From the NCBI RefSeq assembly GCF_023487995.1, contig NZ_JAMFKN010000014.1, positions 1 to 50,672 of the forward strand: a DNA stretch of 50,672 bases, written 5' to 3'. How positions within the stretch are numbered: position 1 is the first letter of the stretch; every line of letters begins with the position of its first letter. The translations under genes and the position numbers were made by a program. This DNA is from Thermohalobaculum sediminis. GTDB lineage: Bacteria > Pseudomonadota > Alphaproteobacteria > Rhodobacterales > Rhodobacteraceae. Under the pieces are notes generated by a model. The model was not told the DNA's origin, searched no databases, and saw nothing but the letters and a program-made list of their open reading frames with translations. Positions 1-50,672 of the stretch are shown here, in pieces.

Positions 1-46
1 GGAAAGCATCGTCCGGATGGACCGAAGGCCGACCATGAACTAACAA

Positions 47-1093
47 TCACCGTGGACCAATCAAGTTGGGCTGCTCACCGGACAGGAGCGCGAGCAGACG
101 GCCGTCCCGCTCGACGAGCCGAAGCGCAGCCTCGTAGGCGCGCAGGAGCTCCGTGCGGTCGTGACGCGCGATGCTCGCCCACAATGCCCAGAGGGCCTCG
201 TCCGCATTCGTGCAGGGCTGGCACGCGATCGCCGCGACCAGATCCGCCGGAGGCTCGATCTGCGCCATGTCGAAGATCTCGGCGGCCAGATGCCGCTCCC
301 TCGAGCCGAGCGCTGCCGCATCCTCCGCCGCTGCGCGGGCGAGGCGCTGCGCCGCCGCGCCTTGCCCCTGAAGGGTCAGAATGCGCACGAGGGCGAGGCG
401 CGCCGCCAGCCTGTCGGGCCGAAGCTCGAGGCACCGCTCCAGCGCCCGTTGCGCGCTGGCGATGTCGCCGAGCCGCTCGCTCACCGTCGCGCGCAGATGC
501 AGGAGGCCCGCGTTCTCCGGGCATGTCGTGCCCGCCAACTCGGCGAGGGCCGAGGTCGACTCGAAATCGCCCGACTCCATGCCTGCCGAAATCAGCAGGC
601 GCAGGGGCTCGGGCTTGCGGGGAAACCGGTCATGCGCGATCCGGGCGAGGCGGGCCGCCGTCGCTAGATCGCCTCGCTGGAGATGCAGGCTCGCGCGCAG
701 GCAGAGGTTGCGGAGCGGCTCGCGGCCCGGCCGTTCGGGGCCGAGGATGGCGATGGCCCGATCTGGCTCGCCTCGGGACTGACGGATCGATGCCAGGAGC
801 CAGCGGTGGCGCGCCACCGAAGGGTCGGCCGCGAGCGCCCTGGCGGCGGCCTCCGCCGCGCCGACCGTGTCGCCTCGCGCCCATGCGAGCGCCGCGAGGA
901 CGTGCAGGAGTGTGTCGTCCGACGGCCGAAGCCGCAGCAGCGCTCGCGCGGCAAGCTCGGCAATGCCGGGGCGCGACGCTGACAGCAGCGCCCGGACCAG
1001 GCGATGGCCGCGGTGGCGTGCTTCGGCGAGGATGCCGAGCGCCAACTTGCGCCGATGCCCGGAGTGGTCGCTCGCCTTCATGCGTCCTGCCAT
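47..1093 (-). CDS. TPR-repeat protein of unknown role
   Basis: The 348-residue product is almost entirely amphipathic helix pairs with the spacing of tetratricopeptide repeats; the pattern of small residues and an acidic/proline turn (for example around LAADPSVARHRW and LELRPDRLAAR) recurs about every 34 residues. It has no signal peptide, membrane segment or catalytic motif, so a cytoplasmic protein-protein interaction scaffold is the most that can be said. An alternative ATG at 1081 (MKASD) has an AGGA just upstream and may be the true start. The gene is complete; the 46 bases to its left hold no recognisable feature. It is transcribed away from acs and shares the upstream spacer with it. 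Function is inferred only from the repeat class. Confidence 0.72.
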   Translation of the reverse strand: MAGRMKASDHSGHRRKLALGILAEARHRGHRLVRALLSASRPGIAELAARALLRLRPSDDTLLHVLAALAWARGDTVGAAEAAARALAADPSVARHRWLLASIRQSRGEPDRAIAILGPERPGREPLRNLCLRASLHLQRGDLATAARLARIAHDRFPRKPEPLRLLISAGMESGDFESTSALAELAGTTCPENAGLLHLRATVSERLGDIASAQRALERCLELRPDRLAARLALVRILTLQGQGAAAQRLARAAAEDAAALGSRERHLAAEIFDMAQIEPPADLVAAIACQPCTNADEALWALWASIARHDRTELLRAYEAALRLVERDGRLLALLSGEQPNLIGPR

Positions 1094-1438
1094 GTGCTGT
1101 CTGACGGGCCCGGTCCCAACGTCACCCGCCGCAGTTTACCGAGACGGCGCTCGGGACGTGCCTGCGGCCCCTCCGCCCGGCACGACTAGGGTTCAGGGGG
1201 GGGGCTCGCTGGAGCCAGAATCACCCAGAAAGCAACGGACTTGCAAGGCCTCCCGCCCCGCAATGCGCGAATCGTGGCCGCATTGCGGCCCCGCCGTCCG
1301 GGGAGCCGGGCGCGGCATCTTGTCCGTGACGGGCCTATCGCCCCCGCCAGCACCGCATCGCCGGGTCGCGTGGCACAGAAGCCCGGAGGGCGGCATGCCG
1401 GCGGAACGCGCTGAAAACCATCGGGAAACGCCCGGGAT
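1094..1438. other. Long intergenic spacer, no gene seen
   Basis: This is the GC-rich half of the 532-base gap between the divergent TPR gene and acs. I see no open frame with credible coding character and no tRNA. It includes a run of ten or so G residues near 1195-1204. The regulatory-looking part of the gap lies to the right, at 1439-1507. Confidence 0.5.
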
Positions 1439-1507
1439 GTCAATTATTGACGATAATGCTGAAGATGCATGGAAGAAATTGACAATTTTTTCCGTAGATT
1501 TCAATTG
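1439..1507 (+). promoter_or_regulatory. AT-rich palindrome cluster upstream of acs
   Basis: In a very GC-rich setting this stretch is AT-rich and carries two perfect 13-base inverted repeats: GTCAAT-T-ATTGAC at 1439-1451 and AAATTG-A-CAATTT at 1476-1488, with a third CAATTG at 1502-1507. All share a CAAT/ATTG core. Centres of the first two are 37 bases apart. They sit 120-190 bases before the acs start, where an acetate-responsive activator or repressor would be expected to bind. TTGACA at 1479-1484 could double as a -35 element, but no convincing -10 follows at 16-18 bases. The binding protein is unknown. Confidence 0.5.
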
Positions 1508-1625
1508 ATTACACGCCGCTTAACCTGTGTTAGAAAATTGCGAAGCAACGCCGCCTCGGGCAGGAACCGATCCCCGTCCGACGGCAGGCGCATAGGGGAT
1601 GCGGAACTGTCTGGGAGGATTCGCG

Positions 1626-3569
<1,944 letters not shown>

Positions 3570-3577
3570 CTCTGCCT

Positions 3578-3600
3578 GCGGGCGGGCCTGTCCCGCCCGC
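3578..3600 (+). terminator. Hairpin just after acs, without U-tract
   Basis: A perfect 9-base stem (GCGGGCGGG / CCCGCCCGC) with a 5-base loop begins 8 bases after the acs stop codon. No T-run follows, so it may be a processing or attenuation hairpin rather than a true intrinsic terminator. The rest of the spacer to 3791 shows nothing else clear. Confidence 0.45.
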
Positions 3601-3791
3601 CTCGCGCTCCGGTCGGAGATGCCGGGGCGGAAGCGAAACGGCGATGGGCGCGCAAGGCGCCCGCTGCCCAACAGCAAGAACGATGCGGGGGCACGGCGAC
3701 CGACAAGAACCCGGAGCATCGCTGGGGAGCCATTGCGGCAGCCCGACCCCCTTAAGGGCGTTCGGGTGACTGTAGGAGAGGAAATGGAACG

Positions 3792-4052
3792 ATGAACGAC
3801 AAGGAATCTGGGCTCGCCTACTGGCGCAGCAACATCGCCTACGTGAAGGTCTCGCTCGTGATCTGGGCGCTGGTCTCGTTCGGATTTGGAATTCTGCTTC
3901 GGCCGATGCTCAGCGTAATCCCGGTCGGCGGGACGGATCTGGGCTTCTGGTTCGCCCAGCAGGGATCGATCCTGGTCTTTCTCGCGCTCATCTTCGTCTA
4001 CGCGACGATGATGAATACGCTCGATCGCAAGCACGGCGTCCACGAAGACTGA
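3792..4052 (+). CDS. DUF4212 small subunit of sodium/solute symporter
   Basis: An 86-residue inner-membrane protein with two hydrophobic segments (about residues 19-40 and 53-72) joined by a short loop with PVGGTD, matching the DUF4212 (small subunit, YjcH-like) family. Such proteins are encoded directly before an SSS-family transporter, as here, with a 16-base gap, and are thought to form part of the transporter complex. A purine-rich GGAGAGGAAA lies upstream of the ATG. Being separated from acs by about 220 bases, it may have its own promoter. Confidence 0.9.
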   Translation: MNDKESGLAYWRSNIAYVKVSLVIWALVSFGFGILLRPMLSVIPVGGTDLGFWFAQQGSILVFLALIFVYATMMNTLDRKHGVHED

Positions 4053-4068
4053 GCGCCCGGGGGGTATC

Positions 4069-5856
4069 ATGGACCAGCAAACACTCAACTTCATCTTCGT
4101 GGGCGCGACCTTCGCGCTCTACATCGGCATCGCCTTCTGGGCGCGGGCCGCGACGACGGGGGAGTTCTATGCCGCAGGCCGGGGCGTGCACCCGATCACG
4201 AACGGCATGGCGACGGCCGCCGACTGGATGTCGGCCGCGTCCTTCATCTCGATGGCGGGACTGATCGCCTTCGTGGGCTACGACAACTCGTCGTTCCTGA
4301 TGGGCTGGACCGGCGGCTACGTGCTGCTGGCGATGCTGCTTGCGCCTTACCTGCGCAAGTTCGGCAAGTACACCGTGCCCGAATTCGTCGGTGACCGCTT
4401 CTACTCGACGACGGCGCGCATGGTGGCGGTGATCTGCCTCATCGTCGCGTCGGTGACCTATGTCATCGGGCAGATGACCGGCGTCGGCGTGACCTTCGCC
4501 CGCTTCCTCGAGGTGGACAGCGCAACCGGCCTCTACATCGGCGCGGTCGTCGTGTTCTTCTACGCGGTGCTCGGCGGCATGAAGGGCATCACCTACACGC
4601 AGGTGGCGCAGTATGTCGTGCTGATCACGGCCTACACGATCCCGGCGATCTTCATCTCGCTCGAGCTCACCGGAAACTTCCTGCCGCAGATGGGCCTGTT
4701 CGGCACGCATCAGGCCTCGGGCACGCCGCTGCTCGTCCGGCTCGACCAGGTGCTGGCCGATATCGGCTTCGCCAGCTACACCGGCCATCACACCAACACC
4801 CTGAACATGGTCCTGTTCACGCTGTCGCTGATGATCGGCACGGCGGGCCTGCCGCACGTGATCGTGCGCTTCTTCACCGTGCCCAAGGTCGCGGATGCGC
4901 GCTGGTCGGCCGGCTGGGCGCTGGTGTTCATCGCGCTGCTCTACACCGTCGCTCCGGCGGTGGGTGCCATGGCGCGGCTCAACATCGTCGACACGATCTA
5001 TCCGAACGGCGTGCAGGGCGAGTCGCTGTCGTACGAAGACATGAAGTCCAAGCCCGAATACGCGTGGATGGTGAACTGGGAGAAGACCGGCCTCTTGAAG
5101 TTCGAGGACAAGAACGGCGACGGCAAGATCCAGTATTACAACGAGAAGAGCGACAAGATGACGGCGCTGGCGGCCGAGAAGGGCTGGCAGGGCAACGAAC
5201 TGGTCAAGTTCGACCGTGACATCCTTGTTCTGGCGAACCCGGAAATCGCGAACCTGCCGGGCTGGGTCATCGCCATCGTCGCGGCCGGTGGCCTCGCGGC
5301 GGCGCTCTCGACGGCGGCGGGCCTTCTGCTCGCGATCTCGTCGGCGATCAGCCACGACCTGATCAAGGGCGCGATCAATCCGAACATCTCGGAGAAGGGC
5401 GAGCTTCTGGCCGCGCGCATCTCGATGGCGGTGGCCATCGCCGTCGCGACCTGGCTGGGCCTCAATCCTCCGGGATTCGCGGCGCAGACCGTGGCGCTCG
5501 CCTTCGGTATCGCTGCGGCCTCGATCTTCCCCGCGCTGATGATGGGCATCTTCTCGACGCGCATCAACAATTCGGGTGCGATCGCGGGCATGCTGTCGGG
5601 CCTGATCTTCACGGTGGTGTACATCTTCATCTTCAAGGGCTGGTTCTTTATCCCCGGCACCAACTGGCTGCCCGACACCGCCGACAACTGGCTGTTCGGC
5701 ATCTCGCCGCTGTCGATCGGCTCGGTCGGTGCGGGCATCAACTTCCTGGTCGCCTACTTCGTCAGCCGCGCGACGGCCGACGTGCCCGAGGAGATCAGGG
5801 AGCTGGTCGAGAGCATCCGCATCCCGCGCGGTGCGGGCCAGGCGACCGACCACTGA
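4069..5856 (+). CDS. SSS-family sodium:solute symporter, large subunit
   Basis: A 595-residue polytopic membrane protein (about 13 helices) of the solute:sodium symporter family, in the ActP-like branch that pairs with DUF4212 proteins. The N-terminal GEFYAAGRGVHPITNGMA and DWMSAASFISMAG motifs are typical. Substrate is probably acetate or another short monocarboxylate because of the adjoining acs; this is inference from context. Between helices near residues 330-385 lies a charged extramembrane loop that includes DKNGDGKIQYYN (347-358), a close match to an EF-hand calcium loop. The start ATG follows a GGGGGG ribosome site. Two strong hairpins follow the stop codon. Confidence 0.92.
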   Translation: MDQQTLNFIFVGATFALYIGIAFWARAATTGEFYAAGRGVHPITNGMATAADWMSAASFISMAGLIAFVGYDNSSFLMGWTGGYVLLAMLLAPYLRKFGKYTVPEFVGDRFYSTTARMVAVICLIVASVTYVIGQMTGVGVTFARFLEVDSATGLYIGAVVVFFYAVLGGMKGITYTQVAQYVVLITAYTIPAIFISLELTGNFLPQMGLFGTHQASGTPLLVRLDQVLADIGFASYTGHHTNTLNMVLFTLSLMIGTAGLPHVIVRFFTVPKVADARWSAGWALVFIALLYTVAPAVGAMARLNIVDTIYPNGVQGESLSYEDMKSKPEYAWMVNWEKTGLLKFEDKNGDGKIQYYNEKSDKMTALAAEKGWQGNELVKFDRDILVLANPEIANLPGWVIAIVAAGGLAAALSTAAGLLLAISSAISHDLIKGAINPNISEKGELLAARISMAVAIAVATWLGLNPPGFAAQTVALAFGIAAASIFPALMMGIFSTRINNSGAIAGMLSGLIFTVVYIFIFKGWFFIPGTNWLPDTADNWLFGISPLSIGSVGAGINFLVAYFVSRATADVPEEIRELVESIRIPRGAGQATDH

Positions 5857-5869
5857 ACGGCTCGGCTCG

Positions 5870-5895
5870 TGCCCGGCGCGCCACTGCGCCGGGCA
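5870..5895 (+). terminator. First of two tandem hairpins after symporter gene
   Basis: Perfect 10-base stem TGCCCGGCGC / GCGCCGGGCA with a 6-base loop, 14 bases after the symporter stop. No T-run follows, so a role in 3'-end stability or attenuation is as likely as termination. Confidence 0.5.
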
Positions 5896-5910
5896 TGAGG
5901 GACGGAAATC

Positions 5911-5937
5911 GCGGGCGGCGGTCCTGCCGCCGCCCGC
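5911..5937 (+). terminator. Second tandem hairpin before DUF294 gene
   Basis: Perfect 11-base stem GCGGGCGGCGG / CCGCCGCCCGC with a 5-base loop, 16 bases after the first hairpin and 30 bases before the next start codon. The pair fills most of this spacer and probably lowers read-through from the transporter genes into the regulatory genes. Confidence 0.5.
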
Positions 5938-5967
5938 AGCACTCCCAAGAAAGTCAGGGGCCCGCGC

Positions 5968-7812
5968 ATGTCCTTCACACAGGAACGGATCGAGCGGTTT
6001 CTGGCGGCCCACCACCCTTTCGATGCGCTCTCGGCCGATCTGATCGCCGATTGCGCGCGGGCGGCAACGCAGCGCACGGTCACCGCGGGCGAGACGATCT
6101 ATGCCGCGGGCGACACGCTCCCCGGTCTCTTCCTCGTGCTGCGCGGCGCCGTCGAACTCACCACACCTGACGGGACCGCGATTTCGGTCCGCCACACCGG
6201 CGAGATCTTCGCCCGGCGCGGCCTCACGGGCGACGGCACCGCGCCGGACACCGCGAAGGCGCGCGAGCACTGCGACCTCCTGATCCTGCCCGTCGCGGAT
6301 TTCCGCCGGATGCTCGACGCCTCGGACCAGTTCCGCGCCTTCTTCGAGCGCATCCGCGTGCGCGTGGCGGCCGCGCGAAACGGCCGTGGCGACGGCGAGC
6401 TCACCACCCTTCCCGTCCGCGCGCTGATGACGGCGCAGCCGGTCACGGTGCCGTCCGGCACGGCGGTGCGCGACGCCGCCCGGGTCATGTCCGAACGTCA
6501 CATCTCCTGCGTCCTCGTGGCCGAGCCGGAGGGCGCGCTCGAGGGGATCCTCACGACGGGCGACCTCACAGGGCGCGTCCTCGCTCGCGGTCTGCCGCCC
6601 GAGACGCCAGTGCGCGAGGTCATGACGCGCACGCCCCTCAACCTCTCGCCCGATGCGCTCGGCTTCGACGCATTCCTGACCATGGCCGAGCGCCATATCG
6701 GCCACCTTCCGGTGACCGAGGACGGCCGTCCCGTCGGGATCATCACGCGGACCAACCTGGTGAACCGCCAGACCGTCTCGTCGATCTACATGGTGAGCGA
6801 GATCGCCCGCGCCGAAACCGTGGGGCGGCTGGCCGAGACCGTGGGCGCGATCCCGCAGCTTCTTGCGCAACTTGTCGGCGGCGGGGCCGAGCCGCATGTG
6901 GTGACGCGCCTGGTCACCGATGTGGGCGACGCGGTGACGCGGCGGCTTCTGGTGATGGCCGAGCGCGAGCTTGGCCCGGCGCCCCGCCCGTGGCTGTGGC
7001 TTGCCTGCGGCAGCCAGGGTCGGCGCGAGCAGACCGGCGTCTCGGACCAGGACAACTGCCTCATCCTCGACGACGCGGCGACCGAGGCCGACGATGACTA
7101 TTTCGCGGCCTTCGCAAAATTCGTTTCGGACGGGCTCGACGCCTGCGGCTATTACTACTGCCCCGGCGAGATGATGGCGACCAATCCGCGATGGCGCCAG
7201 CCGGTGCGGGTCTGGCGGCAGTATTTCGACGGGTGGATCCGCAAGCCCGACCCGATGGCACAGATGCTGGCCTCGGTCATGTTCGACCTGCGGCCGATCG
7301 CGGGGACGCGCGCGCTGTTCGACGGGCTGCAGGCCGAGACGCTGGCGCGCGCGCGGGCGAACTCGATCTTCGTCGCGCACATGATCTCGAACTCGCTCAA
7401 GCACACGCCGCCGCTCGGGCTGTTCCGCGGCTTCGCCCTGATCCGGTCGGGCGAGCACAAGGACACCGTCGATCTCAAGCTCAACGGTGTCGTGCCGGTC
7501 GTCGATCTCGGCCGCATCTACGCGCTGATCGGCGCGCTCGAGCCGGTCAACACGCGCGAGCGCCTGATCGCGGCGCGCGAGGCCGGGGTGCTTTCGGACT
7601 CCGGGGCGCACGACCTCCTGGATGCCTACGATCTGATCGCGGGCATCCGCCTCGAGCATCAGGCGCGGCAGGTGCGCGAGGGCCGCAAGCCCGACAACTT
7701 CATGGCGCCCGCGACGCTCTCCGAGCTCGAGCGCGGGCATCTCAAGGATGCCTTCATGGTGATCAAGACGATGCAGTCGGCGCTTGCCCACAGCCGCGGC
7801 GCGCCGGGCTGA
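5968..7812 (+). CDS. cNMP-binding/CBS/DUF294 nucleotidyltransferase-like protein
   Basis: A 614-residue cytoplasmic protein with four parts: a cyclic-nucleotide-binding-like beta-barrel (about 1-130), a CBS pair (about 145-265), a DUF294 nucleotidyltransferase-like domain, and a helical DUF294 C-terminal domain (about 450-600). The nucleotidyltransferase signature is intact: GSQGRREQ from residue 348 and SDQD with aspartates D360 and D362. This architecture resembles GlnD-like regulators and suggests that adenine nucleotide or cNMP sensing controls a nucleotidyl transfer to an unknown partner. DUF294 proteins are recurrently found next to ActP-type symporters in proteobacteria. The ribosome site is weak, and two hairpins precede it, so expression may be partly independent of the transporter. 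Confidence 0.9.
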   Translation: MSFTQERIERFLAAHHPFDALSADLIADCARAATQRTVTAGETIYAAGDTLPGLFLVLRGAVELTTPDGTAISVRHTGEIFARRGLTGDGTAPDTAKAREHCDLLILPVADFRRMLDASDQFRAFFERIRVRVAAARNGRGDGELTTLPVRALMTAQPVTVPSGTAVRDAARVMSERHISCVLVAEPEGALEGILTTGDLTGRVLARGLPPETPVREVMTRTPLNLSPDALGFDAFLTMAERHIGHLPVTEDGRPVGIITRTNLVNRQTVSSIYMVSEIARAETVGRLAETVGAIPQLLAQLVGGGAEPHVVTRLVTDVGDAVTRRLLVMAERELGPAPRPWLWLACGSQGRREQTGVSDQDNCLILDDAATEADDDYFAAFAKFVSDGLDACGYYYCPGEMMATNPRWRQPVRVWRQYFDGWIRKPDPMAQMLASVMFDLRPIAGTRALFDGLQAETLARARANSIFVAHMISNSLKHTPPLGLFRGFALIRSGEHKDTVDLKLNGVVPVVDLGRIYALIGALEPVNTRERLIAAREAGVLSDSGAHDLLDAYDLIAGIRLEHQARQVREGRKPDNFMAPATLSELERGHLKDAFMVIKTMQSALAHSRGAPG

Positions 7813-7843
7813 AAGGCACGGGTCGGTCGGGACAGGGAACGGG

Positions 7844-8368
7844 ATGCTCTACACTCTCCTCGGTGCGGTATCGGTCTCGGCGGTGTCGGCGCTGCTGGTC
7901 TTTCTTGTCCGGCGGCATTTCTGGCACGGCATGCCGCGCTGGATCATGCCGGCGACGGCGGGCCTCGCGATGATCGGCTTCTCGATCTGGAACAGCTACG
8001 CCTGGTATGGCCGCATCACCTCGCATCTGGCGGATGGCGTGGTGGTCGCCGCGACCTTCCCCACGCGCAGCCCGATCGAGCCCTGGACCTACATGTTCCC
8101 GCGCGTGCAGCACTTCATCGCGGTCAACATGGCCGGCCGCGCGCGGCTCGCGGACCGGCCGGACCTCGTCGTCGCCGAGGTCATCGAGTTCCAGCAGTTC
8201 CGCAACGTCGTCCGGACCGTCCATCTCTTCGATTGCCGCGGCCGCCGGATGGGCCGGCTCCCGGCCGAGGAGCCGCGTTTCGACGATGCGGGCGATATCA
8301 CCGGGATCGACTGGGCCGCGCCTTCGGCCGGCGCGCCGCTGGTCGCCACCGTCTGCGGCAGCGTCTGA
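7844..8368 (+). CDS. Membrane-anchored protein of unknown function
   Basis: A 174-residue protein; I choose the ATG at 7844 because it follows AGGGAACGGG, while the upstream in-frame extension overlaps the DUF294 gene. Two hydrophobic segments (about 5-24 and 33-50) are followed by a soluble domain of about 120 residues rich in aromatic and charged residues, containing WNSYAWYGR near the membrane boundary and a single FDCRGRRMG motif. I do not recognise the family. Position between the DUF294 gene and the receiver gene, all on the same strand with gaps of about 30 bases, suggests it belongs to the same signalling unit. It could be a periplasmic or cytoplasmic-face sensor or an accessory of the symporter. 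Confidence 0.8.
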   Translation: MLYTLLGAVSVSAVSALLVFLVRRHFWHGMPRWIMPATAGLAMIGFSIWNSYAWYGRITSHLADGVVVAATFPTRSPIEPWTYMFPRVQHFIAVNMAGRARLADRPDLVVAEVIEFQQFRNVVRTVHLFDCRGRRMGRLPAEEPRFDDAGDITGIDWAAPSAGAPLVATVCGSV

Positions 8369-8402
8369 GGGAAGGGCTCGCACGGCGAGAGGAGACAGCA
8401 CC

Positions 8403-8807
8403 ATGGCCCGCAGCGTTCTGATCGTCGAGGACCAGGACAGCATGGCGCTGGTGCTCGAGCATCTGGTCCGCCGCGAGGGTTGCGAGCCCGGTGTCGCGCG
8501 CGACTGCGCCACCGCGCTCGAGGCGATCGCCGCCGCGGCCCCCGACCTCGTGCTGATCGATGCCGACATCGAGGAACGCTCGGGCCTCGATCTCTGCCAG
8601 CGGCTGCGCGCCGATCCCGGCCTCGTGGGGCTCAGGGTCCTCGTGATCAGCGCGCGTTGCGCCCGTCTCGATGTCGAGCGCGCCTTCGCGCTGGGTGCGG
8701 ACGCGTTCCTGCCGAAGCCCTTCGCCATCTCGGACCTCGGTGCCACGCTGCGCGCGCTGCTCGAGCCCGATGCGCCGCCGCAGGCCCCGGAGGCACGCCA
8801 TGGCTGA
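8403..8807 (+). CDS. Stand-alone response-regulator receiver protein
   Basis: A 134-residue single-domain CheY-like receiver. The acidic pair (E9, D10), the phosphoacceptor D53 in LVLIDAD, the conserved serine in VISAR and the lysine in FLPKPF are all present, so phosphorylation should be possible. There is no output domain, so it must act by protein contact. The gene overlaps the start of the next one by 8 bases (ATGGCTGA), which implies translational coupling to the sensor-exonuclease. The phosphodonor is not obvious, because the neighbouring sensor lacks the kinase histidine. Confidence 0.92.
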   Translation: MARSVLIVEDQDSMALVLEHLVRREGCEPGVARDCATALEAIAAAAPDLVLIDADIEERSGLDLCQRLRADPGLVGLRVLVISARCARLDVERAFALGADAFLPKPFAISDLGATLRALLEPDAPPQAPEARHG

Positions 8808-10926
8808 GCGCGAGCGGCTGGGCCTGCGGCTCAGGATCTTCCTGTTCTTCGCGCTCATCGTCTGCCTCTCGGCGGTCGCGATCGGCGCCGGCACCTGGGC
8901 CGCGGCCGTGCGGCTCGGGCCCGAGGCGCTGCCGCATCTCGTGCTGACCGGCGGCAGCGCCTGGTTCGTGATCGCGCTCGCGGCGCTGCTGATCTGGCAG
9001 AAGTTCGACGAGAACGTCGCCCGCCCCATCGTCGCGCTGAGCCACGAACTCGAGCGCGAGAGCACGGCGACCGCCGCCCGAGCCGGAGTGAACACCGCGC
9101 CCGCGCGCTATCTCGGCGCGCTGGGCCCGGCCATCGAGCGCGCGACCGGCGCGCTGAGCGAGGAGCGGGCCGCGACCGCGGCGCGGATCGCGGCCGCGAC
9201 GCGCGAGGCCGAAACCGCGAAGGCCCGACTGGAGAGCGTCCTGAGCGAGCTCAAGCAGGCCGTCATCATCTGCAACCGTGAGCATCTCATCCTGCTCTAC
9301 AACACCGAGGCCGTGCGCCTGCTGGGCGTGCCCGAGACGGTGGGCCTTGGCCGCCCGCTCTCGACCCTGATGCGCGACGAGCCGATCCGGCACGCGCTCG
9401 AACGGGTCGAGGCGCGCTACCGTGCCGGCCGGCATCTCGCCCATCCAGACGGGCTCTCGATCGCCGTTCTGACCACCACGGCTACGGGCGAGCGGACTCT
9501 GGCGGGCCGGCTCGGGCTCATCGTGGACGGCACCGGCGGCGAGGTGTCGGGCTTTGCCATCTCGCTTGGCGACGTGACGCAGCAGATCGAGGCGGCGAGC
9601 GCGCGCGACCGGCTGATCTGGGACATGATCGACACCCTGACGCCACCGCTCGCGGCCCTCGCGGCAATGGGCGAGATCCTCGTCGCGCCGGGCGCCCCGG
9701 AGGGCGAGGCGCGCGCGGCCTTCGACGCCGCGGTCGCGGCCGAGAGCCACCGCGCTGCCGAGGCGATCGCCACGATGGCCGAGCGCCATGCGGGCCTGCG
9801 CAGCGGCGTCTGGCCGATGGAGGACACCTATTCGCCGACGCTATTTGCCTGCGTCGTCGGCCGCCTGCCGATGTCGCTGCAGGGCCGCGTGCGCGTCGAG
9901 GGCGAGGGCCTCTGGCTGCATGCGGAAACCTACAGCATCGTCGAGCTGCTCGCGCATGTGCTCAAGCGCCTGATGCCCGGCACCGGCGCGGTCGCGCTCG
10001 CCGCCGAGCGGCGCGGCGGCAATGTCGCGGTCGATCTTCTGTGGGGGGGCGAGCCCGTGAGCCTCGCGACGCTCGAAGCCTGGCTCGCCGAGCCGCTCGA
10101 CCACGCGCTCGGCCACCTCACCGGGCGCGACGTGCTGGCGCGTCACCGTACCGGCTTCCTGCCCAACCGCGCGCCTGACGGGCGCGTGCGGCTGCGGCTG
10201 CCGCTGCGCGCGCCGATCCACGACCATGAGGGCGCGCCGGCCATGCCGCTGCCAAGGCGGCCCGAGTTCTACGACTTCGACCTGATGAACCGGGCGCTGC
10301 CCGCCGATCTTGCCGGTCAGGACCTGCGCCATCTGAGCTACGTCGTGTTCGACACCGAGACGACCGGCCTCAACCCCTCGCAGGGCGACCGGATCGTCCA
10401 GATCGCGGGGGTGCGGATCGTCAATGGCCGCCTCCTGCGAGGCGAGGTGTTCGACGAGCTGGTCAACCCGGGGCGGCCGATCCCGGCGGCCTCGACCCGG
10501 ATCCATCACATCACCGATGCCATGGTCGCGAATCGGCCGCCGGTCGAGCCGGTTCTGCGCCGGTTCCACGCCTTCGCCAGGGGCGCTGTGCTGATCGCTC
10601 ACAACGCGGCCTTCGACATGCGCTTCCTCGGGCTGCGGCAGGCCGAGGCCGGGGTTCGGTTCGACCACCCCGTGCTGGATACCGTCCTTCTTTCGGCGCT
10701 GATCAGCGACCCGACGGCCGAGCATACGCTCGATGCGCTTGCCGAACGCTTCGGCGTGACGCTGCTGCCCGAGGAGCGGCACACGGCGCTGGGCGATTCG
10801 ATCGCGACGGCGATGGTCTTCCTGCGGATGCTGGATCTTCTGGCCGCGCGCGGCATCCGCACGCTGGCCGAGGCGCAGGAGGCCTCGGACACCATGGTCG
10901 CGCTGAGGCGCCGGCAGAGCTATTGA
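8800..10926 (+). CDS. Membrane PAS sensor fused to DEDDh 3'-5' exonuclease
   Basis: A 708-residue fusion. Two membrane helices (about 11-35 and 45-68) are followed by an HAMP/coiled-coil stretch (to about 142), a PAS domain (about 143-255), a DHp-like segment and a degenerate ATPase-like region (about 330-440). Where kinases have SHELRTPL this protein has DTLTPPL, so the phosphoacceptor histidine is replaced by D278, and clear N and G boxes are missing. The C-terminal third is an intact DnaQ-like exonuclease: D518 and E520 in FDTETTGL, D606 in HNAAFDMRF, H661 and D666 in HTALGD. Exonucleases next to ActP-type genes are known from other proteobacteria, but their role is unclear. Likely substrates are nucleic acid or small oligonucleotide signals; the latter is inference. 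Confidence 0.93.
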   Translation: MAERERLGLRLRIFLFFALIVCLSAVAIGAGTWAAAVRLGPEALPHLVLTGGSAWFVIALAALLIWQKFDENVARPIVALSHELERESTATAARAGVNTAPARYLGALGPAIERATGALSEERAATAARIAAATREAETAKARLESVLSELKQAVIICNREHLILLYNTEAVRLLGVPETVGLGRPLSTLMRDEPIRHALERVEARYRAGRHLAHPDGLSIAVLTTTATGERTLAGRLGLIVDGTGGEVSGFAISLGDVTQQIEAASARDRLIWDMIDTLTPPLAALAAMGEILVAPGAPEGEARAAFDAAVAAESHRAAEAIATMAERHAGLRSGVWPMEDTYSPTLFACVVGRLPMSLQGRVRVEGEGLWLHAETYSIVELLAHVLKRLMPGTGAVALAAERRGGNVAVDLLWGGEPVSLATLEAWLAEPLDHALGHLTGRDVLARHRTGFLPNRAPDGRVRLRLPLRAPIHDHEGAPAMPLPRRPEFYDFDLMNRALPADLAGQDLRHLSYVVFDTETTGLNPSQGDRIVQIAGVRIVNGRLLRGEVFDELVNPGRPIPAASTRIHHITDAMVANRPPVEPVLRRFHAFARGAVLIAHNAAFDMRFLGLRQAEAGVRFDHPVLDTVLLSALISDPTAEHTLDALAERFGVTLLPEERHTALGDSIATAMVFLRMLDLLAARGIRTLAEAQEASDTMVALRRRQSY

Positions 10927-10935
10927 GCGCGCGGC

Positions 10936-11589
10936 TCAGCGCATCGGGTCGAGCGTCACGCTCGGCGCGCCGCAGTCGCGCGCCGAGCGGCCGAGGCAGG
11001 CGCGTGGCGAAAGGTCGGGATCGAGACAGATCCGCACCTCGCGGAAGCGCCCGTCGCGGCAGGTCACCGTGACCATGTCTGGCGTGAGGCCCGGATTGGC
11101 CTCGATGAAGGCCGCCTCGATCACCTTCGGGTCTATGCTCACCCGGCGCCCCAGGCGCCGCAGGGCTTCGGGGCGCGCGACCTGCTCCCAGGCCCGGCGC
11201 GACAGCGCGAAGTACTCGGTGGGCTCGAGCCCGGTGCAGCGCCCGTGCTTGCGCCACTGATGCCAGGCGAGTCCGGCCGAGCCCATGATGTCCGCCATCG
11301 CCGCCGTCTCGTGCCGCGCGGGATCGCGTGCGGTGCCGCGACAGAATTCGGGCCAGCCCTCGCCCTGCTGGGGCCAGAGCCCGTGCAGGGTGAAGCCGAT
11401 CTCCTCGCGCGGGTCACACTGGGGCGCGCCGCGCGCATCCCCCTCGGCCGCGCACCAGCCGGCGTTCCACGACAGGGCCAGCACGTAGTGGTCGAACGCG
11501 CCCGCCCGGTCCTGCGCCGCGACCCGCCCGCAGGTCAGACCCGCGACCGCCGACAGCGCCAGGATCAGGCCGCCAATCCGTCCACGCAT
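10936..11589 (-). CDS. Ribonuclease T2 family, secreted
   Basis: A 217-residue protein with an N-terminal signal peptide (about 1-25, ending near RVAAQ). Both active-site segments of the T2 family are present: FTLHGLWPQ and HQWRKHGRC, which carry the catalytic histidines. Several cysteines support disulfide-stabilised periplasmic or extracellular location. It should cut single-stranded RNA through a 2',3'-cyclic intermediate, probably for nutrient scavenging. It converges with the sensor-exonuclease gene with only 9 bases between the stops. The start chosen gives a proper signal peptide; the longer open frame upstream is antisense to trcR. Confidence 0.93.
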   Translation of the reverse strand: MRGRIGGLILALSAVAGLTCGRVAAQDRAGAFDHYVLALSWNAGWCAAEGDARGAPQCDPREEIGFTLHGLWPQQGEGWPEFCRGTARDPARHETAAMADIMGSAGLAWHQWRKHGRCTGLEPTEYFALSRRAWEQVARPEALRRLGRRVSIDPKVIEAAFIEANPGLTPDMVTVTCRDGRFREVRICLDPDLSPRACLGRSARDCGAPSVTLDPMR

Positions 11590-11751
11590 CGCCCGATACC
11601 GCTTTATTTTCGCCTCTGCGGCGACTATATAGCGCCCTTGGAATTTCCTCGAAACCGTCAGACGCGCCCCCGCGCCCGGTTCTCGGAGCGCCGGCGGAGC
11701 CGTTTTCCGAAGGCCCGTTCCGACGGCGAGAGACCAGAAGGAGAGAGACCC

Positions 11752-12510
11752 ATGTCCGACCTGCCGCTGATGCCCAAGGCGACCGCCGTCTGGCTCGTCG
11801 ACAATACGACGCTGACTTTCCGCCAGATCGCCGACTTCTGCGGGATGCACGAGCTCGAGGTGGCGGGCATCGCGGACGGCGAAGTGGCGCAGGGTATCAA
11901 GGGGTTCGACCCCGTCGCCAACCACCAGCTCACCGCCGAGGAGATCGCCCGCTGTGAAGCCGACCCGATCGCCCGGCTGCGGATGGTGAGGCGCGAGATC
12001 GCGCCCCCCGTGAAGCGCAAGGGGCCGCGCTACACCCCTGTCTCGAAGCGCCAGGACCGCCCGGCGGCGATCGCCTGGCTGGTGCGCTATCACCCCGAGC
12101 TCGAGGACAGTCAGATCGGCAAGCTGATCGGCACCACCAAGCCGACGATCCAGTCGATCCGCGACAAGTCCCATTGGAACTATGCCAACCTCCAGCCCGT
12201 CGATCCCGTGGCGCTGGGCCTCTGCCGGCAGACCGAGCTCGACGAGGCGGTGAAGAAGGCCGCCGAGAAGCGCGCGAAGTCGAAGGAGCACGTGCCCTCG
12301 GCCGAGGAGCGCATGAGCCTCATGTCGACCGACGAGTCGCTGGGCGCGCCCGAGGAACCGGCGCTGCCCTCGGCCGTGCGGGGCTTCGAGAACTTCAGCC
12401 TCGACGATCCCCGCGGCCCCCAGGAGGACGAGGACGACAGCGGCTATGGCGGCAATGTCGACCCCGACTCGCTCTTCAACCTGCCGCGCCGGGGCAAGGA
12501 CGAGGACTGA
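11752..12510 (+). CDS. trcR: DUF1013 cell-cycle regulator TrcR
   Basis: A 252-residue protein of the DUF1013 family, called TrcR in alphaproteobacteria. The N-terminal half is a conserved helix-turn-helix-like region (LTFRQIADFCGMHELEV, then GIKGFDPVANHQLT), and a second HTH-like stretch occurs at DSQIGKLIGTTKPTIQSI. The C-terminal 60 residues are acidic and probably disordered, ending in LPRRGKDED. AAGGAG precedes the ATG. It is divergent from the RNase T2 gene, with about 160 bases between them containing an AT-rich patch near 11600-11650 that may hold promoters. The family is nearly restricted to alphaproteobacteria. Confidence 0.9.
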   Translation: MSDLPLMPKATAVWLVDNTTLTFRQIADFCGMHELEVAGIADGEVAQGIKGFDPVANHQLTAEEIARCEADPIARLRMVRREIAPPVKRKGPRYTPVSKRQDRPAAIAWLVRYHPELEDSQIGKLIGTTKPTIQSIRDKSHWNYANLQPVDPVALGLCRQTELDEAVKKAAEKRAKSKEHVPSAEERMSLMSTDESLGAPEEPALPSAVRGFENFSLDDPRGPQEDEDDSGYGGNVDPDSLFNLPRRGKDED

Positions 12511-12532
12511 CCGCGCGGCTCGCCCGGCCTCG

Positions 12533-13333
12533 TCAGCGCACCGGCGAGGCCAGCGGGTCTAGCACCGTGCGCCCGCCATCGACGGCGATGATCTGACCGG
12601 TGATGAAGCTCGCGCGGTCCGAGGCAAGGAACAGCGCGGTCTCGGCCACGTCGTCGGCATCGCCGATCCGGCCCAGCGGTGTCACGCGGACCATCTCGGC
12701 CCTGAGATTCGCGCGCTCGCGCAGCGTCTCTCGCAGCCGCTCGGACATCACGGCGCCCAGCGCGACCCCGTTCACCCGGATGCCATGCCGCGCCAGATCG
12801 GCCGCCATCGAGCGCGTGAGCTGGTCTAGCGCCGCGCATGACACCGAATAGGCGATCAGTTCGGGCACCGTGCGCCGGGCCGCGATCGACGAGACGTTGA
12901 TGATCGCGCCCGCGAAATCCTCGTCCTCGCCGGACTGGGCGATCATCCGCTTTGCCACGGCCTGGCTGAGCAGGAAGGCCGAGGTCACGTTGGTCTCGAG
13001 CGCCGCCGCGAAGTCGTCGGCCTTGAGGTCCTCGAACGCTCCCGGGCGCGTGGCGCGTGGCTCGTTCACGAGGATGTCGATGCGCTCGAAGGCGTCGATC
13101 GTCGCGGCGGTGAGGTTGGCCGCCCCCAGCCTGTCAGGCCGTCCGAGATGAAATCGGGCAAAGCGGTCGGTCACGTCGGAGATGGCGGCGCAGCTCTCCT
13201 CCAGCGCCTCGACATCGGCATCGGCCAGCATGACGTCGGCGCCCGCCTCGGCCAGCCGCCGCGCGATCGCGCGCCCCACGGCGCCGCCGGCTCCGGTCAC
13301 GATGGCCGCGCGGCCGTGAAGTTCGTCGCCCAT
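12533..13333 (-). CDS. SDR-family protein with altered catalytic motif
   Basis: A 266-residue classical-type short-chain dehydrogenase fold. The glycine motif TGAGGAVG (from residue 13) for NAD(P) binding is intact, as is the serine in NVSS and Y162. The family's YxxxK motif, however, reads YSVSC, with cysteine (C166) instead of the catalytic lysine, and the NNAG motif reads NEPR. Lysine to TGC needs several base changes, so a single sequencing error is unlikely. The rest of the fold, including the C-terminal VDGG motif, is well kept, so the gene appears under selection. It may have an unusual mechanism or a non-catalytic, nucleotide-sensing role. It is divergent from the acyl-CoA ligase gene. 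Confidence 0.88.
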   Translation of the reverse strand: MGDELHGRAAIVTGAGGAVGRAIARRLAEAGADVMLADADVEALEESCAAISDVTDRFARFHLGRPDRLGAANLTAATIDAFERIDILVNEPRATRPGAFEDLKADDFAAALETNVTSAFLLSQAVAKRMIAQSGEDEDFAGAIINVSSIAARRTVPELIAYSVSCAALDQLTRSMAADLARHGIRVNGVALGAVMSERLRETLRERANLRAEMVRVTPLGRIGDADDVAETALFLASDRASFITGQIIAVDGGRTVLDPLASPVR

Positions 13334-13493
13334 GCTCCCGCTCCCCGCGGCGGTTTCCGTCAGCGCGGCACAGTCGCCCGCGGCCCCGCCGTTGTCGACC
13401 CAAAACTGATGCGGCCCGCCCGGGTTTGACAAACCCCCGCGTCGGCGGCAACGCTTGACCCAAACGCAGATCCTGATCCGGGAGACCCCGCCC

Positions 13494-15173
13494 TTGAGCG
13501 ACCCCGAGACCGATCCCTCAGGCGCCCGGGCACCCGGTGGCGCCGCTGGCCCGCGCAGCTTCGACGACGGCCTCGAGCGGCGGCCCGCGAACTTCCAGCC
13601 GCTCACGCCGCTGAGCCAGCTTGCCCGCGCGGCCAGCGTCTTCCCCGAGCGGACGGCCATCATCCATGGCGAGCAGCGCGTCGATTACGGGACATTCCAT
13701 GCCCGCGCGCGGCGGCTTGCCTCGGCGCTCCGGCGCTCGGGCATCGGGCCCGGGGACGTGGTGTCGGCGGTGCTGCTCAACACGCCGCCGATGCTCGAGG
13801 CGCATTACGGCGTGCCGATGGCGGGGGCGGTGCTGAACGCGATCAACACCCGGCTCGATGCCGCGGGGATCGCCTTCATCCTCGACCACTGCCACGCCAA
13901 GATCGTGCTGGTGGATGCCGAACTCGCGCCGACCCTCGCGGATGCGCTGGCGCACATGGTGATGCCGAAGCCGCTGGTGGTCGAGTATGTCGATCCCACC
14001 GCCGGGACCGTCTCGACCCATATGGGCATCGATTACGAGCGCTTCCTCGCCGAGGGCGACCCGGCCTTCGAGTGGCAGATGCCGGGCGACGAGTGGGACG
14101 CGATCTCGCTCAACTACACCTCCGGCACCACGGGCGATCCCAAGGGCGTGGTCTATCACCACCGGGGTGCCGCGCTGCTGGCGATGGGCAACATCGTGCA
14201 TGCGGCGCTGGCCGAGCCGCTGGTCTACCTCTGGACCCTGCCGATGTTCCACTGCAACGGCTGGTGCTTCCCGTGGTCGGTCTCGGTCGTCGGTGGCACG
14301 CATGTCTGCCTGCGGCAGGTCCGCGCCGGGCCGATCTACCGCGCCATCGCCGAGCACGGGGTGAACCTGATGTGCGGGGCGCCGATCGTGATGCAGGTGC
14401 TGCTGAACGCGACCGAGGAGGAACGGGCGCCGTTCGATCACCGCGTGCGCTTCTGGACCGCGGCCGCGCCCCCGCCCGAGGCGGTGCTTGCGGCGATGGC
14501 GGACGCCGGCTTCGAGGTCACCCATGTCTATGGTCTGACCGAGGTTTATGGCCCCGCCGTGGTCAACGAGTGGAAGGCCGAGTGGGACGCCCTCCCCGCC
14601 CCCGAGCGGGCGGCGAAGAAGGCGCGGCAGGGGGTGCGCTATGGCGTGCTCGAGGGGCTCGACGTGCTCGACCCCGAGACGATGGAGCCGGTGCCCCCCG
14701 ATGGCGCGACGCTGGGCGAGGTGATGTTCCGCGGCAATGTCGTCTCGAAGGGCTATTACCGCAACCCCGAGGCCACCGGGAAGGCCTTCGCGGGCGGCTG
14801 GTTCCGCTCGGGCGACCTCGCGGTCAAGCATGCTGACGGCTACATCCAGCTCAAGGACCGCTCGAAGGACATCATCATCTCGGGCGGCGAGAACATCTCG
14901 TCGATCGAGGTCGAGGACGTGCTCTACAAGCACCCCGCCGTGGGCTTCGTGGCGGTGGTGGCCAAGCCCGACCCGAAATGGGGCGAGACGCCCCTCGCCT
15001 TCGTCGAGCTGCGGCCGGGACGGAGCGCCAACGCAGCGGAGATCATCGCCTTCGCCCGCGCCCATCTCGCCCATTTCAAATGCCCGCGCGAGGTCGTGTT
15101 CCGCGAGCTGCCCAAGACCTCGACCGGCAAGATCCAGAAGTTCGAATTGCGGCGCATGGCGCGGGAAGGTTGA
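13494..15173 (+). CDS. Acyl-CoA synthetase (AMP-forming)
   Basis: A member of the ANL adenylating family that should activate a medium-chain or methylthio/aryl carboxylic acid to its CoA ester. No ATG fits; the TTG at 13494 has GGGAG 9 bases upstream (about 559 residues), while a TTG at 13455 would add 13. Motifs: P-loop YTSGTTGDPKGV, the MFHCNGWCFPW segment, YGLTEVYGP, SGDLA, and C-terminal STGKIQKFELR with the adenylation lysine. The MFHCNGW type is shared with DmdB-like methylmercaptopropionate-CoA ligases and related fatty-acid ligases; substrate cannot be decided here. Divergent from the SDR gene across a 160-base spacer. Confidence 0.9.
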   Translation: MSDPETDPSGARAPGGAAGPRSFDDGLERRPANFQPLTPLSQLARAASVFPERTAIIHGEQRVDYGTFHARARRLASALRRSGIGPGDVVSAVLLNTPPMLEAHYGVPMAGAVLNAINTRLDAAGIAFILDHCHAKIVLVDAELAPTLADALAHMVMPKPLVVEYVDPTAGTVSTHMGIDYERFLAEGDPAFEWQMPGDEWDAISLNYTSGTTGDPKGVVYHHRGAALLAMGNIVHAALAEPLVYLWTLPMFHCNGWCFPWSVSVVGGTHVCLRQVRAGPIYRAIAEHGVNLMCGAPIVMQVLLNATEEERAPFDHRVRFWTAAAPPPEAVLAAMADAGFEVTHVYGLTEVYGPAVVNEWKAEWDALPAPERAAKKARQGVRYGVLEGLDVLDPETMEPVPPDGATLGEVMFRGNVVSKGYYRNPEATGKAFAGGWFRSGDLAVKHADGYIQLKDRSKDIIISGGENISSIEVEDVLYKHPAVGFVAVVAKPDPKWGETPLAFVELRPGRSANAAEIIAFARAHLAHFKCPREVVFRELPKTSTGKIQKFELRRMAREG

Positions 15174-15343
15174 GGCGCTCACGCAGGGAAGCGTGGTCCG
15201 ACAGGTGATCGAAGCTGGAAATAGGACTCGCGTGACGTGAGCGCGCACCGCCTGCGCGGGGCGGCGCATCTTCCGGGTCGCCCCGTCGTCGCGCCGGGGC
15301 TAGGCCTTGGGCAAATCCGGACGCGAGCCTTGCGGAGACCGAC

Positions 15344-15799
15344 ATGCCGACAGCCACGCTCGACACCCCCGTCGGCCGCCTCGCGATCGAGGAGGCGGGG
15401 GGCGCTCTGGTCCGCGCCTTCTGGGCCGAGCGCGCGGTGACCTGCGACACGCCGCTGCTCGCCGAGGCCCGCGCGCAGCTCGCCGCCTATTTCGACGGGC
15501 GGCTGCGCGACTTCAACCTGCCGCTCGCGCCCGCCGCCGATGCGTTCCATGCGGCGGTTCGCGAGGCGATGCTGGCGATCCCTTATGGCGAGACCCGCAG
15601 CTATGGCGAGATCGCCAAGGCGCTCGGCACCTACGGCCAGCCGGTGGGAGCGGCCTGCGGCGCCAATCCGCTGCCGGTGATCTTACCATGCCATCGGGTT
15701 CTTTCAGCCACCGGGCTCGGCGGCTATTCCGGCCGGGGAGGGGTCGAGACGAAGATCGCGCTCCTCAAGCTGGAAGGCGGCTATCCGTTGCTGATCTGA
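15344..15799 (+). CDS. ogt: Methylated-DNA-protein cysteine methyltransferase
   Basis: A 151-residue DNA repair protein that removes alkyl groups from O6-alkylguanine by transfer to its own cysteine. The active-site LPCHRVL (C116) and the helix-turn-helix region IPYGETRSYGEIAKAL are clear. The N-terminal domain is short, as in Ogt-type enzymes without an Ada domain. The last 19 bases overlap the 3' end of the convergent DUF2459 gene. Its own promoter probably lies in the 170-base spacer behind the acyl-CoA ligase gene, but none stands out. Confidence 0.93.
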   Translation: MPTATLDTPVGRLAIEEAGGALVRAFWAERAVTCDTPLLAEARAQLAAYFDGRLRDFNLPLAPAADAFHAAVREAMLAIPYGETRSYGEIAKALGTYGQPVGAACGANPLPVILPCHRVLSATGLGGYSGRGGVETKIALLKLEGGYPLLI

Positions 15800-16464
15800 G
15801 AGGCCGACACCCTTGCCTGCGCGTCGAGCGCGGCTTGCAGCCGTGTCGTCAGGTCCCGGGCGCTGACGATGCCCGCAGGCGCGATGTCCACGCCGCCCTC
15901 GCGCAGCATCCGCGCGGTCCAGGTGTTGCAGGTGCTGAACATGTGGAAGCGGCCACGGGCGGGGTAGAAGCCGCTCACCGCGGCAAGGCCCGGGCCGAGG
16001 GCCGCGGCCCGACCGCCCGCGGGGCGCTCGAAATCACCGGCGATGGCGGCGATCAGGGCGTGGAAGCCGCGCTCGGTCAGGGGCACGCGCAGCACCTCGC
16101 CAGATCCCGAACCGGGATCGGGCGGATGGGCGCGGGCCGCGACATGCATCACCGCCGGGGTGGGAAGAAAGGCCGCGTCGAGCGCAAGGCCAACGGTGGC
16201 CACGGGCGCCGGGTAGTAGGCGCGGTCACCCCAGCCGAAGGTGAGATGGGCGGAGCCGGGGAAATCCTCGGCCTCGGGCATCAGGCCCGTCGCGAGGATG
16301 GCACCGCGCGGGATCACGATGCCGCTGTGCCAGCCATCGCTGACGACGAGCACCTCGCGGACGCGCGGCCCAGTGTCGTCGCGCGCGGCGGGGGCCGTGG
16401 TGCAGGCGGCGAGGAGAAGTAACCCAAGCAAGAGCGAGAGGCCGCCCGGCAGGTGGGTTCTCAT
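15781..16464 (-). CDS. DUF2459 lipoprotein
   Basis: A 227-residue protein with a lipoprotein signal (hydrophobic run then LLLAACTT), so it is probably anchored to a membrane facing the periplasm. Conserved DUF2459 features are visible: SDGWHSGIVIP, HLTFGWGDRAYYPAP and the STCNTWTARML segment with a cysteine. The WHSG histidine and the downstream cysteine hint at a papain-like or NlpC/P60-like fold, but activity is unproven and this is inference. The 3' end overlaps ogt by 19 bases tail to tail. Confidence 0.87.
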   Translation of the reverse strand: MRTHLPGGLSLLLGLLLLAACTTAPAARDDTGPRVREVLVVSDGWHSGIVIPRGAILATGLMPEAEDFPGSAHLTFGWGDRAYYPAPVATVGLALDAAFLPTPAVMHVAARAHPPDPGSGSGEVLRVPLTERGFHALIAAIAGDFERPAGGRAAALGPGLAAVSGFYPARGRFHMFSTCNTWTARMLREGGVDIAPAGIVSARDLTTRLQAALDAQARVSASQISNG

Positions 16465-16615
16465 CGCCCGGCTGCGGCATCGCCCGGCGCGTCACAGTTC
16501 TGGACGGCGGTCGCGCGGGGCTGCCGCGATGGGTGCGCGGCTGGCCCGGCCCTCCGCCGCCACACCCTGAAGGTCATGGGCGCCGTCAACGCGGCATGGC
16601 TTGCTGCATCCCGCC

Positions 16616-17200
16616 TCACACGTAGCCCAACGCCTTCATCGTCTTCTTGAGCTTGTCGAGGGCGACCTTCTCGTTCTTCTTGCCGTCGCCCTTGGTGTGG
16701 GCGTTCATCGGCAGCGAGTTCTCGACATTGCCGACCTTCCACAGGATGTTGTCGGGATGCTGGCTGTCGCCCTTCTTGAGGGTCAGGTTCTTCTTGAAGA
16801 AATCGTTGTCCTTCTTGAGCTTGACCAGCAGCTTGGCGGCGTCCTCCGAGCTCGAGAGGCTCTTGAAGCCGACATCGTTCACGCCGGCCTTCTCCGAGCC
16901 CTTGATGTCGACATCCATGCGGCACGCGCGCTCGCCGTTGACGTAGACGTCCATCTTGTGGGTTCCGGGGTAGTCGTCGGGGTCGCTGGGCAGACCGGTC
17001 AGCTTGACGTCGGCCTTGATCGCCTTCTGCGCCAGCTCGCGATCCTTGATCATGCCGCGCATGTCCTTCCAGATCCCGTCGCTCTGGCGGCGCGGGTCGT
17101 GGTCGCAGAACGTGGTCTTGTTTGCCCAGTTGGCCTTGATGTCGGCCGCCGTGAAGGCGTCCTTGCCCTTGGTCTTGATTTCGAGCTTCAGATCGCCCAT
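16616..17200 (-). CDS. Lysine-rich protein of unknown function
   Basis: A 194-residue protein starting MGDLKLEIKTKGKDAF. I do not recognise the family. By my count it has 32 lysines and only 6 arginines, opposite to the arginine-rich neighbours, and few alanine runs. The N-terminal half looks like alternating beta strands (KLEIK, ADVKLTGLP, KMDVYVNGE, RMDVDIKG); the C-terminal half is helical and basic and ends near KKTMKALGYV. There is no signal peptide or membrane helix. Two cysteines are not in a metal motif. It stands alone, next to pyc on the same strand but upstream and downstream spacers are long enough for separate transcription. It may be a recently acquired gene. Confidence 0.75.
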   Translation of the reverse strand: MGDLKLEIKTKGKDAFTAADIKANWANKTTFCDHDPRRQSDGIWKDMRGMIKDRELAQKAIKADVKLTGLPSDPDDYPGTHKMDVYVNGERACRMDVDIKGSEKAGVNDVGFKSLSSSEDAAKLLVKLKKDNDFFKKNLTLKKGDSQHPDNILWKVGNVENSLPMNAHTKGDGKKNEKVALDKLKKTMKALGYV

Positions 17201-17281
17201 CGACGCGTCCCCACTTTTGCAGCGGAAAACCCCGCGAGCCGAAGGGTCAGTGCGCGCACCGCGCCTGTCAAGCGGCACTGC

Positions 17282-20200
17282 TCAGGCGCCAAGGACGATC
17301 AGAAGGTCCTTGGCATCCACCTGCGTTCCCGCCGGGGTCACCACGCGCTCGACCACGGCGTCGCGCTCGGCGTGGATGGCGGTCTCCATCTTCATGGCCT
17401 CGAGCGTCAGCAGCAGGTCGCCCGCGTGGACATGCTGGCCCGCCACCACGGCGACCGAGCCGATGATGCCGGGCATGGGGGCCGCGACATGGTTCGGGTT
17501 GCTCACGTCCGCCTTCTCGGCGCGCTTGCCTTCGGCGGCGAAGCGGCGGTCTTCGATGCGGATGGTGCGGGGCTGGCCGTTGAGCTCGAAGAACAGCTTA
17601 ACCTCGCCCTTCCCGTCCGGCTCGGCGATCGCCTGCAGGCGGATCACCAGCGTGACGCCCGGGCGCAGATCCACCATCACCTCCTCGCCCGGCTCCATGC
17701 CGTAGAAGAAGGTGGGTGTGGGCAGGACGCGCACGGGACCGAAGTCGCGACGCTTGCCCATGTAGTCGAGATAGACCTTCGGATACATCAGGTACGAGCA
17801 GAGGTCCTCGTCATCGACGGTATGGCCGTCCATCGCCTGGGACGCCTCGGCGCGCTTTCCCTCGAGGTCGGCGGGGGGCATCAGGCTGCCGGGGCGCGCC
17901 GTGATCGGGGCCGCGCCCTTCAGCACCTTCGCCTGCAGCGCCGCGGGGAAGCCGCCCACCGGCTGGCCGACCTCGCCCTTGAAGAAAGTCACGACCGAGT
18001 CGGGGAAGGCCACGTCCACCTCCGGGTTCTCGACATCGGCGCGGGTCAGGCCCGCCGCGACCATGCTCAGCGCCATGTCGCCCACGGTCTTGGCGATCGG
18101 CGTGACCTTGATGACGTCGCCGAACATGGCGTTCACGTCCCGGTAGGTCCGGGCGACCTCGTCCCAGCGGTCCTCGAGCCCCATCGAGCGGGCCTGGGCG
18201 CGCAGGTTGGTGACCTGGCCGCCGGGCATCTCGTGCAGATAGACCTCCGCCCCGCCCGCGCGCATGTCGGGCTCGAAGGCGGCGTACTGGCGGCGCACCC
18301 CCTCCCAGTAGCGCGAGATCTCGCGAATCCGCTCGGGCTCCAGGCCGGTGTCGCGCGGCTGGCCCCTGAGTGCGGCAACGATCGAGCCGAGCGGCGGCTG
18401 CGAAGTCAGCCCCGAGAAGGCATCGACGGCGGCGTCGACCGCGTCCACCCCCGCGTCGCAGGCAGCGAGGATCGAGGCCGCCGAGATGCCCGACGTGTCG
18501 TGGGTGTGGAAGTGGATCGGGATCGCGATCTCGTCCTTGAGCGCGCGCACCAGCGCGTGGGCGGCGTAGGGCTTCACCAGCCCGCCCATGTCCTTGATGC
18601 ACAGGATATGGGCGCCCGCGCGCTCCAGCTCCTTCGCCAGATCGACATAGTAGCGCAGCGAATACTTGGCCCGGTCCGGGTCGTGGATGTCGCCGGTGTA
18701 GCAGAAGGCGGCCTCGAGCACTTTGCCCGAGGCCAGCACCGCGTCCATCGACACGCGCATGTTCTCGACCCAGTTCAGTGGGTCGAAGACGCGGAAGACG
18801 TCCATGCCGGTCGCCGCGGCAGTGGCGATGAACTTCTCGACGACGTTGTCGGGCAGGTTGGTGTAGCCCACGCCGTTCGAGGCGCGCAGCAGCATCTGCG
18901 TCAGCATGTTCGGCATCCGCTCGCGCAACTCGCGCAGGCGCTGCCAGGGGCATTCCTGCAGGAAGCGGTAGGCCACGTCGAAGGTTGCGCCGCCCCAGCA
19001 TTCGACGCTGAAGAGCTGCGGCAGGTGGTGGGCGTAGGCGTCGGCCACCCGGATCATGTCGAGCGAGCGCATCCGGGTGGCGAGCAGGCTCTGGTGCCCG
19101 TCGCGCATGGCGGTGTCGGTGAGCAGGAGGGCCTTCGACGCCAGCATCGCGTCGGCCACCGCCTTCGGCCCCTGCTCGTCGAGCAACTGCTTCCAGCCGC
19201 GCGGGGGCTCGCCGCCCGGATGGCGCGGAGGCACGGGCAAGCGGATCTCGCCCGCGGGCCGGGGCAGGCCGGCGACCTCGGGGTTGCCGTTCACGCTCAC
19301 CTCGCCGATGAAGCGCAGCAGCCGCGTCGCCCGGTCGCGGCGGCGCTTGAAGTCGAAGAGCTCGGGCGTCGTGTCGATGAAGCGGGTCGTGTAGCCGTAG
19401 TCGAGGAAGCGGGGGTGCTTCAGCAGGTTCTCGACGAAGGCGATGTTGGTGGCGACGCCGCGGATGCGGAATTCCCTCAGCGCGCGGTCCATGCGGGCGA
19501 TCGCCTCGCCGGGTGTCGGCGCCCAGGCGGTGACCTTCTCGAGCAGGCTGTCGTAGTAGCGGGTGATCACCGCGCCCGAATAGGCCGTGCCGCCGTCGAG
19601 CCGGATGCCGAAGCCGGTGGCGCCGCGATAGGCGGTTATCCGGCCGTAATCGGGGATGAAGTTGTTGAGCGGGTCCTCGGTGGTGACGCGGCACTGCAGC
19701 GCGTGGCCCGAGAGCGTGATGTCCTCCTGCCGCGCCTTGCCGGTCGCATCGTGAAGCGTCGCGCCCTCGGTGATGCGGATCTGGGCCTTGACGATGTCGA
19801 TGCCGGTGACCTCCTCGGTCACGGTGTGCTCGACCTGCACGCGGGGGTTGACCTCGATGAAGAAGAACGCCCCCGTGTCCATGTCCATCAGGAACTCGAC
19901 GGTGCCGGCGCACTGGTAGTTGGCGTGGCGCGCGATCTTCAGCCCCAGCTCGCAGATCTCGGAGCGCTGGGCATCGCTCAGATATGGCGCGGGCGCGCGC
20001 TCGACGACCTTCTGGTTGCGCCGCTGCACAGTGCAGTCGCGCTCGTAGAGGTGGTAGAGATTGCCATGGTGGTCGCCCAGCACCTGCACCTCGACATGGC
20101 GGGCGCGCTGGATCATGCGCTCGAGATACCCCTCGCCATTACCGAAGGCCGCCTCGGCCTCGCGCCTTCCCTCGCGCACCTTGGCCTCGAGCTCGTCGGG

Positions 20201-20752
20201 CGCGAGGATCGGGCGCATCCCCCGGCCTCCGCCGCCCCAGGACGCCTTGAGCATCATCGGGTAGCCGACGTCGGCCGCCATGGCGCGGATCGCGTCCATG
20301 TTGCCTTCGGGTTCGGGCAGGACCGGGCTTGCGGGGATGACGGGGACGCCAGCGGCGATCGCGGCCTGCCGGGCGCTGGCCTTGTCGCCCAGCATCCGCA
20401 TGGTCTCGGCCTTGGGGCCGATGAAGGCGATGCCGGCGGCGGTGCAGGCATCGACGAAGGCGGGGTTCTCGCTGAGAAGTCCATAGCCCGGGTGGATCGC
20501 GTCGGCGCCGCAGTCGCGGGCGATGCGGATCACGTCCTCGATGTCGAGATAGGCCGCGACCGGCCCCTTGCCCGCGCCGACCTGGTAGGCCTCGTCCGCC
20601 TTGAAGCGGTGGAGCGAGAGCTTGTCCTCCTCGGCGAAGATCGCCACGGTGCGCTTGCCCAGCTCGTTGGCCGCGCGCAGCACGCGGATCGCGATCTCGC
20701 CGCGATTGGCCACGAGGATCTTGCGGAACTCTCTGGTCGGGGCGTTCGGCAC
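17282..20752 (-). CDS. pyc: Pyruvate carboxylase
   Basis: A 1156-residue single-chain biotin enzyme that makes oxaloacetate from pyruvate and bicarbonate, feeding the TCA cycle when lactate or sugars are used. Domain order: biotin carboxylase (ILVANRGEIAIR at the N-terminus, HPGYGLLSENPAF, GGGGRGM ATP loop), carboxyltransferase (TAMRDGHQSLLATRMRS, with metal-binding HFHTHDTSG), allosteric/linker region, and C-terminal biotinyl domain with EAMKMET, whose lysine is K1121. The only good start is a GTG at 20752 preceded by GAGG; the open frame extends further but the added residues are not family-like. It lies near lutABC, so lactate-derived pyruvate has a local anaplerotic partner, though the genes are not in one operon. 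Confidence 0.97.
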   Translation of the reverse strand: MPNAPTREFRKILVANRGEIAIRVLRAANELGKRTVAIFAEEDKLSLHRFKADEAYQVGAGKGPVAAYLDIEDVIRIARDCGADAIHPGYGLLSENPAFVDACTAAGIAFIGPKAETMRMLGDKASARQAAIAAGVPVIPASPVLPEPEGNMDAIRAMAADVGYPMMLKASWGGGGRGMRPILAPDELEAKVREGRREAEAAFGNGEGYLERMIQRARHVEVQVLGDHHGNLYHLYERDCTVQRRNQKVVERAPAPYLSDAQRSEICELGLKIARHANYQCAGTVEFLMDMDTGAFFFIEVNPRVQVEHTVTEEVTGIDIVKAQIRITEGATLHDATGKARQEDITLSGHALQCRVTTEDPLNNFIPDYGRITAYRGATGFGIRLDGGTAYSGAVITRYYDSLLEKVTAWAPTPGEAIARMDRALREFRIRGVATNIAFVENLLKHPRFLDYGYTTRFIDTTPELFDFKRRRDRATRLLRFIGEVSVNGNPEVAGLPRPAGEIRLPVPPRHPGGEPPRGWKQLLDEQGPKAVADAMLASKALLLTDTAMRDGHQSLLATRMRSLDMIRVADAYAHHLPQLFSVECWGGATFDVAYRFLQECPWQRLRELRERMPNMLTQMLLRASNGVGYTNLPDNVVEKFIATAAATGMDVFRVFDPLNWVENMRVSMDAVLASGKVLEAAFCYTGDIHDPDRAKYSLRYYVDLAKELERAGAHILCIKDMGGLVKPYAAHALVRALKDEIAIPIHFHTHDTSGISAASILAACDAGVDAVDAAVDAFSGLTSQPPLGSIVAALRGQPRDTGLEPERIREISRYWEGVRRQYAAFEPDMRAGGAEVYLHEMPGGQVTNLRAQARSMGLEDRWDEVARTYRDVNAMFGDVIKVTPIAKTVGDMALSMVAAGLTRADVENPEVDVAFPDSVVTFFKGEVGQPVGGFPAALQAKVLKGAAPITARPGSLMPPADLEGKRAEASQAMDGHTVDDEDLCSYLMYPKVYLDYMGKRRDFGPVRVLPTPTFFYGMEPGEEVMVDLRPGVTLVIRLQAIAEPDGKGEVKLFFELNGQPRTIRIEDRRFAAEGKRAEKADVSNPNHVAAPMPGIIGSVAVVAGQHVHAGDLLLTLEAMKMETAIHAERDAVVERVVTPAGTQVDAKDLLIVLGA

Positions 20753-20959
20753 GGGCGGAACCTCGCGGGCTGACCTTTTCCACCATGCGGAATAGCGGTC
20801 GGCGCAGGGGCCGTAAAGTGCGCCGCACAAAAATGCTGCCGCAGTGCGGAACGCCAGGGCCGGACCGCCCGCGCGGCAGCCGCCGCCGCTGCCGACGCGC
20901 CTACCGCAGGGCGGCGCAAGCGGCTATGATCGCCCGGCGGAGCGGTCCGGGAGGGTCAG

Positions 20960-21073
20960 ATTCATCTCGTCTATCTTCTGTGCCTGCTGGCGCTGATGCT
21001 GTGGCTGAACTGGCGCTTCCTCGGGCTCGACCGGGTCGCGCGCCGGATCGGCCGCTGGCTGGGGCGGCGCTGA
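20960..21073 (+). CDS. Candidate 37-residue membrane protein, ATT start
   Basis: An open frame ending in TGA 2 bases before the next gene's ATG encodes one strongly hydrophobic helix (HLVYLLCLLALMLWLNW) followed by a basic tail (about RVARRIGRWLGRR), the layout of a small inner-membrane protein. GGGAGGG at 20949-20955 sits at ribosome-site distance from an ATT codon at 20960; there is no ATG, GTG or TTG before 20996. Starting at the ATG at 20996 would leave 25 residues and cut the helix. Close coupling to the downstream gene supports translation. ATT starts are rare but documented for infC. The existence of the gene is an inference from these signals. Confidence 0.5.
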   Translation: MHLVYLLCLLALMLWLNWRFLGLDRVARRIGRWLGRR

Positions 21074-21075
21074 GG

Positions 21076-21681
21076 ATGCGGCCGCTGAACCGGGCCGAGT
21101 GGGGCGTCGTGGCATTCAACCTCGGCTATCTCGGCGTCTTCGCGCTGCATTTCGCCGATCGCGGCAACCGCGAATTCCTGTGGTACATCCTGACGATGGG
21201 CGTCCTGATGACGCTGGTCGGCTGGCTTTCGCGCCGGGCGCAACTGCCGCTCGGCCTGTTGTGGGCGCTGTCGCTCTGGGGGCTGGCGCATATGGCGGGG
21301 GGCGGCCTCGCGGTGGGCGATGGCGTGCTCTACGGGGTGGTGGTCGTGCCGCTGGTGGTGGATGGCGATTTCACCTTGCTGCGCTTCGACCAGGTCGTGC
21401 ACGCCTATGGCTTTGGCGTGACGGCGTGGCTGATCTGGCAGCTTGCGACCGGCACGGTGCCGCAGCTTCGGGGCACGCGGACGGTGTACACGCTGGCCGC
21501 GCTTGCGAGCATGGGGCTGGGCGCGGCCAACGAGATCGTCGAGTTCGCGGCCGTCGTGGCCCTGCCGGAAACCGGCGTCGGCGGCTATTACAACACTGCG
21601 CTGGACCTTGTCTTCAACGCTGTTGGCGCGACGGTCGCGGTGCTGGCCATCGCCGCGGTCGAGCGCGGGTGGGCGCGGTAG
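21076..21681 (+). CDS. DUF2238/YjdF-like membrane protein
   Basis: A 201-residue polytopic inner-membrane protein with about six helices. Conserved-looking polar positions within the membrane, RFDQVVHAYGFG, GAANEIVEFA and GGYYNTALDLVFNAVGA, match the pattern of the DUF2238/YjdF family (aspartate-histidine, asparagine-glutamate and asparagine/aspartate motifs). Function unknown. The ATG at 21076 is preceded by GCTGAGG, which also contains the stop of the small candidate protein, so the two are probably translated together. A strong hairpin follows the stop. Confidence 0.78.
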   Translation: MRPLNRAEWGVVAFNLGYLGVFALHFADRGNREFLWYILTMGVLMTLVGWLSRRAQLPLGLLWALSLWGLAHMAGGGLAVGDGVLYGVVVVPLVVDGDFTLLRFDQVVHAYGFGVTAWLIWQLATGTVPQLRGTRTVYTLAALASMGLGAANEIVEFAAVVALPETGVGGYYNTALDLVFNAVGATVAVLAIAAVERGWAR

Positions 21682-21682
21682 G

Positions 21683-21707
21683 GCGGGCGCCGGGCCCCGG
21701 CGCCCGC
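21683..21707. terminator. Hairpin between convergent genes
   Basis: Perfect 11-base stem GCGGGCGCCGG / CCGGCGCCCGC with a 3-base loop, sitting between the tail-to-tail ends at 21681 and 21717. It is symmetric and could end transcription from both sides, but lacks a U-tract in either direction. Confidence 0.5.
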
Positions 21708-21716
21708 GGCCGGCCG

Positions 21717-22115
21717 TCAGGCCGCGCGCTTTCTGCCGGGTGCCTTGCCGGGCCGGCCCGACGGCCCCGGGCCGCGATGCGCGGGGCGGCCTTCGGGGGC
21801 TTCCGGCACGCTGCTGCGCGGTCCCGCCCGGCCCCGCCCGACCGTCAGACGCCAGACGAAGGCGCCCGCGAACGCGACGGCAGCCAGCGCGCCGGCGATC
21901 TCGGTGACCGTGGCCGCGCCCTGGTCTGCCGCCAGGATCTGCGCGAAATACGAGAGGCCGAGCGCGAGCAGCGCGGTCACGACGAGGCCAACCGCCTCGG
22001 TCGGGCCGAAGCTGGGCTCGTCGTTGGTGGTGTCGAGGCGGTCGAAGACGGACCGCGCGACGCAGAGCAGCACCAGCGCTGCAAACAGCAGCCCCGAGCC
22101 GTAGATGAGCAACAT
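21717..22115 (-). CDS. Small membrane protein, unknown function
   Basis: A 132-residue protein with three hydrophobic segments (about 3-22, 43-62 and 75-94) and a basic, proline/glycine-rich tail (ending GKAPGRKRAA) that is likely disordered in the cytoplasm. GGAGAA lies before the ATG at 22115. I do not recognise the family; the tail could bind nucleic acid or an acidic partner, but that is speculation. It stands alone, divergent from the following lipoprotein gene. Confidence 0.68.
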   Translation of the reverse strand: MLLIYGSGLLFAALVLLCVARSVFDRLDTTNDEPSFGPTEAVGLVVTALLALGLSYFAQILAADQGAATVTEIAGALAAVAFAGAFVWRLTVGRGRAGPRSSVPEAPEGRPAHRGPGPSGRPGKAPGRKRAA

Positions 22116-22312
22116 CCGAGGTTCTCCACGGCCCTTCACGCCCAGCCGGGCCGGGCGGCTGGCCGCCCCGCCGCGGTGGACCGAGAACCGCGGCGGCTGA
22201 GATTTGGGGGTGCCTGCGGTGTTTTGACAAGGGCCGCCCGCGGCAGCGTCGAGGATTCGCGCGCTCCACCCCGCACGTGATATCATCCGCCCTTGCCGCG
22301 GAGGGTTTCGGG

Positions 22313-22630
22313 ATGAGCCGGTTGCGTTCGTGTCTTCGGTTGGCTGTGGGCCTCGCTGCCGTCGCGGCGCTGGCCGCGGGCTGCGCGAGCGAGCGCACGA
22401 CGACCGAGCACCGCATGGCGCTGGACGCTTGCCTCACCTCGCCCGACCCCTACAATTCGCCCGACTGCGAGCGCGCGCGCATCCTGCGCGATCAGATGGA
22501 CTACGAGCGTTCGCAGAACACGGCGCTGGCGGCGGGGGCCTTCGCGGTGAGCATCCTCACGCTTGGCATCATCGCTGTGGCGGATGACGACTGCTGCGGC
22601 CACCGCTATGGCGGCTACTGGCGCTACTGA
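22313..22630 (+). CDS. Small predicted lipoprotein
   Basis: A 105-residue protein with a lipoprotein signal (LAVGLAAVAALAAGC). The mature part begins with a polar region (SPDPYNSPDCERARILRDQ), then a hydrophobic stretch around AAGAFAVSILTLGIIAVA that may be a second membrane contact, and ends with DDDCCGHRYGGYWRY, a metal-ligand-like acidic/cysteine/histidine tail. Function unknown. GGAGGGTTTCGGG precedes the start. Confidence 0.75.
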   Translation: MSRLRSCLRLAVGLAAVAALAAGCASERTTTEHRMALDACLTSPDPYNSPDCERARILRDQMDYERSQNTALAAGAFAVSILTLGIIAVADDDCCGHRYGGYWRY

Positions 22631-22713
22631 GGCCCGAGCCGGGTCGTCCGCGGCCTGCGTGCCGCCAAGGGCGCGGCGCGGACGGCAGGTGATCGCTGTT
22701 TTCTACCATAGGT

Positions 22714-22722
22714 TGTGATAAT
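22714..22722 (+). promoter_or_regulatory. Possible extended -10 promoter element
   Basis: TGTGATAAT (TGn followed by GATAAT) lies in an AT-rich patch 68 bases before the next lipoprotein gene. No clear -35 is seen, which fits an extended -10 promoter. The assignment rests on consensus match only. Confidence 0.35.
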
Positions 22723-22789
22723 GTTTCCGTTCCGGCGCCGGCGGCAGGGGAAATCCCGGTCGCGTCCAGTTGGAAGGGGGAAGGAATTG

Positions 22790-23245
22790 ATGAGACCGAT
22801 CATTGCCGCGGCGGCGCTTCTGGCGCTGTCGTCCTGCGCGAGCGTCTCCGACGCGCCCGACGCGGCCGAGGGGATCGCCGCGAGCAGCGCCCGATTCGAG
22901 GCGGCCTTCAACGCGGGCGACGCGGATGGACTGGCTGCGCTCTACACGTCGGACGCGGTGGCGCTTCCGCCTGGTGCTGCGCGGGCCGAGGGGCGCGAGG
23001 CGATCCGCGCGCTGTGGCAGGGCGTGATCGAGTCCGGGGCGGGCGACCTCGACCTGATGACGGACGCCATCGCGGACCATGGCGACCGCGCGACGGAACT
23101 CGGCCGCCTGTCGCTCACCGCCCCCGACGGCATCGGCGGGCGCGTCACCGCCCACGGCAAGTATGTCGTGATGTGGGAGCGTGGCGAGGATGGCGTTTGG
23201 CGCCTGAAATGGGATATTTGGAACACTCAGGGCGGTCCCGGCTGA
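22790..23245 (+). CDS. SnoaL/DUF4440-like lipoprotein
   Basis: A 151-residue protein with a lipoprotein signal (AALLALSSCAS). The mature part matches the small cone-shaped SnoaL/DUF4440 fold: FEAAFNAGDADGLAALYTSDAVALPPGA, then GREAIRALWQG, and a final strand WRLKWDIWN. These proteins bind small hydrophobic ligands or act as lyases or isomerases; no catalytic pair is sure here. The start follows GGGGGAAGGAATTG. It lies alone before the convergent lut operon. Confidence 0.85.
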   Translation: MRPIIAAAALLALSSCASVSDAPDAAEGIAASSARFEAAFNAGDADGLAALYTSDAVALPPGAARAEGREAIRALWQGVIESGAGDLDLMTDAIADHGDRATELGRLSLTAPDGIGGRVTAHGKYVVMWERGEDGVWRLKWDIWNTQGGPG

Positions 23246-23299
23246 GGCGCGCCGAGCGCCGCGTGATCGAAGGGGATGGCGGGCGCGGAGTTGCCCGCC

Positions 23300-23935
23300 T
23301 CATCCCACCACGAAGACATGGAGCGCAACCGGTCCGTGCGCGCCGAGTTGCAGCGTCTGCCCGATATCGGCCGACCGCGAGGGCCCGGTGACGAGGTTCA
23401 CCGTGCGGGGGTCGAGCCCGCGAGCGCGCCATGCGGCCCACATGTCCTCGAAGCCCGCATGGATGTCCTTGGCCGCCAGCACGACGAAATGGGTCTCGCC
23501 GAGGAAGGTCAGCGTCACCGGGTTGTCGGGCCCCGAGGCCAGCAGCAGTGTCCCGGTCTCGGCCATCGCCATCTGCGCGCGCGAGAGCGTTGCGGGCTCC
23601 TCTAGCCGGCCCGTGCCGATGCTGCGCTCGATGCCGCCCCAGTCCCGATCGAACAGGGGGTCGGCGCCGGTGCGGATCGCGGCGGGCAGGTTGCGGGCGC
23701 GCAGCTCGTCGGCCAGCGCCCCCGGCAGATCGTCGGCCGAGGCGAGGCGTGAGACGGTCGCATCCGCCGCGCGCGCCTTGGCTATGAACTGCGCGACGCG
23801 GGCCTCGCCCTCGGCCCGGCCTTGCGCGGGGACCGGCGCCTTCTGCCCGCCCGCGAGCCGCGCCGCGACGGCTTGGGGGTCGGCCGCGCCCGAGGCGCGG
23901 CGGATGCGGGACAGGATCGCCTCGCGCGCGCTCAT
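23300..23935 (-). CDS. lutC: Lactate utilization protein LutC (LUD domain)
   Basis: A 211-residue cytoplasmic protein with a LUD domain, the third component of the LutABC L-lactate oxidation system. Typical features: MSAREAILSRIR start, AETGTLLLASGPDNPVTLTFLGETHFVV core, and the C-terminal TGPSRSADI motif. Its ATG overlaps the lutB stop (ATGA), so the two are translationally coupled. It has no cofactor-binding cysteine cluster; in the family it is required but its exact task is unsettled. Confidence 0.92.
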   Translation of the reverse strand: MSAREAILSRIRRASGAADPQAVAARLAGGQKAPVPAQGRAEGEARVAQFIAKARAADATVSRLASADDLPGALADELRARNLPAAIRTGADPLFDRDWGGIERSIGTGRLEEPATLSRAQMAMAETGTLLLASGPDNPVTLTFLGETHFVVLAAKDIHAGFEDMWAAWRARGLDPRTVNLVTGPSRSADIGQTLQLGAHGPVALHVFVVG

Positions 23936-25353
23936 TGCTCGCCCCTCCACTGGCTCTGGAACGTCCGGCCCTGCGGCGCCGGGAAGTTGCGGTAGTCGGT
24001 CCAGCCTCGTCCCATCGGCAGCGACGCGAGCCGACCCTTGCCCATGGCGGCAATCCGCAGGACCCGCGCGGCCGCTGCCGTCATCAGCCGGTAGGCCCAG
24101 GGCCGCGTCGCCACAATCCTCCACGCTGCCAGGCCACAGCGCGCGGCCGAAGGGGTGAGGTTCTTCTCGAACTCGCGCTCGCGCCAGTGGCGCATCATCT
24201 TCGGCAACGGGATGCGCATCGGGCAGACCGCCTCGCAGCGCCCGCAGAAGGTCGAGGCGTTGGGCAACTGCCCGCCTTTCTCCACGCCGATCAGCGAGGG
24301 CGTGAGCACCGCGCCCATCGGGCCCGGATAGACCCAGCCATAGGCGTGGCCGCCGACCGACTGGTAGACCGGGCAGTGGTTCATGCAGGCGCCGCAGCGG
24401 ATGCAGCGCAGCATCTCCTGGAACTCGGTGCCGAGCATGTTGGTCCGCCCGTTGTCGAGCAGGATCACGTGATATTCCTCGGGCCCGTCCGGGTCGCCCT
24501 CGCGCCGCGGGCCGGAGGAGAAGGTGGTGTAGACCGTGATCTCCTGGCCCGTGGCCGAGCGCGCGAGCACGCGGAGCACGGTTGCGGCGTCCTCCAGCGT
24601 GGGCACGATCTTTTCGAGCGAGGCCATCACGATGTGGACGCGTGGCAGCGACTGGCTGAGGTCCCCGTTGCCCTCGTTGGTGACGATCACCGACTGGCCG
24701 GTTTCGGCGATCAGCATGTTCGCGCCGGTGATGCCGACCTCGGCCGCGAAATACTTCTCGCGCAGCACCGAGCGGGCCTCGGCCATCAGCCCGGCCTTCT
24801 CCGAGAGGTTCCGGCCGGGGTCGAGATGGGTGTGCGCCTTGCGGAACTCGGCCTCGACCTCCGGGACCGTGACGTGGATCGCGGGCGCGATGATGTGGCT
24901 GGGCGCCTCGTGGCGAAGCTGGATGATGTATTCGCCGAGGTCGGTCTCCTGCGCTCGAACCCCGTGTTCCTCGAGGAAGTCGTTGATCCCGCATTCCTCC
25001 GAGATCATCGACTTGCCCTTGTTCACGGTCTTGGCGCCCGCCTTGCGGCAGATGTCGAGCACAATGCGCTGCGCGTCCCCGGCCGTCTCGGCCCAGTGGA
25101 CATGGCCGCCGGCGGCCGTGACCTTCTCCTCGTAGCGTTCGAGGTAGTCCGCGAGGTTCGCGAGCACGTGGTTCTTGAGGTCGCGCGCAGCGTCGCGGAT
25201 GTCGTCGAATTCCGGCAGGGCCGCGCGGGCGGCGGCGCGCTTCGCCACGAAGCCCGCCTGCGCGTTGCCAAGCGCGGCCTGGATGTTCCGGTTTGCCAGC
25301 GCCTCGCGGACATTCTGCTTGAAGCGCGGCGTCGTGGGGGACATGGCGCTCAT
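23932..25353 (-). CDS. lutB: Iron-sulfur protein LutB for L-lactate oxidation
   Basis: A 473-residue cytoplasmic protein: an N-terminal LUD-type domain (about 60-290) and a ferredoxin-like region with CIRCGACMNHCPVY and CGRCEAVCP, eight cysteines enough for two [4Fe-4S] clusters. It carries electrons during oxidation of L-lactate to pyruvate. The start overlaps no neighbour: lutA ends 3 bases upstream. An alternative start at MSPTTPRF, three residues on, cannot be excluded. Resulting pyruvate can be used by pyc nearby. Confidence 0.94.
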   Translation of the reverse strand: MSAMSPTTPRFKQNVREALANRNIQAALGNAQAGFVAKRAAARAALPEFDDIRDAARDLKNHVLANLADYLERYEEKVTAAGGHVHWAETAGDAQRIVLDICRKAGAKTVNKGKSMISEECGINDFLEEHGVRAQETDLGEYIIQLRHEAPSHIIAPAIHVTVPEVEAEFRKAHTHLDPGRNLSEKAGLMAEARSVLREKYFAAEVGITGANMLIAETGQSVIVTNEGNGDLSQSLPRVHIVMASLEKIVPTLEDAATVLRVLARSATGQEITVYTTFSSGPRREGDPDGPEEYHVILLDNGRTNMLGTEFQEMLRCIRCGACMNHCPVYQSVGGHAYGWVYPGPMGAVLTPSLIGVEKGGQLPNASTFCGRCEAVCPMRIPLPKMMRHWREREFEKNLTPSAARCGLAAWRIVATRPWAYRLMTAAAARVLRIAAMGKGRLASLPMGRGWTDYRNFPAPQGRTFQSQWRGEQ

Positions 25354-25356
25354 CGC

Positions 25357-26121
25357 TCAGCCCTCCCCGATCGCGGGGGTGGTGGTGTCGCCCGCCAGAA
25401 CCTCGACGACGTGGCGCGCCTTCACGGCCCGCCCTTCGCGGCTCAGCTTGCCCTGCATGTTCATGAGGCACCCAAGGTCCCCCGCCAGCAGCAGGTCCGC
25501 CCCCGTGGCGGCGATGTCGGCGGTCTTGTTCGACACCATCTTGTTCGAGATGTCGGGGTATTTCACGCAGAAGGTGCCGCCGAAGCCGCAGCAGATCTCG
25601 GGCTCGGCCATCTCCTTCAGCGTGAGCCCCCCGACGGTCGCCAGCAGCCGGCGCGGCTCGTCCTTCACCCCCAGCGAGCGCAGGCCCGAGCAGGAGTCGT
25701 GATAGGTCGCCGTCCCCTCGCAGCGGGCGGTCACGCGTTCGACGCCCATGACCCGGGTCAGGAAGCTCACGATCTCGTGGGTGCGCTCCGCGAGGTTCCG
25801 CGCGCGCGCCTCCCACGCGCCATCGCCCGCGAACAGCTGCGGGTAGTCCTTGATGACGGTCGCGGCGCAGCTTCCCGAGGGCGCAACGACGAAGTCGAAC
25901 CCTTCCATCGCCGCGATCATGGTGCGCCCGAGCGCCTTCGCCCCCTCGCGGTCGCCCGAGTTGTGGTTGGGCTGGCCGCAGCAGGTCTGGGCGGGGACAT
26001 GGACGGTGCAGCCCGCGTCCTCAAGAAGCTTGGCCGCGGCAAAGCCCACCGATGGTCGCATCATGTCGACGAGACAGGTGACGAGGAGCGCGACGCGGGG
26101 CTGTGAGGGGGGCATCGGCAT
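25357..26121 (-). CDS. lutA: Lactate utilization protein LutA (CCG domains)
   Basis: A 254-residue protein with two CCG domains: CCGQPNHNSGD (first) and CCGFGGTFCVKYPDISN (second), plus ATYHDSCSGLRSLG. These motifs bind an iron-sulfur or redox centre in LutA/GlcF/HdrB-type proteins. It is first in a lutABC operon on the minus strand. I see no LutR/LldR regulator or lactate permease near it, unlike many loci, so control and uptake lie elsewhere. Confidence 0.94.
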   Translation of the reverse strand: MPMPPSQPRVALLVTCLVDMMRPSVGFAAAKLLEDAGCTVHVPAQTCCGQPNHNSGDREGAKALGRTMIAAMEGFDFVVAPSGSCAATVIKDYPQLFAGDGAWEARARNLAERTHEIVSFLTRVMGVERVTARCEGTATYHDSCSGLRSLGVKDEPRRLLATVGGLTLKEMAEPEICCGFGGTFCVKYPDISNKMVSNKTADIAATGADLLLAGDLGCLMNMQGKLSREGRAVKARHVVEVLAGDTTTPAIGEG

Positions 26122-26194
26122 CTCCTGCTGCGGTCTTGCCCATCACCTAGCACTGGCGCGGGCGGGCGACAACGCGGCGATGCGCGCGAGGCTC

Positions 26195-26941
26195 TCAGGT
26201 CCCGAAGAAGATGAGCCCGCCGCCCGCGCCGCTCACGAACACGAACGATCCGGCCGCGATCGCATAGCCCCCGGCCGCCCCGATCAGCCCGCCCAGCACC
26301 ACCGTAAGCGCGATCTCGGTCGGCGTGAGCTTGCGGATGGTGGGGTCGATGTCGGGGCGCGAGACGGCGCGCGGGTCGCGGCGGCAGGAAATGCCGCGGC
26401 GCCGCTCGAGCGGCACGGCATCGACCGCCGCGGGGTCTGTGCCCGACAGAGCGGCGATGCGGGCGATGTCGCCGGACGTGGCCGGGCCGCCTGCGAGCGC
26501 GCCGCGCTCGCCGTCCCGCTCGCCGCCGAGCGCGAGGCTGAGCTGGCCCAGCGCGAGCGGCGTCTCGCCCGGCGCCAGCACGAGGTGCAGCGGCCCGCAA
26601 TCGTAGCCCGCGACCCGCTCGATGCGGTAGATGCCGCGCGGCAGGGCGTAGAGCCCCAGCGCGCCATCGCCGAAGACGAGGCGGATGGGCGCGCGCTCGC
26701 CCTCGCGCCGCAGGGTCAGCACGCCCGCGCCCTGTTCATCGAGCAGCCCCTCCGGCGGGTTCTCGACCGCAACACGCAGCGCCACGAGCCGGCCGTCCGG
26801 CGGCGGCGCGGGCGGGACCGCCACCTCGCTGCCCGAAGCCTCGCTGGCCGCGGGGGGCGCAAGCCCCTTCGGCGGCGCTGTCGCGCAGCCTGCGAGGGTG
26901 AGCGCGACGAGGACGGCGCGGGCGGAGCGGTGGGCGGTCAT
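26195..26941 (-). CDS. Predicted lipoprotein, unknown function
   Basis: A 248-residue protein with a lipoprotein signal (VLVALTLAGCAT), a proline-rich spacer, a beta-rich middle domain with FGDGALGLYALPRGIYRIERVAGYDCG (which resembles surface-layer carbohydrate- or peptide-binding folds), and a C-terminal glycine/alanine-rich hydrophobic stretch (about 215-248) that could re-enter the membrane. I do not recognise the family. It stands alone between lutA and the lysine-rich orphan on the same strand. Confidence 0.72.
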   Translation of the reverse strand: MTAHRSARAVLVALTLAGCATAPPKGLAPPAASEASGSEVAVPPAPPPDGRLVALRVAVENPPEGLLDEQGAGVLTLRREGERAPIRLVFGDGALGLYALPRGIYRIERVAGYDCGPLHLVLAPGETPLALGQLSLALGGERDGERGALAGGPATSGDIARIAALSGTDPAAVDAVPLERRRGISCRRDPRAVSRPDIDPTIRKLTPTEIALTVVLGGLIGAAGGYAIAAGSFVFVSGAGGGLIFFGT

Positions 26942-27032
26942 TGGCGGGGTCTCGTGGCGCTGGGCGGGGTCGATACCGCACCCGATGATGCGCCCCGCGC
27001 CTGTGGGCGCAATGCGCGCGGTCGCATTACCT

Positions 27033-27068
27033 GGCCCCCGCCACCCGGATGGCCGCGTGGCGGGGGCC
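27033..27068 (-). terminator. Strong hairpin after lysine-rich orphan
   Basis: Perfect 12-base stem GGCCCCCGCCAC / GTGGCGGGGGCC with a 12-base loop, just past the 27077 end of the orphan gene and before the next lipoprotein start. No U-tract follows on the minus strand, so termination strength is uncertain. Confidence 0.5.
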
Positions 27069-27076
27069 GGCTTGCG

Positions 27077-28282
27077 TCAGACGCCTTCGAGTTCTGCCTG
27101 CTTCTTCTTGAAGGCCGCGATATACTGGCCCACCAGGGTGGCGTAGGCGGCGATCTCCTTGCTCCAGGCGGGCTCGTCGACCTTGAACGTCTGGTAGGAT
27201 CGCAACGTCGGCTCGCGGCCAAGCTTGGCAATCAGGGCCTGGATCGCCCGCACCCAGGTCGCGGCTTCCTTCTCGTAGCTCATGGTCTTCTTCAGGTTGA
27301 GTTCATAGGTCGCGATCTGGTCCCTCAGGGCCTTCGAATCGTCGAGCACGTTGGCGGCCTTCGCGAGACCCTTTCTCAGATCCGTATCGAGACGGTCCAT
27401 CTTCAGCTCGACCCGTGCCTTCGCGATGTAGTCGTTGAACTTTTCGATCGCGGCGTGCAGCTTCTGCAACCGGCCGGCGTCCTGGGTGACCTCGCCCTTC
27501 ACCTTCTTGAGCGTGTTCTCGCGCTTGATGAGAAAGCGGTCGAGCCGGTTCTCGATGTCATCGACCCGCGCCCGGACCGCCTCGACCGCCTTCGTGCTCT
27601 CCATGAAATAATCGGCGACGACCTTTTCCTCGCCCGACGACAGGGCATGCTTGTCGACATAGGGCTTGATGCCGGCGCGCTGCGCACCGTCGGTCTTCTT
27701 GTTCTCCTTTTCGACGTGGTTCAGCAGCGAGCGCACATTGGTACGCGCCGCGCCCATCTCGGTCTCGATCTTCAGGATGGCCTTCATCGCGGCGTCGGTG
27801 TCGCCGGCCCTCAGCGCGGTGGCGAGCGTCGTGAACAGGGTGCCCTTGCCGTCGAGCAGCGCCTCGTAGTTCGTGAAGATGGTTTCGGCGCGGTCGCACA
27901 TCTTGTCGAGCGCCATGGTCGGCTCGAGAATGTCTTTCCTGAACTCCTCCTGCACCACCTTCAGCTTGGCCACATCGATCAGCGTATCGTCCTCCCAGAC
28001 CAGGACCTCGGCCGATTTCTTGCCCTTGACCTTGACGTATTGGGCGACGGTCAGTCCGCCTTTCTTCGCGCTGAGATCATAGACCGTCAGATCCACAGTC
28101 TCGCCCGCCTTGGGCGCGGCCGCCGACAGGGCCGCGTTCAGTTCGCTGGCGACCCCGCCGCTCACCGAGGTCGCCTTGGTGTTTGCCTTCACCCATTTGA
28201 CGATTTCGATGTTCCGCGGCGCGCCCTTCTGCGCGAATCCTTTGGCTGCGGCGTAGCTCGTGTATCGCTTCGGCAGGGGCAT
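27077..28282 (-). CDS. Lysine-rich helical protein, unknown function
   Basis: A 401-residue protein starting MPLPKRYTSYAAAKG, with CAGGAG 9 bases before the ATG. I do not recognise it. About 47 residues are lysine by my count. After a short N-terminal region and a predicted beta stretch (VDLTVYDLSAKKGGLTVAQYVKVKGKK), residues about 130-380 look like long amphipathic helices with coiled-coil character (for example AVEAVRARVDDIENRLDRFLIK and NDYIAKARVELKMDRLD). No signal peptide or membrane helix. Composition recalls the other lysine-rich orphan at 16616. Possible roles include a structural or toxin-associated coiled coil; there is no evidence for a particular one. It may have its own promoter in the 330-base spacer. 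Confidence 0.75.
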   Translation of the reverse strand: MPLPKRYTSYAAAKGFAQKGAPRNIEIVKWVKANTKATSVSGGVASELNAALSAAAPKAGETVDLTVYDLSAKKGGLTVAQYVKVKGKKSAEVLVWEDDTLIDVAKLKVVQEEFRKDILEPTMALDKMCDRAETIFTNYEALLDGKGTLFTTLATALRAGDTDAAMKAILKIETEMGAARTNVRSLLNHVEKENKKTDGAQRAGIKPYVDKHALSSGEEKVVADYFMESTKAVEAVRARVDDIENRLDRFLIKRENTLKKVKGEVTQDAGRLQKLHAAIEKFNDYIAKARVELKMDRLDTDLRKGLAKAANVLDDSKALRDQIATYELNLKKTMSYEKEAATWVRAIQALIAKLGREPTLRSYQTFKVDEPAWSKEIAAYATLVGQYIAAFKKKQAELEGV

Positions 28283-28614
28283 GGCAGCTGTCTCCTGAGA
28301 TGGGGTGGGCTTTGGGCTCGGACCAATCCCGGGCTGCGGCCAGTGCTGGCGGTCCCGAGCAGGCCATGGAAAATCGCGTCGGCGCAAAATGAAGGTTGAT
28401 TGGGGCGACACACCCGCGCGCAGTCAACGGAATATCGCCGTCATTACAATTTTTGATTGCACACGGCGGCATGGACATTCGGTTTTCGCTGGGCCCAATC
28501 CTGGCCTCCCCTTGCAAATCCGCCGGAATCGCGTAAGAGGGCGCCTTCCCTGCCGCTTACACCCCTGGAGGATCGGCTCGGGAAGCTGTGAAACGAAGTT
28601 CTGGAGAAACGACC
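28283..28614. promoter_or_regulatory. Divergent promoter region before rplY
   Basis: A 332-base spacer between the divergent lysine-rich orphan and rplY, with no open frame I trust. TTGCAA at 28512-28517 and TAAGAG at 28534-28539, 16 bases apart, form a plausible promoter for rplY. In the other direction TTGACT (complement of 28422-28427) with a weak CCCAAT 17 bases on could serve the orphan. The middle (28425-28490) is AT-richer than its surroundings. No riboswitch fold is evident. Confidence 0.4.
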
Positions 28615-29223
28615 ATGGCCCAGACGATCGACCTGGAAGCCACGGCGCGTGCCGGATCGGGCAAAGGGGCTGCCCGGAGTGCACGACGCGACGGCATGGT
28701 TCCGGGCGTGATCTATGGCGGCGGCGAAGACCCCGTCACGATCAACATCAAGCACAACGTGCTGCTGAAGCGGCTCAAGGCCGGCAAGTTCCTGTCGACG
28801 CTGATCAAGCTCGACGTCGACGGCAAGGTGCACACCGTGATCTGCCGCGCCGTGCAGCGCGACGTGGTTCGCGACCTGCCGATCCATGTGGACTTCCTGC
28901 GCCTGTCCGAGCGCTCGCGCATCAGCCTCTACATCCCTGTCGAGTTCATCAACCACGACAAGGCCCCCGGCATCCGCCGCGGCGGCGTGCTCACGGTGGT
29001 GCGCCCCGAGGTCGAGCTGAAGGTCAGCGCCGCGAACATTCCCGACCACCTGACGGTGGACCTGAGCGGCCTGAACGTGGGCGACGTGGTCAAGATCTCG
29101 AACGTGGCGCTGCCCGAGGGCACCTCGCCCACCATCACCGACCGCGACTTCGTGATCGCGAACATCTCGGCGCCGTCGGCGCTGGTGTCGGAAGAGGCCG
29201 AGGAGAGCGCCGAGGAGGAGTGA
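28615..29223 (+). CDS. rplY: 50S ribosomal protein L25 (Ctc type)
   Basis: A 202-residue L25/TL5/Ctc-type protein that binds 5S rRNA. The N-terminal L25 domain ([37 protein letters not shown]) is followed by the larger C-terminal TL5 domain ([37 protein letters not shown]) and an acidic tail [11 protein letters not shown]. Length agrees with the long Ctc form. TGGAGAAACGACC precedes the start. A textbook intrinsic terminator follows the stop. Confidence 0.95.
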
Positions 29224-29255
29224 TCCTCCCGCGCTGACGGATCGAGAAGGAAAAC

Positions 29256-29289
29256 GCGCCCCGCCGGATCGCTCCGGCGGGGCGCTTTT
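29256..29289 (+). terminator. Intrinsic terminator of rplY
   Basis: Perfect 12-base GC stem GCGCCCCGCCGG / CCGGCGGGGCGC with a 6-base loop, followed by TTTTC. AAAA also precedes the stem, so it can act for the convergent DoxX gene on the minus strand. Confidence 0.9.
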
Positions 29290-29309
29290 CGTCGTTGCGG
29301 GCGGCGCGC

Positions 29310-29777
29310 TCAGATCTCGCGGCCGATGGCGCGGTCGAGCGACAGCCTCCCCCCGCCCCGGATCGCGAAGAAGCCTGCGACCGCGGCCCAGAGCACCGGA
29401 TACTCCCAGCCGCCCGAGGTCCAGAAGAAGCCCGCAGGCACATGCACGGTGGCAGCCACCAGCAGCATGACCGCGATCGCCGCGGCCACTGGCCGGGTCA
29501 GCAAGCCCAGCGCGAGCAGGAGCCCGCCGAAGGTTTCGACAGACCCTGCGCCCAGCGCCGCGAGGAAGCCATTGGCGAAGCCCAGCTGAGTCTCGAAGAA
29601 CTGGCCGGTGGCCTCGAGCCCATGGCCGCCGAACCAGCCGAACAGCTTCTGCGCGCCATGCGGGATCAGGAAGGCGCCGGCTACGACGCGCAGGCCTGTC
29701 TCGGCGAGGTCGGAGGCGGCGACATAGACCGGGGCGAGGGCGGGTACGACGAGGCGGTCGGAGGTGGCGGTGGTCAT
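29310..29777 (-). CDS. DoxX family membrane protein
   Basis: A 155-residue inner-membrane protein with four hydrophobic helices. The DoxX motif LRVVAGAFLIPHGAQKLFGWFGGHG after the first helix and GSVETFGGLLLALGLLTRP later are typical. DoxX proteins are linked to redox or thiol stress and respiratory quinol use in various bacteria; the exact role is unsure. An inverted repeat in the divergent spacer towards ileS may be its operator, as DoxX genes are often controlled by HxlR- or ArsR-type repressors. Confidence 0.9.
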   Translation of the reverse strand: MTTATSDRLVVPALAPVYVAASDLAETGLRVVAGAFLIPHGAQKLFGWFGGHGLEATGQFFETQLGFANGFLAALGAGSVETFGGLLLALGLLTRPVAAAIAVMLLVAATVHVPAGFFWTSGGWEYPVLWAAVAGFFAIRGGGRLSLDRAIGREI

Positions 29778-29864
29778 CGTGGTCTCTCCTGTCGCGGTTG
29801 GCGGGATGCGTTGGGGGAGAGATAGCGGCCATCTCGATGAGAATAATCAGGAGATTTTTGAATT

Positions 29865-29889
29865 TATAATGCTCTTGGCGAGCATAATA
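29865..29889. promoter_or_regulatory. Inverted-repeat operator upstream of DoxX gene
   Basis: TATAATGCTC-TTGGC-GAGCATAATA: 10-base arms with one mismatch and a 5-base spacer, embedded in an AT-rich island (about 29835-29890) within a GC-rich region. It lies 88 bases from the DoxX start and 200 bases from ileS, in a divergent 313-base spacer. Dyad size suits a dimeric winged-helix regulator. Confidence 0.5.
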
Positions 29890-29919
29890 TAGCCGCGTAC
29901 GGGCGCCGCCTCGTGTCTC

Positions 29920-29948
29920 TGGACGCTGGTTCGGCCCGCCGCTATAAC
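29920..29948 (+). promoter_or_regulatory. Probable promoter of ileS
   Basis: TGGACG at 29920-29925 and TATAAC at 29943-29948 with a 17-base spacer, matching the sigma-70 consensus in 4 and 5 of 6 positions. It leaves a leader of about 135 bases before ileS; I see no T-box or other leader structure there. Confidence 0.5.
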
Positions 29949-30090
29949 CCGCGCCATGACGCGATGGACGCCCCGGATACGGCGAATTACGCGCCCGGCC
30001 CGCTGAGATGCGGCGCCGGGACCAAGGTGCAGGCGCCATGCGCACCGACCGATCCATCCGTGCAGCACCCTTGCCCATACGAGGCGTCCG

Positions 30091-33000
30091 ATGACCGCCG
30101 ACACGACCGACACGTCCTTGCCCGACTACAAGGACACCCTGTTCCTGCCCGAGACCGATTTCCCGATGCGCGCGGGGCTGCCGGCGCGCGAGCCCGACTG
30201 GCTGGCGCGATGGGAGGAGATGGGCCTCTACCACCGCCTGCGCGCGAGCGCCTCGGGCCGCCCGCCCTTCGTCCTCCACGACGGGCCGCCATATGCCAAC
30301 GGGCACCTGCATATCGGGCACGCGCTCAACAAGATCCTCAAGGATTTCGTCGTGCGCTCGCACCAGATGCTGGGCTTCGACAGCCGCTATGTGCCGGGCT
30401 GGGACTGCCACGGCCTGCCGATCGAGTGGAAGATCGAGGAGCAGTACCGCGCGAAGGGCAAGAACAAGGACGAGGTGCCGGTGAACGAGCTGCGCGCCGA
30501 GTGCCGCAAGTTCGCCGAGGGCTGGGTCGACATCCAGCGCGAGGAGTTCAAGCGCCTGGGCGTCACCGGCAACTGGGACGCCCCCTACCTGACCATGAGT
30601 TTCGACGCCGAGGCGGTGATCGCCGAGGAGTTCATGAAGTTCGTCATGAACGGCGCGCTCTACCAGGGCTCCAAGCCCGTGATGTGGTCGGTGGTGGAAA
30701 AGACCGCGCTGGCCGAGGCCGAGGTCGAGTATCACGACCATCAGAGCCATACGGTCTGGGTGAAGTTTCCTGTCGTAACAGGGCCCTACGATTCATATGT
30801 CGAATCCAAGAAGCAACGGCCCGATGAATCCGGCGAAGATTACGCGGGTCGTCTCTTAAGAATTGAGCTGACCGAGCTGCAAGAACTCACTCTGAAGGAC
30901 CTGAACGACCGGCTGAAGGATGCCACGGTCGTGATCTGGACCACCACCCCCTGGACGATCCCGCAGAACCGCGCGATCTCGTTCAACCCGTCGATCGCCT
31001 ACGGCCTCTACCGCGTCACCGCCGCGCCCGCGGACAACTGGGCCAAGGCGGGCGACACCTATCTTCTGGCCGACCGGCTGGCCGAGGAGGTGTTTCGGCA
31101 GGCCCGCGTCGAGGGCTTCGAGAAGGTCCGGGCGGTGACGGCGGACGAGCTTGAAGCGATCACCTGCGCCCACCCCTTCCGCGGCCTCGATGGCGCGAAT
31201 GGCGAGTGGGACTTCCCCGTCCCGATGCTCGCGGGCGACCACGTCACCGACGACGCGGGCACCGGCTTCGTGCACACCGCGCCCAGCCATGGCGCGGACG
31301 ACTACGAGGTTTTCCTGCGCTACCGGGACGCGCACCCGGAGCTGAAGATGACCCACAACGTGCTGGAGGACGGCAGCTTCCGCCCCGACCTGCCGTTCTT
31401 CGGCGGCGCGGTGATCTTCGACGAGAAGGGCAAGGAAAAGGACGCCAACAAGCGCGTCATCGACAAGCTGGCCGAGATCGGTGCCCTGATCGCGCGGGGC
31501 CGCATCAAGCATTCCTACCCGCATTCCTGGCGCTCGAAGGCGCCGCTCATCTTCCGCAACACTGCCCAGTGGTTCGTGGCCATCGACAAGCCGCTCGACG
31601 ACGGAAAGTCCGAGCATGGGCGCACCATCCGCGAGCGCGCGCTGACCTCGATCGACAAGCTGGTGACCTGGGTTCCGCGCGCCGGGCGCAACCGGCTCTA
31701 CTCGATGATCGAGAACCGCCCCGACTGGGTGCTGAGCCGCCAGCGCGCCTGGGGCGTGCCGCTCACCTGTTTCGTGCGTCGCGGCGCCAAGCCCGAAGAC
31801 GCCGATTTTCTGCTGCGGGACCCGGCTGTGAACGCCCGCATCTCGGCCGCCTTCCGCGCCGAGGGTGCGGATGCCTGGTATGCCGAGGGCGCAGCAGAAC
31901 GCTTCCTGCGGCCCGAACACGACCCCGCCGACTGGATCAAGGTCGACGACATCCTCGACGTGTGGTTCGATTCCGGCTCGACGCACGCATTCGCCCTGCG
32001 CGACCGGGCGGATGGGGTGTGGCCTGCTGACGTGTATCTGGAAGGCACCGACCAGCACCGCGGCTGGTTCCATTCCTCGATGCTGCAGGGCTGCGGCACG
32101 ATGGGGCGCGCGCCCTACAAGACGGTGGTGACCCACGGCTTCACGCTGGACGAGAAGGGCCAGAAGATGTCGAAGTCGCTGGGCAACACCGTGGCCCCGC
32201 AGGAGGTCATCAAGCAGTACGGCGCCGACATCCTGCGGCTGTGGGTGGCGCAGTCGGACTACACGGCCGACCTGCGCATCGGCCCCGAGATCCTGAAGGG
32301 CACCGCCGACAGCTATCGGCGGCTCAGGAACACGCTGCGCTACATGCTGGCCGCGCTCGACGGCTTCGACGCGGCCGAGCGGGTCGAAACGTCGGTGATG
32401 CCCGAGCTGGAACGCCTGATCCTGCACCGCCTCGCCATCCTCGATGGCGAGGTCCGCAAGGGCTATGCCGAGTTCGACTACCAGGGGGTGTTCCAGAAGC
32501 TGTTCACCTTTGCGACCGGCGATCTTTCCGCGTTCTGGTTCGATATCCGCAAGGACGCGCTCTATTGCGATGCCGCAGCCAGCCCGCGAAGGCAGGCCGC
32601 GCGCACGGTGATGGACATCCTGTTCCACCGGCTGACCACGTGGCTCGCGCCGATCCTTTGCTTCACGATGGAGGAGGTCTGGCTCGCCCGCTTCCCCGGC
32701 GCGGAAAGCTCGGTCCATCTTCAGGACTTCCCTGAGACCCCCGCGGAATGGCGCGACGAAGCGCTGGCCGCGAAATGGGCGCGCATCCGCGGGGCGCGCC
32801 GCGTGGTGAACGGCGCGCTCGAGATCGCGCGGCGCGACAAGCTGATCGGCGCCTCGCTCGAGGCCGCACCCGTGCTCTACATCGCCGATCCCGACACGCT
32901 GGCGGCGGTGCGATCCGTGGACATGGCCGAGATCTGCATCACCTCGGATCTGCAACTCGCCGGCGACGAGCCCCCGGCCGAGGCGTTCCGCGCCGAGGAC

Positions 33001-33132
33001 CCCGCCATCGGCGTGGTGTTCGAGCGGGCCGAGGGGCAGAAATGCGCCCGCTGCTGGAAGGTGCTGCCCGATGTCGGGCATCATGCGCATGCCGGCGTCT
33101 GCGGGCGCTGCGAGAGCGTGCTGCGTGGCTGA
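30091..33132 (+). CDS. ileS: Isoleucyl-tRNA synthetase
   Basis: A 1013-residue class I aminoacyl-tRNA synthetase. [13 protein letters not shown] (HIGH), the [13 protein letters not shown] opening of the CP1 editing domain, [12 protein letters not shown] and [10 protein letters not shown] are all present, and a C-terminal zinc site CARCWK...CGRCESV identifies the bacterial type. GAGG precedes the ATG. Immediately before the editing domain (about residues 230-270) there is a segment of roughly 40 residues not found at this length in the E. coli enzyme as I recall it, encoded by DNA of about 52% GC and with rarer codons; see findings. The stop overlaps the lspA start by 8 bases. Confidence 0.97.
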
Positions 33133-33619
33133 GGCGCGGGACGAGGCGGCCACCGACCGGGGCGCCGCGCTGCGCGCGCTGGCGTTGGCGGCCGCTTCCG
33201 TCTTCGTCGTCGACCGGTTGACCAAGTGGCTGGTGGTCGAGGTCATGGACCTGGCGAACCGGCTGCACATCGAGGTGGTGTCCCCCTTCCTCAACTTCGT
33301 GATGGCCTGGAACCGGGGCATCAATTTCGGTCTGGGGGCCAGCGGGTCCGACGCGATGCGCTGGGCACTGGTGGCGCTCGCGCTCGCGGTCTCGGCGGGG
33401 CTCGCGGTCTGGGTGCTGCGCCGGGGGCGGGCGGGACTCGCGGCCTTCGCGGGGCTTGTGATCGGCGGCGCGCTGGGAAACGCCTGGGACCGCGTGCAAT
33501 ACGGTGCGGTGGCCGATTTCCTGAATATGAGTTGCTGCGGCATCGTGAACCCGTTTGCGTTCAACGTGGCCGACATCGCGATTTTCGCGGGCGCCGTGCT
33601 GATCGCCTGGCGGGCCTGA
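33125..33619 (+). CDS. lspA: Lipoprotein signal peptidase II
   Basis: A 164-residue inner-membrane aspartyl protease with four helices that cleaves lipoprotein signal peptides. Catalytic aspartates are D122 in GNAWDRV and D150 in FNVADIA; NRGINFG is also conserved. The GTG start at 33125 overlaps ileS, an ileS-lspA coupling common in bacteria. Several lipoproteins in this window (DUF2459, DUF3035 and others) would be its substrates. Confidence 0.95.
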
Positions 33620-33651
33620 GCGGCCGGGCAGACACGCGCGCCCCCCGGGCA

Positions 33652-33680
33652 TTGCAGTTGCCTACGCAGTCGCGCAATAT
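33652..33680 (+). promoter_or_regulatory. Possible promoter of DUF3035 gene
   Basis: TTGCAG at 33652-33657 and CAATAT at 33675-33680 with a 17-base spacer, 57 bases before the next start codon. Moderate match to sigma-70. Confidence 0.4.
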
Positions 33681-33736
33681 GCGCCCGCGCCCGCCCGGAG
33701 GGGGCAGTGCGGGCAGGAACGGATCGGAATGGACGA

Positions 33737-34435
33737 ATGAGCAACAGGCGCAGACCCCCCCTCGGCACCGCAGCCCTCGCCGCCGTGCTGGCGCTTGCCG
33801 GGTGCAGCCAGATGGGCGACCCCATCGAGGCCATCGGCGCGCGCCGCCCGGCGCCGGACGAGTTCAAGGTGCTGCCGCGCAAGCCCCTGATGGTCGAGCC
33901 GGCGCTGGCATCGGGCGCGCTGCCTGCGCCCGAGCCAGGCAAGCCCTCGCCGCTCGAGCCCGATCCCGCGGCGGATGCGGTCGCGGCCCTGATGGGCACC
34001 GAGGCGACGCCCCGCCCGATGGGAACGGCCTCGCTCAGCGCGGGTGAATCGGCGCTTCTCGGCGCCGCCGATGCCGCTGCGGCCTCGCCCGACATCCGCG
34101 GCCAGCTCGAGAGCGACCGCAGCGCCGCGTCGCAGGCCGACGCGAACAAGCCCTACGAGCCGCCGACGCTGCTGGAACTCGTCGGCCTCGGCGGCAACGA
34201 GGAGGAGGAACTCGACCCCGCGGTCGCGCTCGACGCGATCGGCGAGTCGCAGCGGCTGCAGCGCGAGGGCATTGCCGCGCCCAGCGACCCGCGGGCGACC
34301 GCCGCCACGGACGGCGAGGGCGGCGAGCTGTTCTCGACCGGCGCCCCGACCGAGGACCCGAGTACCTATTCCGACACGCTGGGCCGGCGCCCGCCCAGCC
34401 CGCTGACCGGCAGGACCGAGCCGGCCTTCGACTGA
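33737..34435 (+). CDS. DUF3035 lipoprotein
   Basis: A 232-residue protein with a lipoprotein signal (AVLALAGCSQ) and a proline/alanine-rich, low-complexity mature region. The DUF3035 signature near the N-terminus, RRPAPDEFKVLPRKPLMVEP, is clear; the remainder looks disordered with scattered acidic runs (GGNEEEELDP). In Rhodobacterales this gene is commonly found between lspA and M16 peptidase genes, as here, which suggests an envelope-related role. Function unknown. Confidence 0.88.
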   Translation: MSNRRRPPLGTAALAAVLALAGCSQMGDPIEAIGARRPAPDEFKVLPRKPLMVEPALASGALPAPEPGKPSPLEPDPAADAVAALMGTEATPRPMGTASLSAGESALLGAADAAAASPDIRGQLESDRSAASQADANKPYEPPTLLELVGLGGNEEEELDPAVALDAIGESQRLQREGIAAPSDPRATAATDGEGGELFSTGAPTEDPSTYSDTLGRRPPSPLTGRTEPAFD

Positions 34436-34500
34436 GCGAAACCGGCACCTATCTTTCACGGCGTGCCCGCGCGGCGGGCGCCGCAGCAGGGAGGATGCGC

Positions 34501-35841
34501 ATGCAGTCCGGCATGGTTGTGCGCTTGGTCGCGCTCGTCGGCTTTCTCCTGCCCGCCATCGCGATGGCGGCGCAGCCGATCACGACGTTCCGGCTGGGGA
34601 ACGGGATGGAGGTCGTGGTCATCGAGGACCACCGCGCCCCGGTCGTCACCCACATGGTCTGGTACCGCACCGGAGCCGCCGACGAGCCATGGGGACACTC
34701 CGGAATCGCGCATTTCTTCGAGCACCTGATGTTCAAGGGGACGGACGACATCCCCGAGGGCGCCTTCTCGAAGATCGTTGCCGAGAATGGTGGGCAGGAC
34801 AACGCCTTCACTTCGTGGGACTACACCGGCTATTTCCAGCGCATCGCCGCGGACCGGCTCGACCTCGTGATGAAGATGGAGGCCGACCGGATGCGGGACC
34901 TCGTGCTCAACGAGCGCGTGGTCGCAACCGAGCGCGACGTGATCCTCGAGGAGCGCAACAGCCGCACCGACAACGACCCGGGCGCGCTGTTCCAGGAGCA
35001 GATGCGCGCGGCGCTCTACATGAACCACCCCTATGGCGTGCCGATCATCGGCTGGCGCCACGAGATCGAGGCGCTGGGCCTGCCCGAGGCGCTGGCCTTC
35101 TACCGCCGCTTCTACGCGCCCGACAACGCGATCCTCGTGGTTGCGGGCGACGTGGCGCCCGACGAGGTGCGCCGGCTCGCCGAGATCCATTACGGCCCGC
35201 TCGAGCCCTCGGGGAACCCGGCGGACGCGCGGCCGCAGGAGCCGCCGCAGCTTGCCGCGCGGCGCATCGAGATGCGCGATGCGCGCGTCCGCCAGCCCTA
35301 TGTGATGCGCCACTACCTCGCGCCCGCCTATGATCCGGCCGACCCCGGCACCGCGGCGGCACTGACGGTTCTGGCAAAAGTGCTGGGCCAGGGGATCACC
35401 TCGCGCTTCGCCCAGCAGATCGAGATCGCCGACCGCGTCGCCGTCTCGACGGGGGCTTTCTACAGCGACACGGCGCGCGATGCGGTGCCGTTCACCGTGT
35501 TCGGCGTGCCCGCGCCGGGGCGCACGCTTGCCGAGGTCGAAGCAGCGCTCGACGCCGAGATCGCCCGCATCATCGCCGAGGGTCCGACGGCCGAGGAACT
35601 CGAGCGCATCCGGCGCAAGACGCGGACCGACCTGATCCATGCCCGCGACGACGTGGGCGGGCTCGCGCGCGTCTATGGCGCAGCGCTGGCCGTGGGGCTC
35701 TCGACCGAGGATGTCGACCGCTGGCCCGACGTGGTCGATGCCGTCACCGCCGAGGACGTGCGCGCGGCGGCCGAGCGCTGGCTCGTGCCGGCGCGGTCGG
35801 TCACGGGCTATCTGATGGGCGCCGAAGGGGAGGCCGGCTGA
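34501..35841 (+). CDS. M16 family zinc peptidase, catalytic subunit
   Basis: A 446-residue exported protein (signal peptide about 1-22, ending AMAAQ). I choose the ATG at 34501 because AGGGAGG lies 6 bases upstream; an ATG at 34495 abuts it too closely. The inverted zinc motif HFFEH is intact, with the third ligand in the ERDVILEERNSR helix, so it should be an active periplasmic metallopeptidase. Partner gene follows with TGATG-type spacing. Pairs of one active and one inactive M16 protein typically form a heterodimer. Confidence 0.94.
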   Translation: MQSGMVVRLVALVGFLLPAIAMAAQPITTFRLGNGMEVVVIEDHRAPVVTHMVWYRTGAADEPWGHSGIAHFFEHLMFKGTDDIPEGAFSKIVAENGGQDNAFTSWDYTGYFQRIAADRLDLVMKMEADRMRDLVLNERVVATERDVILEERNSRTDNDPGALFQEQMRAALYMNHPYGVPIIGWRHEIEALGLPEALAFYRRFYAPDNAILVVAGDVAPDEVRRLAEIHYGPLEPSGNPADARPQEPPQLAARRIEMRDARVRQPYVMRHYLAPAYDPADPGTAAALTVLAKVLGQGITSRFAQQIEIADRVAVSTGAFYSDTARDAVPFTVFGVPAPGRTLAEVEAALDAEIARIIAEGPTAEELERIRRKTRTDLIHARDDVGGLARVYGAALAVGLSTEDVDRWPDVVDAVTAEDVRAAAERWLVPARSVTGYLMGAEGEAG

Positions 35842-37157
35842 TGGGCGCGATGCGTATCCTTGTCCGCGCGGGCGGCGCGCTGGCCGCGATGGTCTGGCTG
35901 GCCGCCATGCCTGCTGCGGCGATCGAGATCGAGGAGGTGACGAGCCCTGGCGGCACCGTCTTCTGGCTGGTCGAGGAGCAGGCGATCCCGCTGGTCGCGG
36001 TCGAGATCAGCTTCGCGGGCGGCGCGAGGCTGGACCCGGCCGACCGGCCGGGACTGGCCAACATGATGGCGGCCTTGCTGGAGGAAGGCGCGGGCGATCT
36101 CGACGCCACCGCCTTCGCCAAGGCCCGTGACGAGCTGGCCGCCCGCTTCGGCTTCGGGGCAGGTCGCGACAGCGTCACGGTTGGCGCGCGGATGCTGACC
36201 GAGGGGCTCGACCGCTCGGCGGCACTGCTGGCCACCGCGCTCGCGAGTCCGCGCTTCGACGCCGAGGCGGTCGAGCGGGTGCGCGGGCAGATCCTGTCGG
36301 GCCTTGCTGCGGACCAGACCGACCCGAACGCGGTGGCGAGCAGGCTGTGGTTCGCCCGAGCCTTCGAGGGGCACGCTTACGCCCGCGACGCCGATGGCAC
36401 CATCGAGGGCGTGAGCGCGATCACCCGCGACGAGCTGGTGGCCGCGCATGGAAGGCTCCTGTCGCGCAAGGCCGCGACCGTCGCGGTGGTGGGCGCGGTC
36501 GACGCCGCGCGGGCGGGCGCTCTGGTCGACGCGATCCTGGGCGGTCTGCCCGAGGGCGCGCGCCCCGAGGTCGCCCCGGCGCCCGAGACGCCGCCCGCGG
36601 GCATCGCGATCGAGGAGCTGGACGTGCCCCAGTCGGTGGCGATCTTCGGCCAGAAGGGCCTGCCGCGCGACCATCCCGACTACATCCCCGCCTATGTGAT
36701 GAACCACGTGATCGGCGGCGGCGGGTTCTCGTCGCGGCTGATGGAGGAGGTGCGCGAGAAGCGCGGGCTCGCCTATGGCGTCTATTCCTACCTCGCCAAC
36801 TACGATGGCGCGGACCTGATCCTCGGCAGCGTGCAGACCGCGAACGAGCGTATCGCCGAGAGCCTCGAGGTGATCCGTACCGAGTGGCGCCGCGTGGCCG
36901 AGGAGGGCATCCCCGAGGACGATCTCGAGCGCGCGAAGCGCTATCTCACCGGCGCCTTCGCCCTGCGCTTCGATTCCAACGCCAAGATCGCGCGGTTCCT
37001 GGTGGGCGCGCAGGAGGAGAACCTCGGGCTCGACTACATCAACATTCGCAACGACCTGATCGAGGCGGTGACGGTCGAGGACATCCGCCGGGTGTCGAAG
37101 CTGCTCGATCCCCAAGGGCTCTCGATCGTCGTGGTGGGCAAGCCCGCGGGGCTTTGA
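35841..37157 (+). CDS. M16 family peptidase, non-catalytic subunit
   Basis: A 438-residue exported protein (signal peptide about 4-27). In place of HxxEH the corresponding helix reads GLANMMAALLEEG, so zinc cannot be bound. The substrate-binding R/Y pair of M16 B-type subunits is present in RLMEEVREKRGLAYGVYSY. The start codon overlaps the stop of the catalytic subunit by a base, so both are made in step and very likely assemble. Substrate unknown; a role in envelope peptide turnover is inferred. Confidence 0.94.
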   Translation: MGAMRILVRAGGALAAMVWLAAMPAAAIEIEEVTSPGGTVFWLVEEQAIPLVAVEISFAGGARLDPADRPGLANMMAALLEEGAGDLDATAFAKARDELAARFGFGAGRDSVTVGARMLTEGLDRSAALLATALASPRFDAEAVERVRGQILSGLAADQTDPNAVASRLWFARAFEGHAYARDADGTIEGVSAITRDELVAAHGRLLSRKAATVAVVGAVDAARAGALVDAILGGLPEGARPEVAPAPETPPAGIAIEELDVPQSVAIFGQKGLPRDHPDYIPAYVMNHVIGGGGFSSRLMEEVREKRGLAYGVYSYLANYDGADLILGSVQTANERIAESLEVIRTEWRRVAEEGIPEDDLERAKRYLTGAFALRFDSNAKIARFLVGAQEENLGLDYINIRNDLIEAVTVEDIRRVSKLLDPQGLSIVVVGKPAGL

Positions 37158-37170
37158 GGCGGCGCGCGCC

Positions 37171-38946
37171 TCAGTCGCCCAGCGCCACGCCCTCGCGCCG
37201 CGGATCGGCGCCGCCGGCCCAGCCGTCGGGCGTGCGGATCAGGATGTGCAGGCCCGAAGCCATCTCGGCCTCGGCCATCTCGTGGCCCATCGCAGCCAGC
37301 CCCTCGGCCAGCGCGGGCGAATGCGCCCCGGCCTCGAGCACCAGCTTGCCGAGATTGCGCTGCGAGACATGGCCGCGCGCCGCCGCCGCCGCCGGGTCGA
37401 GGCCGAAATCCATGATCGCGATCAGTGCCCCCGCCACGTATTCCGGAATGCGCGAGCCGCCCGGCGAGCCGGCGATCACGGCGGGCGCGTCGGGCTCGGC
37501 CAGCCGATAGGCGATGGTCGGCGCCATCGACGAGCGCGGCCGCTTGCCCGGCCCCGGCGCGTTCGCGACCGGCAGGCCGTCCTCGGCGACGGGCCGGAAG
37601 GCGAAATCGGTGAGCTGGTTGTTGAGCAGGAAGCCCGCCGCCATGCGGGCCGACCCGAAGGCCGTCTCGATCGAGGCCGTGAGCGCGATGGCGAGCCCGT
37701 CGCCATCCACCACCGACAGATGCGTGGTGCCAGGCCGTCCCGGCTGCAGGTCGGGGGCGTGCAGCGCCGCCTCGCGCCATGGCGGCGTCCCGGCCTCGGC
37801 CCGGCCCGCGCTCGCGCGGAAGCGCGGGACGAGGCGCGCCCGCTCGCGGAGGTAGCCGCGGTCGATCAGGCCCCGGGTGGGCACCTGCACCCGGTCAGGG
37901 TCGGCGAGATACAACGCCCTGTCGGCATAGGCGAGCCGCGATGCCTCGGCGAAGAGGTGCCACAGGCGCGGGCTGTCGAGCCCCAGCCCCCCGGTTCCCG
38001 CCCAGTCCATGATGCCGAGGATTTGCCCCACGGTCGTCGCCCCCGACGATGGCGGGCCCATGCCGCAGACCCGCCACGCGGCGCGGTAGTCGACGCAGAC
38101 CGGCGCGCGCTCGACCACCTCGTAGGCCGCGAGATCGTCGAGCGAGAGCGCGCCCGGTCGCACCCCGCGCCGCGTCGCGCCGACGATCCCGGCCGCTATG
38201 GGCCAGCGATAGACAGCGTCCGCGCCCTCGGCGGCGATCCGCTCGAGCGTGGCGGCGAGCTTCGGCTGGCGCAGCGTCGCGCCTTCCGCCAGAGGTACGC
38301 CCCCCGGCAGGAACACCGCCGCCGCGTCGGTCCCTTCGAGCCGGTCGGCAAAGGCCGCGACCGAGGCTGCGAGGCGCGGGCTCACCGCGAAGCCGTCGCG
38401 GGCGAGCGCGATGGCGGGCGCGACCAGGTCGGCCCAGGGCAGGCGGCCATGCCGGGCGTGCAGCGCCTCGAGAAGCGCCGGCAGGCCCGGCACGCCGACC
38501 GAGCGGCCCGACGCCACCGCGTCGGAGAAGTCGAGGGGCGCCACCCCCTCGATGAAGAGATCGGCATCCGCCGCCATCGGCGCGGTCTCGCGCGCATCGA
38601 GCGTGGTCAGCCCATCGGGGCCGTGGACCAGCGCGAAGGCGCCGCCGCCCAGCCCGCTCGACTGCGGCTCGACCACGTTGAGCACCAGGAGCGCCGCGAT
38701 GGCGGCATCGGCCGCCGAGCCGCCCCGGCGCAGCATCTCGCGCCCCGCCTCGGCCGCCAGCGGGTGGGCCGCGGCGATCATGTGGCGCGTGGCATGGGCC
38801 GTCGGCGAAGCTGCCCGGCCCGACGTGGCCTCGGGATCGGCGCGGGTCTGGGCGGCAAGCCCTCCGGGCAGCGCAAGCAGCGCGACGAGCGCGCAGGCCG
38901 CGATCCGGGTCAGTGACGGGCGGTCCGGGCAAGGGCGGGCTGGCAT
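37171..38946 (-). CDS. ggt: Gamma-glutamyltransferase
   Basis: A 591-residue exported enzyme (signal peptide about 10-32, ending GLAAQ) that splits glutathione and other gamma-glutamyl compounds in the periplasm. The precursor should cleave itself before T407 in GTTHLSVVD, which becomes the N-terminal nucleophile of the small subunit. The large-subunit arginine in LDARETAP and the PSSGATTVG and GSPGGSRIP loops (glycine-rich oxyanion region) are present. It converges with the M16 pair. Divergent from the Old Yellow Enzyme gene. Confidence 0.94.
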   Translation of the reverse strand: MPARPCPDRPSLTRIAACALVALLALPGGLAAQTRADPEATSGRAASPTAHATRHMIAAAHPLAAEAGREMLRRGGSAADAAIAALLVLNVVEPQSSGLGGGAFALVHGPDGLTTLDARETAPMAADADLFIEGVAPLDFSDAVASGRSVGVPGLPALLEALHARHGRLPWADLVAPAIALARDGFAVSPRLAASVAAFADRLEGTDAAAVFLPGGVPLAEGATLRQPKLAATLERIAAEGADAVYRWPIAAGIVGATRRGVRPGALSLDDLAAYEVVERAPVCVDYRAAWRVCGMGPPSSGATTVGQILGIMDWAGTGGLGLDSPRLWHLFAEASRLAYADRALYLADPDRVQVPTRGLIDRGYLRERARLVPRFRASAGRAEAGTPPWREAALHAPDLQPGRPGTTHLSVVDGDGLAIALTASIETAFGSARMAAGFLLNNQLTDFAFRPVAEDGLPVANAPGPGKRPRSSMAPTIAYRLAEPDAPAVIAGSPGGSRIPEYVAGALIAIMDFGLDPAAAAARGHVSQRNLGKLVLEAGAHSPALAEGLAAMGHEMAEAEMASGLHILIRTPDGWAGGADPRREGVALGD

Positions 38947-39173
38947 CGGCGGTCTCCGCGTGGGATCGGGCGCCGCCGCAGTCTGGAGCGCCGAGGCCCT
39001 GCGATCAAGCGGGCGGGCGGCTCGGGATTCTTGCGCAGGGCGCAAAGGTCATTGCTCCATCCGGGTTGCAGTGCGCCGGTTGAGCGTGGCGCATCCGCTC
39101 ATACCTCTCCGGTTCGGCTGCGGCGGCCCCCGTGGAGCGGTCCGCCGGCCAAGGCAGAGAAGGATATCCCGGA

Positions 39174-40268
39174 ATGTCCGGCATTGACGCCCTGTTCCAA
39201 CCGATCGCCATCGGCGCCATCGCCGCGCCCAACCGGGTGCTGATGGCGCCGCTCACCCGCAACCGCGCCCAAGCCGACGGCACGCCGAAGGCCATGGCGG
39301 TCGACTACTACCGCCAGCGCGCCTCGGCCGGGCTGATCGTGACCGAGGGCGCGCAGATCTCGCCGCAGGGCAAGGGCTATATCGACACGCCGGGCATTCA
39401 CGCGCCCGAGCATGTCGCGGCCTGGCGCAAGGTGACCGACGCCGTCCACGAGGCCGGCGGGCGGATCGTCCTGCAACTGTGGCATGTCGGGCGGATCAGC
39501 CATGTCTCGCTGCAGCCGGACGGGGCCGCGCCGGTGGCGCCCTCGGCCATCCGCGCCAAGTCGCAGACCTTCACGCCGAACGGCTTCGAGGACGTCTCGG
39601 CGCCCCGGGCGCTCAGGACCGACGAGATCCCCGGCCTGATCGCCGATTTCGCTGAAGCCGCCCGGAACGCCAGGGCAGCGGGCTTCGACGGGATCGAGAT
39701 CCACGCCGCGAACGGCTACCTGCTGGACCAGTTCCTGCGCGAGGGGCTGAACCGGCGGGCCGACGGCTATGGCGGCTCGGCCGAGGCACGGATCCGGCTG
39801 GTCATCGAGGTGGCCGAGGCGGTCGCCGGCGCCATCGGCGCGGATCGGGTGGGGGTGCGCGTCTCGCCGTTCGGCAGGTTCAACGACATCCCCGCAGAGG
39901 GGGCCGAGGAGACGTTCGCCGCGCTCTACCGCCGGCTGGCGCCGATGGGGCTCGCTTATCTCCATGTCGTCGAGCAGTTCCCGGGCACGACGCCCGATGC
40001 GGCCGAGACCGATGCGCTGGCGCGGCTCAGGGCGCTCTGGACCGGCGTCTACATCGCCAACGGCGAGTTCGACGCCGACCGCGCGGCGGACTGGATCGCA
40101 CGCGGCCGGTCGGATGCGGTCAGCTTCGGCCGTCCCTACATCGCCAGTCCCGACCTGCCCGTGCGCTTCCGGCTGGGTGCCGCGCTGAATGCGCCGGACC
40201 AGGCGACCTTCTACGGCGGGGACGAGCGGGGCTATACCGACTATCCCGCGCTCGAACGGGCGGCCTGA
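39174..40268 (+). CDS. Old Yellow Enzyme family alkene reductase
   Basis: A 364-residue FMN oxidoreductase (NADH:flavin oxidoreductase/12-oxophytodienoate reductase type), close to NemA. The TIM-barrel motifs are clear: APLTRNRAQADG at the start, the substrate-binding HAANGYLLDQF (histidine and asparagine), LNRRADGYGGS, VGVRVSPFGRFND and DAVSFGRPYIASPDLP for FMN phosphate. It reduces activated alkenes or nitrate esters with NAD(P)H. The physiological substrate is unknown. The open frame extends upstream to 39132, but the ATG at 39174 gives the family N-terminus. Confidence 0.92.
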   Translation: MSGIDALFQPIAIGAIAAPNRVLMAPLTRNRAQADGTPKAMAVDYYRQRASAGLIVTEGAQISPQGKGYIDTPGIHAPEHVAAWRKVTDAVHEAGGRIVLQLWHVGRISHVSLQPDGAAPVAPSAIRAKSQTFTPNGFEDVSAPRALRTDEIPGLIADFAEAARNARAAGFDGIEIHAANGYLLDQFLREGLNRRADGYGGSAEARIRLVIEVAEAVAGAIGADRVGVRVSPFGRFNDIPAEGAEETFAALYRRLAPMGLAYLHVVEQFPGTTPDAAETDALARLRALWTGVYIANGEFDADRAADWIARGRSDAVSFGRPYIASPDLPVRFRLGAALNAPDQATFYGGDERGYTDYPALERAA

Positions 40269-40286
40269 TACCGGCTTGCATCGACT

Positions 40287-40345
40287 TGAACCCATCGGGG
40301 CAGACCCCGCGGCCCCGGCTGCCAAGCCGGGGCCATCCGGGTTCA
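40287..40345. terminator. Branched inverted-repeat terminator, convergent genes
   Basis: An outer pair TGAACCC (40287-40293) and GGGTTCA (40339-40345) encloses two hairpins: CGGGG/CCCCG (40296-40309) and the strong 10-base GGCCCCGGCT/AGCCGGGGCC (40311-40334, GCCA loop). The outer right arm contains the moaA stop codon. It lies between two converging genes and can work in both directions; U-tracts are absent. Confidence 0.6.
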
Positions 40346-41356
40346 GCCCCCCGTCACGCTCATGTGGCGCGCGACCTGGCCCTCGACCTTCTGGCGCGAA
40401 TAGTCGAAGTCGTGGCCCCTGGGCTTGCGGGTGATCGCCTCGCGGATCGCGGTCTCGAGCAGCGCGTCATCCTCGGACGCACGCAGCACCGCGCGCAGGT
40501 CGGCATCGTCGTCCTGGCCGAGGCACATGTAGAGCTGGCCCGTGCAGGTCAGCCGCACGCGGTTGCAGGACTCGCAGAAATTGTGCGTGAGCGGCGTGAT
40601 GAAGCCGATCCGCTGGCCGGTCTCGGCCACCCGCACATAGCGCGCGGGTCCGCCGGTGCGGTAGTCGGTGTCCGTCAGCGTCCAGCGGGTTTCCAGCTCG
40701 CGGCGCACGTCCCCGAGCGACCAGAACTGGTCGAGCCGGTCCTCGCCGTCCAGTTCGCCCATCGGCATGACCTCGATGAAGGTAAGGTCCATGCCGCGCT
40801 CGCCGCACCATTCCACCAGACGGTGGGCCTCGGTGTCGTTGGTGCCCTTGAGCGCCACGGTGTTGATCTTGACCGCGAGCCCCGCGGCCTGCGCCGCGTC
40901 GATGCCGTGCAGCACGTCCGCGAGCCGCCCCCAGCGGGTGATCGCCTTGAAGCGGTCCTCGTCGAGCGTGTCGAGCGAGACATTGACCCGCCGCACGCCG
41001 CAGTCGCGCAACTGACCGGCGAAGCGCGCGAGTTGCGAGCCGTTCGTGGTCAGCGTGAGCTCGTCGAGCCCCTGGCCCAGATGCCGCCCCATCCGCTCGA
41101 AGAACCACATGATGTTCTTGCGCACCAGCGGTTCGCCCCCGGTGATGCGCAGCTTGCGCACGCCCAGCCGCACGAAGGTAGAGCACAGCCGGTCCAGCTC
41201 CTCGAGCGTCAGCAGGTCGCGCTTGGGCAGGAAGGTCATGTGCTCGGCCATGCAGTAGACGCAGCGGAAGTCGCAGCGGTCGGTGACCGACACTCGCAGA
41301 TAGGTGATCGCCCGCATGAAGGGGTCGATCAGCGGCGGTGTCGCGACGGCGTCCAT
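40343..41356 (-). CDS. moaA: GTP 3',8-cyclase MoaA
   Basis: A 337-residue radical SAM enzyme for the first step of molybdopterin synthesis, making cyclic pyranopterin from GTP together with MoaC. N-terminal cluster CDFRCVYC (CxxxCxxC), SAM site ITGGEPL, C-terminal cluster [18 protein letters not shown] and the functional C-terminal double glycine (SVTGG) are all present. GGAGGAGAC lies just before the ATG. No other moa genes are adjacent. Confidence 0.97.
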
Positions 41357-41479
41357 GTCTCCTCCGGCATCTGCTGGCCGAAACTTAAGGCGAGGCGGGC
41401 CTTGGCGCAATTCCCGACAAGCGTTCTCGCCCTTTCAGCTTGGGCGATCCTTCCGCCTGCCGGAAATGCCGCGGCGGCT

Positions 41480-41508
41480 TTGACAGCATGGGCCGGGGCG
41501 GCTTAGCT
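41480..41508 (+). promoter_or_regulatory. Probable promoter of GST gene
   Basis: A consensus TTGACA at 41480-41485 is followed after 17-18 bases by TTAGCT/TAGCTC. Strong -35, weak -10; 33 bases before the start codon, so the leader is very short. Confidence 0.45.
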
Positions 41509-41541
41509 CGGCGCTCCCGTCACCCATTCCAGGAGCGTTCT

Positions 41542-42150
41542 ATGATTCTCTACGGCCGCGACCTTTCCCCCTTCGTGCGCCGCGTCGCCATCTGGTGCGC
41601 GCTGCAGGACCGCGCCATCGAGCGGCGCAAGCTCGCGGCCACCGACCCCGTCGAGTCGCAGGAGATCACGAAGGTCCACCCCGGCACGCGCGTACCCGCG
41701 CTGGTGCTCGACGACGGCGCGGTGCTGGTCGAGAGCTGGGCGATCTGCGACTGGCTGGACGAGACCGCGGGCGAGCGGCGGCTGGTGCCCGCCTCGGGCC
41801 GGGCGCGGCGCGACTGCATGCAGCGCATCGCCATGGCGACCGCCGCCGCCGAGAAGGCGGTCGCGATGGTCTACGAGAGGAACCGCCGCCCCGAGGCGTT
41901 GCACTGGCCCGACTGGCAGGCCCGCGTCGCGGGGCAGGTGCGCGGCGCGCTCGCCGCGCTCGAGGCCGGGGCGCCCGCGACGGGCTTCCATGGCGGCGCG
42001 CGGCCCGACGGGTCGGACATCGCCATCGTCTGCGCCCTCCAGTTCGTCGAGGCGACGAACCCCGCGCTGCTCGATCCCGGCTTCCCGCGGCTTGCCGCGC
42101 TCGCCGCGCGGGCCATGGAGATCGAGGCTTTCGCGGGCACGAAGCCCTGA
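41542..42150 (+). CDS. Glutathione S-transferase family protein
   Basis: A 202-residue cytoplasmic protein with an N-terminal thioredoxin-like GST domain (MILYGRDLSPFVRRVAIWC, KVHPGTRVPALVLDDG, LVESWAICDWLDE, with the conserved cis-proline VPAL and the glutathione-binding E-S pair) and a C-terminal helical domain. The SPF motif suggests serine or cysteine-type activation; the substrate is unknown. AGGAG precedes the ATG. Confidence 0.88.
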   Translation: MILYGRDLSPFVRRVAIWCALQDRAIERRKLAATDPVESQEITKVHPGTRVPALVLDDGAVLVESWAICDWLDETAGERRLVPASGRARRDCMQRIAMATAAAEKAVAMVYERNRRPEALHWPDWQARVAGQVRGALAALEAGAPATGFHGGARPDGSDIAIVCALQFVEATNPALLDPGFPRLAALAARAMEIEAFAGTKP

Positions 42151-42190
42151 GGCTCGCAGCGCCCCTGTTCGGGCGCTTGCATCGGCGTTT

Positions 42191-42227
42191 TTATGTATGG
42201 ACAAATAAGACGAATCCCGATACATAA
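42191..42227 (+). promoter_or_regulatory. Operator-like inverted repeat before hutU
   Basis: Perfect 8-base arms TTATGTAT and ATACATAA, 21 bases apart, in an AT-rich island 92 bases before hutU. The left arm overlaps TGTATGGACA, which resembles half of a HutC box (TGTATATACA, as known in Pseudomonas). A histidine-pathway repressor of HutC type is the natural candidate; the regulator gene is not in the window. Confidence 0.5.
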
Positions 42228-42318
42228 ACCCCGCGCCGAGATCGCCCGATTCCGTCCGGCGCCCCAGTGGGCGCGGCCGCGCGCCCGGACGGATCCGCTC
42301 GATGGACAGGAGAGCGCC

Positions 42319-44016
42319 ATGACCAATCCCCGCCTCAACCGGCGCGATGTCTTTCCACCCACCGGCACCGAGATCACCGCCAAGTCGTGGCTGACCGAGG
42401 CGCCGCTGCGGATGCTGATGAACAACCTCCACCCCGACGTTGCCGAGAACCCGCACGAGCTGGTGGTCTATGGCGGCATCGGCCGCGCCGCGCGCACCTG
42501 GGACGACTTCGACCGCATCGTGGCCGCGCTAAGGACGCTCGAGGCCGACGAGACGCTGGTGGTGCAGTCCGGCCGCCCGGTCGCGGTGGTGCGCACCCAC
42601 GCGGACGCGCCGCGGGTGCTGATCGCCAATTCCAACATCGTGCCGCACTGGGCGACCTGGGACCACTTCAACGAGCTCGATCGCAAGGGCCTGATGATGT
42701 ACGGCCAGATGACCGCGGGCTCGTGGATCTACATCGGCACGCAGGGCATCGTGCAGGGCACTTACGAGACCTTCGCCGAGGCCGGTCGCCAGCATTACGG
42801 CGGCAATCTCAAGGGCAAGTGGATCCTGACGGCGGGCCTTGGCGGCATGGGCGGCGCGCAGCCGCTGGCTGCCGTGATGGCCGGGGCCTGCTGCCTTGCC
42901 GTCGAGTGCGACGAGACCCGCGCCGATTTCCGCATGCGCACTCGCTATGTCGACGAGAAGACCCGCAGCCTCGACGAGGCCCTCGCCATGATCGACCGCT
43001 GGACCAAGGCGGGCGAGGCGAAGTCGGTCGCCCTCATCGGCAACGCCGCCGACATCTTCCCCGAGATCGTGCGCCGCATGAAGGCGGGCGGCGGCCTGCC
43101 GAACGGGAGGCCCGACATCGTCACCGACCAGACATCGGCCCACGACCCGGTGCATGGCTACCTGCCGCAGGGCTGGAGCGTCGCCGAGTGGCGCGAGCGG
43201 CAGGAGAGCGACCCCAAGGGCGTCGAGCGCGCGGCGCGGGCGTCCATGAAGGCCCATGTCGCCGCAATGGTTGATTTCTGGAACGCGGATGTGCCCACGC
43301 TCGACTACGGCAACAATATCCGGCAGGTGGCGAAGGAGGAGGGATTGGAGAACGCCTTCGCCTTCCCGGGCTTCGTGCCCGCCTATATCCGCCCGCTGTT
43401 CTGCCGCGGCGTGGGGCCGTTCCGCTGGTGCGCGCTGTCGGGCGACCCGGAGGACATCTACAAGACCGACGCGGCGATGAAGCGCCTGTTCCCGGAGAAC
43501 GAGCACCTGCACCGCTGGCTCGACATGGCGCGCGAGCGGATCGCCTTCCAGGGATTGCCCGCGCGGATCTGCTGGATCGGCCTCGGCGAGCGGCACCGGG
43601 CGGGGCTGATGTTGAACGAAATGGTAGCCAAGGGCGAGCTGAAGGCCCCCATCGTGATCGGGCGCGACCATCTCGACAGCGGCTCGGTCGCCAGCCCCAA
43701 CCGCGAGACCGAGGCGATGAAGGACGGCTCGGACGCCGTGTCGGACTGGCCGCTCCTGAACGCGCTGGTCAACACCGCCTCGGGCGCGACCTGGGTGAGC
43801 CTGCATCACGGCGGCGGGGTGGGGATGGGCTTCAGCCAGCATGCCGGCATGGTCATCGTGGCCGACGGCACCGAGGCGGCAGCGAAGCGGCTCGAGCGCG
43901 TGCTGTGGAACGATCCCGCAAGCGGCGTGTGGCGTCATGCCGACGCGGGCTACGAGATCGCGCTTGACTGCGCGCGCGAGCATGGGCTGCGCTTGCCTGC
44001 AATCCTTGGCAACTGA
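42319..44016 (+). CDS. hutU: Urocanate hydratase
   Basis: A 565-residue NAD-dependent enzyme that hydrates urocanate to imidazolonepropionate, the second step of histidine breakdown. The NAD-binding [10 protein letters not shown], the [19 protein letters not shown] region, YGNNIRQ and the conserved active-site cysteine in [17 protein letters not shown] are present. AGGAG precedes the ATG; an upstream in-frame ATG at 42193 falls inside the operator. No hutH, hutI, hutG or hutC lies nearby; a TRAP transporter follows 48 bases downstream on the same strand. Confidence 0.96.
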
Positions 44017-44064
44017 CGACCGGCCCGGGGGGCGGTCGGGAACACCTGGCATGGAGGGACTGAC

Positions 44065-45153
44065 ATGAAACGGCGTGACTTCCTCAGGACGGCCGCGGCC
44101 GGCGGTGCGGCGGCGGCGACGCTGGCGGCACCTGCGATCGCGCAGGACAAGCGGCAGTGGAAGATGGTCACCGCCTGGCCCAAGAACTTGCCCGGGCCGG
44201 GCGTGGCGGCGCAGAGCCTCGCCGACCGGATCACGGCGTTGTCGGGCGGGCGGATCGAGGTCAAGCTCTATGCCGCGGGCGAGATCGTGCCTGGCAACGG
44301 CGTCTTCGACGCGGTGGCCGAGGGCACGGCCGAGCTTTACCACGCCGTCCCCGCCTACTGGGGCTCGAAGTCCAAGGGCATCCTGCTGTTCGGCTCGCAG
44401 CCCTTCGGCCTTCGGGCGGACGAGCAGGTGGGCTGGCTGACCCATGGCGGCGGCCAGGCGCTCTATGACGAGATGTATGGCCGCTTCGGCCTGAAGCCGT
44501 TCCTGTGCGGCAACTCGGGCCCGCAGTGGTTCGGCTGGTTCCGGGGCGAGATCAATTCGGCCGACGACCTGCGCGGCCTGCGCTACCGGACCACGGGGCT
44601 GGCGTCGGAGATGGCCTCGAAGCTCGGCATGGCGGTGCAGGCGATGGGCGGGCGCGACATGTTCCAGGCGCTGCAGTCGGGCGCGCTCGACGCGGGCGAG
44701 TTCATCGGGCCGTGGTCGGACAGCGCGCTGGGCTATCACCAGATCGTCAAGAACTACTACTGGCCGGGCGTGGGCGAGCCCTCGTCGGCCGAGGAATGCG
44801 CGGTCAACGCCAAGGTCTATGCCGAGCTGCCGGACGACCTGAAGGCCGCCGTGGCGCTCGCCTGCGAGAGCCTCTACAACCCGGTCTGGACCGAGTACAC
44901 CACCCGGCACGCCCAGGCGCTCGCGCAGCTCGTCGCCAATGAGGGGGTGCAGGTGAAGAAGCTGCCCGACGACGTGATGGTCGCGCTCGGCAACGCCGCC
45001 GGCGAGGTGATCGCGCAGCTTCGCGAGGACCAGGACGAGCTGGTGCGCCGGATCACCGAGAGCTTCCTCGCCTACCGCGCGTCGGTCGCCAGCTACATGA
45101 CCTATGCCGACAACGGGCAGATGAACGCCCGCGCGCTCGACTACAAGTACTGA
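44065..45153 (+). CDS. dctP: TRAP transporter substrate-binding protein
   Basis: A 362-residue periplasmic solute-binding protein with a twin-arginine-like signal (MKRRDFLRTAAAGG, cut near AIAQ). The DctP-family arginine and motifs are visible (LYAAGEIVPGNGVFDAVAEGTAEL, FGWFRGEINSADDLRGLRYR, GAGxFIGPWSD type loop at DAGEFIGPWSD). The closest type is TakP-like, used for alpha-keto acids and related carboxylates in Rhodobacterales. GGAGG precedes the ATG. Substrate is not known; linkage to hutU raises the possibility of an imidazole or keto acid ligand. Confidence 0.93.
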   Translation: MKRRDFLRTAAAGGAAAATLAAPAIAQDKRQWKMVTAWPKNLPGPGVAAQSLADRITALSGGRIEVKLYAAGEIVPGNGVFDAVAEGTAELYHAVPAYWGSKSKGILLFGSQPFGLRADEQVGWLTHGGGQALYDEMYGRFGLKPFLCGNSGPQWFGWFRGEINSADDLRGLRYRTTGLASEMASKLGMAVQAMGGRDMFQALQSGALDAGEFIGPWSDSALGYHQIVKNYYWPGVGEPSSAEECAVNAKVYAELPDDLKAAVALACESLYNPVWTEYTTRHAQALAQLVANEGVQVKKLPDDVMVALGNAAGEVIAQLREDQDELVRRITESFLAYRASVASYMTYADNGQMNARALDYKY

Positions 45154-45209
45154 CGAGGCCCGCCGGCGCCCGACGGGTGCCGGCGCACACGCGCACCAAG
45201 GGGGGACGC

Positions 45210-45713
45210 ATGATCCGGCTGGCCGAGCGGCTCGACGCCGTCAACCGCGCCGTGGGCGCCGTGGTGCGCTGGTTCGCGCTCGCCATGGTGCTGGTGCAGT
45301 TCGGCATCGTGCTGTTGCGCTATGTCTTTGGCGTGAGCTTCGTCGCGCTGAACGAATCCGTCCTCTACCTGCATGGCGCGCTGTTCATGCTTGGGGCGGG
45401 CTATACGCTGCTGGTCGATGGCCATGTCCGGGTGGACATCTTCCATGCCAAGCTCGCGCCGCGGGGTCGGACGCTGATCGACGCGGCCGGGCATCTGATG
45501 CTGCTTCTGCCCTCGATGGCGGTGTTGCTCTATTACTCGTGGCCCTCGGTGCGAAGCTCGTGGTCGATCCTCGAGGGGCCGATCTCGGTCGGCGGCATCC
45601 CGGCATCCTTCCTGCTGAAATCGCTCATCCCGGCCTTCTGCGTGCTGGTGATCGTGCAGGGGCTCGCCTGCCTTGGCCGCGACCTCGCGCGGTTGCGCGG
45701 CAAGGGGGCCTGA
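45210..45713 (+). CDS. dctQ: TRAP transporter small permease
   Basis: A 167-residue four-helix membrane protein of the DctQ family (MLVQFGIVLLRYVFGVSFVALNESVLY, GAGYTLLVDGHVRVDIF). Partner of the large permease encoded 1 base downstream of its stop. GGGGGG precedes the start. Confidence 0.93.
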   Translation: MIRLAERLDAVNRAVGAVVRWFALAMVLVQFGIVLLRYVFGVSFVALNESVLYLHGALFMLGAGYTLLVDGHVRVDIFHAKLAPRGRTLIDAAGHLMLLLPSMAVLLYYSWPSVRSSWSILEGPISVGGIPASFLLKSLIPAFCVLVIVQGLACLGRDLARLRGKGA

Positions 45714-45714
45714 G

Positions 45715-47259
45715 ATGCATCTCGAGCTTGTGATGATCGCCGTCCTCATTGGCGGGATCCTGCTGGGCTACCCGGTTTCCTTCACCATCGCGGGCGTCGC
45801 CACCGCCTTCGCGATCCTCGGATGGACGGCGGGCAGCTTCGACCTCTCGCTGCTCGGTGCGCTTGGGCAGCGGGTGTTCGGGCTGCTGACCAACGACGTG
45901 CTGATCGCGATACCCCTGTTCGTGTTCATGGGCGTCGTCCTGGAAAAGAGCCGCATCGCCGAGGACCTGCTCGAGACCATGGGCCGCCTGTTCGGCGGTC
46001 TGAGGGGCGGGCTTGGCGTCTCGGTCGTGCTGGTGGGGGCGCTGCTCGCGGCCTCGACCGGGATCGTCGGCGCGACCGTGATCGCGATGGGGATGATCGC
46101 GCTGCCCACCATGCTGCGCAGCGGCTATGACCCGCGGCTCGCCTCGGGGCTGGTCTGCACCGCCGGGACGCTGGGGCAGATCATCCCGCCCTCGACGCTG
46201 CTGATCATCCTGTCGGACGTGATCTCGAACGCCTATCAGCAGGCGCAGTTCGCGCAAGGAAAGTTCACTATCGAGACGATCTCGGTGGGCCAGGTCTTCG
46301 CCTCGGCGCTCATTCCAGGCTTGCTGCTGGTGGGGCTCTACATTCTCTACATCCTGGGCCGCGCGGCTCTGTTCCCGGCCGATGCGCCACCGGTGGCGCA
46401 GCTTGACGAGCGGCCGTCGCGCGCGGCGATCTTCGCCACCCTCGCGCCGCCGCTCCTGCTGATCGTTGCGGTTCTGGGCTCGATCCTCGGCGGCATCGCC
46501 ACGCCGACCGAGGCCGCGTCGGTCGGCGCGGTGGGGGCGATCCTGATGGCGGGGCTCAGGCTTGGCGTGCCACGCCGGACGATCCTGGCGGCGACGGCCG
46601 CGCTGTTCGTGCTGGCAGTCGCGGCGGGAGCGGTGCCGGTGCGGCTCCAGCGGCTCGACGCGGGGACCGTGGACTGGGTGCTCGGCGGGGTCTACGCGGC
46701 GCTTGCGCTGACCGGCTTCTGGGCCATCGCCGTCAGCCTGCGACGCGGGCTGGCGCAGGGGGTGCTCACGGCGGCGCTCACCTCGACCATGGCCGTCACC
46801 GCGATGATCTTCGCGACCATCCTGACCGCAAGCGTCTTCTCGCTGGTCTTCGTGGGGCTGGGCGGCGACGAGACGATCGCCGACATCCTCGGCGCCATGC
46901 CGGGCGGGCCCATGGGCGCGCTCGTCTTCAGCATGGCGATCGTCTTCGTGCTGGGCTTCTTCCTCGATTTCGTCGAGATCTCGGTGATCGTTCTGCCGCT
47001 GATCGCGCCCGTGCTGATCACCATGGGGCACGACCCGATCTGGCTCGCGGTGCTGTTCGCGATCAACCTGCAAACCTCGTTCCTGACGCCGCCCTTCGGC
47101 TTCTCGCTGTTCTACCTGCGGGGCGCGGCGCCGAAGGAGATCACCACGGGCCAGATCTATGCCGGCGTGGTGCCATTCATCGGGTTGCAGATCCTTGGCG
47201 TCGCGATCATCTGGGCCTTCCCCGGTATCGCCCTCTGGCTCCAGGCGTTGCTCTACTGA
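45715..47259 (+). CDS. dctM: TRAP transporter large permease
   Basis: A 514-residue multi-helix DctM-family permease that moves substrate from DctP using a sodium gradient. Typical motifs: GYPVSFTIAG, IPLFVFMGVVLEKSRIAEDLLE, TAGTLGQIIPPSTLLI, TPTEAASVGAVGA and LTPPFGFSLFYLRG. It is about 90 residues longer than usual DctM proteins, owing to an insertion around residues 282-365 carrying two or three extra helices; such long forms accompany TakP-like binding proteins. Confidence 0.94.
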   Translation: MHLELVMIAVLIGGILLGYPVSFTIAGVATAFAILGWTAGSFDLSLLGALGQRVFGLLTNDVLIAIPLFVFMGVVLEKSRIAEDLLETMGRLFGGLRGGLGVSVVLVGALLAASTGIVGATVIAMGMIALPTMLRSGYDPRLASGLVCTAGTLGQIIPPSTLLIILSDVISNAYQQAQFAQGKFTIETISVGQVFASALIPGLLLVGLYILYILGRAALFPADAPPVAQLDERPSRAAIFATLAPPLLLIVAVLGSILGGIATPTEAASVGAVGAILMAGLRLGVPRRTILAATAALFVLAVAAGAVPVRLQRLDAGTVDWVLGGVYAALALTGFWAIAVSLRRGLAQGVLTAALTSTMAVTAMIFATILTASVFSLVFVGLGGDETIADILGAMPGGPMGALVFSMAIVFVLGFFLDFVEISVIVLPLIAPVLITMGHDPIWLAVLFAINLQTSFLTPPFGFSLFYLRGAAPKEITTGQIYAGVVPFIGLQILGVAIIWAFPGIALWLQALLY

Positions 47260-47288
47260 TCGCCCGGCGGGGTGGCTGGGCGCGCCCT

Positions 47289-48656
47289 TCAGCGCACGAT
47301 CCGGAAGCGCCGGGCGCCCGAGGCCAGTGGCGCCCCAGCGCCGGTGCTGCAGCCGAAGAACTCGGACCGCGACGTGAAGGTCGCATTCCCGCCCGTGTAG
47401 ATCGCGATCAGGTCGCGCGCCTCGAGCTGCGCGTTGGCATCGCCAAGGTCGCCGCCGATCACGGCGAACAGCCCCTCGACCTTCGCCTTGCCGTTCAGCG
47501 TCACCGAGCCATGGGTGTAGAGGTCCATCCGCTCGCTCCCGCCCGTGCAGCGGTTCGACCGCAGCTCGGCATTCGCGCTGAAGGTGATGTTCGAGCTGCC
47601 TCCCGCCGGGTCGTGGATGTTGACCAGCGTGACATTGGTGAACTTCATTCCGCTCGCGAACGAGACCCGCGGACAATCATAGACCAGCGTGATGTCGCGG
47701 ATTACCTCGTCGATCTGGTCATAGCTCAGCGAGCCGCCGGCGCAGGTGACCTTGTAGACGGGGTTGGCGGTGTCGATCATGGCCGGGTCCGCCAGCGCCA
47801 CCAGCGCCTGCCGCGTCCGCGGCAGCGGGTTCGCGCCGGCGATGCCGATGGCGTCGATGTAGGGATCGGGGCGCTCGATGCCGATCGTGTCGGCCGCCTG
47901 CGCAAAGCCCGGCTCGGGCCTGCCATCGTCGGCCTCGATGTTGCCGCGGTCGGGCGAGGCGAGGATCGTGCTGCCGCCGGGCACCGTCGCATCGGGCGAC
48001 GCGAGCCCGCCGACATTGTTCTGCCCGTAGCCTACGCCGTCAAAGCCGTAGAGGCAGAAGCCCTCGCCCGCCCTGTTGCGCGAATCGATGCGCAGGTGGC
48101 CGGCGGAAAAGATCCCGATCCGCTGGCCGCGGCTGCCCTGGCACGCGCCCGCCGAATGTGCGGCGATCGCCTGCGCCGCGATGTCCCAGCTACCCCGGCC
48201 AAGGATTCGCAGGAAGCTCAGTGGCAGGGGGTTGCCGCGGGCCGCCGTCCTGCGCACCACCACCCGCGCGGCGTTCGCGCCGGCTAGCTCGCCGGTATTC
48301 GTGAAGGCCGATCCGTCCCAGGTGCCGATCTCGATATCCGAGGCCATGGCGACCTCGCCGTAAGCGCCGGGCTGCATGTTCGCGCGGGCGACGAGGACCG
48401 CCTCGGCCCGGATGTCGGCCACGTCCGATCCGCTTGCGAGCTCGTTCGCCTTCACGATCTCGACCAGCGCGGCATGGGCGGCCATGTCGGCGGTCGACTG
48501 CAGAATCGCTTGCGTCCGGTAGGCGTTCACCGCGTCGACCGCCAGCCCGCCGAGGGCGAGGAACAGCGCGGACCACAGCAGCATCCAAGCCGTGACCGAC
48601 CCGCCGTGGTCCCCGAGGAAAACGGCAATCCTGCCCATGGGAACGCTCGTCTGCAT
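47289..48656 (-). CDS. tadG: TadG-like pilus assembly protein
   Basis: A 455-residue protein with an N-terminal Tad-type helix (GSVTAWMLLWSALFLALGGLAVD, then a region like pilin-associated proteins: QAILQSTADMAAHAAL) and a long secreted part. The C-terminal two thirds (about 170-455) are beta-rich and repetitive (ASGMKFTNVTLVNIHDP, NITFSANAELRSN, GSVTLNGKAKVEGLFAVIGG), suggesting a beta-helix surface domain. AAGGAG precedes the ATG. Third gene of a TadE-TadE-TadG set; probably part of a Flp/tad adhesion system whose other genes are elsewhere. Confidence 0.82.
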   Translation of the reverse strand: MQTSVPMGRIAVFLGDHGGSVTAWMLLWSALFLALGGLAVDAVNAYRTQAILQSTADMAAHAALVEIVKANELASGSDVADIRAEAVLVARANMQPGAYGEVAMASDIEIGTWDGSAFTNTGELAGANAARVVVRRTAARGNPLPLSFLRILGRGSWDIAAQAIAAHSAGACQGSRGQRIGIFSAGHLRIDSRNRAGEGFCLYGFDGVGYGQNNVGGLASPDATVPGGSTILASPDRGNIEADDGRPEPGFAQAADTIGIERPDPYIDAIGIAGANPLPRTRQALVALADPAMIDTANPVYKVTCAGGSLSYDQIDEVIRDITLVYDCPRVSFASGMKFTNVTLVNIHDPAGGSSNITFSANAELRSNRCTGGSERMDLYTHGSVTLNGKAKVEGLFAVIGGDLGDANAQLEARDLIAIYTGGNATFTSRSEFFGCSTGAGAPLASGARRFRIVR

Positions 48657-48709
48657 CGCTCGTCTCCTTGCCGCGAAGCCTCGGCGGGCTCCCGCGCGTG
48701 CAACCGGCC

Positions 48710-49228
48710 TCAGCTGCCGGCGTCGGCCGACCTGGCCGTCAGGTCGTTCCGCCCCGGCTCGAGCTTCATGACCACCCGGGCGGAAAGGTTCGGCAGGATC
48801 GCGGCCGGAAGCCTGCCGAAGATCGACACCCGCTCGACCGGTACGGCGATGCCGACCGCGAAGAGGTCGGTCGTGTCGCCGTCGTCGTCGACCAGGGTGA
48901 CCGTGTAGGCGCCGTTCCGTGTCGTGCCGACTCCGGCATCGGCCGCGGCGCCGTTCAGCAGCGGCAGGTTGTTCCGGGCGTATTGCCTGACCCCGTCCTC
49001 GGTCGTCAGGAAGCCGGTCGCATACTGGCGCGCCGTGTCGCGGGCGACGTCCCACATGCTTCCCTGGACGTGATAGGCCCGAGCGATGTCGACGACGCCA
49101 ATCAGGAAGAACAGCAGGAACGGCGTCCACAGCAGCATCTCGATCGTCGCCGAGCCGGCCTCGTCGCGTTGGAAAGCGGCGAGCCCGGCCGACCCCGCAG
49201 CGTTGAGCGTCGCGGCACTGCGCGGCAT
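48710..49228 (-). CDS. tadE: TadE-like pseudopilin
   Basis: A 172-residue protein with the TadE domain: DEAGSATIEMLLWTPFLLFFLIGVVDIARAYH, containing the glutamate after the processing-site region and a hydrophobic helix, followed by ARDTARQYATG. It would be processed by a prepilin peptidase and act in Flp pilus assembly. The start shares a base with the upstream stop (TGATG). Confidence 0.85.
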   Translation of the reverse strand: MPRSAATLNAAGSAGLAAFQRDEAGSATIEMLLWTPFLLFFLIGVVDIARAYHVQGSMWDVARDTARQYATGFLTTEDGVRQYARNNLPLLNGAAADAGVGTTRNGAYTVTLVDDDGDTTDLFAVGIAVPVERVSIFGRLPAAILPNLSARVVMKLEPGRNDLTARSADAGS

Positions 49229-49680
49229 CAGGTTACCCCCGGCTCCCTGGTCATCACCACGGTGACGCTGAGGCTGGGGACAATGAACTCCAGCACGCCC
49301 ACCACAGTCAGGCGGCGGGCAGGCAGGGTCGTGGTGACCGAGAAGGCATCCACCGTCGAGTTCTCGATCAGCTCGGTGATCCCGGCGACATCCTCATCGA
49401 CCGTCGTCGACGTGCCCCCCACCGACACCAGGGCACCGGCGACGAACCGCCCGACCTCGGCCTCCGAACTCAGCGCCCCGATCGCATAGGCGCGCGCGGC
49501 CCGGCGCGTCGCGCTCCACATCTCGCCATAGCGCCAGAGCGCGACCGAGACGTCCACGACGAGGAACAGGATCGCGAAGATGAACGGCGTCCAGACGACC
49601 AGCTCGATGGTCGCCCCGCCACCCTCGTCGGCAAGGAATGACTTCCATCCGGCGGTCCGGACAGTCTGGTGAAACCCCAT
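49228..49680 (-). CDS. TadE-like pseudopilin, first in operon
   Basis: A 150-residue protein with the same layout: DEGGGATIELVVWTPFIFAILFLVVDVSVALW, then RRAARAYAIGAL. The ATG at 49680 is used; a GTG at 49707 would add 9 residues and neither has a clear ribosome site. Paralogue of the next gene, as common in tad clusters. Confidence 0.8.
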   Translation of the reverse strand: MGFHQTVRTAGWKSFLADEGGGATIELVVWTPFIFAILFLVVDVSVALWRYGEMWSATRRAARAYAIGALSSEAEVGRFVAGALVSVGGTSTTVDEDVAGITELIENSTVDAFSVTTTLPARRLTVVGVLEFIVPSLSVTVVMTREPGVT

Positions 49681-49939
49681 GACAAGCGCCACACATCGTT
49701 CAGGCACCCGCGCAACACGTCACGACGCCCGGCGAGTACGCATGCAGAAGACATGGTGGAGCTGAATTCCCCGTTAATCCGGGTACTCAGAGGTCGCGGG
49801 ACCGGGTCGGAGCGCCGTCCGCCGGACCAGAGAGAGTCTGCCAATCTCGCCGTTCAGCCATCGGGCGAGTCGATGTAGACTGCGCTTCGTGCTTCACGGG
49901 GCCGCGATCGTCTCGATCCGTAGCGTTGCGGTGTTTTGA

Positions 49940-50090
49940 ATGAGCGAGTTGCTGACGAAGGAAGTCGAGGTTCGGGTTCTCAGGTCGATCGAGGAGGTCG
50001 AGGACGCCGGGGAGGTTTGGCGCTCGATCCAGTCCCCGCCGGGCTCTCCGCCGCTACATCCATTCAGCGACTATGATTATTTCCTGACCC
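49940..50090 (+). pseudogene. 5' fragment of acyltransferase-like gene, cut by IS
   Basis: About 50 native residues (start MSELLTKEVEVRVLRSIEEV, then HPFSDYDYFLTL) resemble the N-terminus of GNAT/CelD-type acyltransferases, with the W..I and HP..D.D motif seen in such proteins. The frame then enters IS3-type DNA and stops at 50126-50128, so the gene is broken. The match is by pattern and is tentative. The spacer 49681-49939 to its left shows no other gene. Confidence 0.5.
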
Positions 50091-50146
50091 TGAGCCACCC
50101 CAGAAATTTCGGTCCACCACTAGAGTGAGGAGAAGGAGGACCGAAG

Positions 50147-50425
50147 ATGGGGAACAAGCACCACAAGCCGGAGGAGATCGTTTCGAAGCTTCGGCAGGTT
50201 GAAGTCCTGGTTGGCCAGGGACTGGCGCGGGTCGATGCGATCCGGGAAGTGAGCATCACGGAGCAGACGTACTATCGTTGGCGTCGGAAGTACGGCGGCA
50301 TGGGAACGGAACAGCTCCGGGAACTGAAGCGACTGCAGAAGGAGAACGAACGTCTGCGTCGCGCTGTCTCGGATCTGACGCTCGACAAGCTGATCCTGAC
50401 GGAGGCGGCAAGGGGAAACTTCTGA
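50147..50425 (+). CDS. IS3-family transposase OrfA
   Basis: A 92-residue DNA-binding subunit: helix-turn-helix (KPEEIVSKLRQVEVLVGQGL, ITEQTYYRWRRKYGG) and a leucine-zipper coiled coil (LRELKRLQKENERLRRAVSDL). AGGAGG precedes the ATG. It ends in TGA right after the slippery site. Confidence 0.93.
   Translation: MGNKHHKPEEIVSKLRQVEVLVGQGLARVDAIREVSITEQTYYRWRRKYGGMGTEQLRELKRLQKENERLRRAVSDLTLDKLILTEAARGNF
50413..50419 (+). promoter_or_regulatory. Programmed -1 frameshift site GGGAAAC
   Basis: GGGAAAC at 50413-50419 is in the G_GGA_AAC reading phase, fits the XXXYYYZ rule, and is followed by TTC and the orfA stop. Slipping back one base joins orfA to orfB. Other IS3 elements mainly use A-rich slippery runs. 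Confidence 0.55.
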
Positions 50426-50672
50426 GCCCCTCGCGTCGCCGCAGATGCATCGACCGTGTGCGACAGACCCTGAGCATCTCAGAGCGCCGGGCTTGCCGCG
50501 TCCTCGGCCAGCACCGGTCAACCCAGAGGCATGTTCCGCGGGGCCGGGAAGACGAAGAACGTCTGGTCGCCGACATGATCGCGCTGGCGAGACAGTACGG
50601 GCGTTACGGCTACCGACGGATCGCCGCCTTGCTGCGAGAGGCGGGGTGGTCGGTCAGTGACGGGCGGGTCGA
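50419..50672 (+). CDS. IS3-family transposase OrfB, partial
   Basis: The -1 frame after the slippery site encodes LLSPSRRRRCIDRVRQTLSI, a CRVLGQHRSTQRH segment and ARQYGRYGYRRIAALLREAG, the N-terminal HTH_21-type region before the DDE integrase core. It is cut by the window edge; the catalytic residues are not in view. No ATG-type start is needed if made by frameshifting. Confidence 0.88.

Follow-up and report, generated by a model that had tools for sequence, protein, structure and literature searches.

The block of four genes that follows acs and a sodium/solute symporter in Thermohalobaculum sediminis may encode a phosphorelay-controlled nucleotidylation switch acting on the use of small monocarboxylates (acetate or pyruvate), a reading to which we assign a probability of about 40%. 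The window, i.e., the whole stretch of DNA that was analysed, comprises 50,672 nucleotides of contig NZ_JAMFKN010000014.1. The evidence consists of the conservation of the operon, two conserved catalytic sites, a dead kinase core fused to one of them, the joint loss of a receiver and part of that core in relatives, and the presence of one type of histidine kinase beside the receiver in related clusters.

The front gene of the conserved cluster, acs (positions 1620–3569; all features lie on the + strand), encodes an acetyl-CoA synthetase scoring over the cut-off of TIGR02188 (1038 bits). It is followed by the DUF4212 small subunit of the symporter (3792–4052; PF13937, E value 7e-31; TIGR03647 over its cut-off) and by a VC_2705-family sodium/solute symporter (SSF) at 4069–5856 (TIGR03648, 822 bits; cut-off 321). 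The symporter is not ActP proper (TIGR02711, 134.8 bits versus a cut-off of 1099), and it is the adjoining acs gene that suggests acetate or pyruvate as its substrate. The block itself consists of a DUF294 protein (5968–7812), a two-TM membrane protein (7844–8368), a stand-alone receiver (8403–8807) and an exonuclease (8800–10926). Open reading frames, sequence and profiles bear out the gene set and order given in the preliminary description. The junctions, which it called tight or overlapping, are so inside the block, where 31 bases separate the DUF294 and membrane protein genes, 34 bases separate the latter from the receiver, and the receiver and exonuclease genes overlap by 8 bases, but less so at the front, where 111 bases lie between the symporter and DUF294 genes. 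A promoter scan found no sigma-70-like site. The terminator scan returned five terminator-like sites, compared with 2.4 on average after shuffling; the gaps between the block genes contain none of them, and the nearest (7877–7899) lies within the two-TM gene. Control of acs expression by the block is unsupported.

The preliminary description had proposed a signalling block that belongs with the symporter, and the neighbourhood survey suggested at the same time did find this block to be conserved. It used 80 named loci drawn with DUF294, which are the best 80 of 504 confirmed hits and hence biased towards close kin. Among them, the two-TM gene was present in 80, the symporter in 78, the exonuclease label in 75 and the acs label in 48, many loci being cut by contig ends, and the order of labels was kept in 77 of the 80 (L152, L170 and L193 differ). 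The exonuclease label was absent from the stretch in L116, L125, L139 and L142, while in L115 the contig ends there and in L133 the frame is split. Across 190 alphaproteobacterial genomes, 33 of 39 cases had DUF294 no more than 8 kb away from an exonuclease of this type, and both were encoded in one reading frame in six of the 39, a count that omits G159, in which equal frame lengths are a coincidence. Two such fusions, L042 and L103, were checked by Pfam. Of the 299 Pseudomonadota genomes sampled, 109 had DUF294_C; among the matches listed, 129 of 150 DUF294_C matches had an exonuclease within 8 kb and 21 had none listed, the listed DUF294_C matches having been compared with the greater part of the listed exonuclease rows. 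An exonuclease match was also found in 37 of 40 regions near DUF294_C matches (absent in L052, L080 and L084), these regions being picks among the matches and not a random draw. Conversely, the module was absent from all 14 symporter loci analysed from genomes without a strong DUF294 match; these loci cover 14 of the 16 such genomes. The block is thus a conserved operon type, more than a chance neighbourhood, and the deep core of the module across Pseudomonadota is DUF294 plus exonuclease, sometimes as one fused protein. The open-licence papers searched held nothing joining DUF294 with the exonuclease and nothing on DUF4212, which is weak evidence.

By Pfam, the DUF294 protein contains a cNMP-like domain, two CBS domains, the DUF294 nucleotidyltransferase domain and DUF294_C. 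Its GS...D.D catalytic motif is conserved, with Gly, Ser and Arg present in 157 of 157 rows and each of the two Asp in 156. In both GlnE proteins that were scanned, the DUF294 profile (PF03445) matches the nucleotidyltransferase above its cut-off of 21 bits, scoring 33.2 and 26.2 bits; one of the two is also matched by DUF294_C. Judged by sequence, DUF294 is related to GlnE and its active site is predicted to be intact. The binding motif for cyclic nucleotides consists of a Glu and an Arg in the phosphate-binding cassette. In the window both are missing from the cNMP domain, which has FARR for the common FGER and PDTA for the usual PRTA, and a cyclic nucleotide is therefore an unlikely input for this protein. 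Most homologues keep the Glu (92 rows), and most have Thr where the Arg would be (91 rows), although a minority may keep an Arg, so that the argument is weaker outside the clade of the window.

The exonuclease is composed of TM, PAS, pseudokinase and DEDDh parts (RNase_T, E value 6e-34; PAS below the cut-off). The putative catalytic residues of the DEDDh domain (10345–10923), Asp518, Glu520, Asp606, His661 and Asp666, are invariant in an alignment of 36 rows. In a larger set, the ExoI, ExoII and ExoIII residues are Asp (149/149), Glu (149/149), Asp (134) or Glu (15 of 149), His (148/148) and Asp (147/148), and the active site would accordingly be intact. In the structure model, a DHp hairpin and an ATPase-like domain precede the exonuclease domain. 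Foldseek matched this model to DnaQ/PolC and to histidine kinases, DivL and NifL among them; the entries comprised a WalK model (E value 5.8e-16) and 4i5s (E value 2.5e-12), the TM-scores being low when taken over the entire chain. There was no Pfam match to the kinase core, and hhalign aligned it to the core of an SLC5-type kinase with an E value of 1.7e-11 and a probability of 97.3. The DHp-like helical hairpin, placed by the model, the alignment and hhalign at residues 260–334 approximately (9577–9801), has Asp278 in place of the phosphorylated His. None of 50 hairpin rows has His at this site, which is occupied by Asp in 25, Glu in 21, and Ile, Ser, Ala and Thr in one each. The N-box is lost in the window, where hhalign sets ELLAHV against NLLSNA, and a Trp stands opposite the Asp of the G1-box. 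Model and alignments together indicate that a histidine kinase core, complete but dead, forms part of the exonuclease.

The receiver is a protein of 134 amino acids without an output domain (PF00072, E value 6e-21). The intact phosphosite ascribed to it earlier is confirmed by the conservation of Asp53 (32/32) and Lys105 (31/32) among the aligned sequences, i.e., the window and 31 of 37 named-locus receivers. As with the exonuclease and two-TM protein alignments (36 and 39 rows), this covers part of the named loci. A table of 101 rows was built from 22 relatives, 74 of the 80 named loci and six class-level loci, less L143, which is on the same contig as L028. With a receiver cut of 100 bits, and with L178 (98.7 bits) counted as receiver-bearing, receiver and hairpin were both present in 50 rows and both absent in 50. 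The single exception, L090, has a receiver without a hairpin and is one of 13 rows that were dropped from the tree set for want of a usable symporter; in the 89 rows of that set, receiver gene and hairpin agree throughout. A careful tree from which the long branches L088 and L193 had been left out gave six independent pairs, all of which co-vary (p 0.031), whereas a quick tree of all 89 rows gave four supported pairs only (p 0.125). On account of this joint loss, the receiver probably docks on the DHp hairpin of the exonuclease.

The earlier statement that no histidine kinase is present holds for an intact kinase within the block, but not for the degenerate core in the exonuclease, nor for the genome, which encodes an SLC5-type histidine kinase on another contig. 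This kinase is the orthologue of one located inside 15 of 17 related receiver-bearing clusters without the two-TM gene (8/8, then 7/9), while it is missing from all 80 named loci (best 80 of 504), which are of the operon type of the window. The kinase of the window genome and six relatives that were scanned have HisKA and HATPase above the Pfam cut-off. For PF00474 (SSF), L090 and L102 score above the cut-off and L089 below it. In the kinase of the window genome Pfam matched no SSF, PAS or receiver domain; its SLC5 nature is based on full-length orthology. We rejected the idea that the kinase is lost along with the receiver, since it was found in 22 of 22 genomes tested, with or without a receiver, from which it follows that it has other partners. 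Acetyl phosphate as the sole phosphodonor is possible, there being two acetate kinase matches in the genome, although the kinase neighbourhood is the better lead.

The two-TM protein, which has a beta domain and no Pfam match, belongs to a symporter-linked orphan family. A Cys pair (C131 and C171) is invariant in 39 aligned rows; C131 is missing in L049. Its structure model (pLDDT 93.6) found no PDB fold match at an E value of 0.001, the best being 0.11.

In the proposed mechanism, the SLC5-type kinase encoded elsewhere in the genome would phosphorylate the stand-alone receiver, which would dock on the membrane PAS protein at its dead kinase core, like DivK on DivL, and the docked receiver would set the activity of the attached DEDDh domain. 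The DUF294 protein, as the writer, would attach a nucleotide to a target protein, and its CBS domains may read AMP or ATP, AMP being a product of Acs. As the eraser, the DEDDh domain would remove the nucleotide again; DnaQ epsilon cuts 5'-NMP off an aryl ester (pNP-TMP). The mark would inactivate its target, probably a protein on which uptake depends, with the symporter as the first candidate. No Tyr, Ser or Thr in the symporter or its small subunit distinguishes module-linked from module-free proteins, so that no target site was found in either; Lys100 and Glu79 alone set the two groups apart. That a DEDDh exonuclease has been turned into a protein de-nucleotidylase of GlnE-like DUF294 marks, set by a phosphorylated receiver binding the dead kinase of the same chain, we regard as conceivable, though doubtful.

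Reports on Pseudomonas, of which excerpts were available, bear on this proposal. P. putida mutants lacking the DUF294 homologue or the exonuclease homologue grew normally on 20 mM acetate, whereas on pyruvate the exonuclease mutant was impaired, like the transporter (actP-I) mutant, and the DUF294 deletion was not (PMC9927547). A writer and eraser pair would explain why loss of the exonuclease mimics loss of the transporter while loss of DUF294 is silent. Against the proposal counts that these phenotypes were observed on pyruvate and not on 20 mM acetate, and that the exonuclease there is bare. PMC9927547 also cites transposon data of others, according to which actP-I and pp_0353 are important at 5 mM acetate, a point that its authors could not test, so that a link to low-concentration acetate is possible. 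Two further findings count against the proposal, in the excerpts available: a mutant of the P. fluorescens DUF294 homologue, the domains of which are described in the same source, had no phenotype (PMC5715377), and deletion of PA3234 left growth on propionate normal (PMC9765439). The P. putida DUF294 homologue was induced on acetate, its exact function being called unexplored (PMC8402216).

Other readings assign different substrates to the two enzymes. The exonuclease might shorten specific RNAs, e.g., transporter or acs transcripts, with DUF294 tailing or tagging RNA, and so tune mRNA levels. The DEDDh enzymes RNase T and Orn act on RNA. The P. putida authors suggested mRNA decay (PMC9927547, in part). 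We consider this unlikely, because the named relative of DUF294 that was found, GlnE, modifies protein, because the silent loss of DUF294 beside an exonuclease phenotype needs an extra assumption, and because Pfam gave neither of the two window proteins an RNA-binding domain at an E value of 0.1. Another reading takes up the small nucleotide, degraded by the exonuclease, that the preliminary description had suggested; DUF294 would make this signal, and CBS domains or the symporter would sense it. Small DEDDh nucleases do cut dinucleotides. CBS domains bind adenosyl ligands (PMC8402216, in part), yet the degenerate cNMP domain of the window and the resemblance of DUF294 to protein adenylyltransferases make this reading quite improbable.

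There is a similarly small chance that the receiver, phosphorylated by acetyl phosphate or the SLC5 kinase, serves another partner than the exonuclease and that the co-loss reflects replacement of the whole operon. The acetate kinase matches and the occurrence of the SLC5 kinase in receiver-less genomes fit this account. It is opposed by the overlap of the two genes in the window and by the position of the hairpin behind the TM and PAS segments, since one deletion could not take the hairpin and receiver and yet spare those segments. Finally, the solved structures nearest to the exonuclease by sequence are the PolC and epsilon exonucleases, as would befit a DNA-processing enzyme without a link to transport in a passively inherited neighbourhood. 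Its pairing with DUF294 across Pseudomonadota, including the fusions, makes this very improbable, as does the P. putida phenotype shared with actP-I, the excerpts of PMC9927547 reporting that no role in DNA consumption was found.

Should the nucleotidylation switch be correct, the erasers of nucleotidylation would come in three chemical types instead of two, and two-component signalling would gain an output in the form of a cycle of covalent modification that acts on a transporter. It names testable partners for each piece, i.e., kinase, receiver, dead kinase, writer and eraser, and would turn published but unexplained single-mutant phenotypes into one epistasis test.

Among known systems, the match of DUF294 to GlnE recalls the GlnD/GlnE cascades, and, as in GlnD, the proposed writer would be coupled to its eraser. 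GlnD erases by an HD domain and GlnE by a second nucleotidyltransferase, whereas the proposed eraser here is a DEDDh exonuclease. DivL of Caulobacter has a kinase fold without the phosphorylated His, is read by the single-domain receiver DivK and acts on the kinase CckA. It is among the fold matches of the exonuclease model (4q20, E value 4e-8), but the dead kinase here is fused to an exonuclease and its site is mostly Asp or Glu, not Tyr. Malate synthase G lies beside the pair in L057, L058 and L059, an arrangement like that of P. putida. In these three loci the exonuclease frame is about 253 amino acids, has no exoN match and, unlike that of the window, comes without pseudokinase or receiver. 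The transporter at such loci is presumably actP with yjcH (DUF485 type). A like pair of a CBS (cNMP/nucleotidyltransferase) protein and an RNase_T exonuclease is described, in the excerpts available, for P. putida (pp_0354-pp_0353) and, near actP, for P. aeruginosa (PA3233-PA3232), as targets of CrbS/R (MxtR/ErdR), the reported regulation being transcriptional, via the CrbR homologue (PMC9927547). The SLC5 kinases CrbS, CbrA and RpuS have in common with the kinase proposed here the SSF, HisKA and HATPase parts, and their family has been linked to acetate or pyruvate use (PMC9100948, in part). CrbR and RpuR, with which they are reported to pair, are regulators of the LuxR family, whereas the neighbouring receiver here is without an output domain.

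The block (1620-10926, all on the + strand) comprises acs, the DUF4212 small subunit, the SSF symporter, a cNMP-CBS-CBS-DUF294-DUF294_C protein, a membrane protein of 174 residues (7844-8368), a receiver, and an exonuclease of 708 residues (8800-10926). By family, the symporter is VC_2705 and not ActP proper. The convergent ORF downstream (10936-12291, - strand) contains a Ribonuclease_T2 domain (42.9 bits versus a Pfam cut-off of 26).

The association of these genes with the symporter, originally noted in a single sequence, was retained across genomes. Twelve of 17 regions fetched around the exonuclease genes of relatives have the order DUF4212-SSF-DUF294-membrane protein-(receiver)-exonuclease, and 11 of the 12 include acs, or its end, within the stretch. 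Among 80 loci from named genomes located by a DUF294 alignment scan (the best 80 of 504), the order of labels is the same in 77; the membrane protein is found in 80, the symporter in 78, the exonuclease label in 75 and the receiver in 36 (37 including the Mangrovicoccus locus L178). The deep core of the block is the pair DUF294 plus exonuclease, with the symporter as a frequent third partner, as judged from pairing counts and fusions. Within 190 alphaproteobacterial genomes, 39 strong DUF294 genes occur in 36 genomes; 33 of the 39 have a block-type exonuclease, and 23 a VC_2705-family symporter, no more than 8 kb away, and in 6 the DUF294 and exonuclease matches share one reading frame. Strong DUF294 genes were present in 27 of 43 of these genomes with the symporter versus 9 of 147 without it. 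Among the matches listed for 299 Pseudomonadota genomes, 129 of 150 DUF294_C matches are within 8 kb of an exonuclease match, and 88 within 1 kb. Two fusions checked with Pfam (L042 and L103) unite RNase_T, two CBS domains, DUF294 and DUF294_C within a single protein. Because 14 loci fetched from genomes without a strong DUF294 gene have the symporter and small subunit with the core absent, the core looks like a regulatory addition.

Several loci depart from this arrangement. Four (L116, L125, L139 and L142) have DUF294 and the membrane protein with no exonuclease label within ~10 kb; in a genome with a similar locus (G458, L052), the exonuclease is ~14 kb away and has its own receiver there (L217). 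A contig labelled Cytophagaceae (Bacteroidota; L170) bears a Rhodobacterales-like operon in which the exonuclease and the membrane protein have changed places, and is possibly misbinned. At L071:4685-7987, a frame of 1101 aa with a DUF294 match at its end overlaps the symporter frame; searches of this locus for the small subunit and the membrane protein gave no match.

The residues expected for catalysis are conserved in both core proteins. The DEDDh residues of the exonuclease are kept across ~149 aligned homologues, and the GS...D.D motif of DUF294 across 157 aligned rows. PF03445 (DUF294) scored above cut-off in both GlnE adenylyltransferases scanned, and PF10335 in one of the two. In the cNMP domain encoded in the window the usual Glu and Arg are gone; in homologues the Glu is mostly retained and the Arg position is mainly Thr.

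Pfam analysis of the exonuclease returned the nuclease and, below cut-off, a PAS domain, and nothing else. The structure model (mean pLDDT 86) begins with two long helices and a PAS-like part, followed by a two-helix hairpin (residues 260–295 and 303–334), an ATPase-like domain and the nuclease. Foldseek matched the model to the histidine kinases WalK (model entry), 4i5s, ThkA-TrrA and HK853-RR468, as well as to the kinase-like DivL and NifL, and its nuclease part to PolC and epsilon; whole-chain TM-scores are low because only single parts match. Comparing profiles with the catalytic portion of SLC5-type kinases gave a probability of 97.3 (E value 1.7e-11, 204 columns). The phospho-His position is occupied by Asp278, and across 50 rows with the hairpin by Asp (25), Glu (21) or four others, never by His. 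Inspection by eye of ten more long exonucleases from other families also found no His at the phosphosite, the placing being unsure in L219, L220 and L221. The exonuclease, with its dead kinase, does not itself belong to the histidine kinases. A search of titles and abstract openings in the open-licence literature found no paper on such an exonuclease.

Receiver and hairpin occur together. Both are present in 49 of 101 exonuclease rows and neither in 50; two rows (L178 and L090) are discordant. The L178 receiver (L178:4891-5256) is present at 98.7 bits, slightly below the cut-off used; it retains the phospho-Asp but no longer has the conserved Lys (SLPF in place of KPF), its exonuclease keeps the hairpin, and the locus is perhaps a relay caught mid-decay. 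L090, outside the clade, has a receiver and no hairpin. The two states agree in all 89 rows of the symporter tree, L090 not being among them. A careful tree with two long branches left out yielded six independent pairs, which all point the same way (p 0.031); a quick tree of all rows gave 4/4 (p 0.125). Since the receiver gene is separated from the hairpin by TM and PAS segments, joint loss needs two deletions; L034, L067 and L070 retain the ATPase-like part, with the hairpin cut. Such joint loss is the pattern expected if the hairpin were the docking site of the receiver.

The membrane protein has two helices of membrane-spanning length and a beta domain (pLDDT 93.6) that is probably periplasmic, as suggested by loop charge; a structure search found no fold match. 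Its Cys pair is invariant in 39 aligned rows, and C131 is absent in L049. The gene follows DUF294 or the symporter even where receiver or exonuclease is missing (L049, L052, L116, L125, L139 and L142), and the protein looks like a symporter accessory outside the nucleotide chemistry. This orphan family is tied to DUF4212-SSF symporters, with a member in L049, a locus from outside the Alphaproteobacteria that lacks the receiver.

The preliminary description held that no histidine kinase is present. This stands for the block, where none is intact, but not for the genome, which encodes an SLC5-type histidine kinase on contig 21, the window itself being the beginning of contig 5. Such a kinase, not always adjoining the receiver, is found in 15 of 17 receiver-bearing exonuclease clusters with no two-TM gene in the stretch fetched: 8/8 in a first set (L037, L071, L085, L086, partial at a contig end, L087, L088, L089 and L090) and 7/9 in a second (L212, L213, L214, L218, L219, in two frames, L220 and L221). 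L216 and L217 have a receiver and no kinase in the stretch; L215, the tenth locus of the second set, has no clear receiver and is outside the nine. The hairpin is absent from the kinase-bearing clusters L037 and L090. The nine kinases that were aligned all have an intact H-box and ATP site. PF00474 (SSF) scored above cut-off in the L090 kinase, below it in the L089 kinase, and gave no match in the kinase on contig 21, whose SLC5 nature follows from orthology with the L087 kinase (47% identity, residues 7–896). Its gene adjoins one with a ScfRs domain (short-chain fatty acyl-CoA regulator) above cut-off (L113:6226-11204), which also resembles RamB below the RamB cut-off; this adjacency is a further link of the kinase to acyl/acetate metabolism. 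All 22 genomes tested encode the kinase, whether or not they have the receiver, and the 80 named loci of the window's operon type (best 80 of 504) all lack it; it therefore also serves other purposes.

That a nucleotidyltransferase is paired with, and sometimes fused to, an exonuclease suggests that one writes and the other erases. The GlnE-related DUF294 protein would attach a nucleotide mark that inactivates uptake, and the phosphodiester-cutting exonuclease would remove it; in the window, control of the eraser would run through kinase, receiver and dead kinase, a chain of which we infer every arrow. The eraser chemistry is reasonable because DnaQ epsilon cleaves the 5'-NMP aryl ester pNP-TMP. 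A comparison of module-linked with module-free symporters and small subunits for a target residue gave none that stands out. PMC5715377 refers to an earlier prediction of nucleotidylation by the DUF294-type family (Aravind and Koonin 1999). Provided that the mark inactivates uptake, a mutant without the eraser is expected to resemble one without the transporter, and a mutant without the writer to show no phenotype. In the P. putida report (PMC9927547), growth on pyruvate is impaired by deletion of pp_0353 (exonuclease), likewise by that of actP-I, and unimpaired by that of pp_0354 (DUF294); neither pp_0353 nor pp_0354 matters at 20 mM acetate. These phenotypes hint at independent support for the writer and eraser; the authors themselves propose mRNA decay instead. 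The P. fluorescens DUF294-gene mutant, which had no phenotype (PMC5715377), fits a writer role and is no proof of it. The P. putida-like arrangement lies beside malate synthase G in three fetched loci.

We know of no precedent for the proposed eraser. As a whole, the proposed circuit would work like the GlnD/GlnE cycle, joined to a relay of the DivL/DivK type.
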